NCBI GenBank assembly: GCA_023133655.1
Contig: JAGLWB010000126.1
Coordinates: forward strand, 1-48,555
Direction of reading: 5' to 3'
Length of the DNA: 48,555 nucleotides
Origin: Bacteroidales bacterium
GTDB taxonomy: Bacteria > Bacteroidota > Bacteroidia > Bacteroidales > JAGONC01
Within the stretch, counting starts at the first letter, position 1. Each line of letters opens with the position of its first letter. Below are positions 1-48,555 of this stretch, one piece after another. The notes beneath the pieces were generated by a model. The model had not been told where the DNA came from and ran no database searches. It saw only the letters and a program-made list of their open reading frames with translations. The translations under genes and the position numbers were made by a program.

Positions 1-88
1 CCTGGTATTTAAAAGCTTGTGGTGCCTGAGCCAGGATTGTGGTAATAGCTAAAAGCGCAACTGTTAAGGTAAGAAGTAGTTTTTTCAT
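1..88 (-). CDS. Partial secreted protein, N-terminus only (signal peptide MKKLLLTLTVALLAITTILAQAPQAFKYQ...)
   Basis: Reverse complement of 1-88 opens with ATG and a classical signal peptide; runs off the window edge. Not in the ORF track because it is truncated. Confidence 0.7.
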   Translation of the reverse strand, partial: MKKLLLTLTVALLAITTILAQAPQAFKYQ

Positions 89-141
89 GATCATTACGTT
101 AATTAGGGTTATTAAATAATTGATTGCAATAAAAAGTAAAG

Positions 142-642
142 CTAGAATTTAACTTTTAGTATCTTAAAGGAGTGTGTCCGGGATGTATGGATATTGGTTA
201 CCTTTAATAAAAACATGTTGGTAGCATAACTGCTTAAATCAACCTGTTCCTTAAAGGTTTCGTTCATTATATCCCGTTCCAACAGGCAATTTCCTAAAAA
301 ATCAAAGATTTCTAATTTTAGAAGTGTTAATTTTTCTTGTGATTGAATTTCAATGTTCACAAAGTCCTTAGCCGGGTTTGGAAAGACTTTCACATGGAAG
401 TTCAAATTCTCAGGATCATTAACACTTACTATTTGATAATAACTTTGTTGAAATCCCTGCGTGAGCATAAGAGATTCATTGGAAAAAGTTTCAATAACCG
501 CTTCTCCTAACGTCCAGCTCAAGGAAGCATTTTCATTTACAAAATAATCTCCTGATGTAGCAATAACATCTGGCGTAAGTGATTGCCCGAATGAAATAAC
601 AGACAATAAAAATGCACATAGCAGAATAGTAAGTTTTTTCAT
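142..642 (-). CDS. Small secreted protein with T9SS type A C-terminal sorting domain
   Basis: Signal peptide; C-terminal 'VFPNPAKDFVNIEIQ...LKLEIFDFLGN...DLSSYATNMFLLKVTN' pattern typical of Por secretion-system sorting domains. Confidence 0.8.
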   Translation of the reverse strand: MKKLTILLCAFLLSVISFGQSLTPDVIATSGDYFVNENASLSWTLGEAVIETFSNESLMLTQGFQQSYYQIVSVNDPENLNFHVKVFPNPAKDFVNIEIQSQEKLTLLKLEIFDFLGNCLLERDIMNETFKEQVDLSSYATNMFLLKVTNIHTSRTHSFKILKVKF

Positions 643-682
643 CTCATTTTCTTTTTAAAATGTGTAGAAAGTTAATTACTTA

Positions 683-713
683 CAAATATAGTATAAAAAA
701 AGGATGAAGTCAA
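683..713 (-). promoter_or_regulatory. Bacteroidetes-type promoter (TTG-N20-TATATTTG) for the 142..642 gene
   Basis: Minus strand reads TTGACTTCATCCTTTTTTTATACTATATTTG, matching the TTG/N19-21/TAnnTTTG consensus, about 40 bp upstream of the ATG. Confidence 0.7.
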
Positions 714-849
714 GTGTTTCTAAAAATATATTTATTTAGAATGTTATTTATTGGCAATTAACATCTATATAGTTATAGCTGTAATTATTATCTTTGCAGC
801 AATTTTATTAGATTGTGTGTTATTTCTAAAACTAATTATGGAGGTTAAA

Positions 850-1449
850 ATGATTAAAAGACTTTTAGCAATGTTTGTTATTTCTGTTTTTCTTGTTTCT
901 TGTGGAAGTAATTCCGGACCTGTAAATGAAGAAAAAGTAGCAGAGGTAGAAATACCGGTTTTGAGTATTGCTAATTTTGAAGATGAGGCTGGAAACTATA
1001 TTGGTGAGAATGTTATTATTGAAGGAACGGTGGTTCACGTTTGTCAACATGGTGGAAAACGGATGTTTCTCATTGATGAAGACCCTGATGTTAGAATAAA
1101 AATTACCGTAGGAAACGATATTCCCAGTTTTGAAGTGGAACTGGAAGGCAGCGAAGTGGTTGTTTATGGTTTTATTGACGAACTCAGAATTGATGAGGAT
1201 TACCTGGTTCAATGGGAAGCAGAGCTTGCGGAAGAGTCTGAAATGACAGAGGAAGAAGATGGAGAAGGCCATCAAGGGCAACATAATGGAATGGGAGAAC
1301 AAGCTGATCAGGGTGAACATGTTGAAGCTTTGGAAATGATCAAGGAATACAGAGATCAAATAGCAGCTAGTGAAAAAGGTTATCTTTCATTCTTGTCTAT
1401 TGTTTGTAACGAGTTTGAAGAAAAACTGGATGAAACCAATATTCAGTAG
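850..1449 (+). CDS. Lipoprotein with OB-fold-like domain and acidic/His-rich tail
   Basis: MIKRLLAMFVISVFLVSC lipobox; 'NVIIEGTVVHVCQHGGKRMFLIDEDPDVRIKITVG' resembles an OB fold. The track start at 751 is TTG; a TATCTTTG box at 789-796 favours the ATG at 850. Confidence 0.65.
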   Translation: MIKRLLAMFVISVFLVSCGSNSGPVNEEKVAEVEIPVLSIANFEDEAGNYIGENVIIEGTVVHVCQHGGKRMFLIDEDPDVRIKITVGNDIPSFEVELEGSEVVVYGFIDELRIDEDYLVQWEAELAEESEMTEEEDGEGHQGQHNGMGEQADQGEHVEALEMIKEYRDQIAASEKGYLSFLSIVCNEFEEKLDETNIQ

Positions 1450-1454
1450 GAGAT

Positions 1455-2012
1455 ATGGCAAAAATTAAGTGGAGGAAGTGGAACCGGGCCACGCATCGGG
1501 ATTTTGGTTATTTTTTCGTTGGCATGTCAATTATCTATGGATTGTCGGGAATAGCCTTAAATCATATGCGTGACTGGAATCCTAATTATACTATTAATAC
1601 GCGTGAAGTTGTAGTGGATTTGCCAGCAAATACACTGGCAATAAATGAAGCGCAGGTTTTTTCAATTCTTGAAACAATTGGAGAACGGAAGGGATTTAAA
1701 AAGTACTATTTTCCCAATGAATCAACGCTTAAGGTATTCCTGCATGGAGGATCAGTTACATTTGACCTGACAAGCGGCAATGGATTTGTGGAGAAAATTA
1801 AAAAACGGCCTGTTTTCTATCAGGTTAACTTTCTTCACTATAATCCGGGGATATGGTGGAAATATTTCTCTGATATTTTTTCGGGTGCTTTGATTCTGCT
1901 TGCTATTACAGGGCTGTTTATCTTAAAAGGAAAGAATGGTATTAAAGGTAGAGGTGCCTGGCTTACTGCTTTGGGTATCATAATACCCATTATCTTCCTC
2001 TTTTTTTATTAG
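1455..2012 (+). CDS. PepSY-associated TM helix domain protein
   Basis: 'ATHRDFGYFFVGMSIIYGLSGIALNH' N-terminal TM and C-terminal TM helices resemble the PepSY_TM family; 5 bp downstream of the lipoprotein gene. Confidence 0.7.
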   Translation: MAKIKWRKWNRATHRDFGYFFVGMSIIYGLSGIALNHMRDWNPNYTINTREVVVDLPANTLAINEAQVFSILETIGERKGFKKYYFPNESTLKVFLHGGSVTFDLTSGNGFVEKIKKRPVFYQVNFLHYNPGIWWKYFSDIFSGALILLAITGLFILKGKNGIKGRGAWLTALGIIIPIIFLFFY

Positions 2013-2021
2013 CAATTTTAT

Positions 2022-3392
2022 TTACCTGAAAAGGTATGAGATTACGTCATCAATACTGCCTTTGTCGATAATTTCTATCTTATACTTGTTCCTATTCACT
2101 CCTTTCATTCCAAATTTTGAAAGTAATATACTTTTGAACCCTTGTTTTTCTGCCTCCATGATGCGCTGTTCGATCCGGTTTACAGCACGCACCTCTCCTG
2201 AAAGCCCAATTTCGGCAGCAAAACAAATATTTGGATCCAGTGGAATATCTTCATTTGATGATAAAACGGCACAAACCACAGCCAGATCAATGGCAGGATC
2301 GTCAACTTTTATACCTCCTGCAATATTAAGGAAAACATCTTTTACCCCTAGCCTGAAGCCACTCCTTTTTTCAAGAACGGCGAGTAACATGTTTAACCGC
2401 CGTGCATCGAATCCGGTGGAAGAACGCTGGGGAGTTCCGTAGGCGGCAGTGCTGACCAAGGCTTGCGTTTCTATCAATATAGGCCGGATACCTTCAATTG
2501 TTGCTGCAATGGTAATTCCACTTAAATTATTATCACGTTGGGAGATTAAAATTTCCGATGGGTTCGAAACCTCCTTCAGCCCTGTCTGCTGCATCTCATA
2601 AATTCCAATTTCTGATGTTGAACCAAACCGGTTTTTTGTTGCCCGTAGGATCCGAAAAACATAATTTCTGTCGCCTTCAAACTGAAGGACTGTATCGACC
2701 ATATGTTCCAGGATCTTAGGTCCTGCAAGGCCACCTTCTTTGGTGATATGCCCGATAAGCAATACAGGGGTGCCACTCATTTTAGCATACCGGTGAAACT
2801 CACCTGCGCATTCTTTGATCTGTGAAATGCTACCTGCTGAAGAGTCAATGGAATCGGTATGAAGGGCTTGAATGGAATCAATGATTACAAGCTTAGGCCT
2901 TAACCTTTCAATGTGTTTAAATATATGCTGGGTAGATGTTTCGTTTAATATATAACAATCAGGGTTTTCTTTCCCGATACGTTTGGCTCTAAGGCTTATT
3001 TGCTGACTGCTTTCTTCCCCTGTAACATAAAATACACGACTGTTTTTAATGTTTAAGGCAAGCTGTAACATCAATGTTGACTTTCCAATACCAGGTTCTC
3101 CGCCAATTAGCACCAGAGATCCCGGAACAAGCCCTCCCCCAAGCACTCTGTTAAGTTCATCATCGCTTGTATTGATGCGTATTGTGTCGGTCCATTCAAT
3201 CTCATTGATGAGCTGTGGTTTGTCAATAGGTTTTAAATACGACAGGTCGTGAGCTTGCTTGTAATCACCATCCCGTCGTATCACTTCTTCAATATAAGTG
3301 TTCCATTCCCCGCACGAAGGGCATTTTCCAATCCACTTAGGCGACTGAGCTCCGCAGTTCTGGCAGAAATATGCTGATTTTACTTTTCCCAT
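2022..3392 (-). CDS. radA: DNA repair protein RadA
   Basis: N-terminal zinc finger CQNCGAQSPKWIGKCPSCGEW, Walker A GGEPGIGKST, KNRFG motif, Lon-like C-terminus. Confidence 0.97.
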   Translation of the reverse strand: MGKVKSAYFCQNCGAQSPKWIGKCPSCGEWNTYIEEVIRRDGDYKQAHDLSYLKPIDKPQLINEIEWTDTIRINTSDDELNRVLGGGLVPGSLVLIGGEPGIGKSTLMLQLALNIKNSRVFYVTGEESSQQISLRAKRIGKENPDCYILNETSTQHIFKHIERLRPKLVIIDSIQALHTDSIDSSAGSISQIKECAGEFHRYAKMSGTPVLLIGHITKEGGLAGPKILEHMVDTVLQFEGDRNYVFRILRATKNRFGSTSEIGIYEMQQTGLKEVSNPSEILISQRDNNLSGITIAATIEGIRPILIETQALVSTAAYGTPQRSSTGFDARRLNMLLAVLEKRSGFRLGVKDVFLNIAGGIKVDDPAIDLAVVCAVLSSNEDIPLDPNICFAAEIGLSGEVRAVNRIEQRIMEAEKQGFKSILLSKFGMKGVNRNKYKIEIIDKGSIDDVISYLFR

Positions 3393-3403
3393 GGCATCGC
3401 TTC

Positions 3404-3536
3404 AAATAAGAACAAAGATAAAAGAACAAAGACAAAAGAACAAAGATAAAAGAACAAAGATAAAAGATAAAAGATAAAAGATAAATGATATAAGATATAA
3501 GATATAAGAGTAAAGAAAAATGATAAAAGATATAGG
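3404..3536. repeat. Degenerate 7-bp tandem repeat, about 19 units (consensus A[A/T][C/A]AAAG / ATAAAAG)
   Basis: Phased reading: aaataag aacaaag ataaaag aacaaag acaaaag aacaaag ataaaag aacaaag ataaaag x3 ataaatg atataag x3 agtaaag aaaaatg ataaaag atatagg. Confidence 0.9.
3413..3444 (-). promoter_or_regulatory. Putative radA promoter within the heptad repeat (TTTG-N20-TATCTTTG)
   Basis: Minus strand: TTTG at 3444-3441, 20-nt spacer, TATCTTTG at 3420-3413, 20 nt upstream of the radA ATG. Confidence 0.55.
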
Positions 3537-3557
3537 AAGAAGTTAATTTAAATAATC

Positions 3558-4052
3558 TTAATCAAGATCCTTGATTTTTTGTATGATTGAGGTTGTAGAG
3601 TATCCGGGTAACAGGTCGATCGTAACAACTTCCCCACCGTTTTCTTTTACAATATCATGTCCTACAATATCCTCACTTTTGTAATCTGACCCTTTTACCA
3701 GAATATCAGGTTTTACTTTTTTGATCAGGTTGTAAGGTGTATCTTCATCAAACAAAATTATTGCATCAATAAAAAATAAAGCTGCAAGGTTTTGGGCGCG
3801 TGCCACTTCATCATTAACTGGTCGCCCTTTCCCTTTTAAACGTTTAACGGAAGCGTCAGTATTCAATCCAATGATTAAAATATTGCCCAGGTCAGCAGCT
3901 TTAGACAGGTAATCGATATGCCCACGATGAATGATGTCAAAGCAACCGTTGGTGAAAACGATTTTTTTTCCCATAAGACGCCAAAAAGTCACAGACTTTC
4001 GAAGCTCCTCATTGTCAAGGATTTTAGCATTTAAAACATCAAGCTTTTGCAT
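3558..4052 (-). CDS. rfaE2: D-glycero-beta-D-manno-heptose 1-phosphate adenylyltransferase
   Basis: 'GKKIVFTNGCFDIIHRGHIDYLSKAADLGNILIIGLNTDASVKRLKGKGRPVN' cytidylyltransferase-like fold with HxGH. Confidence 0.93.
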   Translation of the reverse strand: MQKLDVLNAKILDNEELRKSVTFWRLMGKKIVFTNGCFDIIHRGHIDYLSKAADLGNILIIGLNTDASVKRLKGKGRPVNDEVARAQNLAALFFIDAIILFDEDTPYNLIKKVKPDILVKGSDYKSEDIVGHDIVKENGGEVVTIDLLPGYSTTSIIQKIKDLD

Positions 4053-5052
4053 TTTTTGATCTGTTAATCATAGGTAACAAAGATAAGGAAACGATTCCTG
4101 CAACAATGATCATTATGGTTTGGGCTGACCATAAAAGCCAACCCATGGCGTAACCTTTGGTTTCAGGAATATGATACAAAAGCAGCGTTCCTGCGACAAT
4201 CGCCGGATAAATCCCAATTCCTCCCTGAACTAGAATGATCCCGATGGAGGCAAAAACAAAAACAGCAAAACCTGACACCAGGCTTAATGAACTTGTTTCT
4301 TCCATGCTAAAAAATACGACATAAGTCATTATGAAATATAAACTCCAGATTGCAATAGAATGGAAGATAAACAACCATGGCTTCTCAATCAAAACAAGTG
4401 ATTTAAGCCCTTCAATGAAACCTATAATGATCTCTTTAATTTTAATATAAATTTTTGTGTGTGAGATTTTTTTTCTGAGAATAAAAAATACGATAATCAC
4501 AATTACCAAACCAACGAAAAAATATAGCAGCATCATATTCGGGTTGAAGTTTGTAAACTTCTCTGAGAAAGGAGTGTAGATTTTTTGATCTATGTATGAA
4601 TTAAGTTTATTGAATTGCAAGGACAGGTTAATAAAAAAAAGTAAAACAAATGTAATCAGGTCAATGGCACGTTCAGTAAACACTGTTCCAAATGATTTGT
4701 TAAAAGGAATTTTTTCGTATTTGGCTAAAATCCCGCAGCGACTTACTTCTCCCAGGCGTGGCAAAGCAAGGTTAGCAAAGTATCCGATGAAGACAGCAGA
4801 AAATACATTAATGAAACGAGGATTGTACCCCATTGGCTTCAATAGCATCTTCCAGCGTAGTGTCCTGCTGGTATGGCTTAGGATTCCCAATCCCACTGAT
4901 AACACGATCCACCAATAGTTAGCTTGTTTAAATGAATGGAATATTTCTTTTTTTTCAACAGGAGTAAGGTTTCTCATAAATATCCATATGAAAAATAACC
5001 CAATCCCAAGAAAAAACAGGAACTTCCCTGTTAAAATCAATGTTTTTTTCAA
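4039..5052 (-). CDS. Lysylphosphatidylglycerol synthase-like TM protein (UPF0104/YbhN family)
   Basis: Multi-TM protein with 'RTLRWKMLLKPMGYNPRFINVFSAVFIGYFANLALPRLGEVSRCGIL'. The track ATG at 5121 overlaps panD by 65 bp; TTG at 5052 is an alternative start. Confidence 0.8.
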   Translation of the reverse strand: MKKTLILTGKFLFFLGIGLFFIWIFMRNLTPVEKKEIFHSFKQANYWWIVLSVGLGILSHTSRTLRWKMLLKPMGYNPRFINVFSAVFIGYFANLALPRLGEVSRCGILAKYEKIPFNKSFGTVFTERAIDLITFVLLFFINLSLQFNKLNSYIDQKIYTPFSEKFTNFNPNMMLLYFFVGLVIVIIVFFILRKKISHTKIYIKIKEIIIGFIEGLKSLVLIEKPWLFIFHSIAIWSLYFIMTYVVFFSMEETSSLSLVSGFAVFVFASIGIILVQGGIGIYPAIVAGTLLLYHIPETKGYAMGWLLWSAQTIMIIVAGIVSLSLLPMINRSKNAKA

Positions 5053-5056
5053 GCGT

Positions 5057-5404
5057 TTACTTAAGTTTATTGTTTTTATCAGGGAATATGATTGCTGGAG
5101 TAAACAATTTTGCTTCGGCAAAATCCATCATGGCATAAGAAGCAATGATGATCAGATCGCCAATGGCCACTTTTCTGGCTGCAGCGCCATTTATAGAAAT
5201 CTCTCCCGAATTACGCTTACCTTTTATTACATAAGTCTCAAATCGTTCACCATTGGTGATGTTATAAACATGAACCTTCTCGTTGGTTATGATATTGGAA
5301 GCATCCATCAAATCCTCATCAATCGTAATACTACCTATATAATTAAGGTCAGCATCTGTTATGGTCGCCCTGTGAATTTTTGATTTAAGTATTTCTATTT
5401 GCAT
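5057..5404 (-). CDS. panD: Aspartate 1-decarboxylase
   Basis: [29 protein letters not shown] with the Gly-Ser self-cleavage site; next to panC. Confidence 0.97.
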
Positions 5405-5416
5405 GATGGTGCAAAG

Positions 5417-6262
5417 TTACGAAATTAAAATTATATTATCTATCAACCTGATTTTACCAAGGTGAACAGCAACACATGCAATTATCTTTTTACACTCACC
5501 CCACTCTTTAACAGGCTGCAAGGTTTCCATATCTACAATTTCAAAATATTCAAATTTAATTGAAGGATATTTATTAAACTCTTCCTTTATCCATTTACCT
5601 GATGCTTCAACCGGCAGAGAAGGGACTTTTTCTTTAGCTTGCTTTAATAGTTGAAAGATAACAGGAGCTTCTTTGCGCTCAGCAGGAGTTAATCGCACAT
5701 TCCTTGAACTCATGGCCAATCCGTCATTCTCTCTGATAATGGGGCATGGCACAATATTAACTGGAATATTGTTTTTCTTAACAAGATATTGAATAATAGC
5801 AAGTTGCTGAAAATCTTTTTCTCCAAAATAGGCTTTATCTGGCATGATGATCTCAAAAAGCTTCCTTACCACAATGGCCACTCCATTAAAATGACCGGGA
5901 CGATGTTTACCTTCCATTACCTTATCCAGTTGCCCAAAGTCATATTGAGTATTAACAGGTTCGGGGTACATTTCGTCATTTGATGGCATAAATACCATGT
6001 TACATCCCGATGACTTAAGCTTTTGAAAATCAGAGGTAGTTTCCCGTGGATAATTTTTCAGGTCAGATTTTTTGTTGAATTGAATAGGGTTAACAAAAAT
6101 ACTGCAGACAGTAAAATTATTTTCTTTTAGCGATTGTTCGATCAGGGAAATGTGGCCGCGGTGTAATGCTCCCATGGTTGGGACAAAGCCGACAGATAAT
6201 CCCCGGGCTTTCACCGTTTTTAAAAAATTGTGCGTTTCGGATATTTTTTCAAAGACTCTCAT
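5417..6262 (-). CDS. panC: Pantothenate synthetase
   Basis: 'VGFVPTMGALHRGHISLIEQS', 'VFVNPIQFN', 'YFGEKDFQQLAIIQ', 'GLAMSSRN'. Confidence 0.97.
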   Translation of the reverse strand: MRVFEKISETHNFLKTVKARGLSVGFVPTMGALHRGHISLIEQSLKENNFTVCSIFVNPIQFNKKSDLKNYPRETTSDFQKLKSSGCNMVFMPSNDEMYPEPVNTQYDFGQLDKVMEGKHRPGHFNGVAIVVRKLFEIIMPDKAYFGEKDFQQLAIIQYLVKKNNIPVNIVPCPIIRENDGLAMSSRNVRLTPAERKEAPVIFQLLKQAKEKVPSLPVEASGKWIKEEFNKYPSIKFEYFEIVDMETLQPVKEWGECKKIIACVAVHLGKIRLIDNIILIS

Positions 6263-6391
6263 GTATAAAAACTATAAATATAGATATTTTCATCAGAAAA
6301 CATGAAAAGATGTCATCTGTTTTCTCATTTTGTTGAACTTTTTTACCTTTATCCTGTTTTCATGAAATGCATTGATGAATAAACTGTTATA

Positions 6392-6623
6392 ATGAACCAT
6401 CATTCTCATGATCATAGTGGTTTGAATCAGAAAAATTTTCTTCCACATCCACTTTGAATGCCATATTGATTTACATGAAGACATAAGTATTAGCAAATCA
6501 GTAGCTATTCGAAAAAAAATTGAGGATTTGCTTGAGGAAAAGTTTTATATCTCTCACTGTACGATTCAGTTCGAGTTTAATACATGTGAAGATAAAAATT
6601 TGATTTATAATGGACAGTATTAA
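6392..6623 (+). pseudogene. Remnant of a cation diffusion facilitator (CDF) transporter: His-rich N-terminus joined out of frame to the C-terminal domain
   Basis: Frame 6392: MNHHSHDHSGLNQKNFLPHPL*. Frame 6450: HFECHIDLHEDISISKSVAIRKKIEDLLEEKFYISHCTIQFEFNTCEDKNLIYNGQY*, which resembles a CDF cytoplasmic domain (compare E. coli ZitB ...[40 protein letters not shown]). Confidence 0.7.
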
Positions 6624-6632
6624 TGTTTTAGG

Positions 6633-7442
6633 ATGGAAATAAACACCTTGATATTCGCATTTGGTCTGACTCTTTTTGCCGGCTTATCAACCGGAATAGG
6701 CAGTGCCCTGGCTTTTTTTGCAAAGCGGACCAATACAAAATTTTTATCTGTGGCTCTTGGCTTTTCTGCCGGTGTTATGATTTATGTTTCCATGATAGAA
6801 ATTTTTGCCAAAGCAAGAGATGCATTATCCCTGGAATTTGGGGATAGAGAAGGGTACTGGGCAACAGTTATTGCTTTTTTTGGAGGCATATTATTTATCG
6901 CTATCATTGATAAATTGATACCATCGTATGAAAATCCTCATGAGATGAGAAAAATAGAAGATCTATATGAGGAAAGCCAGGAAAAGAATCAAAAGCTGAT
7001 GCGTATGGGTTTGTTTACGGCCCTTGCCATCGCCATACATAATTTCCCGGAAGGCCTTGCTACGTTTACAGCTGCATTGACTGATCCCGGATTGGGTATT
7101 GCAATCGCAGTCGCCATCGCCATTCATAATATACCAGAAGGTATTGCCGTATCTGTTCCAATTTATTATGCTACCGGCAGCAGAAAAAAGGCTTTTTGGT
7201 ATTCTTTTCTTTCCGGGTTAGCAGAACCTGTTGGTGCCGTCATTGGCTTTTTGATCCTGATGCCGTTTCTGTCACCCGCTGTATTTGGTGTATTGTTTGC
7301 TGCAGTTGCCGGAATCATGGTTTTCATTTCCATCGATGAGCTTTTACCGGCAGCCGAGGAATATGGAGAACATCACCTGTCGATTTATGGCCTGATTGGA
7401 GGAATGGTTGTAATGGCGTTTAGTTTATTGATGTTTGTGTGA
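6633..7442 (+). CDS. zupT: ZIP family zinc transporter
   Basis: '[21 protein letters not shown]' and '[28 protein letters not shown]' ZIP signature motifs. Confidence 0.95.
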
Positions 7443-8186
7443 TTATTTAACTTTAAGCTCGTCAATCATTTTCACCATTTTTTCATAGTGTGACCCCTTC
7501 CAGAAAACTTTCTTACAATCTTCGCATTGATAAAAGGAATGAAAAAATTTCCGGGTTCCTGGCTTAAGATAGTCGACAACATGCTGTTTTTCTATCTTTA
7601 ATATCTTTCCATTGCAATTCATACACCTGTTAAACGGCTTGAATTGGCTATAAAGATCCAGGCGATAGATCACCTCCCGTATCTGTTCTTTGGTGTCCTG
7701 GGAACGTAACCATAAACCATGAGTTACCTTGCCATTTCGCAAAATACCTATGTCACGTGTAAGAATAACTCGTCTTTCTTTAACTGCACGCTCAATGATC
7801 TCTTCATCATCAAAATCGTTTTCATAAGCAGAGTCAAACCCCAGCATTCGGAGATATCGTGCCAGCTTACCAAGGTGTACATCCAGGATGAACCGTATTA
7901 CCCTCAATGGTTCTGGGCGGAGATGTAATATTTCCGAAATATCAAAGCTTTCAAACACCGGATATACCGAAATCTTGTCGCCGTGGTTTGGATGGTGATT
8001 AAAGTTTACGGACTTCCCGTTAATCAGAATTAAGTCAATTTCAGTATGCGGCACTCCCAACGACTCAATTACATCTTTAATGGATGGAGCGCCCTGAAAT
8101 ATATGGGCAAAAGGCACCTTTTTTTTGTGCTCTGGCAGAAAATCATTCAGCTCTTCATAAAATCTGATATGTAGGGTCTTAGACAT
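7443..8186 (-). CDS. Mut7-C RNase (PIN-like) domain protein with N-terminal ubiquitin-like domain
   Basis: 'FILDVHLGKLARYLRMLGFDSAYENDFDDEEII...VILTRDIGIL' plus CxxC...CxxC ribbon. ATG at 8186 preferred over 8219 because TATCTTTG (8207-8200) overlaps the longer start. Confidence 0.88.
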   Translation of the reverse strand: MSKTLHIRFYEELNDFLPEHKKKVPFAHIFQGAPSIKDVIESLGVPHTEIDLILINGKSVNFNHHPNHGDKISVYPVFESFDISEILHLRPEPLRVIRFILDVHLGKLARYLRMLGFDSAYENDFDDEEIIERAVKERRVILTRDIGILRNGKVTHGLWLRSQDTKEQIREVIYRLDLYSQFKPFNRCMNCNGKILKIEKQHVVDYLKPGTRKFFHSFYQCEDCKKVFWKGSHYEKMVKMIDELKVK

Positions 8187-8327
8187 TGGATTTTTTATGC
8201 AAAGATACACTGACTGCATAAAAGAATTGTGATTGGGCTTTCTATTGATCGGTGGCTGATTTTTTTCAGAGGCAAGATAAAATAATTTTACCTTTGTGGC
8301 CAGTTTAATGAAAATTATTTTTACCCT

Positions 8328-8723
8328 ATGTATGAGCTGCTAAACGGGGAAACACTTTTGAAGTTTATTAAATTTGGTGCGGTTGGTATTTCCGGCCTGT
8401 TTGTCGATTTCGGGGTAACATTTTTGTGCAAGGAGATCCTTAAGATCCCCAAATATTTATCAAATGCCATTGGTTTTACAATGGCAGCATCAACAAATTA
8501 TGTATTAAACAGAATTTGGACTTTCCAAAGCCATGACCCGGGCATAGCGGTTGAATTTTCAAAGTTTTTTATTGTATCTCTTATTGGTCTGGGAATCAAC
8601 ACACTTGTTCTTTGGTTGCTGGTTAGTAAATTCAAAATGAATTTTTACCTTTCCAAGCTGTTTGCCATTGCTGTTGTTATGATTTGGAATTTTCTGGCAA
8701 ATTTGCTGTATACTTTTACCTGA
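8328..8723 (+). CDS. GtrA family protein
   Basis: 'FIKFGAVGISGLFVDFGVTFL...ATNYVLNRIWTFQS' motif; four TM helices. Confidence 0.9.
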   Translation: MYELLNGETLLKFIKFGAVGISGLFVDFGVTFLCKEILKIPKYLSNAIGFTMAASTNYVLNRIWTFQSHDPGIAVEFSKFFIVSLIGLGINTLVLWLLVSKFKMNFYLSKLFAIAVVMIWNFLANLLYTFT

Positions 8724-8728
8724 TTGGT

Positions 8729-9592
8729 TTAATGCGTTTTAGTCATCGACTCAGGAACGCAAATTACAAAATTAGCCACACCAACTGATTCTTCATTTAA
8801 CTCTTCGATACTAGGCTGTTGAGTTGTAGCGATTGTCATGATTTTAAGGTTGGGATTTGCCTCTAAGAGATACCATACAATACTTTCAAAATTATCAGAA
8901 TGATAAGAACCGTTATAATGGATGAATGTATCGCCTTGCTTCCAGTTTTTAAGAATAAAATGTGCCATTGTAGCATCTTTCATAGCCTGGGCTTTTGGCA
9001 GGTTCTCAGTAACATGTGCACCCATGCCTCCCATTTCAAGCATCTGTTTATAGCAGCTTAGTTCCGGATCATAGTTAATGGGTAACGGTGCCATTAAAGC
9101 TTTTGCTTCATCGTTTAACCCTTCCAGCTCTTCAAAACCGCCCTTATAAACAATGGCTGCGTACCTCCTTGGAATGTTAGTAGCGATAAAAGGAATATTT
9201 TTTTCATGGGCAAATTCCACCAGTGGTTTGTAATCTGTTTTATAATTTGGCCATAAACGGGCCTCTCTCTCAAAGTTTTTCTTTGGGATTTGCTTTGAAA
9301 CATATTCACTTAAGATCAGGGCATTATCACTTTCAAACATCTCCGCACCGAGAATCAGATGATCTTGTTTCTCACCATACACATCTTTTGTAAGTTCAAG
9401 CTGCAACCAATGGCTGATCGGGTTATTGTGAAGCTCACCAAAAAGAATAATATCAGCTTTCATTGCATCAGTTACCAGCTCTTTGTATTTAACTTCTTTT
9501 CCTTTTTCGTTGAAGATACGATAGGCTGGTTTGTCGGCTTTAAAAGCCAGGGTGATGACCAGAATAATTAGAGAAAGTGTTTTTATTTTCAT
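8729..9592 (-). CDS. ChaN-like (haem-binding uptake, DUF399) protein
   Basis: 'ADIILFGELHNNPISHWLQLEL' and 'HYNGSYHSDNFESIVWYL' resemble the ChaN family; signal peptide present. Confidence 0.85.
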   Translation of the reverse strand: MKIKTLSLIILVITLAFKADKPAYRIFNEKGKEVKYKELVTDAMKADIILFGELHNNPISHWLQLELTKDVYGEKQDHLILGAEMFESDNALILSEYVSKQIPKKNFEREARLWPNYKTDYKPLVEFAHEKNIPFIATNIPRRYAAIVYKGGFEELEGLNDEAKALMAPLPINYDPELSCYKQMLEMGGMGAHVTENLPKAQAMKDATMAHFILKNWKQGDTFIHYNGSYHSDNFESIVWYLLEANPNLKIMTIATTQQPSIEELNEESVGVANFVICVPESMTKTH

Positions 9593-10086
9593 GATTTATT
9601 TCTTTTTAATTCTTTTGCCTGGAACATCAATGGAAGTAAGCCTGATATGCTTTCGATAACATATATCTTTCCGGTTTCTCCCATTAATATAGTCCTTATT
9701 TTGCTGTTATAAAGTTCTGCATATTCGGCAAGCACTTGCCTGCAAGCACCACAAGGAGTGACGGGAGTGGTAATTTCAAAGTTTTTTGCATGTGCAGTTA
9801 TGGCAATAGCCTTGATAGGAACACCAGGATAATTGGCTGATGCAGCAAAAACAGCTACGCGTTCAGCACATAATCCTGAAGGATTGGCTACATTCTCCTG
9901 GTTATTACCTGTTACAACAACACCGTTATCAAGTAAAACAGCAGCACCTACATAATACTGTGAATAAGGAGCGTATGCCGATTTATGTGCTTCTTTCGCT
10001 TTTTTAAGTAACATCCTGTCTTCTTTATTTAATTCATCAATTGAATCAAATTCAATGGCGAAAGTTTTTATTTCAAAGGTTTTCAT
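9589..10086 (-). CDS. cdd: Cytidine deaminase
   Basis: 'NPSGLCAERVAVFAA' and 'TPCGACRQVLAEY' zinc-ligand motifs. ATG at 10086 preferred over the TTG at 10095. Confidence 0.95.
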   Translation of the reverse strand: MKTFEIKTFAIEFDSIDELNKEDRMLLKKAKEAHKSAYAPYSQYYVGAAVLLDNGVVVTGNNQENVANPSGLCAERVAVFAASANYPGVPIKAIAITAHAKNFEITTPVTPCGACRQVLAEYAELYNSKIRTILMGETGKIYVIESISGLLPLMFQAKELKRNKS

Positions 10087-10097
10087 ATCAGGCAAAG

Positions 10098-11750
10098 TTA
10101 AAACTTTCTACTAAAAAGGAAAAAAGAATAAAAGAAAGCTATAAATGTTACCCCTGCTTGTGTTTTTAACGTATCATCACTTAACATAGAAAGGATGGAA
10201 ATAGTAAAAAACACAAGAAAAAAATAATCACCAAATAATTTTGTTTTAATCGGAGGATAAAGCAAAGCAAAAATAAACCAGATCAGTCCAAATACCCCAA
10301 ATAATACGGTAATATTGAGAAACTGGTTATGCGAACTAAACATGCCTCCCTTTCCATATTGGATAGGTGAATTTGCCTTACTAAGTTGTTTTTTGAAAAT
10401 TATTTTTATATCACCGGTTCCAACACCGGTAAAAAAATTATCTCTAATAATGTGTAATGAGGCTTTCATTAATACAATCCGTTCCATGGATGAGTACCCG
10501 GCATGTAAACCTTTATCCTGGTAATCATGATAAGCGAGCATGATCTTTCGAATTCTGTTTTTCAAACTGAATCTTTTAAGATAATTGACATTTGCAACAC
10601 CATTTTCAATAAAGTGGATCTCTTCATCAGTTAACCTGCTAACCCCCTCCAAATCTTTGCGATAATTTTTTGAGCTCATGAAGCGGATCAATGTGTAACG
10701 GATTTGCTGGCCTTTCTGGTCAGTGCTGTCATAATCAATTGAGCTGCGCTGATTCCAGGCTTCCTTTAATTCAGGGTAACACAAATACAGCCCCCAATAA
10801 CGGCCATCCTCCACACCCATAGTCGTATCATGCTGGTAAGGAACACCTCGGGGAGTGTACCTGTCTAACTCATCAATCTTTATTTCTTTTACATTAGTAT
10901 ATTCCCGAACGGTGTTATAAATAAACAATGAAAACAGGAATGGAACAAGAAAGAAAGAGAACAAAATGGAATACCTGATAATCCTGTTTTTTTGCCGGAA
11001 AGCCAAATAAATAAGTATTATCAAAAAAGAAGCCAGTAAAACGAAAATTCCGGAAAGGGAATTTAAGATGAATAAAAAAATAATTAACCAGATCCCTGCT
11101 GGAATTAGAATAAATCGAATTTTTGTTTCAAGAAAATCTTTTTTTAGGATGAAATACCAAATAATAAATATAGCCAGGCAAATATTAATACTGAATCGAA
11201 TGTGTGAAATATACACTGATATTTCCCTGATGTCGGCAATATCCCTGGATAGCCATATATAGGTATTGCCAAAAGTTCCCCCAACTACTGCTGCGATGTA
11301 TAATAGCAAAAGATTTCGAAAAGCTTTTTCACTGATTTTTTCAGAAGTGGAAATAAAGAGAGGAAGTAGAAACAGTGGCAGTTTGGTCCGCAAATCACTT
11401 ATGGCATAGTTGAAATCAACGGTGTAGGTCAGGCCAATTATATGCATTAAAAGTATTGAACTAAATGCAAGCGCAGGCTTATTATTGAAAAAGATCCTGA
11501 ATTTTCTGATTAGATTTTTTAAGGATTCAATGAAAAGCAATGGAACGACACCTGAAATTAAGATTGATCGTTTGTGAAGCGCAGCATAACGGGCTATTTT
11601 TTTTTCATTTATTCCCTCCCAGAGGAATGCGACAGCTAGTATGAACTGTGCAATACTCATGAAATATTTTGACAGTGGCAGGGCACTGATCATTAGGGCC
11701 AGACCGAAAAAATAAATGATTCTAACTAACGTGGTTTTATAAAATCTCAT
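10098..11750 (-). CDS. O-antigen ligase/polymerase family membrane protein
   Basis: Multi-TM protein, large periplasmic loop, 'NFFTGVGTGDIKIIF...SSHNQFLNITVLFGVFGLIWF' Wzy_C-like motif. Confidence 0.82.
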   Translation of the reverse strand: MRFYKTTLVRIIYFFGLALMISALPLSKYFMSIAQFILAVAFLWEGINEKKIARYAALHKRSILISGVVPLLFIESLKNLIRKFRIFFNNKPALAFSSILLMHIIGLTYTVDFNYAISDLRTKLPLFLLPLFISTSEKISEKAFRNLLLLYIAAVVGGTFGNTYIWLSRDIADIREISVYISHIRFSINICLAIFIIWYFILKKDFLETKIRFILIPAGIWLIIFLFILNSLSGIFVLLASFLIILIYLAFRQKNRIIRYSILFSFFLVPFLFSLFIYNTVREYTNVKEIKIDELDRYTPRGVPYQHDTTMGVEDGRYWGLYLCYPELKEAWNQRSSIDYDSTDQKGQQIRYTLIRFMSSKNYRKDLEGVSRLTDEEIHFIENGVANVNYLKRFSLKNRIRKIMLAYHDYQDKGLHAGYSSMERIVLMKASLHIIRDNFFTGVGTGDIKIIFKKQLSKANSPIQYGKGGMFSSHNQFLNITVLFGVFGLIWFIFALLYPPIKTKLFGDYFFLVFFTISILSMLSDDTLKTQAGVTFIAFFYSFFLFSRKF

Positions 11751-11797
11751 TCATATAGTCGAATATGCTGATATAATGAATACCGGGAGCTTATTAA

Positions 11798-13486
11798 TCA
11801 GTTATTTGATTCTTGTTTTTCCTTCTTATTAAAGACCAGTGAGCCATCAAGGATGCCATTATAAGTTAGCGGATTAGCTAATATCTCGATGGCTTTATTT
11901 ATATCAGGATCATCTACCAGTAAAGCCTCGATACGTCCTTCCATATAATAATACCTGGTAACAATTTCAAGTTTGAGCATTTCTTCAATTTCATCTTTGA
12001 ATTTTAGCAGGTCATTTTTTTTATTATCTTCTATTTTGGCTATGAGCATGTCATAGTCATTTTCGATTTCTTCAAAGCATTTTTCCCGTTCAGCGATTTT
12101 TTTAAATTCCAGTAGTTTTTGTTCTGCCCTGGAAGTATAGGTATAATCTTTATCTGAAATAAATTCAAGAAAATCATTGTAGGTTTTTTCATTAACCTTG
12201 AAATCACCGGGAGGTGCAATAGAGTCATTCGACCAGTAGAAACCTGTTGCAAAATCAAAAACAAGGCGTTTACTAAAAACACTATATGCTATATTACTGA
12301 ATCTGATGGGGTCAATATAAATGTCAGGCTCAATTCCGCCTCCATCATAAACCAGCCTGCCATTTTTTGTTTGGAACTCTGAAATAAGTGAATCCGGAAT
12401 TTTTGTAAAGTGACCATCTTCGTCTTTGTGTGAATAGTCAATAGCTTGAATGCAACGACCACTGGGGATGTAGTATTTCGCAACGGTGACTTTCGTTCTG
12501 GTATTATAAGTTAACGGGATAACATTTTGAACCAGACCTTTGCCAAATGTACGCTGACCAATAATCAATCCTCTATCGATGTCCTGGATAGCTCCGGCTA
12601 CTATTTCAGAGGCAGATGCACTGTTATTATCGACCAGGATAACTAGTGGAATTTCAGGGTCTATGGGTGCATTCATGGTGTTATAATTTCTTGTTCTTTC
12701 TTTAAGTTTTCCTTTTGTACTTACCACATATTCTCCTTTTTCGATAAAAATGTTAACAACATTAACAGCTTCCTGAAGCAGCCCTCCGCCATTGCCGCGG
12801 AGGTCGAGTATTATGCCTGCCAGATTATTGTTTTCTTTAAGGTCGAATAAAGCCTGTTTAACATCTCTACCAGCATGCTGTGTAAAACCCGTTAATTTAA
12901 TGTACCCTAAATTATTTTCAAGCATTCCATAGTAGGGAATGTTTGGGATTTTAATCTGTTCACGAATCACATGTTTTTCGATGGGATCCGGAACCCCGCT
13001 TCTTTCAATCAAGATAGTTAGAGACGTTCCCGGCTGTCCTTTAAGTATTTTACTAACATCACTTGTTGATTTCCCTTTGGCTGGTTTACCATTTACCTCC
13101 AGAATTTTGTCACCTGCTTTAATTCCTGCCTTATCAGCAGGGAAATCTTTGTATGGTTCAGAGATGACTACGTAATCATTGCTGAGATGGATCAATGATC
13201 CAATACCACCGTATTGGCCTGTAGTGATAAATTGATAATCTTCAATCTCCGATTCGGGTATGTAAGTGGTATAGGGGTCGAGCGATTCGAGCATGGCGTC
13301 AACCCCTGTTTGCATGAGTTCTCCGGGATTTATTTGATCCACGTAATTGATATCTAGTTCTTTAAATAAAGAAGTGAAGATGTCCAGGTTTTTAATTACT
13401 TCAAACTCATTGTTTTGGCTTTTCAGATAAAAAGGAAAGCATAAAAAAGTAAAGAGACTAAGGCTAATTATAATTCGTCGTATCAT
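11798..13486 (-). CDS. S41 family C-terminal processing peptidase
   Basis: PDZ domain 'GGIGSLI...FPADKAGIKAGDKILEVNG', catalytic 'VDNNSASASEIVAGAIQDIDRGLIIGQRTFGKGLVQ'. ATG at 13486 gives a clean signal peptide. Confidence 0.95.
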   Translation of the reverse strand: MIRRIIISLSLFTFLCFPFYLKSQNNEFEVIKNLDIFTSLFKELDINYVDQINPGELMQTGVDAMLESLDPYTTYIPESEIEDYQFITTGQYGGIGSLIHLSNDYVVISEPYKDFPADKAGIKAGDKILEVNGKPAKGKSTSDVSKILKGQPGTSLTILIERSGVPDPIEKHVIREQIKIPNIPYYGMLENNLGYIKLTGFTQHAGRDVKQALFDLKENNNLAGIILDLRGNGGGLLQEAVNVVNIFIEKGEYVVSTKGKLKERTRNYNTMNAPIDPEIPLVILVDNNSASASEIVAGAIQDIDRGLIIGQRTFGKGLVQNVIPLTYNTRTKVTVAKYYIPSGRCIQAIDYSHKDEDGHFTKIPDSLISEFQTKNGRLVYDGGGIEPDIYIDPIRFSNIAYSVFSKRLVFDFATGFYWSNDSIAPPGDFKVNEKTYNDFLEFISDKDYTYTSRAEQKLLEFKKIAEREKCFEEIENDYDMLIAKIEDNKKNDLLKFKDEIEEMLKLEIVTRYYYMEGRIEALLVDDPDINKAIEILANPLTYNGILDGSLVFNKKEKQESNN

Positions 13487-13543
13487 ATGGTTTTTTTTTG
13501 TGATTTTTGATTTTATCATTATACATTAATTTAAATTTATGAG

Positions 13544-13765
13544 CTATGGTACAGGGTCGTAACCACTACCTCCCCACGGGTTGCATGACAGGAAGCGTTT
13601 CAATGCCAGCCACCCTCCCTTGAATGGCCCATATTTTTTGATTGCATCAATGCCATATACTGAACAAGAAGGGGTATAACGGCATGATGGAGCAAGATAT
13701 GGGGAGATCGCACCCTGGTAAATACGGATAAGAATAATGAAAAACTTACCCAATATTTTTTTCAT
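13544..13765 (-). CDS. yidD: Membrane protein insertion efficiency factor YidD
   Basis: '[58 protein letters not shown]'. Confidence 0.97.
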
Positions 13766-14135
13766 ACTCTTTTATTAAACGTTGAATAATGGTGATTATT
13801 ATAGTTTCTATATCCTGGTAATTAGCAATGTTTTTCCCAATATAAACAAGAGAAAGAGCATATTGTTTTTTGTTCAATGTGAGGGGTTCATAAAGCTGAT
13901 GCTTGTTTTTCCTGTATGTCTCCCGCATTCTCCTTTTGAGGAGATTTCTATCAACTGCTTTACGGAAGTTATGTTGTGATACATTGATCAAGACCTGAAC
14001 CGGATAGTTGCAATCCAGTTTCATCTCTTTCCATGTTATTTTTATTGGATAAATAATAAACGAGTAACCTTCAGAAAATAATGATCTGATTTTTTTTTTA
14101 TTAGATAATCGTTCTTCCTTTTTGAAGGTGTGCAT
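13746..14135 (-). CDS. rnpA: Ribonuclease P protein component
   Basis: '[15 protein letters not shown]' and '[19 protein letters not shown]' motifs; overlaps yidD. Confidence 0.93.
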
Positions 14136-14169
14136 GAAGATAGATCTTGCGCAATAAAGGCTGCCCTAC

Positions 14170-14922
14170 TTATTTTTTCTTTTGATTTTTAATTAAATAC
14201 TGTTCGATAGCCATTGTCATTGAAGGGGCAGTTTTAGTTGGAGCATTGATGTTTAATTCGAGACCTGCATCTTTTACCGCTTTTGTAGTTGTAGGGCCAA
14301 ACGCTCCTATTATTGTTTCTCCCTGTTCATAGCCCGGAAAATTTTTCATTAATGATTTAATTCCTGATGGGCTAAAGAAAACCAGCATATCATAATCCTT
14401 GATATTTAGACTAGAAAGGTCGCTGGCAAGAGTTTTGTAAATGATGGCCTTTGTGAAATTAATATTATAACTTTCCAATTGGCGGGAGATATTTTGTTTA
14501 TGGATATCCGAACAGGGTAATAAGTATTTTTCGTCTTTATGCTTCTTAATAATTTCCAATAAATCTTTAAAGCTGTGTTTTCCGTAAAAAATTTTTCTTT
14601 TTCGGTATTGAATATACTTTTGCAAATAAAATGCAGTAGCTTCAGACATACAGAAATATTTCATGGTATCGGGTATCTCATTCCGGAGATCCTTGGCAAG
14701 TTTGAAAAAATGATCAATAGCGCTCCTGCTCGTAAAAATAATAGCGGAATGATCAAGAATCTGAATACGGCTTTTTCTGAATTCCTTGGCTGATAATCCT
14801 TCAACTGTAATGAATTTGTTAAAGTCTATATCAATATTATGCTTTCTGGATAGCTGCCAGTAAGGCGATTTTTCAAAATCAGAAGGCTTGGGCTGGGATA
14901 CTAATATGTTTTTAACTTTCAA
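14170..14922 (-). CDS. hemD: Uroporphyrinogen-III synthase
   Basis: 'ILVSQPKPSDFEKSPYWQL', 'AIIFTSRSAIDHFF', 'DMLVFFSPSGIKSLMKNF...IGAFGPTTTKAVKDAGL'. Confidence 0.9.
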   Translation of the reverse strand: MKVKNILVSQPKPSDFEKSPYWQLSRKHNIDIDFNKFITVEGLSAKEFRKSRIQILDHSAIIFTSRSAIDHFFKLAKDLRNEIPDTMKYFCMSEATAFYLQKYIQYRKRKIFYGKHSFKDLLEIIKKHKDEKYLLPCSDIHKQNISRQLESYNINFTKAIIYKTLASDLSSLNIKDYDMLVFFSPSGIKSLMKNFPGYEQGETIIGAFGPTTTKAVKDAGLELNINAPTKTAPSMTMAIEQYLIKNQKKK

Positions 14923-14967
14923 CTTTTCAACCTTTTAATTAAACAAACATCTCATAGAATCATATAG

Positions 14968-15708
14968 CTATGAATCAATTAGGTATTTCATAGCTATTTT
15001 TGTAAAAATCAATGTTGGTAAAATTTCGACGGTGCAAAGATACAAAATTATATATATCTGAGAAAAATTTGTATAAGTAATTCCGATTAATACCCCCCTG
15101 AAAAGTTTATATACAAAAATTAAAGCGAGAAAACCTATGCCCAGATAGATGATTTCATTTATCGGACTATAGGCCATTATTATAATTATTGGCAGGAGGA
15201 ACACCCCGAGGTTGAGGTTAAATACAAATGCATTAATGATGTATTTTGATGAAGCGTTGCTTGTGTTAAATAATTGCCCGGTAGTCCAGATAATTAATAA
15301 TTTGATTAAGATCAGCCCGGTAATCAATAAGGCGATAATCAGCAAAGTGAATTGGGTGTTTAAGAAAAAATCGGAGAGTACGAATAAATTTTTGATAACC
15401 TGGAACAGGAAGAGAGTCAAAGAGGATAGAAAAATAAACCCAAGACCTATTGCCATCCATTTATTCATTAGATTACCTTCCCTGATCAATTGGTTTACCA
15501 TCCTAATAGAGAATAATCCTTTAATGAACTGATGAAACTTTTTTTGATAAAAAAACTGTACCCAGGCCAGGATGATAAAAGAAACAAGGAATACAGGAAG
15601 GGCCCAATCAGCATACTGGTCTGATAAAATAGGCCTCATGTGTACTGATTCATGGGCTGCAGTACTGAAAAAAGTAGCTGATATTGTATCTCCCGAATGG
15701 ACCGTCAT
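14968..15708 (-). CDS. DUF4271 domain-containing membrane protein
   Basis: Multi-TM protein in the Bacteroidetes neighbourhood just upstream of hemD. Confidence 0.75.
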   Translation of the reverse strand: MTVHSGDTISATFFSTAAHESVHMRPILSDQYADWALPVFLVSFIILAWVQFFYQKKFHQFIKGLFSIRMVNQLIREGNLMNKWMAIGLGFIFLSSLTLFLFQVIKNLFVLSDFFLNTQFTLLIIALLITGLILIKLLIIWTTGQLFNTSNASSKYIINAFVFNLNLGVFLLPIIIIMAYSPINEIIYLGIGFLALIFVYKLFRGVLIGITYTNFSQIYIILYLCTVEILPTLIFTKIAMKYLIDS

Positions 15709-15760
15709 ACGCGGGTTTTATTTTATTAATAACTCCTTGTTGACGGATGCAAAGGTATTA

Positions 15761-15788
15761 AAAACCCACGACTTAAGTCGTGGGTTTT
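15761..15788 (-). terminator. 28-bp perfect palindrome and intrinsic terminator at the MFS 3' end
   Basis: AAAACCCACGACTT|AAGTCGTGGGTTTT; on the minus strand followed by T-rich TTAATACC. The MFS stop TAA (15773-15775) lies at its centre. Confidence 0.8.
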
Positions 15789-17302
15789 GCTTGCTTTACC
15801 ATAATAGTGAGTATGGTACCAATCAGAACAAGAACTCCTGAAATAGTAAAAGCCAGGGAAAAATCACCCATATCACCAAGCTTTCCACCCAAAATAGGTC
15901 CAATAATGCCACCAACACCGTAAGCTAAAAATATAAAAGGATAATTTTGGCCAACATTCCTTGCCCCAAAAGTATCGGCTGTTATTGTCGGGAATAATGC
16001 AAAATTACCGCCAAAATTGAATCCAATCAGTGTAGCTCCAAGATATAGCAGGTACTCATTTCCGGCCATAGAAGTGAAAAGAAGCACGATAATACCTTGT
16101 ATTGCGGTCATAATAATAATAGAAGTTTTTCTTCCCAGTTTATCGCTCAACATACCCCAAATGATTCTGCCTAATCCATTTGCCAGGCTAAAAAATACCG
16201 CCATAGCTGTTCCGGCCACTGCACTTGCCTGTACCGGGTCCATACCATTTTTCACAAGGGCTTCTATAGGATAGAGCTTCATCAATCCGATCGACATTAA
16301 TCCTGCACCTGCACTAAATACAAAGGTTAGAAATATCATATAAAACTGTGGTGTCCTTAACATCTGGCTTACAGAAAAATCAAGAACTCCTTTAGCAGCA
16401 CCTGCTGCAGAGGGTTTTGGTGGAGTATAGCCCTTTGGATTCCAACCTTCAGGAGGAAATTTCATCCATATACCACCTATAATTACCATTGCAGCAAAAG
16501 CTATCCCATAGATCAAAAAGGTTGTTGATAATCCCATGTCGGCAATCAGGTGTCCCCATGCTCCAGCCAGTTTTACCCAAAGCATCGCACCGAAGCCAAA
16601 ACCGGCGACAGCAAGACCAGTAATCATCCCTTTTTTGTCAGGGAACCATCTCATTCCAACTGCAATAGGAACGACATAAGCAAGGCCAATACCCGCGCCA
16701 CCGATAACACCAATAAAAATTGCATGTGCAATGAAGCTATTTCCTCCAAACAAACCAGCGAGGATATATCCCAAGCCTAGAACAATACCACCTAGCCAGG
16801 CTAATTTTTGTGGTCCCCATTTGGATAGTTTTCTTCCTGCAAAAACCATTACAATAGCGAAAAATGCAAGACCGATTGCAAATACAACCTGGGTTCTTGT
16901 TTTACTGAATCCATATTTGAGTCCATCAATTTTAGTTTGATCTACATACTTGGATATTATCTCATCTGTTTTGGTGATAATTAATTTTTTTTCATCCTCA
17001 AGTTTTTGTTTGGCGGGACCTTGTTCGAGACCTTTAAGTTCTTTCGCAATATTAGAAAGTTGGTCACGGTGAGGTTTTAATTCAGCATTCATTTGTTGAA
17101 TTTCACCATTGGACAGGCCCAACAAGGGTGCAGCAGCATGCGTAGTGTCACCATAAATGTAAACAACAGCTACATCATTATTAGTTGTAGCATTGAGTCC
17201 CGGTGTAAATACCGACCAGGCATAAATTGCACCAAGTGCCAGTTGAATCAATATTGCTCCCAGAACAACAAAGCCTCTGTTCATTACTTTTTTATTTTCC
17301 AT
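15773..17302 (-). CDS. MFS transporter, OFA (oxalate/formate antiporter) family, with insertion after TM1
   Basis: 'MNRGFVVLGAILIQLALGAIYAWSVFTPGL', 'GGAGIGLAYVVPIAVGMRWFPDKKGMITGLAVAGFGFGA', 'GRIIWGMLSDKLGRK'. Confidence 0.9.
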   Translation of the reverse strand: MENKKVMNRGFVVLGAILIQLALGAIYAWSVFTPGLNATTNNDVAVVYIYGDTTHAAAPLLGLSNGEIQQMNAELKPHRDQLSNIAKELKGLEQGPAKQKLEDEKKLIITKTDEIISKYVDQTKIDGLKYGFSKTRTQVVFAIGLAFFAIVMVFAGRKLSKWGPQKLAWLGGIVLGLGYILAGLFGGNSFIAHAIFIGVIGGAGIGLAYVVPIAVGMRWFPDKKGMITGLAVAGFGFGAMLWVKLAGAWGHLIADMGLSTTFLIYGIAFAAMVIIGGIWMKFPPEGWNPKGYTPPKPSAAGAAKGVLDFSVSQMLRTPQFYMIFLTFVFSAGAGLMSIGLMKLYPIEALVKNGMDPVQASAVAGTAMAVFFSLANGLGRIIWGMLSDKLGRKTSIIIMTAIQGIIVLLFTSMAGNEYLLYLGATLIGFNFGGNFALFPTITADTFGARNVGQNYPFIFLAYGVGGIIGPILGGKLGDMGDFSLAFTISGVLVLIGTILTIMVKQAKPTT

Positions 17303-17351
17303 AATTGATGATATTATAAATTAATGATATGTCTTCAAAAAGTGATTATGT

Positions 17352-17391
17352 AAAAAAAGACATTCCGGATCGCAAAAATTCGAAATGTCTT
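17352..17391 (-). terminator. Intrinsic terminator downstream of acs
   Basis: Minus strand AAGACATTTCG - AATTTTTGCGATC - CGGAATGTCTT (11 bp with one G-U), followed by TTTTTTT. Confidence 0.85.
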
Positions 17392-17416
17392 AATCTGGTT
17401 TATTTCAGTAAAAGCA

Positions 17417-19330
17417 TTAGCGTTTCACTTCTACTTTTGCACCTGAAATGATCTCTTCAACTACACCCGGATCGAGTAGGGTTGAAGTATCACCGAGGTT
17501 CGTTGCATCGCCTTCGCCAATTTTTCGAAGAATTCTCCGCATGATCTTACCTGAACGGGTTTTTGGTAATCCGCTCACGATTTGAATCATGTCAGGTTTG
17601 GCAATCGGCCCAATCATTTTAGTTACAGTAGCCCGGATTTCTTTTTCAATGTTATTTGCCTCTTCATCAGACAGTTCATCACAAATTACATAAGCATAGA
17701 TCCCGGCACCTTTAATTTCATGGGGATATCCGACCACAGCTGATTCATTGACTTTTGGATGCTGGTTTATGGCATCTTCAACTTCTGCAGTTCCGATACG
17801 GTGACCTGATACATTAATAACATCATCAACACGCCCAATGATACGATAATAACCTTCTTCATCCCTCTTGGCACCATCACCTGTGAAATATAATCCTTTA
17901 TAAGTAGAATAATAGGTCTGACGACACCTTTCATGGTCACCATAAGTTGTACGTAACATACCTGGCCATGGGAACTTGATGCAAAGATTGCCTTCTACAC
18001 TATTGCCTTTGAGTTCATTACCTTCCTGGTCAACCAGTATTGGTTGTATTCCCGGAAAGGGTAAGGTTGCGAATGAAGGCTTGGTTGGTGTTAAACCGGC
18101 TAATGGGGTAATCATAATACCACCGGTTTCAGTTTGCCACCAGGTATCTACAATCGGGCATTTTCCTTTTCCTACCATGTCGTGATACCAGCGCCAGGCT
18201 TCTTCATTGATTGGTTCGCCAACTGTACCCAACACTTTTAATGAGCTGAGGTCTTTATCGATGACGTACTCATTACCTTGTGCCATCAATGCTCTGATGG
18301 CTGTAGGTGCTGTATAGAACTGAGTTACTTTGTATTTATCTACTACATCCCAGAAACGCCCGGCATCCGGCCAGGTTGGAACACCTTCGAACATAATAGA
18401 AGTAGCACCAGCCAAAAGTGGTCCATAAACGATATAAGTGTGACCTGTAACCCAACCAATATCGGCAGTACACCACCACATATCACCATCGCCGTATTGG
18501 AAAACATTCTTAAAGGTGTATTCTGCAAAAACCATGTATCCCGCAGTAGTGTGGAGGACTCCTTTTGGTTTACCGGTTGAACCGGAAGTATACAGAATAA
18601 ATAAAGTGTCTTCAGCATCCATGACTTCAGCAGTGTTTTCTGTTCCAACACCGGCAATTGCATCATCCCACCAGATATCTCTGCCTTCCACCATGTTTAC
18701 ATCTTCACCAGTACGTTTCAAAACGATTGCATTTTTAATCGTTGGACAGGTTTCAAGTGCTTCATCTACGATTGCTTTAAGAGGGATGGTTTTTGTACCT
18801 CTGTATCCCCCATCAGAAGTGATCACCAGGTTTGACTCGGCATCTATGATCCGGTCTGCAAGAGCATTCGCTGAGAATCCGGCAAAAACAATAGAATGAA
18901 TGACTCCGATACGTGCACAGGCCAACATAGCTATTGCCAATTCAGGAACCATCGGAAGATAAATAGCCACTCTGTCGCCTTTTTTTACGCCCAACTTTAA
19001 CATGGCATTGGCAAACTGCGATACTTTTTCAAAAAGCTGGCCATAGGTCAGTTCAACATGCTCTTCGTTCGGGTCGTTTGGCTCCCATAAAATAGCAACC
19101 TGGTCTTTCCGTTGGAATAGATTACGTTCGAAAATATTTTCGGTGATGTTCAATTTACCATTAACAAACCAATTTACATCAGGTCCTTCAAAATTCCAAT
19201 CGAGAACTTTATCCCACTTTTTCCGCCAGAAAAACGTTTCAGCTTGTTCAGCCCAAAACCCTTCAGGATCTGCGACGCTTTTTTCATACGTCTGTAAGTA
19301 GTCCATATAACTACTGATTTTTTTCGTCAT
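17417..19330 (-). CDS. acs: Acetyl-CoA synthetase
   Basis: 'LFILYTSGSTGKPKGVLHTTAGY', 'WWQTETGGIMITPL', 'GRVDDVINVSGHRIGTAEVE', 'LPKTRSGKIMRRILRKI'. Confidence 0.98.
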   Translation of the reverse strand: MTKKISSYMDYLQTYEKSVADPEGFWAEQAETFFWRKKWDKVLDWNFEGPDVNWFVNGKLNITENIFERNLFQRKDQVAILWEPNDPNEEHVELTYGQLFEKVSQFANAMLKLGVKKGDRVAIYLPMVPELAIAMLACARIGVIHSIVFAGFSANALADRIIDAESNLVITSDGGYRGTKTIPLKAIVDEALETCPTIKNAIVLKRTGEDVNMVEGRDIWWDDAIAGVGTENTAEVMDAEDTLFILYTSGSTGKPKGVLHTTAGYMVFAEYTFKNVFQYGDGDMWWCTADIGWVTGHTYIVYGPLLAGATSIMFEGVPTWPDAGRFWDVVDKYKVTQFYTAPTAIRALMAQGNEYVIDKDLSSLKVLGTVGEPINEEAWRWYHDMVGKGKCPIVDTWWQTETGGIMITPLAGLTPTKPSFATLPFPGIQPILVDQEGNELKGNSVEGNLCIKFPWPGMLRTTYGDHERCRQTYYSTYKGLYFTGDGAKRDEEGYYRIIGRVDDVINVSGHRIGTAEVEDAINQHPKVNESAVVGYPHEIKGAGIYAYVICDELSDEEANNIEKEIRATVTKMIGPIAKPDMIQIVSGLPKTRSGKIMRRILRKIGEGDATNLGDTSTLLDPGVVEEIISGAKVEVKR

Positions 19331-19401
19331 AACTCTTTATTTTTTTGATGTCTGCCTTTCGGCAAACAGGATTAATAATTTATATTGTGCATTTATTGTT
19401 T

Positions 19402-20676
19402 TTAGAAGAAAATATATGTTGCTAAAAGAAATCTCAGATTCCCTACTTGTTCGCTGTTTTGTACTACACCATAGGCATCTGGCTGGCCATAAGCCGCAAC
19501 GGTATATTCTATTTCACCTGCAAATCTCACCCTGCCCGTGTTGTAAATTAACCGGGGAGATACCCTGTAAACATATTCAATATCACTACCTCTTAAATAA
19601 ACAAGATTATCCACTGAAGTTATATTATCACCAAGCATATTAAATGCCCTAATGGTCTCTTCCGACCCGAGATTTTTAGTATACCCGGCAAACAGGCCTA
19701 CTTGCCAGAGTTTTCCGTTACTGTGGATATTGGTCCACAAGGATAAGGTTTTGACAGGTGTATATTCTCTAAAGTATTTTTCCCAATCAGTGATACCGTG
19801 AACAGCATAACCACCAAGCATGAGCAAATTGTAAAGGTTTTGACCGTAAACCCCTTCAAACTTGAAAGAAGCCTTTGGGGTTTTTACTTTTAAATATGCC
19901 ATTCCTGAAAAGCCGCCAATGGTTTGATCAGTTTTATAGTTTGTTTCCGTTTGCAAACGTGGAGTTAATGATAGATAATTTCCTCCAACACCCATGTAAA
20001 ACTCATGCCCTTCTTTAAACTGGGACAAATATTCAAAACGAAGGTTTGATTCTGGCAGGACAGTATTTCTTAAATACTTTGCGCTGGGGCCATCAGGGCC
20101 TGAACTAACAAAATCAATTTGGGACATAACAGCAAAAATAATCTTAAATTTCCCTAAATCCTGAGAAATCCTGATTTGTGGATTACGGGAGAAAGGTTGA
20201 AATGGCGCTCCTGTGTTAAATGAAACCGTTCCTGGAAAGCACTTTGTAATGAACATAGGATGCCAGTACTGGCCAACCAACAATTCGGTGTTGGGCCAGG
20301 AAAGCTTCACAAATGCATGCCTTAATCTAAAGCTATTGATGTTTGGTTCAATATTTCCAAAAAAGGCTCCTTCAATGAGGCCTGATGTTTTTGCTCCTAA
20401 TACATCTGGTGCTGTGATCATTAATTTTAACCTGGATTGGATAGAAAACATTTGCAAAGTAGACTTGGCATTGATGTCATTTCCATCTGCATCAGGTAAT
20501 ATATTTTTTGGATATAGATAGAATTGACCTTGCCGTGCTGACACTGGCTGGCGTGTGTCATAAATTAATTCGCTTTTAACAAATCCTGCCCATTTGATAC
20601 CAAAAGACCCATCTCCCTGAGAAAATGAAAGAAAAGGAATAATAACCATTAAAAAAACCAGTATTCTTTTTATCAT
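19402..20676 (-). CDS. Outer-membrane beta-barrel/porin-like protein
   Basis: Signal peptide MIKRILVFLMVIIPFLSFSQ; alternating beta-strand pattern ending in an aromatic residue (LATYIFF). Confidence 0.65.
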   Translation of the reverse strand: MIKRILVFLMVIIPFLSFSQGDGSFGIKWAGFVKSELIYDTRQPVSARQGQFYLYPKNILPDADGNDINAKSTLQMFSIQSRLKLMITAPDVLGAKTSGLIEGAFFGNIEPNINSFRLRHAFVKLSWPNTELLVGQYWHPMFITKCFPGTVSFNTGAPFQPFSRNPQIRISQDLGKFKIIFAVMSQIDFVSSGPDGPSAKYLRNTVLPESNLRFEYLSQFKEGHEFYMGVGGNYLSLTPRLQTETNYKTDQTIGGFSGMAYLKVKTPKASFKFEGVYGQNLYNLLMLGGYAVHGITDWEKYFREYTPVKTLSLWTNIHSNGKLWQVGLFAGYTKNLGSEETIRAFNMLGDNITSVDNLVYLRGSDIEYVYRVSPRLIYNTGRVRFAGEIEYTVAAYGQPDAYGVVQNSEQVGNLRFLLATYIFF

Positions 20677-20948
20677 TAGAAATTATTTATGAATTAATCA
20701 GGTTAACAGGGTATTTAAAAAAAAATCGATTTTACAGTGTTCCGGTATTTGTATTCCGAATCACGATATTACCGAAATCAATGATTCTTAACGGGTTATG
20801 TGAGCCTCTTAAGAAAAAATGCAAAGATACAATTTTTGTAAAATAATCATTACTAAATGCCATTTATTTTTTTGCACCCTATTATTTATATTTGTTCTAA
20901 CCTGGGATGATTTTCGTAATGAATTCGGATATTATGTATAGGGAAGAG

Positions 20949-21689
20949 TTACAGTTCAGCCATTAACTCGTCGGTGATTTCAAGGTTGTGAAAAACATTT
21001 TGAATATCTTCATCTTCTTCAAACAAATCAATCAACTTCAATACCTTCATGGCCGATCCTTTATCTAAAGTAATATACTCTTTGGGAATTCTTTGGAGCT
21101 CGGCACTTTCAGGTTGCACATTTATCTCTTCTAACTTTTTCATCATGATCCCGAAATCTTCCATCGCTGTTGTAACAGTAAAATATTCATCCTCCAGTGA
21201 AATGTCTTCTGCACCACCATCAATAATCTCCATTTCAAATTCATCCTGGTCAATATCTCCTTTAGGTAAAATAAAAATGCCCTTTCTGTCGAAAAGGAAA
21301 CTCAATGAACCCTTAGTTCCAAGACTGCCGTTGTATTTATTGAATAGGGCCCTGATATTACTTACTGTCCTTTGCAGATTGTCGGTAGTTGTTTCAATGA
21401 AGACGGCAATGCCATGGGGAGCATAACCTTCGTAGGTGGATTCGATAAAATTGACAGAATCCTTATCTGACCCTTTGTTAATCGCCCGTTGAACAGTATC
21501 TTTTGGCATACTGGCACCTTTTGCATTGGCTATAGCAGTTCGTAACCGGGGGTTTCCATCAGGTTCAGGTCCGCTTTCCTTTACAGCAACTGTAATTTCT
21601 TTAATGATCTTAGAAAATATCTTTGATCTTTTAGCATCAGCAGCACCTTTTTTCCGTTTGATGGTTGACCATTTACTATGTCCCGACAT
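20949..21689 (-). CDS. yebC: YebC/PmpR family protein
   Basis: 'MSGHSKWSTIKRKKGAADAKRSKIFSKI' fixes the start at 21689; 'YEGYAPHGIAVFIETTTDN'. Confidence 0.96.
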   Translation of the reverse strand: MSGHSKWSTIKRKKGAADAKRSKIFSKIIKEITVAVKESGPEPDGNPRLRTAIANAKGASMPKDTVQRAINKGSDKDSVNFIESTYEGYAPHGIAVFIETTTDNLQRTVSNIRALFNKYNGSLGTKGSLSFLFDRKGIFILPKGDIDQDEFEMEIIDGGAEDISLEDEYFTVTTAMEDFGIMMKKLEEINVQPESAELQRIPKEYITLDKGSAMKVLKLIDLFEEDEDIQNVFHNLEITDELMAEL

Positions 21690-21760
21690 GGCTTTTGTTT
21701 TAATGTTTAAGCCAGCGAAATTAATAAAAATAATTGGGAACAATGATTTTTATAACGAAG

Positions 21761-23320
21761 CTACCACCCGACAATAGTGAGTCCAATAGAAAAAGGATAT
21801 AATTCAGGCCCTCTGTTATCCCTGAACAGGGTATTTATTGAATAGGTCCCGTATAGATTGATAACCCCCCACCCAATGCCTGCATATGCGTTAAAGCGAA
21901 AAGGTTGTAAATGGAAATCGCTCCATTGTTTGTCTTTCACAGTCCCTGATGTTTTATACAAAACCTTTGTTTTGGTCCACATTCGCCAACCCAAAACCAT
22001 ACCTCCTGTAATATGAAAACTATTGGTTCTCTGAAACCGGTTGGTCTGGTATTCGAAGAGAACCGGAACCATCAGGTAGGTCACTTTCATTTTACTTTTA
22101 TCATAGTTCCTCTTATGATGTGCGGGATAAGCCGGATTGTCTTCAACACCTTCTTTTCCATAATAACCAAATATTACAGAAGAGTCTGATACAAGATATG
22201 TATCATTTCTTCTGTAGTTGTAACTATTCCAAGTAAGGCCAAGGCCGGTTATCAACCCAAATTTATTATTGATCAGGTTTATGTTTTGTTCAAAAAAATT
22301 CAGCTGTACATCGATCGATTTCTCGTATTTTAAATCAAGATAACCAAATGTTTCTTCATTTGGGATTGTTGTTGACCAGTCCTTATCTAAGTATCCATTC
22401 ACACCCAGGTGAAATCCACCCCAGTGGCCGTTGAATTTTTGCTTCCGGCATTTATTAAATTTAACATTTCCGTTGTTATCAACTAATAATTCATTATTTC
22501 CAATAACAATCTTCACAGAGTCATCATCCGTTACTTCAACCGAAACACCCCCTACTACTATCTTTGTAGTTTCGTCCCAGTCGTCAGTATGAATAGTGAT
22601 TGTTCCTGAAGAATTATTCATTTTTATTTGGTCATTGTTATACATGTTAAGCGTTGCAGGGTCATTTTTATATTTGACTTCACCGGCTCCGCTTGTATTA
22701 GCATTAAGAGAATTCTCGGCATTTACCATTGCCGATGCGGCACCACTGACATCAATTGTTGTGTTTTGAGTGACGAGGTCGTAGGCATTCAACTCAGAAG
22801 CACCACTTATTTCTCCAGAATGTTCATTGGCATTTCCCTTTAATGTTACTTCAGAGGCACCCGAAATATCCGTTTCCAGTTCATCCACCATTATATTCAT
22901 CTTTATCTCAGAAGCACCACTAGCTTGAATCCTTAATGAGGAAGCTTTGAATTGATTGGTTGATTTAATTGATGTAGCTCCACTGGTTTCTATGTTATCA
23001 AGGTTTCTGACAGTGATATATATGTTAAGTTCGGTGAAGTCTATTATGTTGCCCATAGTAAGTTTAAGTACACCCTTCTTTACATCAGTGAAAATCTGAT
23101 CTAATAAGTTTTCGTCTGATTCAATGATGATTAATTGGGGTTCTCCCTGGGTAAGGATTACATTTAATGCTCCGCTAACTGTTAATTCGGTGAATTCTTC
23201 AATGGTACGTTCTTGTTTGGTAACGTGTTTATTGCCTTTCAACCTTTGAGCGTGTCCAGTAACGGTAGTTGTTGCGATAAGGACAATAGCAAGAAAAAAG
23301 TAAGATATTCGTTTCATCAT
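21761..23320 (-). CDS. Head GIN (DUF2807) domain fused to a C-terminal outer-membrane beta-barrel
   Basis: 'EFTELTVSGALNVILTQGEPQLIIIESDENLLDQI' and repeated SGAS/SGAG turns; C-terminal strands ending 'YPFSIGLTIVGW'. Start MMKRISYFFLAIVLIATTTVTGHAQ at 23320. Confidence 0.8.
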   Translation of the reverse strand: MMKRISYFFLAIVLIATTTVTGHAQRLKGNKHVTKQERTIEEFTELTVSGALNVILTQGEPQLIIIESDENLLDQIFTDVKKGVLKLTMGNIIDFTELNIYITVRNLDNIETSGATSIKSTNQFKASSLRIQASGASEIKMNIMVDELETDISGASEVTLKGNANEHSGEISGASELNAYDLVTQNTTIDVSGAASAMVNAENSLNANTSGAGEVKYKNDPATLNMYNNDQIKMNNSSGTITIHTDDWDETTKIVVGGVSVEVTDDDSVKIVIGNNELLVDNNGNVKFNKCRKQKFNGHWGGFHLGVNGYLDKDWSTTIPNEETFGYLDLKYEKSIDVQLNFFEQNINLINNKFGLITGLGLTWNSYNYRRNDTYLVSDSSVIFGYYGKEGVEDNPAYPAHHKRNYDKSKMKVTYLMVPVLFEYQTNRFQRTNSFHITGGMVLGWRMWTKTKVLYKTSGTVKDKQWSDFHLQPFRFNAYAGIGWGVINLYGTYSINTLFRDNRGPELYPFSIGLTIVGW

Positions 23321-23406
23321 GTTGTTTTTTTGTGAAAATTTAGTTTTGGTAGTAGGACGTTTACCATAAGGCAATTGTTACAGGATTAAAAATAATTTAC
23401 AAAATG

Positions 23407-24612
23407 TTAATCAAGTTCTTTGTTTTTTTTACCTGATTTAAGTGAAATGATTTTTGATATTTCAAGATTATCAGACACTAATGCATAAGCAATTAAATGT
23501 CCATTTTCATCTTCAACTCTGTTGAGTTTTAATTTTCCGTTGGTGGCCTGGCTTATCCCATACATACCCAGATCGGCAAGTGACCATAACGAAAATTGAG
23601 CTTCATTAGGAGTATCCTCATTTTCTTTTTTAAAGATATTTTTAATTTTCGCGTAAGCAAAACCTACTAACGATTTGAAATTATTTTGCTTAGCCTGTAT
23701 GTAATCGTCTGCCATTTGTTCTCCGGCATTGGCTGTATTTGCCTGAATATCAGAATGGTATTTCCCTTCCCTGAGAATAATACCACCATTTTCAATTTCA
23801 TTATCCGGAACGAGTTTAAATTTATTTTTTTTGTGCAATCCGGGCAATCTGTTTATGACAACCATTTCTCCTGCAATCAATTCAACGTGGGATTGATCAG
23901 GGTGTATAAAAACTTGTTCAGTTTTAGTGTTACTGATCTCTTCTGGGAAACTTTCATCATTAGTAACATCTGTTGATTGTATCCCGCCTTCCTGTGATTC
24001 AACAATTTCAATTTGCGGCTTGGGTTTAACTGCTGAAGGTGTTTCTGTTATTTTTGTACCTGGCTCAGTTGATTCTGTCAACACCTGATTTTTCTGCATG
24101 ATAAAAGCAGATGGTGCAAACAGCCATAAAAGAATTACAATTGCAGCAGCAATTCCGGTAGAATAATATAGTATTCTGTTCCAGTGGATGATGTTTTTTT
24201 TGAGATGTTTTTTGGATCTGTAAACAATCGTGTCGTCAGGAATAAAAACCGTTTTTTTGTAAGTTTCAAAGTCAGGCTTTAAGAATGGGTTTGCTGCAAG
24301 GAATTTATGCAGGATCAATGTATCAGTTTTTGGGAGGTCGCCTTCAAGGTCAGCTATAAAATAATCATGGTAGTTTGTGTGATTAATTACTCCAACAGAA
24401 ACGATAATATTTTTTTTTAAACGTTGTTTATTTTCAAATTGAATATTATTGTCTGGTGTCAGATAAACTAGCTCGAGATGATTAAACTCTTCTTTCAAAT
24501 CAGGATTTTGCTCCATAAACAAAATAAGATCTGCAACCTGGTCGGGTTTCAGGGTGCCTTCCAAATAATCAAGGAAGAAAATTTCATAATTGTTTCTGGA
24601 TAATGCTATCAT
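23407..24612 (-). CDS. Putative anti-sigma-like inner-membrane protein with duplicated N-terminal domain
   Basis: Two ~63-aa related units before one TM segment (ILYYSTGIAAAIVILLWLFAP); directly downstream of an ECF sigma gene. Confidence 0.6.
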   Translation of the reverse strand: MIALSRNNYEIFFLDYLEGTLKPDQVADLILFMEQNPDLKEEFNHLELVYLTPDNNIQFENKQRLKKNIIVSVGVINHTNYHDYFIADLEGDLPKTDTLILHKFLAANPFLKPDFETYKKTVFIPDDTIVYRSKKHLKKNIIHWNRILYYSTGIAAAIVILLWLFAPSAFIMQKNQVLTESTEPGTKITETPSAVKPKPQIEIVESQEGGIQSTDVTNDESFPEEISNTKTEQVFIHPDQSHVELIAGEMVVINRLPGLHKKNKFKLVPDNEIENGGIILREGKYHSDIQANTANAGEQMADDYIQAKQNNFKSLVGFAYAKIKNIFKKENEDTPNEAQFSLWSLADLGMYGISQATNGKLKLNRVEDENGHLIAYALVSDNLEISKIISLKSGKKNKELD

Positions 24613-24684
24613 AATATACCATTTTTTTCTGGCCTATATGCCTCCTGTTACTGCTTTTTGAAGCTTCCTATATATTTTATTTCT

Positions 24685-25170
24685 TCAAATAACATTTTCA
24701 ACTTTAACAATATAATTTTTCAACAAGCTCCTCCCTCTATAGATATATACTTTAACCTGCGCTTCATTTAAACCTGTAATAACACCAATTTCTTTATAGG
24801 AGTATCCTTCATAATCTCTCAACAAGATAACGGAACGTTGTATCTCCGGTAGCTTTGTCAGGGCTTCTTCCAAAATTTCTTTCAAATCATTAAAGTGATT
24901 ATCATTCGTAACAAGTGTTTCAAGTGCCAGGGAATCTTCAGTAAATTTATTATCTTGCCTGATATAATCAATCATAGTATGATAGGCAGTTGTAAAAAGA
25001 TAGGAACGTGCTTTTTCAGCAGCAATATCCGATACTTTTTCCCACATTTTTGTGAATGAATCCTGAACGATATCTTTGGCTTTTTCTTCGTCCCTAATAT
25101 TTTTTAGGATAAAACGAAACAACCTGTCGGCGAATTCATCCACACAGCTATTAAATTGCGCGGTAGTCAT
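24685..25170 (-). CDS. ECF RNA polymerase sigma factor
   Basis: 'DEEKAKDIVQDSFTKMWEK' (region 2) and 'LPEIQRSVILLRDYEGYSYKEIGVITGLNEAQVKVYIYRGRSLLKNYI' (region 4). Confidence 0.93.
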   Translation of the reverse strand: MTTAQFNSCVDEFADRLFRFILKNIRDEEKAKDIVQDSFTKMWEKVSDIAAEKARSYLFTTAYHTMIDYIRQDNKFTEDSLALETLVTNDNHFNDLKEILEEALTKLPEIQRSVILLRDYEGYSYKEIGVITGLNEAQVKVYIYRGRSLLKNYIVKVENVI

Positions 25171-25254
25171 CCAGTAAAAGTAAATATCCTGTCACATCAA
25201 TATAATGACGATTAATGATAAGAAAATGTTACAGGTGAAAAAATATTTTTTAAA

Positions 25255-27042
25255 TTAATCCATTTTAAGGACTGCGAGAAATGCTTGTTGAGGAATTTCT
25301 ACATTTCCAACCTGACGCATTCGTTTCTTCCCCTTTTTTTGTTTTTCCAACAATTTCCGTTTTCTGGTAATATCGCCGCCATAGCATTTAGCTGTAACAT
25401 CTTTCCGCAATGCTCTAACTGTTTCCCGGGCAATTATTTTCGTTCCGATAGCTGCTTGTATAGCAACATCAAACTGCTGGCGGGGAATTAATTCCTTGAG
25501 CTTAACACACATTTTTCGTCCGAAATCATAAGCATTGTCACGATGAATAAGCGTTGATAATGCATCAACTTTTTCCCCATTCAGTAAAATATCAAGCCGG
25601 CTAAGGTTGGCAGGTTTATATTCTGATGGGTGATAGTCGAAAGAGGCATAACCTCTGGAAATGCTTTTTAATTTATCGTAAAAATCGAATACAATTTCTC
25701 CAAGCGGCAGTTCGAAAGTAACTTCCACCCTGTCAGTAGTCAGGTATACCTGATTTTTTAGTGTTCCTCTTTTATCGATGCACAGTTTCATAATTGAGCC
25801 AATGTATTCGGTTTTGGATATGACTTGAGCAATAATATAAGGTTCTTCTATATGGTGGAGATACTTCTGTTCAGGGAGACCCGAGGGGTTATGAACCTCA
25901 ATCATCTCACCTTTAATAGTGTATGCGTTATAAGATACATTTGGAACAGTAGTGATCACATCCATATTAAACTCCCTGTCTAACCGTTCCTGAATGATTT
26001 CCATGTGAAGCAGCCCAAGAAATCCACACCTGAAACCGAATCCAAGCGCAACAGAAGATTCAGGTTCGTAAAAAAGGGATGCATCATTAAGTTGAAGTTT
26101 TTCAATTGATGACCGAAGTTCTTCGTAGTCGTCAGCGTCAACCGGATACATGCCTGCGAAAACCATTGGCTTAATATTTGTGAATCCTTCAATAGGGTTT
26201 GCGCAGGGACGATCAACCTGTGTAATTGTATCTCCTACCCTCACTTCTTTTGACGATTTCACCCCGGAGATTATATATCCTACATCACCGGCTTGTAATA
26301 CACTTCTGGCTTCCTGTTTTAATTTTAAAATTCCAACTTCTTCTGCAGTATACTCTTTACCTGTTGCAACGAATTTAACATGGTCGCCTTTGCGTATTTC
26401 CCCGTTCATTATCCTGAGGTAACTAATGATACCCCGGTAAGAGTTAAATATTGAGTCAAAAATTAATGCTTGTAAAGGTGCTTCAGGATCACCTGTTGGA
26501 GCAGGAATTTTATTGATCAGTGCCTCAATTACATTATCAACTCCATAACCTGTTTTAGCACTGACTTCAATAATATCATCCCTGTTACAGCCAATCAGAT
26601 CAACAATTTGATCCTTAACGTCTTCAGGCATCGCGTTATCCAGGTCCATTTTGTTAAGTACGGGTATCACCTCCAGATCATGTTCAAGAGCAAGGTAAAG
26701 GTTGGAAATAGTCTGGGCCTGGATACCCTGAGTGGCATCAACAACCAGAAGTGCTCCCTCACAGGCTGCAATCGAACGGGACACCTCATAGGTGAAATCA
26801 ACATGCCCGGGTGTGTCAATCAGGTTAAGGATATATTTTTGTCCCTTATGGGTATATTCCATTTGAATTGCATGGCTTTTGATGGTAATTCCCCGCTCTC
26901 TTTCCAGCTCCATATTATCCAGAACCTGATTCTGTAGATCTCTGCCAGACAAAGTGTCTGTGAACTCAAGCATACGGTCAGCCAGGGTGCTTTTTCCATG
27001 GTCAATATGTGCAATGATACAAAAGTTCCGGATGTTTTTCAT
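25255..27042 (-). CDS. lepA: Elongation factor 4
   Basis: '[21 protein letters not shown]', '[15 protein letters not shown]', C-terminal '[22 protein letters not shown]'. Confidence 0.98.
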
Positions 27043-27081
27043 AGGTGCAAAAATAGCATTTAATATTTAACTGTTAAGTTA

Positions 27082-30000
27082 TTAAATACCTGATAATAGC
27101 TCAGACTGTTCAATGGGATAGTTGCCTTTATAAATATTTCCGAGATGCCCGTCGATGGCTATTAGATCACCCGACTTAAATTGGATGCCATTAATAGTAC
27201 AAACCTTTTTCTTTTCATTAACCAGTAAATCAATACAATTTACGATGCATACTATGCCGAGGCTGACGGCAGTAACAGCTGCGTGGGAAGTAGCTCCTCC
27301 TTTGGCTGTAAGCAATCCGGTACATTCAAAAATCATTCCTATATCATCCGGAACGGTATCCGGCCGGACAAGGATGTGATTTTCATCTGAGTGTTTTTTC
27401 CTCAAAAGTACAAGATCTTCTATATCGAAAGCCAACCTTCCGTTCAAAGCTCCTCCGCCAATTCCTATACCACGGCCAACCAATTGCATCTTTTCAGGAG
27501 AGGGATTGAAAATATTAACAATGTTTTGTTTTTTTAAGTAAAGATCCCTGGTTTGGAGGATAAAAACATCTTCTGGGTTTTCCGATTCAAATGTGAATTC
27601 AATTTCCTGTGGACTGTATCCATAATTCTCAGTCATATCTTCTGCTATCTCCCTGACTCTTTTGTAGATTTGAGGCATCGATAACTCAAGAGATGTATTT
27701 TGGACCTTTGTCAGTTTTTTTTGTTTTTCAGCAACAGGCAGGGTATGAACCAGGCCACTAACAATATCTTCACCCTGGCTACAAAAGGTGAAGTCGCCGA
27801 AGAGATTAACACCCGGCTTACGGTCGTTGGGATTTTGTGTAAAGATGACGCCAGTGCCTGAGTTTTTATGTAAATTGCCAAGGATCATTCGTTGGATGAC
27901 TACTGCGGTTCCCCACTCATCAGCAATTTGAAGGTGATCGCGATATACCATGGCTCTATGGGAAGACCAGGAATCGAATACGTAATTAATTGCTGACTTG
28001 AGTTGCTTGAACAGGTCTTGTTCGAAATAGACATGGTTTTCATCAAGTACCTTTTTATAGGCCAAAGCTATCTGCTTCATATGGACAGGCTCAAAGCTGG
28101 CTTTCTGGTCAACATGATACTTTGTTTTATGCTGCTGGATAACCTGGTCAAATACATCTCTTTCAATCCCATTCGCCATTCCCCAGATTTGCAGCAATCG
28201 TCGAAATGAATCCCATGATGTCCAACCGAAGTTTTCTTGTTTACTCAGCTCTTCAACCAGTTCAAAGTTCATCCCAACATTCAGAAAAGTATTCATGGCC
28301 CCGGGCATGGATATAGCTGTCCCGGATCTGACCGATAGCAATAATGGATTTTTGGGGTTACCGTACTCTTTCCCGGATATCTTCTCCAATTCTTTAACCT
28401 GATAGAAAATCATCCTGTCCATCTCTTCATTGATCCTTGCATGATTAGAAATAGCAGTCCTTGTTCTGAAAACCTCAGTTGTAAGAACAAAGCCTTCGGG
28501 AACAGGGAATCCGGCCAGAAATAGTTTTTTTAAGTAATATCCCTTAGATCCAAGAAATATCTGGTTGTCCATGGTTAAGGTTTCCTTATAAAGAGGGCTA
28601 ATTACCAGATCGGAGTTATATAACATCACACTATCGATCAATTCAGGCGGAAGGTTGTCAACCATATTCCTCAACGAATGTAAAATGCGGGAAATAAGAT
28701 TATCGAGCGGTTGAATCAGGAAAGCTGACGATAATATCTCTCTGTAAAACTTCTCCGATTTTTTGTTAAGCAGTTGAGACATGCTTTTATCATCATGCTC
28801 ATGTTCAGGCTTGAATAATTTTGGAATAACCTCTTTAAGCGGTTCTTCGTATGATTTTAAAAAATATTTGTTAATGGTTCTTTTAACATCTTCAGCAATG
28901 AATTGGAAGATATTGACGTATTGATCTAAAGAGAAGCTTCGGGAGGTCAGGCTGTATTTCAACATTTGGAGGTTGGAATTAAATCCCTGGTTGTAAATAC
29001 CATCTAATTCCAATCCTTCCCTGAAATATTCCAGAATATTGAAAATTCTGTTAAGTGTTTTGGCCGAAATGTATTGGAGGTTAATTCTATCCACTACTCT
29101 TTCCATTAGCCGTGTGGCTATCTTTTCCAGCCTGAATGTCAGGCCAAGTGCTTCGAATTTATCTTCGCGATAAACACCGTACATTGAAGGAATACCAATA
29201 GCTATATGGCGTTTATGATATATATTCTCCCAGCCTTCACTTGGATCGGAATTAAAAATGATCTGTTTCAACAGTTCCATAAAGCGGTAGATCATTTTCA
29301 ACGACTTCTCAAAGTTATTGCTATGAAGGGCTTCGTCAAATTCACCAACCTCTCTGACATCAAGAAATGGATATTTATGCAGTATGGAGATAATATCAAC
29401 CGTATCGAATGAATATTTTTCTTTTAAAAGAGAATATATTTTTTTGATGTATTTAAGCCGGTCTTTATCCCTGGTGTTTTCATCCGGAAGGTTATCAATC
29501 AGGCGGTTAAACTTCTGTTCGTCCATATCCAGCAGGGCAAAATGGGAGGTCCCATCCATCCGGCACAAATCGTGAAGCATTTTATGGAGAGGATCATACC
29601 ACTCACTTGCCAGGTCGATTGATTCAAAAACATCAGGTGGAAGGGAATGTTTTATTGCGTCAAGGTTTCTGTCGTACCAGAAATTAAATATTTTCCGTGT
29701 AAGCTCAATCAAGGTGTTGTTACTCTCGGTATGGATCTGTTTTCTGAGAAAGTGAACAAGCCGGTCCTGTCTGCCCGACAATTCATCGATGGCAGTTGTA
29801 TAATTACGGATATTGCCTTCAGCTCCGATTTCATTAAAAAAAACCGGGAAAATTCTGGTTAATTGTTTGACACGTTTGAAATAGGGAGCAATATTGCTGT
29901 TGAGAATTTTTGTAATGTCACGCTGAAAGAGATCTGTATCGCTGATAAAAATTCCACCAGTCTTTAGGTACACGATTAATGTTGCCAGTAACTTTTCAAG

Positions 30001-31197
30001 TATCGTATGGGGATATTCAATCAACTCAAGCCAAACCCTGATGTTTTTGATGTGGTTTTCATTAACATTAAGCTGCCAATCCTGGTTCACATAAACGAGG
30101 CCCGGACTCTCGAAGCCAAAATCTATCAGCTTCTTCTCAAAATGAGCAACCAACGGCGTTTCTTCCGTTGTGTCAAGATCAATAATTTTTTTACCAAGTG
30201 TAAGGAGATAATCAAGGACCGACGAAATATGGTCACCTCGAAGCTCTTCCGAAAGGTTTAAAATCAGATTGGTAAAGTCATTGACTTCATCGTAAGGGAT
30301 TTCGTCAAGGGCGTTTCGCAACATTTTGTTAATATCCCAGATCAACCTGTTTTGAAGGTGAGCCATGCCCGGCAAGTGCAGGAGATAAAAAGAAAAATAG
30401 AATTTTTCAATAAATGTATGAAACTCGCTTGTATAGTCTCTATAAGTATCTGCAATGCCGTGATAAGAAGGGACAGTTTCTACTAACTTTTCCCAGTTTT
30501 TTATAGAATTTGTATTATTTCTGAGGGTCTCGTAATACTTCCTGCCAAGTGTATCAATTTGATTACTATAGTCGTGGGTAAAGGCACTGTTTTTTTGTTG
30601 ATACCACTGCTCAATTTTTGTTGTTTTCTCCCAGAACAGGATATTCCGGTAAAGAATCTCCTTTGTTAAGAGAAAAATCTTTGAATTAAATTCGGGGATT
30701 AAAACAGTTGAGGAGAGATGTTTTATGAAGGATTTTGAACTTTTTATGAAGCTTAATTCCTTGGAAGCAAGGTTTTGTTGGAATATTTTAAGGGTCTTGG
30801 CAATTGTTCCGAACAGAATATGTTCCTGGTTAGTTACTAACTCTATAAATTCCAGAAGCGTTTGTATGATCTGAATTTGGAGTTCCTGCTTAATGTCAGA
30901 TTGCAGCAGGCTGTTAAATACATCCAGAAGGATGTCATAGGCTTTCTCAGCTTCCTTTAGTTTGATATAAAACCAGAAGTCACCCAGCGTGATCTCCCGA
31001 AGTTGTTCAACTACAAATCTACGATTGGAATAAGGGTGGGAATATTCGATCAGGCATTCACTTGCTCTTTTTTTAATGCCATAGTAAGATTCGGATAAGG
31101 TAATAAAAAATTGATGTGACTTTGGGATCACGATATTTTTATACCTGGTCTCAGCCAGGTTAGCTGCCAGGGCTTGTGAAATAAATTTATCAATCAT
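27082..31197 (-). CDS. PEP/pyruvate-binding (PPDK-like ATP-grasp plus His swivel) protein with ~880-aa N-terminal extension
   Basis: C-terminal third: 'FLGSKGYYLKKLFLAGFPVPEGFVLTTE', 'LLLSVRSGTAISMPGAMNTFLNVGMN', 'SGTGVIFTQNP', 'LLTAKGGATSHAAVTAVSLGI'. ATG at 31197 preferred, with TATCTTTG at 31224-31217. Confidence 0.85.
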   Translation of the reverse strand: MIDKFISQALAANLAETRYKNIVIPKSHQFFITLSESYYGIKKRASECLIEYSHPYSNRRFVVEQLREITLGDFWFYIKLKEAEKAYDILLDVFNSLLQSDIKQELQIQIIQTLLEFIELVTNQEHILFGTIAKTLKIFQQNLASKELSFIKSSKSFIKHLSSTVLIPEFNSKIFLLTKEILYRNILFWEKTTKIEQWYQQKNSAFTHDYSNQIDTLGRKYYETLRNNTNSIKNWEKLVETVPSYHGIADTYRDYTSEFHTFIEKFYFSFYLLHLPGMAHLQNRLIWDINKMLRNALDEIPYDEVNDFTNLILNLSEELRGDHISSVLDYLLTLGKKIIDLDTTEETPLVAHFEKKLIDFGFESPGLVYVNQDWQLNVNENHIKNIRVWLELIEYPHTILEKLLATLIVYLKTGGIFISDTDLFQRDITKILNSNIAPYFKRVKQLTRIFPVFFNEIGAEGNIRNYTTAIDELSGRQDRLVHFLRKQIHTESNNTLIELTRKIFNFWYDRNLDAIKHSLPPDVFESIDLASEWYDPLHKMLHDLCRMDGTSHFALLDMDEQKFNRLIDNLPDENTRDKDRLKYIKKIYSLLKEKYSFDTVDIISILHKYPFLDVREVGEFDEALHSNNFEKSLKMIYRFMELLKQIIFNSDPSEGWENIYHKRHIAIGIPSMYGVYREDKFEALGLTFRLEKIATRLMERVVDRINLQYISAKTLNRIFNILEYFREGLELDGIYNQGFNSNLQMLKYSLTSRSFSLDQYVNIFQFIAEDVKRTINKYFLKSYEEPLKEVIPKLFKPEHEHDDKSMSQLLNKKSEKFYREILSSAFLIQPLDNLISRILHSLRNMVDNLPPELIDSVMLYNSDLVISPLYKETLTMDNQIFLGSKGYYLKKLFLAGFPVPEGFVLTTEVFRTRTAISNHARINEEMDRMIFYQVKELEKISGKEYGNPKNPLLLSVRSGTAISMPGAMNTFLNVGMNFELVEELSKQENFGWTSWDSFRRLLQIWGMANGIERDVFDQVIQQHKTKYHVDQKASFEPVHMKQIALAYKKVLDENHVYFEQDLFKQLKSAINYVFDSWSSHRAMVYRDHLQIADEWGTAVVIQRMILGNLHKNSGTGVIFTQNPNDRKPGVNLFGDFTFCSQGEDIVSGLVHTLPVAEKQKKLTKVQNTSLELSMPQIYKRVREIAEDMTENYGYSPQEIEFTFESENPEDVFILQTRDLYLKKQNIVNIFNPSPEKMQLVGRGIGIGGGALNGRLAFDIEDLVLLRKKHSDENHILVRPDTVPDDIGMIFECTGLLTAKGGATSHAAVTAVSLGIVCIVNCIDLLVNEKKKVCTINGIQFKSGDLIAIDGHLGNIYKGNYPIEQSELLSGI

Positions 31198-31265
31198 TGT
31201 ATTATAGTTCTCTTTGCAAAGATACGAAGAAAAGGGTTTCTTTCGTGTTGTCAGGATTAACATGT

Positions 31266-31280
31266 CAGGTGTTACACCTG
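31266..31280. promoter_or_regulatory. Interrupted palindrome CAGGTGT-T-ACACCTG in the divergent intergenic region (candidate operator)
   Basis: 7-bp perfect arms with a 1-nt centre, between the outward-facing -7 boxes of the PPDK-like gene (31224-31217) and gap (31345-31352). Confidence 0.4.
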
Positions 31281-31344
31281 GCAAACATATGATAAGCGAA
31301 TAAAATTATTTTTTTTAACTCGTTCTTTATATTTAATTTAAATG

Positions 31345-31352
31345 TACTTTTG
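31345..31352 (+). promoter_or_regulatory. -7 box TACTTTTG upstream of gap
   Basis: Matches TAnnTTTG; 54 nt upstream of the gap ATG. Confidence 0.5.
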
Positions 31353-31406
31353 CAGCTCTTTATTTAGATTGAATACTAATAGTGAAAAATAAAAATCAAA
31401 GAAACA

Positions 31407-32408
31407 ATGACTAAAATAAAAGTTGCAATTAATGGATTTGGGCGTATTGGCAGGAATGTGCTAAAAATTGCCCTTGAACGTGACAATATTGATATTGTGG
31501 GAATCAACGACCTGACAAACACAAACGTGCTTGCTCATCTTCTGAAATATGACTCCACACAAGGGAAATTTAATGGTACGGTTGATCATAATGATAACAG
31601 TTTGATAATTAACGGTAAAAAAGTTTTTGTTTCGGCAGAAAGGAATCCCGCTAATATCCCCTGGGCCGAAACGCCTGATGTGGTGGTTGAAGCAACCGGT
31701 ATTTTCCGGTCAAAAGAGGGCGCAAAAGGGGGATATGGTGACCACTTGAAAAATGGCGCAAAGAAAGTAGTTTTGACTGTGCCTGCTAAAGATGAAATTG
31801 ACAGAATGGTTGTTTTGGGTGTAAATGATAATGACCTTCGTGATACGGATCAATACGTTTCGAATGCTTCCTGTACTACTAATTGCCTCGCCCCGGTTGC
31901 CAAGGTGTTGAATGATAGATTTGGTATAGAAAATGGATTAATGACTACAATCCATGCTTATACCAATGATCAAAGCATTTTGGATGCCCCTCATGCTGAC
32001 TTGAGGAGAGCACGTTCGGCTGCTGTTTCACAAATTCCAACAACAACAGGTGCTGCCAAAGCTGTTGGTAAGATAATTCCTGAGCTGAAAGGTAAACTTG
32101 ATGGGATGGCGGTCAGGGTGCCAACGCCAACGGGATCGCTCGTAGATCTGGTGGTTAATTTAAAGGTGGAAATTACCAAAGAGGAGATCAATCAGGCCAT
32201 GAAGGAAGCTGCTGAGGGCCCGATGAAAGGAATACTTGAATATACAGAAGACCCTATCGTCTCTGTCGATATTATTCACAACCCGCACTCTTCAATCTTT
32301 GACGCACAAAGTACCATGGTTTTGGGTAAAACAGCCAAAATTCTTTCATGGTACGATAACGAATGGGGGTATTCTTGCAGGGTAGTTGACCTGATAGAAA
32401 GGCTTTAA
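31407..32408 (+). CDS. gap: Glyceraldehyde-3-phosphate dehydrogenase, type I
   Basis: 'KVAINGFGRIGRNVLK', 'SNASCTTNCLAPVAKVL', 'SWYDNEWGYSCRVVDLI'. Confidence 0.98.
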   Translation: MTKIKVAINGFGRIGRNVLKIALERDNIDIVGINDLTNTNVLAHLLKYDSTQGKFNGTVDHNDNSLIINGKKVFVSAERNPANIPWAETPDVVVEATGIFRSKEGAKGGYGDHLKNGAKKVVLTVPAKDEIDRMVVLGVNDNDLRDTDQYVSNASCTTNCLAPVAKVLNDRFGIENGLMTTIHAYTNDQSILDAPHADLRRARSAAVSQIPTTTGAAKAVGKIIPELKGKLDGMAVRVPTPTGSLVDLVVNLKVEITKEEINQAMKEAAEGPMKGILEYTEDPIVSVDIIHNPHSSIFDAQSTMVLGKTAKILSWYDNEWGYSCRVVDLIERL

Positions 32409-32440
32409 AAGAATGCTATAGCATTTGCCTCATGACTTTT

Positions 32441-35044
32441 CTATCTTAAAAGATGTATTGATCCCTGGATAGTCCGTTTTTTGGGACCTTCCAGGGTGAT
32501 TTCATACACTTCGCATACATAGAAGTATACACCTTCAGTGCAGTCCCGGTTGGTTTGCACATTTTTCCCATCCCAATTTATTTCAGGGTCATTGGTTTCG
32601 TACACCACGCTGCCCCAGCGGTTAAAAATAATAAGATCTATTTTGTCAACAGAAGTATAGGGGAAAGGAACGAAATAATCATTAAATCCGTCTCCGTTGG
32701 GCGTAAATACGTTGGGAAGGGAATAGAGAGAGCAACTATCAATGCTAACACAAACAAGATTACTGAAATCGCTTTGGTTACCAGCTGTATCAAGGGCTGT
32801 TACTGCGTAGCACCCGGCAATAGAAGCTAGATTAGCATGAACGTAACTGGTATCTGAGGCACTTAAAAGTGAATCGAGAATATACATATCACTATTCAGA
32901 AGAGAAGTATAGTAGATATAGTATTTTTCCACATCGTCCGCACAATAATTATTAGGATTGGTCCATATTAAAATATTTGCTACCCTATCGCAATCAGTAT
33001 TAATAAAAAGTTCAGGTGGGCAAGGAGGCACATTATCGCGTGGTTTACCGCAGGCGATCTGTGAATAGTTCACGATTGGGTCAATGATACCGGTCGATGA
33101 GTAATTACCGATCCCCTTTACCATGTAACAATAGGTTTGGCCATTGATCAGGGCAGAATCGTTGTAAACCGGGGTAGTACTCCAGCCAATTGAATCATAC
33201 TCCTGGGTGTCGGGATTTTCGCGATAGATTACAAATGTGTCGTTAACCCATGGTACATAAGGCTCGAAATTAAGTATCATCATATTATCGGAAGACTCAA
33301 GTGATAAAAACAGGGATGATGCTATTTGTGTTGACCCTACCAGAAATCTATTTTCGGGCTCATCATTGTAAAGGTCGATTCGGTAACTTGATGGGAATTC
33401 CATCGTGTTAACCGGAGTATGGTAATAAATAGTATCATCCAACCCGGTCATCAGCGAATCAATAAGCATAAGGTTGTTCCCCCAGAAGTTATCTGCATAG
33501 TTAATGAGATACTTATATGGGCCAGGAGCTAATATTGTGTCCATTTCTGTTGGTTTTGACCAGGCAACGTATGTTTCCCCATTATTAAAATCTGTGGCCT
33601 CAATACTAACATTTGTAATAATCGGAATATCTTTTTTTAAGGAGGCACACGTTTCGTTTGAAGCATAGCTTTCTGCCTGATCGGGATAGAATGCAATCAA
33701 CCGATAACAGTAGTCCAAGCCGTTTATTAACCCCATTCCTGAGTTATCATCAAATAAATTGGTATCGTTAATTGAGTTTATTTCTGCTATTTGTTTAAAC
33801 CCGGCACTAGGTGGGATCCCGGTTTCGCAGTATCCCGGCTCAAAACCTGAAGGCCCGAAACGTCGATAAATTTTATAACCAATTGCATTGGAACAAGTGC
33901 TTTTATTCCATTCAAGGTAAATTGAATTCCCAATAGGCAAGGCGGTTAGGTTTTCAGGTGCCGGGCCATTGACTGAAATACTAATGGTTTTAATATCAAT
34001 TAACTGCACTGGGTATCCATCATCAAATGCTTTGAAATAAACCTGGTAAGGTTGCTTTTGGACATGCGAACAGACAGTATTCCAGGTAAAGGTAGAAGTT
34101 ACATGGCCGACTGAATCAATAGGTTGTGGGAAATCAGCCGGATTGTTTTCCATAACCAGCGGGCCACCTGTTGCGACAAGTGTCACAACATCATCTTCAT
34201 CTTCGTCAGTGGCCACTACATCAAAAGATATTGTTGAACATGCAACAACACAAGTATCGGACAAAGGAGATATGACCGGTGGGTTATTATTACAAGGGGC
34301 GATGTGTATTTGCATATCTCGTATGATCGAACTAATAAGGACGCCATTTCTCCATTCTTCGATCAGCATGGCCAGATTGAATTCTCCCTGCATGGTAGGG
34401 CTATCCCATCTAATATCACCGGTGTAAGGATTAAGGGAAAGATCACCTGGTGGATTATTCGGATCAGCCACATTTGGATAAACATAACCAGGAATATAAT
34501 CGCCATTTGCACCGCGGCAAACAACGAATCTGTAAGAAAGACTATCTCCATCCACATCGTAAGCACCTGGATTATGAATGTAAGGGAACCCTACACATCC
34601 ATTATCGATTGGGGGATTTAAAAGCAGAGGTGAATTATTAGGTCCCAGAAAGGGATTAATAACCAGTACGGTTTCGATATATAGAGGGATATTCACCGAG
34701 TTAGGAATATTCAGAATACCATAATTTCTGTTTGGGTCTTCGAGAGAGATGGTATAAGTTGAGGCTCCGCTGTATGTATGGTGCCCAACATAAACATTTC
34801 GCCTGATGTCATTTGAGAGATCTACCTTCTCTGTACGAGGAAGGATTGTGGAAGTTCCATCACCCCAAAGTATCTCCAGCTCGGGCCTGTCAGCAGGGCT
34901 GGGTGCAAAAGTATACGTTAGAATAGTCACCTCATACGTAAGCCCCTCAAGGTGCCTAAAGGTGATTTCACCGCCACGCTGATGTGTTGCTGTTACAGCC
35001 AGGTAACAAATAATTAATACGACTATTAGCCAGATTCTTTTCAT
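32441..35044 (-). CDS. Large secreted protein with gliding-motility-associated (T9SS type B) C-terminal domain
   Basis: Signal peptide; C-terminus 'SLPNVFTPNGDGFNDYFVPFPYTSVDKIDLIIFNRWGSVVYETNDPEINWDGK...GVYFYVCEV'. Confidence 0.9.
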   Translation of the reverse strand: MKRIWLIVVLIICYLAVTATHQRGGEITFRHLEGLTYEVTILTYTFAPSPADRPELEILWGDGTSTILPRTEKVDLSNDIRRNVYVGHHTYSGASTYTISLEDPNRNYGILNIPNSVNIPLYIETVLVINPFLGPNNSPLLLNPPIDNGCVGFPYIHNPGAYDVDGDSLSYRFVVCRGANGDYIPGYVYPNVADPNNPPGDLSLNPYTGDIRWDSPTMQGEFNLAMLIEEWRNGVLISSIIRDMQIHIAPCNNNPPVISPLSDTCVVACSTISFDVVATDEDEDDVVTLVATGGPLVMENNPADFPQPIDSVGHVTSTFTWNTVCSHVQKQPYQVYFKAFDDGYPVQLIDIKTISISVNGPAPENLTALPIGNSIYLEWNKSTCSNAIGYKIYRRFGPSGFEPGYCETGIPPSAGFKQIAEINSINDTNLFDDNSGMGLINGLDYCYRLIAFYPDQAESYASNETCASLKKDIPIITNVSIEATDFNNGETYVAWSKPTEMDTILAPGPYKYLINYADNFWGNNLMLIDSLMTGLDDTIYYHTPVNTMEFPSSYRIDLYNDEPENRFLVGSTQIASSLFLSLESSDNMMILNFEPYVPWVNDTFVIYRENPDTQEYDSIGWSTTPVYNDSALINGQTYCYMVKGIGNYSSTGIIDPIVNYSQIACGKPRDNVPPCPPELFINTDCDRVANILIWTNPNNYCADDVEKYYIYYTSLLNSDMYILDSLLSASDTSYVHANLASIAGCYAVTALDTAGNQSDFSNLVCVSIDSCSLYSLPNVFTPNGDGFNDYFVPFPYTSVDKIDLIIFNRWGSVVYETNDPEINWDGKNVQTNRDCTEGVYFYVCEVYEITLEGPKKRTIQGSIHLLR

Positions 35045-35219
35045 CGTAACAGTAATAACGCCAGGAATCCAATAATTGTATACACACCACGATAGTAATG
35101 TTCAAAGGTAAAAAATTTAATCGTATTTTGTGAACTTTGAAATGTAAAAAGCCTGAATAAATATTAATTTTGAACTCCTTCCGTTGAAAAAATAAACGAA
35201 CAAACGAATTAGCAAATGA

Positions 35220-35249
35220 TTGATAATTCCTTAAATTGCTTTAATTTTG
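35220..35249 (+). promoter_or_regulatory. Promoter TTG-N19-TAATTTTG for relA/spoT
   Basis: TTG 35220-35222, 19-nt spacer, TAATTTTG 35242-35249, 35 bp before the ATG at 35284. Confidence 0.6.
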
Positions 35250-35283
35250 TTGTTGGTTACTGATACTAAGTTATTGATTATTT

Positions 35284-37530
35284 ATGTATACGATTAACAC
35301 AGAGCAGGAAAAAAAGGAGATTTTACTGCGGTACAGGAGGTTATTGAAAGCCTGGAAATCAGCCGATGGGGTAAAAAATACAAAGACGATACGGAAAGCT
35401 TTCAATTTTGCTGTTGATGCCCATAAGGATATGCGCCGAAAAACAGGTGAACCTTACATTTATCATCCATTGGAGGTAGCACGGATTGCTGCAGCAGAGA
35501 TAGGGTTGGGTGAAACTTCCATCATTTGTGCCTTGCTTCATGATGTTGTAGAGGATACTGATTATTCTCTTGATGAGATCAAACGACTATTTGGCGATAA
35601 AGTAACCAAGATCATTGACGGTTTAACAAAAATCGGGGAAATTTTTGATGCGACAATTCCTTCGATTCAGGCAGAAAATTTCCGCAAAATGCTTTTGACA
35701 CTTTCCGATGATGTAAGGGTTATTTTAATTAAGCTGGCAGACAGGTTGCATAATATGCGCACACTCGATGCTATGCCAAAAGAGAAGCAGTTAAAAATTG
35801 CATCTGAAACAATTTATCTTTTTTCTCCGCTTGCTCACAGGCTGGGGTTGTTTGCTATAAAAAGTGAACTTGAAGATCTTGCGTTAAAATATACAGAACC
35901 TGAAATCTACCTGACCATTTCTGATAAAATAAAGGATTCGGAGAAGAAACGGAAAAGTTTTATAGTGAAATTTAATGCTCCTATTAAAAAAGCTTTGAAC
36001 GAACAACATTTTAGTTTTGAAATTGAAGGAAGGTTAAAATCGATCTATTCTATCTGGAAAAAAATGAAACAGAAAGAGATCACCTTTGAGGAGGTTTTTG
36101 ATCTTTTTGCTATCCGTATCACCATCGATTCGAATTTTGAAGCAGAAAAAGTTGATTGCTGGAGGGTTTATTCCATTGTAACTGATTTTTACAGCCCCAA
36201 ACAAAATCGTTTACGCGATTGGATATCAACTCCCAAAGCTAATGGATATGAAGCCCTCCATTCAACAGTGATGGGTCATGAGGGCAAATGGGTAGAAGTA
36301 CAAATCAGGACAAAGCGCATGGATGAGATTGCGGAAAGAGGTTATGCCGCCCATTGGAAATACAAGAATAAATCATCAGCCGAGTCGGCTCTTGACAATT
36401 GGCTGAACAGGCTTACCGAGATGCTTAAAGCACCTGAGTCGGATGCATTGGACTTCCTTGATGATTTTAAACTTCACCTTTTTTCTGATGAGATATTTGT
36501 TTTCACCCCGAAAGGAGATATAAAAACCTTACCTGTAGGGTCAACGGCCCTGGATTTTGCTTACAATATTCATACAGAAGTAGGTAATCAATGTATTGGG
36601 GCTAAGGTGAATCATAAGCTGGTTGCTTTGAGTTATAAGCTTAATAACGGAGACCAGGTGGAGATAATAACTTCGAAAAAGCAAATTCCGAAAGAAGATT
36701 GGTTGAATTTTGTTATTACCGCAAAATCAAAATCAAGAATAAAAGAGGCTATAAAAACTGAAAGACGGAAATATGCCGGTAAAGGGAAAGAAATGCTTAT
36801 GGAGTTATTTAATCAAATTGGGATTGATTTTCATAAGTTGAATCTGATTCGCATTCAAAAGTATTATAATATACGGGGTGTTAATGAATTGTATTATCTG
36901 GCAGCTACCGGCTCTTTTACAATGAAGGAATTAAAGGCTTGTTTTCATGAGGTTGAACGATGGGGGATTTTGGGATTGTTAACCAGGCCATTTTCCAGAT
37001 CAAAACCGGGCGGGCCAAAAACACTTGATGAAACAATTGCTGAGAAAATCAGCAAAAATCCTGAATCATTGATCCTTGAAAGTGATATCAGCAAAATCAA
37101 ACATATTATATCTGATTGCTGCAATCCAATCCCTGGTGATGATGTGTTTGGTTTTATGATCTCAAAAAATCAAATCGAAATTCATCGAACGAATTGTGAA
37201 ATTGCCATTCAACTTATGTCGAAATATGGAAATAGAATCGTAAAGGCCAAATGGAAAAATAAAGAATCGATTGCTTTTCTTGCTGGTATTAAGATAACCA
37301 GTATTGACGAAAAGGGGCTTGTTAATGATATTACCAAGACCATAACAGAGAAGTTGGATCTTAATATCCGCTCGTTTCATCTTGAAAGCCATGATGGGAT
37401 GTCGAATGGGATTGTTATGCTTTACGTTTATGATACTAAAAGCCTGCATGATTTGATCAACCATTTGAAGAAACTAAAGCCTGTTAAAAAGGTGATTCGT
37501 GTTGACCGGATGGATGAAAAAATATTGTAA
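35284..37530 (+). CDS. RelA/SpoT family (p)ppGpp synthetase/hydrolase
   Basis: HD motif 'ALLHDVVEDT', synthetase 'RLRDWISTPKANGYEALHSTVMG', TGS 'VFTPKGDIKTLPVGSTALDFAYNIHTEVG', ACT. Confidence 0.96.
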   Translation: MYTINTEQEKKEILLRYRRLLKAWKSADGVKNTKTIRKAFNFAVDAHKDMRRKTGEPYIYHPLEVARIAAAEIGLGETSIICALLHDVVEDTDYSLDEIKRLFGDKVTKIIDGLTKIGEIFDATIPSIQAENFRKMLLTLSDDVRVILIKLADRLHNMRTLDAMPKEKQLKIASETIYLFSPLAHRLGLFAIKSELEDLALKYTEPEIYLTISDKIKDSEKKRKSFIVKFNAPIKKALNEQHFSFEIEGRLKSIYSIWKKMKQKEITFEEVFDLFAIRITIDSNFEAEKVDCWRVYSIVTDFYSPKQNRLRDWISTPKANGYEALHSTVMGHEGKWVEVQIRTKRMDEIAERGYAAHWKYKNKSSAESALDNWLNRLTEMLKAPESDALDFLDDFKLHLFSDEIFVFTPKGDIKTLPVGSTALDFAYNIHTEVGNQCIGAKVNHKLVALSYKLNNGDQVEIITSKKQIPKEDWLNFVITAKSKSRIKEAIKTERRKYAGKGKEMLMELFNQIGIDFHKLNLIRIQKYYNIRGVNELYYLAATGSFTMKELKACFHEVERWGILGLLTRPFSRSKPGGPKTLDETIAEKISKNPESLILESDISKIKHIISDCCNPIPGDDVFGFMISKNQIEIHRTNCEIAIQLMSKYGNRIVKAKWKNKESIAFLAGIKITSIDEKGLVNDITKTITEKLDLNIRSFHLESHDGMSNGIVMLYVYDTKSLHDLINHLKKLKPVKKVIRVDRMDEKIL

Positions 37531-37647
37531 CACCGAAGTAGCACATATACAGGTAGTTACCCTCTTTTTTTTTGTAAATTCAAATTATTCTTATTTAAAC
37601 CAAATATCAATAAGTTTTTTTCATTATCTTTACACAAAAATTTTAGC

Positions 37648-38100
37648 ATGAAGGATATAGATAATGAAAAGGCAACCCTGGAATCAGTGAGGGAAATATT
37701 TACCGACTATCTTGAAAAAAATGGTCATAGAAAAACGCCTGAACGATACACTATCTTAAAAGAAATATATGCTACGGTAGGTCATTTTGATATTGAAACT
37801 TTGTATATCAGGATGAAGAACAATAAGTACAGGGTTAGCAGGGCTACATTGTACAACACAATCGAACTTTTATTGAACTGCAAACTTGTTACTAAGCATC
37901 AATTTGGTCACAATTCGGCAGAGTTTGAGCGAGCGTATAAATTTAGCAAGCATGATCACTTCATTGATATTGCGAGCGGAGAGGTTATGGAGTTTTATGA
38001 TTCCAGGATCACGGAAATAAGAAAATACGTTGAAGAAACCTTAAATGTGGAAGTATCACATCATTCTTTAACATTTTACGGAAAGTTAAAAGATAATTAG
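37648..38100 (+). CDS. Fur family transcriptional regulator, cysteine-poor
   Basis: '[32 protein letters not shown]...[19 protein letters not shown]' winged helix; '[16 protein letters not shown]' in place of the usual CxxC segment. Confidence 0.88.
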
Positions 38101-38122
38101 CCCTGATTGCAGGCATTTTATT

Positions 38123-39424
38123 ATGAAAATTGATGTTTTATTAGGCCTTCAATGGGGAGATGAAGGAAAAGGTAAGATAGTAGATGTTTTAACACCTAAT
38201 TATAATATTATTACCCGGTTTCAAGGCGGCGCTAATGCCGGGCATACACTTGAAATTGGTGGAGATAAACATATTCTTCATTTAATCCCCTCCGGAATAT
38301 TTCACAGCGACACTGTTAATGTTATTGGCAACGGGGTGATTATCGATCCTTACATTTTGAACAAAGAGATTGATAACCTAAGGTTGAAAAAGGTTAATGC
38401 ATTTCAAAATCTATTGGTTTCAAAAAAGGCACATTTAATCTTACCTACTCATCGCTTGCTGGATGCTGTTTATGAGCGGGCTAAAGGAAAATTAAAAATC
38501 GGATCAACATTGAAAGGCATTGGGCCCACCTATACCGACAAGGTTGGAAGGAATGGAATTCGCCTTGGTAATATTACTAACCGTAAATTTATTGATAAGT
38601 ATAATTTGCTAAAAGAAAAACACTTACGTATTCTGGAATCATATAAATGGGATGAGAAAGATTTTTTGATTGAAGGATTGTCGTTTAGCGATTACGAGAA
38701 AAGTTGGTTTGCCGCTGTTGAAAATCTGAAATCGCTAAAGTTAATTGATAGCGAGTATTTTATTGACCAAAGCCTTGTTGACCATCAGCGCATTTTAGCG
38801 GAAGGAGCACAAGGTACTTTGCTGGATGTGGATTTTGGTTCATATCCTTTTGTGACTTCAAGCAACACTACATGCTCGGGTGTTTGTTCAGGGCTAGGAG
38901 TAGCCCCAAATCGTATTGGGAAGGTTTATGGTATCGTTAAGGCGTATTGTACCCGGGTTGGAAGCGGGCCGTTTCCAACAGAACTTTTTGATACAACAGG
39001 TGAGAGACTTAGGGATAATGGCAAGGAATTTGGCTCAACAACAGGTAGGCCCAGGCGATGTGGCTGGCTCGATCTGGTAGCACTTAAATATGCAATAATG
39101 CTTAATGGAGTCTCAAGCCTTGTGATGACAAAAGCTGACGTATTAAGTGGGTTTGATACGATAAAGGTTTGTATTCACTATAAGGTAAATGGAGAAATCA
39201 TTAATTACCTTCCTTTTGAAATAATGAATGAAGATATCGAACCGGTTTATCATGAGTTAAAAGGATGGGAGGCAGATATTTCTAACTTAACCTCTTTGGA
39301 TGAATTACCACAGGAGTTTAATGACTATATGCGATTTATTGAAGATTTTGTCGGTGTTCCTTTTGATATTGTTTCTATCGGTCCCGGGAGGGAACAAACG
39401 CTAATGATCAATAAAAACCTATAA
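38123..39424 (+). CDS. purA: Adenylosuccinate synthase
   Basis: '[22 protein letters not shown]', '[14 protein letters not shown]', '[23 protein letters not shown]'. Confidence 0.98.
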
Positions 39425-42403
39425 TTTTCTTTTTATTTCAATTATTTCGTAACCTTCTACAATATCACCCACTTTTATATCATTAAAGTTTTCAATATTT
39501 AAACCACACTCATATCCGGTAGCTACCTCTTTAACATCATCTTTAAACCGTTTCAGGGAACCAAGCAGGCCAGTATAAACCACAATGCCATCGCGGATGA
39601 CGCGTACTTTCGTGTTTCGTGTCACCTTTCCATCCAACACATAACATCCGGCAATAGTACCTACTTTGGTTATCTTAAATATTTCACGCACTTCAATATT
39701 ACAGAGAATTTTTTCTTCAGTGTCGGGTGATAACATACCTTCGATTGCGTCTTTAATCTCATTGATTGCGGTATAAATAATTGAGTAGAGCCTTATATCA
39801 ATCTGCTCTTTTTCTGCAAGTTTTTGGGTGCCAAGCGATGGACGAATCTGGAAACCAATAATAATAGCATCTGATGCAGAAGCCAGCATAACATCCGATT
39901 CGGTTACTTGACCTACTGATTTGTGAATGATGTTAACCTGAACCTCTTCAGTTGACAATTTTAACAAAGCATCTGACAATGCTTCGACTGAACCGTCAAC
40001 ATCACCTTTCACGATAATGTTCAGCTCTTTAAAGTCACCAATGGCTATACGTCTGCCAATCTCATCAAGCGTAATATGTTTTTGAGTTCTCAAGCCTTGT
40101 TCACGCTGTAACTGAAGGCGTTTTGATGCAATGTTTTTCACTTCTCTTTCATCAGCTATTACATTAAAAAGATCGCCAGCGAGCGGGGCGCTATTTAATC
40201 CCAGGAGCAAAACTGGTTGGGAAGGTCCGGCTTCCTTGACGGCCTGGTTACGTTCATTGTACAGTGCTTTCACCTTCCCGTATGCTGACCCGGCCAATAC
40301 CATGTCACCTACTCTAAGTGTTCCATTCTGAATTAGAATATTGGTTACGTAACCTCTGCCCTTATCAAGTGATGATTCAATAACAGTACCACGGGCTGGT
40401 TTTGAGGGGTTTCCTTTAAGCTCAAGCATTTCCGCTTCAAGAAGGATTTTTTCCAACAACAAATTAATGTTATCACCTTTTTTTGCTGATATTGACTGGG
40501 ATTGGAATTTTCCACCCCAATCTTCCACAAGGATATTCATTTTGGAAAGCCCCTCTAATATTTTATCAATATCTGCATTTGGCCTATCAATTTTATTAAT
40601 GGCAAAAATGAGAGGTACGCCTGCTGCCTGAGCATGGTTAATTGCCTCAACAGTTTGAGGCATAATTTTGTCATCAGCAGCAATTACAATAATTACTATG
40701 TCGGTCATTTTAGCACCACGGGCCCGCATTGCCGTAAATGCTTCATGTCCGGGAGTATCAAGGAAAGTGATACGTTTGTTATCTTTTAGTTCTACTTCAT
40801 ACGCTCCAATGTGCTGGGTAATGCCCCCCGATTCTCCTGCAATAACATTGGTATGACGAATGTAGTCAAGCAGAGAAGTTTTACCATGGTCAACATGTCC
40901 CATTACAGTTACAATTGGAGCCCTTTCCTCCATTCCTTCTGATGAATCCTCTTCGTCAATCTGATGAATAGCTTCCTGAACCTCAACACTAACAAAGTCT
41001 ATTTCATAACCAAATTCTTCAGCAACAAGAGCCAGGGTTTCGGCATCGAGGCGTTGATTTATAGAAACAAACATGCCAAGCGACATACAGGTTGCTATTA
41101 CTTCATTAACCTGTATATTCATCATCGATGCCAACTCGTTTGCCGTTACAAACTCTGTTGCTTTAATGACTTTCTTTTCCTGTTCAATTTTCTGTTGTTC
41201 TTCTTCCCGTTCTTTTTGCAGGTGTTCTCTTTTTAAACGGCGATGTTTAACAGATTTTGATTTTCCAGTAGAACTAAGTCTTTGTAACGTGTCTTTGATT
41301 TGCTTTTGAATTTCTTCCGCAGTCGGCTCGGGTTTTACAAAAAATCTTTGCTGTTTTCCTTTTGATTTTCCAGTTTGCAGCTTTGTTGTTTCTTTTGCGG
41401 GTTTGTTAGGTTTCCTAATCCGTCTTCTTTTCTTTTTCTTAGCTTTAATTTGTTCATCAGATGACGATGCAACCGGTTTCTTTTTTTCGGGTTTTACGAC
41501 TTTAGGTAACTCAATTGTGCCTACGATAGTAGGTCCACTGAGTTTCTCGGCATGTGCTTTAATAATTTCTTTTTCAACTGTTTTTTCCTTAGTATCCGGA
41601 ACAGGTGATTCTTTTTCTTTACTCTCAACTTCTTTCTTTGGTTTTTCAACGGGAGTTGGTTCAAGGGGTTTTTTTTCTACAGCTTTTTCTTCGTGGGTAA
41701 TTTCTTCTGTTTTTTCTTTTTCAGGTTCTTTGATGCCCTTCTTTTTTGTTACTTTCCTTGTAGGTTTCGTAGTTTTTTTAGTGACCTTTTTAGTTGTTTT
41801 TGGTTTTTCTATGATCTTCTCAAAGTCTATTTTACCAAGAATTTTAACCTCTGATTTCACTGAAGGTACTTCAGTCTCATCAGCAGTTGTTTCAACCGGA
41901 GATGGTTCTTTAGCTTCGCTTTTCAGTTTTTCTTTTTTTATCTCTGCAGCAGGCTTTTCTTCTATAGTTTTTTCCTTAGCCGGAGGAGTTTCTTCAGCCG
42001 GAGGAGTTTCCTCAGCCGGAGGAGCTTCCTTAACCGGAGGAGCTTCCTTTGAAGATTCAGCTCGAAAATCATCTTCATCAAAGCCAAAGGAAACACTTTT
42101 AATAATAAGATCTTCCTGAACCTTAGAGGTGTCAGGTTTATCTTCAGGGATTAATCTGTCGTCAATAGAAATGGTTTCATGATCGGTATAATCCAATCCG
42201 ATTTTCCTGGCTTCTTCTTTAACCGCTTTTTCAGATGCATATTCAGCAACCAGAATTTGATAGATATCATCCGATAATTTTGTATTCGGACTCTCTTTAA
42301 TATCATATCCCTTCTTTTTCAGGTATTCAACAATGGTATTTAGTCCAACATTGAACTCCCTTGCTGCCTTGCTTAATCTTATTGTTTTATTTGTTTCAGC
42401 CAT
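39419..42403 (-). CDS. infB: Translation initiation factor IF-2
   Basis: '[24 protein letters not shown]', '[20 protein letters not shown]', low-complexity K/E/P-rich N-terminal region. Confidence 0.98.
41979..42050 (-). repeat. Four tandem 18-bp repeats within infB encoding (E[A/T]PP[A/V][E/K])4
   Basis: gccggaggagtttcttca / gccggaggagtttcctca / gccggaggagcttcctta / accggaggagcttccttt. Confidence 0.92.
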
Positions 42404-42517
42404 AATTTATAAATGACCCTTGTATTTTTATTTTGTAAAAATAAAATAATTTATAAAATAGTATACTGCCACGGGTCGTATTACTTTGCCTTTATGTATT
42501 TATATAAAGCCGAAATG

Positions 42518-43753
42518 TTACTCAAACTCAGCCTTTAATATTTTCATAACTTCTAAAATAGTAACTTCTTCCAGGTCAGTCCTTTTAACCAATTCTTCAA
42601 CAGAAAGTTCCAAAACACTTTTTGCAGTATCGCAGCCAATAGTATTTAATTCTTTAATTATCCATTGATCGATCTCATCAGCGAATTCAGTCAAATCAAC
42701 ATCCTCATTTTCAGAATCAGTATCTCTGTACACATCAATTTCATACCCGGTTAGTTTACCTGCCAGTTTAATATTATATCCTCCTTTGCCTATAGCAAGT
42801 GAAACCTGGTCGGGCTTCATATAGACATCGGCTTTTTTATTATCGTCATCTAATTGGATTGAAGAGATCTTAGCCGGGCTTAGTGACCTGGAAATGTAGA
42901 GGGATGAATTATTGGTGAAATTGATAACATCAATGTTTTCATTTTTAAGCTCTCTTACAATACCATGAATTCGTGAGCCTTTCATACCCACGCAAGCTCC
43001 AACAGGATCAATTCTGTCATCGTATGATTCAACAGAAATTTTTGCACGTTCGCCAGGGACGCGCACTATTTTTTTAATAGTTATTAACCCATCATAGACT
43101 TCGGGAACTTCCGATTCGAATAATCTTTCCAGGAAGATAGTTGAAGTACGGGAAAGAATGATATAAGGTGTGTTGTTTCTCATTTCTACCTTCGACACTA
43201 CGGCCCTGATGGTATCGCCTTTCCTGTAAAAATCTGAAGGGATCTGCTCGGATTTTGGCAAAATCAATTCAATATACTCATCATCGAGGATCAGAATTTC
43301 TTTTTTCCAAACCTGGTAAACCTCACCAGAAATAATCTCTCCAATTTTATCTTTATACTTTTTGTACACATTATCTTTTTCGTATTCCTGGATTTTAGCA
43401 ATCAGGTTTTGACGAACCGATAAAATTTCCCGGCGTCCGAAATCGCCCATTTTAATCTCTTCCGAAACATCTTCTCCGATTTCAAAGTCAGGTTCTATCT
43501 TTATGGCTTCAGTATACTCAATTTGTGTGTTATCATCTTCAACACCCCCATCTTCAACAATTTCTCTGTTTCGCCATATCTCCAGGTCACCTTTATCGAT
43601 GTTAACAATGATATCGAAATTCTCATCTGTGCCATATTTCCTTGCCAACATATGCCTGAAAACATCTTCCAGGATACGCATCATGGTTTCCCTTTCAATG
43701 TTTTTGAACTCCTTAAATTCTGAGAAAGTCTCAACTAAATTTATGTGGTCCAT
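42518..43753 (-). CDS. nusA: Transcription termination/antitermination factor NusA
   Basis: S1 and KH domains: 'DRIDPVGACVGMKGSRIHGIVRELKNENIDVI', 'VSLAIGKGGYNIKLAGKLTGYEIDV'; lies between infB and rimP. Confidence 0.97.
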   Translation of the reverse strand: MDHINLVETFSEFKEFKNIERETMMRILEDVFRHMLARKYGTDENFDIIVNIDKGDLEIWRNREIVEDGGVEDDNTQIEYTEAIKIEPDFEIGEDVSEEIKMGDFGRREILSVRQNLIAKIQEYEKDNVYKKYKDKIGEIISGEVYQVWKKEILILDDEYIELILPKSEQIPSDFYRKGDTIRAVVSKVEMRNNTPYIILSRTSTIFLERLFESEVPEVYDGLITIKKIVRVPGERAKISVESYDDRIDPVGACVGMKGSRIHGIVRELKNENIDVINFTNNSSLYISRSLSPAKISSIQLDDDNKKADVYMKPDQVSLAIGKGGYNIKLAGKLTGYEIDVYRDTDSENEDVDLTEFADEIDQWIIKELNTIGCDTAKSVLELSVEELVKRTDLEEVTILEVMKILKAEFE

Positions 43754-43779
43754 TTTTAATAATGTATTTAATCGATTAA

Positions 43780-44238
43780 TTATTTAAATGTTACTACACC
43801 TTTGGTTTCCTTTACCTGACTGAAAGCAAATGTGCGTGGTTGATCCATTTTTTGTTTGTTTGTTTGTTTTCCTGGTTGTTCAGGTTTTACAACAAATTCA
43901 TCATTTGAAACTTGTACGAGCCTTCCGGTATATTGCTCCCCATCATTTAAGTCAACCTTTACAAGTTTTCCAATATTTTTTTTATATTGTCTGATTAGCT
44001 TATAAGGTTGGTCAATTCCATAGGAAGAAACCCTCAATTCAAAGTCTTCTTTGTCTCTGTCAAGGTTCGATTCGATATGTTTGCTAACTTTAACACAATC
44101 GGTTATCGTAATTGCCTTATCACTATCCAGGTACACGAAAATTTTATTTCCTGGTTTGATGGTAAATTCCACCAGAAACCTATCACCATCATTAAGATAG
44201 TCATCGACAAGATTTTGTATTGTAATTGGCTCAATCAT
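43780..44238 (-). CDS. rimP: Ribosome maturation factor RimP
   Basis: 'ITDCVKVSKHIESNLDRDKEDFELRVSSYGIDQPYKLIRQYKKNIGKLVKVDL'; upstream of nusA. Confidence 0.95.
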   Translation of the reverse strand: MIEPITIQNLVDDYLNDGDRFLVEFTIKPGNKIFVYLDSDKAITITDCVKVSKHIESNLDRDKEDFELRVSSYGIDQPYKLIRQYKKNIGKLVKVDLNDGEQYTGRLVQVSNDEFVVKPEQPGKQTNKQKMDQPRTFAFSQVKETKGVVTFK

Positions 44239-44267
44239 TTTTTAGTTACATCATGCTCCAACAAAAT

Positions 44268-44285
44268 AGGGGACTTATGTCCCCT
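44268..44285 (-). terminator. Hairpin AGGGGAC-ATAA-GTCCCCT with short downstream U-tract, between tRNA-Gln and rimP
   Basis: 7-bp perfect stem, 4-nt loop, followed on the minus strand by ATTTTG. Confidence 0.5.
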
Positions 44286-44329
44286 CACATCCAATTCTTC
44301 TTACTGCCTTTAAAAAAGTTTAAAATAAG

Positions 44330-44402
44330 TTGTCCGACCAGGGCTCGAACCTGGACTCTTCTGAACCAAAATCAGACGTGTTGCCAGTTACACCATCGGA
44401 CA
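44330..44402 (-). tRNA. tRNA-Gln (anticodon TTG)
   Basis: Minus strand TGTCCGATGGTGTAACTGGCAACACGTCTGATTTTGGTTCAGAAGAGTCCAGGTTCGAGCCCTGGTCGGACAA: 7-bp acceptor stem, TCTGA-TTTTGGT-TCAGA anticodon arm, GGTTCGAGCC T-loop. Confidence 0.95.
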
Positions 44403-44630
44403 AACTATCTTTTTAAAGGACTGCAAAATTACATTTTTTTTTTGTTTATAAAAGTTTTTTTGCAATTTTTAGAGAAATTCCTAATAGGTTTGGCAAAATC
44501 AATGCAGATTCAAGTATGGTTTTGATGAATATTTTTGTTTTTTTAACATGGCAAATCAATTGGAATCGAGTAATTTTTATAAATTCGCCTAAAATTTTAC
44601 ATTCCTGTAAATAAAAACCGATTGCAACAA

Positions 44631-47600
44631 ATGAAAAAATTTAACCTTATTAATAAAATTTCTGGCTGGGGTGTCTTTGTGATTGCCACTATTGTTTATT
44701 TAATGACTGTTGAGCCAACAGCCAGTTGGTGGGATTGTGGTGAGTATATTGCTACTGCTTATAAGTTACAGGTTGGCCATCCTCCGGGGGCACCTTTATT
44801 TCAGATATTAGGACGTTTTTTCTCTATGTTTGCTTTTGGAGATACAACCAGGGTTGCCCTTATGGTGAATATCATGTCAGTTTTGTCAAGTAGTTTTACC
44901 ATACTTTTCTTGTTTTGGACCATAACAGCCCTTGCCCGAAAAATTGCTTTTACTGATAATCAGGTCACCAATGGTAAAATTTATACTATTATTGGAGGCG
45001 GGCTGGTTGGAGCCCTGGCTTATACTTTTTCTGATTCGTTTTGGTTTTCGGCTGTTGAAGGTGAGGTGTATGCCATGTCTTCCTTTTTTACCGCACTTGT
45101 TTTCTGGGCAATTTTGAAATGGGAGCAGGTTGCTGATGAAGACCATGCTTTCAGATGGATCATATTTATTGCTTTTATGGTTGGTCTTTCCATTGGGGTT
45201 CATCTTCTGAACCTCCTGGCTATTCCTGCAATCGCATTTATTTTTTATTTTAAGAGGTATAAGCTTAGTATTAATGGAATAATTAAGACCGGAATTGTTT
45301 CAATTCTTTTACTTGTCTTCATTATGTATGGAATTATTCCTGAAATTGTAAATCTTTTTGCAAAGACCGAATTACTTTTTGTTAATTCTTTTGGACTTCC
45401 TTTTAATTCCGGTACAATTTTCTTCGCCCTGGTAATGATTGGTTTGATTACAACCGGAATTATGTATACAACAAAAGTGGAAACAAGCAAACCTTTAAAG
45501 GCATCATTTAGTATATTGTTGGTTCTAATGATTATCCTTATTCTTATTGGTAGCAGTTCAACCGGTAGTTTTATCTTCCGATTTATTGTTAGTGGTGTGG
45601 TTTTGGTTCTCCTTTATTTGATCAGGAATAAGAAAGCATTACTTAACACCGTGATTTTAAGTTTTGCTTTTATTCTGATTGGATACTCTTCGTTCCTGTT
45701 GATTATTATCAGAGCCAATGCCAATACACCTATAAATGAAAATAACCCAAGCGATGCGATTTCATTGTTATCATATTTGAATAGAGAACAATATGGTTCC
45801 TGGCCCATCTTTTCCGGCCAATATTACAATTCTCCTCTGGATCCCACTAATCCTTATAAAGATGGCAATCCTGTTTTTTTAAGAGATACGGAAAAGGGAA
45901 AATATGTGATTACTGATGACCGCAAATCCACGATCCCTAATTATGATTCCCGGTTTACCACGATTTTTCCCAGAATGTGGAGCGATCAGAAAGAGATACA
46001 TATCAACGCATACAAACAATGGGGAAAGGTTAAAGGAACACCAATCAGATATACGCGAAGGGATGGGACAGCGGAGGTGATTAATAAACCAACGTTTTCA
46101 GAAAATTTACGATTTTTCTTCAAGTATCAACTTGGGCATATGTATTGGCGTTATTTTCTTTGGAATTTTGTCGGACGGCAGAATGACGTTGAAGGCCATG
46201 GTGGGATAGAGCATGGTAACTGGTTAAGTGGGACTGGTTTTCTCGATAATGGGCGCCTTGGCGATCAGGAGTATTTCCCGGCAAGTAAACAGAGTCCTGC
46301 GAGAAATAAATTTTATGCACTGCCATTAATCCTTGGTTTGGTTGGGTTATTATACCTTTTGAACAAAGACTATAAAAGTTGGGCTGTTGTGGCATTATTG
46401 TTTTTATTTACCGGCATGGCTATTACGGTTTTCCTTAATCAGTATCCTTACCAGCCACGTGAACGTGATTATGCTTATGCCGGGTCGTTTTATGCATATG
46501 CCATTTGGATCGGCATAGGTGTGATTGCTATTACCGACTTTTTAACCCGGGTGATGAATCGAAAAATTTCTGCTGTTTTTGTGACCATAATATGCCTGGT
46601 TCTGGTGCCCGGTATTATGGCTCAACAGGGGTGGGATGATCACAACCGGTCAAATAAATATGCTGCACGCGATTTTGCTGCCAATTACCTGAATTCATGT
46701 GCACCTAATGCCATACTGATAACAAACGGCGATAATGATACATTCCCTTTGTGGTATGCCCAGGAAGTAGAGGGTATTCGCACGGATGTGAGGGTGGTTA
46801 ATTTTATGCTTGCTTCAGGCGATTGGTATGTACATCAACTTGGAAAAAAAATATATGATGCCGAACCATTACCTTTCACCCTGAAGCCCGCACAATACAA
46901 CAAAGGTGTAAACCAAATAATACCATATTTTGAGGAGAAGTCTATTACAGGAAATGTGGAACTCAAGCGGGTGATAGACTTTATTGCCAGCGATAATAAA
47001 AGTACGAAACTCCCTTTACAGAGCGGAAACTGGGTAAATTATTTCCCGACAAAAAAGGTAAAATTAACTGTTGATTCTGCTAAGGCCATTCAAAACGGAA
47101 TTGTCCCTGAATGGCTTGCCGGTCAGATTGAACCTGTTATCACATGGAATATCAAACCAAATTACCTGTATAAAAATGACCTGATGTTTCTTGATTTTTT
47201 AGCTACTAACGATTGGAAGCGCCCTGTTTATTTTGCCAACCCCAATAGCATTAATCATGTTTTTGATGTGGGTAAATATTGTCACCTGGAAGGCTTTGTT
47301 TATAGATTTATGCCAGTAAAGGCGAAATATTATATAAATGGCCTTGGCGGATTATCAACTGATGCGACCTATGATATCCTGATGAACAAGTGCCAGTGGG
47401 GGAACCTTAACGATCCATCTGTTTATGTAGATAGGGAGAGTTACCGCAATGTAACTATTCCCCGGCAAAATTTTATGAGATTATCTCAGGCATTGCTTCA
47501 AGAACAAAAGATAGATTCGGCCGTGGCGGTAGCTGACAGATGCCAACAGGTTTTCCCAAATGAGAAGATCACTTATGATGTTTATATGTGGCCATTTGTT

Positions 47601-47852
47601 GAGGTTTATTACAAGGCTGGTCAAATTGAGAAAGCCAATCAATTGACCTCCCAACTGGTGGAAAATTTTGAAGAAGATATAATTTATTATAATAGTCTGA
47701 AAGATCAATTCGCAGAATATTATGCTGAAGACCATCAAAGGGCCTTTGCATTACTGCAACAACTATCAACACTTGCAGTCAGGAATAAACAAACGGATTT
47801 GGCTGATCGAATTAATGAAATAATCGATTATCAGTTTCAGCAGATGCAATAA
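44631..47852 (+). CDS. DUF2723 family multi-TM glycosyltransferase-like protein
   Basis: 'TVEPTASWWDCGEYIATAYKLQVGHPPGAPLFQILGRFFSMFA' N-terminal signature. Track start 44622 is TTG; ATG at 44631. Confidence 0.9.
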   Translation: MKKFNLINKISGWGVFVIATIVYLMTVEPTASWWDCGEYIATAYKLQVGHPPGAPLFQILGRFFSMFAFGDTTRVALMVNIMSVLSSSFTILFLFWTITALARKIAFTDNQVTNGKIYTIIGGGLVGALAYTFSDSFWFSAVEGEVYAMSSFFTALVFWAILKWEQVADEDHAFRWIIFIAFMVGLSIGVHLLNLLAIPAIAFIFYFKRYKLSINGIIKTGIVSILLLVFIMYGIIPEIVNLFAKTELLFVNSFGLPFNSGTIFFALVMIGLITTGIMYTTKVETSKPLKASFSILLVLMIILILIGSSSTGSFIFRFIVSGVVLVLLYLIRNKKALLNTVILSFAFILIGYSSFLLIIIRANANTPINENNPSDAISLLSYLNREQYGSWPIFSGQYYNSPLDPTNPYKDGNPVFLRDTEKGKYVITDDRKSTIPNYDSRFTTIFPRMWSDQKEIHINAYKQWGKVKGTPIRYTRRDGTAEVINKPTFSENLRFFFKYQLGHMYWRYFLWNFVGRQNDVEGHGGIEHGNWLSGTGFLDNGRLGDQEYFPASKQSPARNKFYALPLILGLVGLLYLLNKDYKSWAVVALLFLFTGMAITVFLNQYPYQPRERDYAYAGSFYAYAIWIGIGVIAITDFLTRVMNRKISAVFVTIICLVLVPGIMAQQGWDDHNRSNKYAARDFAANYLNSCAPNAILITNGDNDTFPLWYAQEVEGIRTDVRVVNFMLASGDWYVHQLGKKIYDAEPLPFTLKPAQYNKGVNQIIPYFEEKSITGNVELKRVIDFIASDNKSTKLPLQSGNWVNYFPTKKVKLTVDSAKAIQNGIVPEWLAGQIEPVITWNIKPNYLYKNDLMFLDFLATNDWKRPVYFANPNSINHVFDVGKYCHLEGFVYRFMPVKAKYYINGLGGLSTDATYDILMNKCQWGNLNDPSVYVDRESYRNVTIPRQNFMRLSQALLQEQKIDSAVAVADRCQQVFPNEKITYDVYMWPFVEVYYKAGQIEKANQLTSQLVENFEEDIIYYNSLKDQFAEYYAEDHQRAFALLQQLSTLAVRNKQTDLADRINEIIDYQFQQMQ

Positions 47853-47854
47853 TC

Positions 47855-48555
47855 CTATTTTCCCTTCTTCCGGAGCTTAGACCTCGCTATCATTATTGTT
47901 CCCAGGAGGATAAATGGAATACTTAAGGCCTGACCCAGGTTAAGTAAATAATTGGTCTCAAAATCTACCTGTGGTTCTTTTATTATTTCTATTAAAAACC
48001 GAAATGCAAAAATAAAGACCAGAAATAATCCAAATAAAATACCTTCTTCGGGTTTGCCCTTCCTCCGGTGGTAATACCATAACAGAAAAAGAAAAGTAAT
48101 CAAATACACTAGTGCTTCATATATTTGCGCTGGATGACGTGGGATGTTACTTACCCTTTCAAAAATGAAAGCCCAGGGCACTTCAGTGTATGTTCCATAT
48201 ATCTCTGAGTTCATCAGATTGCCAATGCGAATAAAACAACCGGCCAGCGCTGCTACTATTACGACTCTATCGAGTGTCCAAAGAAAAGATTTTTGGCTTT
48301 TAAGACCATAAAAATATAGCGCCAGTAGTATGCCTAATGCTGCCCCATGGCTGGCAAGCCCTCCTTCCCAGATCTTTAGAATTTCAAGAGGGTTACCTAA
48401 GTACCTGGAAGGTTCATAAAAAAGGCAGTGTCCCAACCTTGCGCCAATTATTGTTCCGATTAACATGAAGGTTGTTAACCTGTCAAGCTCAGTTAACGGT
48501 ATCCCTTCATTTTTAAATAACTTATTTAATATTAAATACCCAACTAAAAACCCCG
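47855..48555 (-). CDS. lgt: Prolipoprotein diacylglyceryl transferase, partial (N-terminus off the window edge)
   Basis: 'GTIIGARLGHCLFYEP', 'GGLASHGAALGILLALYFY', 'RIGNLMNSEIYG', 'RHPAQIYEAL'. The frame stays open upstream of the listed ATG (GFLVGYLILNKLFKNEGIPLTELDRLTTFMLIG...) to the edge. Confidence 0.95.
   Translation of the reverse strand, partial: GFLVGYLILNKLFKNEGIPLTELDRLTTFMLIGTIIGARLGHCLFYEPSRYLGNPLEILKIWEGGLASHGAALGILLALYFYGLKSQKSFLWTLDRVVIVAALAGCFIRIGNLMNSEIYGTYTEVPWAFIFERVSNIPRHPAQIYEALVYLITFLFLLWYYHRRKGKPEEGILFGLFLVFIFAFRFLIEIIKEPQVDFETNYLLNLGQALSIPFILLGTIMIARSKLRKKGK

Follow-up and report, generated by a model that had tools for sequence, protein, structure and literature searches.

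What would a PPDK-like dikinase act on if its pyruvate barrel is missing and a large helical region of no described family precedes its catalytic domains? The question is raised by a gene in a 48,555-nucleotide stretch of a Bacteroidales contig (the window), which is laid out as follows.

27082..31197, minus strand: dikinase-like gene, 1371 amino acids plus stop.
28570..31197, minus strand: N-terminal region, residues 1-876, all-helical (AlphaFold2, pLDDT 83.4), no Pfam or NCBIfam match.
29716..29958, minus strand: most conserved N-terminal block, residues 414-494, GGxFxxDTDLFQRD ... FPVxFxEIGAEGxxR ... HFLRKQxHxExNN.
29125..29238, minus strand: highly conserved loop, residues 654-691 (EGWENIYHKRHIAIGIPSMYGVYREDKFEALGLTFRLE), of which 657-675 are without a confident model.
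27526..28560, minus strand: PPDK-type ATP-grasp domain, residues 880-1224, with K885, R957, E1198, E1200, Q1215 and R1217 invariant.
27118..27486, minus strand: swivel (PEP-utilizers) phospho-His domain, residues 1238-1360, from Pfam and phmmer; 2fm4 TM 0.85, target-normalised.
27283..27285, minus strand: codon for His1305 of GGATSHAAV, the predicted phospho-carrier and an invariant column.

The open reading frame is real and intact, beginning with an ATG at position 31197 on the minus strand. Extension to a TTG at 31284 is mechanically possible; homologues nonetheless begin at the ATG position. A chance origin is ruled out by the open frame, by catalytic residues that do not vary and by over 500 related stretches found elsewhere. 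An earlier, sequence-only reading of this DNA had divided the protein into a dikinase part of about 495 amino acids and an N-terminus of about 880, sizes that hold.

Pfam places PPDK_N at residues 924-1224 (2e-30) and the PEP-utilizers domain, the mobile His domain, at residues 1271-1351 (2e-16), and phmmer against the PDB matches C. symbiosum PPDK over residues 880-1218 and 1228-1365 (2e-74). A loss of catalytic ATP-grasp residues, which the sequence-only reading had named as a point against it, is not seen: K885, R957, E1198, E1200, Q1215, R1217 and H1305 are invariant in 44 homologues. The first six of these match K22, R92, D321, E323, Q335 and R337, the residues at work in the ATP-grasp site of C. 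symbiosum PPDK, the sole substitution being a family-wide change of D321 to Glu. The phospho-His motif GGATSHAAV that had been assigned to the swivel domain is indeed there, at residues 1300-1308, and the predicted structure of residues 480-1371 can be superposed on that of PPDK 1kbl (E 7e-33, rmsd 3.2, 540 columns). Among NCBIfam models, matches below the curated cut-offs were obtained with PPDK (TIGR01828, 364 bits, cut-off 843), the barrel-less PPDK model NF004531 (256.8 bits, cut-off 456) and PEP synthase (TIGR01418, 75 bits, cut-off 740). The PPDK model is strongly favoured over that of rifampin phosphotransferase (36 bits). The invariant residues, the superposition and the NCBIfam scores together indicate that the catalytic half is PPDK-derived and, as judged from its sequence, intact. 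The earlier appeal to the logic of glucan water dikinase and RPH holds for a putative non-pyruvate acceptor module, but these two are not the nearest relatives, the catalytic domains being PPDK-type.

The sequence-only reading was also right that the barrel is absent. Pfam finds no PEP-utilizers_C barrel in the chain, which stops 20 residues past the Pfam swivel match, and a PEP/pyruvate barrel was not found in the neighbouring genes, lepA and GAPDH. A split PPDK, which it had raised against its own proposal, is rejected: the genome contains a single barrel-bearing match to TIGR01828, a separate, intact, full PPDK on another contig, and no free barrel. Replacement of PPDK is rejected as well: 21 of 22 dikinase-positive genomes encode a PPDK, that of G520 being divided between contigs, and G544 is the one exception. 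Pyruvate kinase shows no pattern of replacement. PF03618, the PPDK regulatory protein, was considered as a partner too; its gene lies two genes upstream of the dikinase in one genome only (G572) and occurs in 4/22 positive and 1/18 negative genomes, at most a feature of one clade.

The N-terminal half has no such relatives. Residues 1-876 gave no family match in Pfam, NCBIfam or PDB sequences, leaving a module of ~870 residues as a protein region without a described family. It had been called mostly helical, and AlphaFold2, run with 44 homologues, predicts it to be all-helical and mostly ordered (mean pLDDT 83). Foldseek against the PDB returned only generic helical-repeat matches (exportins, importins and designed repeats, query-normalised TM <0.2), which is no fold assignment, and member-level Pfam matches, scattered over 45 unrelated families, were rejected as helical noise. 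Mean column conservation is uneven, at ~0.4 over residues 80-240, ~0.85 over 401-480 and ~0.81 over 641-680, so that the two charged blocks (means of 0.85 and 0.81) are conserved like the catalytic domains (0.6-0.88). Their motifs are DTDLFQRD, FPVxFxEIGAEG, HFLRKQxHxExNN and WExIYxKRHxAxGIPSMYGxYxExKFEA. Residues 456-458, which are invariant, and 657-675 are low-confidence segments of the model even though they belong to these blocks. High conservation combined with low-confidence modelling in a structure without ligand suggests that these loops may form a ligand-dependent substrate site, and the N-terminal region is a probable acceptor or partner-binding module.

Module and dikinase are fused in every intact homologue (~1360-1420 residues). 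Homologues were recovered by an alignment-based scan of genome contigs, a single-sequence scan having given no match. The family occurs in 33/393 sampled genomes of the order, spread over many families, and in one Desulfobacteraceae bin (L098); nearly all other homologues lie on contigs titled Bacteroidales, Bacteroidia or Bacteroidetes. No further member was found in ~395 more genomes from the phylum, few of which are of the same order. We found neither a curated family nor a PDB entry nor a paper with such an architecture or a link to GAPDH, and the earlier proposal of a candidate undescribed dikinase stands, with no characterised family of the same architecture found. Within the PPDK/RPH/VadK superfamily the family forms a new branch, whose acceptor or partner module is likewise new.

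The most informative fact about this branch, and one that narrows the possible acceptors, is its repeated linkage to GAPDH, which the sequence-only reading missed and to that extent was incomplete. Of 86 dikinase contexts, 65 have a GAPDH gene nearby, as the window does:

31407..32408, plus strand: housekeeping type I GAPDH (gapA), the divergent partner, 333 amino acids, catalytic Cys/His/Arg kept, Asp at NAD-selecting position 32.
31198..31406: region of 209 bp between the divergent dikinase and GAPDH genes, common to both.
31217-31224, minus strand: Bacteroidetes -7-like box TATCTTTG in the intergenic region.
31345-31352, plus strand: Bacteroidetes -7-like box TACTTTTG in the intergenic region.

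The boxes are weak as a signal, with 14 in the 7.1-kb locus against 7.75 expected. Across a broader context set, three arrangements are seen. In arrangement A, to which the window belongs, the dikinase is divergent from an ordinary gapA, often head to head and ~90-260 bp apart, sometimes with a few genes intervening. In arrangement B the dikinase is followed on the same strand, mostly within 120 bp, by a long GAPDH (~414-420 amino acids), and in arrangement C an ordinary GAPDH, the dikinase and a long GAPDH stand in a row. Among the B and C lineages of the dikinase tree, those of arrangement A group in one well-supported clade (29 of 47 rows, 99). In the GAPDH tree, a quick tree with some long branches, the long GAPDHs form one clade, the upstream GAPDHs of arrangement C another, and the divergent GAPDHs of arrangement A fall among the housekeeping gapA of dikinase-negative relatives. 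Since these GAPDHs separate in the tree, the dikinase has come to adjoin three different ones. GAPDH is missing in four non-redundant contexts whose upstream flank is ample (L022, L166, L171 and L173), and the genome of L171 (G695) has a long GAPDH elsewhere.

Could this linkage be mere co-expression of central-metabolism genes, with the enzyme acting elsewhere, for example in translation? The gene lepA is found in 25 dikinase contexts, and in the window it is the next gene downstream. Such a reading is nevertheless very improbable, as GAPDH is the sole neighbour to recur in independent arrangements and as different paralogues, and the long GAPDH was never found without the dikinase. In a profile search the long GAPDH was detected in 18/393 genomes, every one of which also has the dikinase, itself present in 33 (hypergeometric p ~2e-22, a value inflated by relatedness, though 13 genera are involved).

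There are 2-3 GAPDHs per genome in 22 dikinase-positive genomes and a single one in 17/18 negatives; 10 of those 22 contain the long GAPDH and 10 a GAPDH of a 480-aa type, never both, and in the other 2 the only extra is another ordinary GAPDH. The catalytic Cys, His, Thr and Arg are kept in the long GAPDH, which has ~80 extra residues. Asp32, which selects NAD, is replaced by Val, Ile or Thr in the long GAPDH and by Thr in the 480-aa type, a substitution suggesting that both use NADP, which would fit the anabolic direction. The catabolic and anabolic GAPDHs of B. subtilis are GapA and GapB, and the multiple GAPDHs here are suggestive of such a division, resembling the separate catabolic and anabolic enzymes of other bacteria. 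The dikinase is very probably linked to GAPDH, and it probably has a so far undescribed action at the GAPDH step of sugar metabolism.

What it does at this step we infer with less assurance, as regards the phosphotransfer, its direction and the acceptor alike. Our leading, though tentative, proposal is a PPDK-derived dikinase with a helical acceptor module, for which 3-phosphoglycerate/1,3-bisphosphoglycerate (3-PG/1,3-BPG) would be the GAPDH-step acceptor. The pyruvate barrel of a PPDK-derived phosphotransferase would have been replaced by the large N-terminal module, which would work with GAPDH. With Pi or water, the ATP-grasp domain would split ATP to AMP, and the phosphate would pass to His1305 on the swivel domain, which would then dock on the N-terminal module, where the invariant charged loops at 414-494 and 654-691 may hold the acceptor. 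In this scheme 3-PG would become 1,3-BPG and be reduced by the partner GAPDH, amounting to an AMP-forming bypass of phosphoglycerate kinase (PGK) that would run chiefly towards gluconeogenesis; the opposite reaction, from 1,3-BPG + AMP + PPi to ATP, might be possible in these PPDK-bearing anaerobes. Replacement of PGK is unsupported, an ordinary or divergent PGK being present in 21/22 dikinase-positive genomes, so a bypass would be a parallel route, with no pathway gap to fill, and energetically one-way, as PEP synthase is to pyruvate kinase. In its full form, as an AMP-forming (PPi-linked) 3-PG/1,3-BPG dikinase with a new acceptor fold, a GAPDH partner and a role in PGK-independent gluconeogenesis or ATP recovery, the proposal is rather doubtful. 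An acyl phosphate and a phospho-His have similar transfer potential, which favours it, but we know of no PPDK-superfamily dikinase that phosphorylates a carboxylate, which counts against it. Three further observations speak against a bypass: the partner in the window's clade is an NAD-type housekeeping gapA that is not obviously anabolic, contexts with ample flank lack GAPDH (L022, L166 and L173), and the helical solenoid could equally be a protein-binding scaffold.

The main rival to a bypass is a regulator resembling VadK, in which the swivel His would be autophosphorylated according to ATP, AMP and Pi, and the dikinase would then bind or phosphorylate GAPDH by way of its helical N-terminus and thereby tune flux through that step. 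There is precedent in VadK (Rv1127c), a barrel-less PPDK derivative that autophosphorylates, is encoded close to methylcitrate-cycle genes and interacts with the enzymes they encode (PMC13400623). The window protein matches NF004531 (257 bits, below cut-off), and only generic HEAT-like scaffolds resemble its N-terminus. VadK itself, however, is without a large extra domain, a shared metabolite is a more natural link to three divergent GAPDH clades than control of them all through a single invariant surface, and the N-terminal core of invariant charged loops is more like an active site. We regard a regulator of this kind as possible but somewhat unlikely.

An unlikely alternative to either is a dikinase for some other small molecule, triose-level or related to GAPDH, which the partner GAPDH would oxidise or reduce; glycerate, glyceraldehyde and an erythrose or aldehyde/acid analogue are examples. 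The long GAPDH, with its extra residues, may have changed substrate, and RPH (PMC4844700) and HpeHI (PMC12167813) are superfamily dikinases in which the acceptor has changed. Against this, the partner in the window's clade is an ordinary gapA that branches within the GAPDHs of dikinase-negative genomes, and the shared metabolite is therefore probably G3P or 1,3-BPG.

Few steps of metabolism are as conserved as that of GAPDH/PGK, and a dedicated dikinase tied to three different GAPDHs implies either a novel route around PGK or a novel phospho-His control of GAPDH, here in anaerobic gut, rumen and sediment bacteria. If the bypass proposal is true, anaerobic Bacteroidales would drive gluconeogenesis, or regain ATP from AMP + PPi, independently of PGK. 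With the family, its GAPDH partner and the residues to mutate now defined, the question is directly testable.

Among known systems, PPDK (TIGR01828; 1kbl) shares with the window protein the ATP-grasp and swivel domains (~31% identity), the catalytic residues and the order of ATP-grasp then His, but has a C-terminal PEP/pyruvate barrel and no 870-aa helical N-terminus. PGK hypothetically shares the substrate; it is unrelated in sequence, ADP-forming and encoded separately in the genome. In glucan water dikinase a non-pyruvate acceptor module is likewise ahead of the catalytic domains; its His domain, however, precedes the ATP-grasp domain and carbohydrate-binding modules are present, whereas the window protein has the His domain after ATP-grasp and no carbohydrate-binding module found by Pfam in the chain. 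RPH and HpeHI/PpsAB also combine ATP-grasp, swivel His and a non-pyruvate acceptor module under an ATP-to-AMP logic. In RPH that module sits between the ATP-grasp and His domains, unlike the window protein, where nothing domain-sized lies there, and the RPH match is confined to ATP-grasp/His (foldseek TM 0.21). The nearest described logic is that of M. tuberculosis VadK, also a barrel-less protein with PPDK-type ATP-grasp and swivel domains whose gene is near those of linked enzymes. VadK has ~490 amino acids, no helical N-terminus and a methylcitrate-cycle tie; with 876 further residues the window protein falls outside VadK, but by analogy its mode of action may be VadK-like.

The dikinase gene of the window is flanked by a conserved synteny block (23407-27042 and 32441-39424). 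On its downstream side lie lepA, a gene resembling those of sigma factors (24685-25170) and another for a putative membrane protein; on its upstream side, a large secreted-type protein gene together with RelA/SpoT-like, Fur-like and PurA-like genes. Relatives share this block, for example at locus L013 and, in part, at L033.

Other loci of dikinase-positive genomes carried the following genes:
L236:6680-7990, L237:6522-7805 and G031 contig C72: divergent PGK, about 427-437 aa
L167:6151-7716 (G000 contig C205), with further copies in other dikinase-positive genomes: 480-aa-type GAPDH, NF006139
L098:9983-15381: dikinase and long GAPDH, on a contig binned as Desulfobacteraceae
L166:3629-4447; G572, two genes upstream of the dikinase: PPDK regulatory kinase/phosphatase, PF03618

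The 480-aa-type GAPDH was carried by 10 of the 22 dikinase-positive genomes versus 1 of the 18 negatives, and none of those 10 also encoded the long GAPDH. Divergent PGK occurred in 3 positives and 0/18 negatives; it adjoins a glucose-6-phosphate isomerase-like gene at L236 and is the sole PGK found in genome G660.

The dikinase and long GAPDH genes of L098 overlap slightly; they were either acquired horizontally or assigned to this bin by mistake. Genome G009 contained its homologue as pieces at contig ends (L010 and L018:13472-13983), one interrupted by stops, representing a broken gene or an assembly fault.

The PF03618 gene was found in four related dikinase-positive genomes, and its product may therefore target, in these genomes, the Thr near H1305, the predicted phospho-carrier His.
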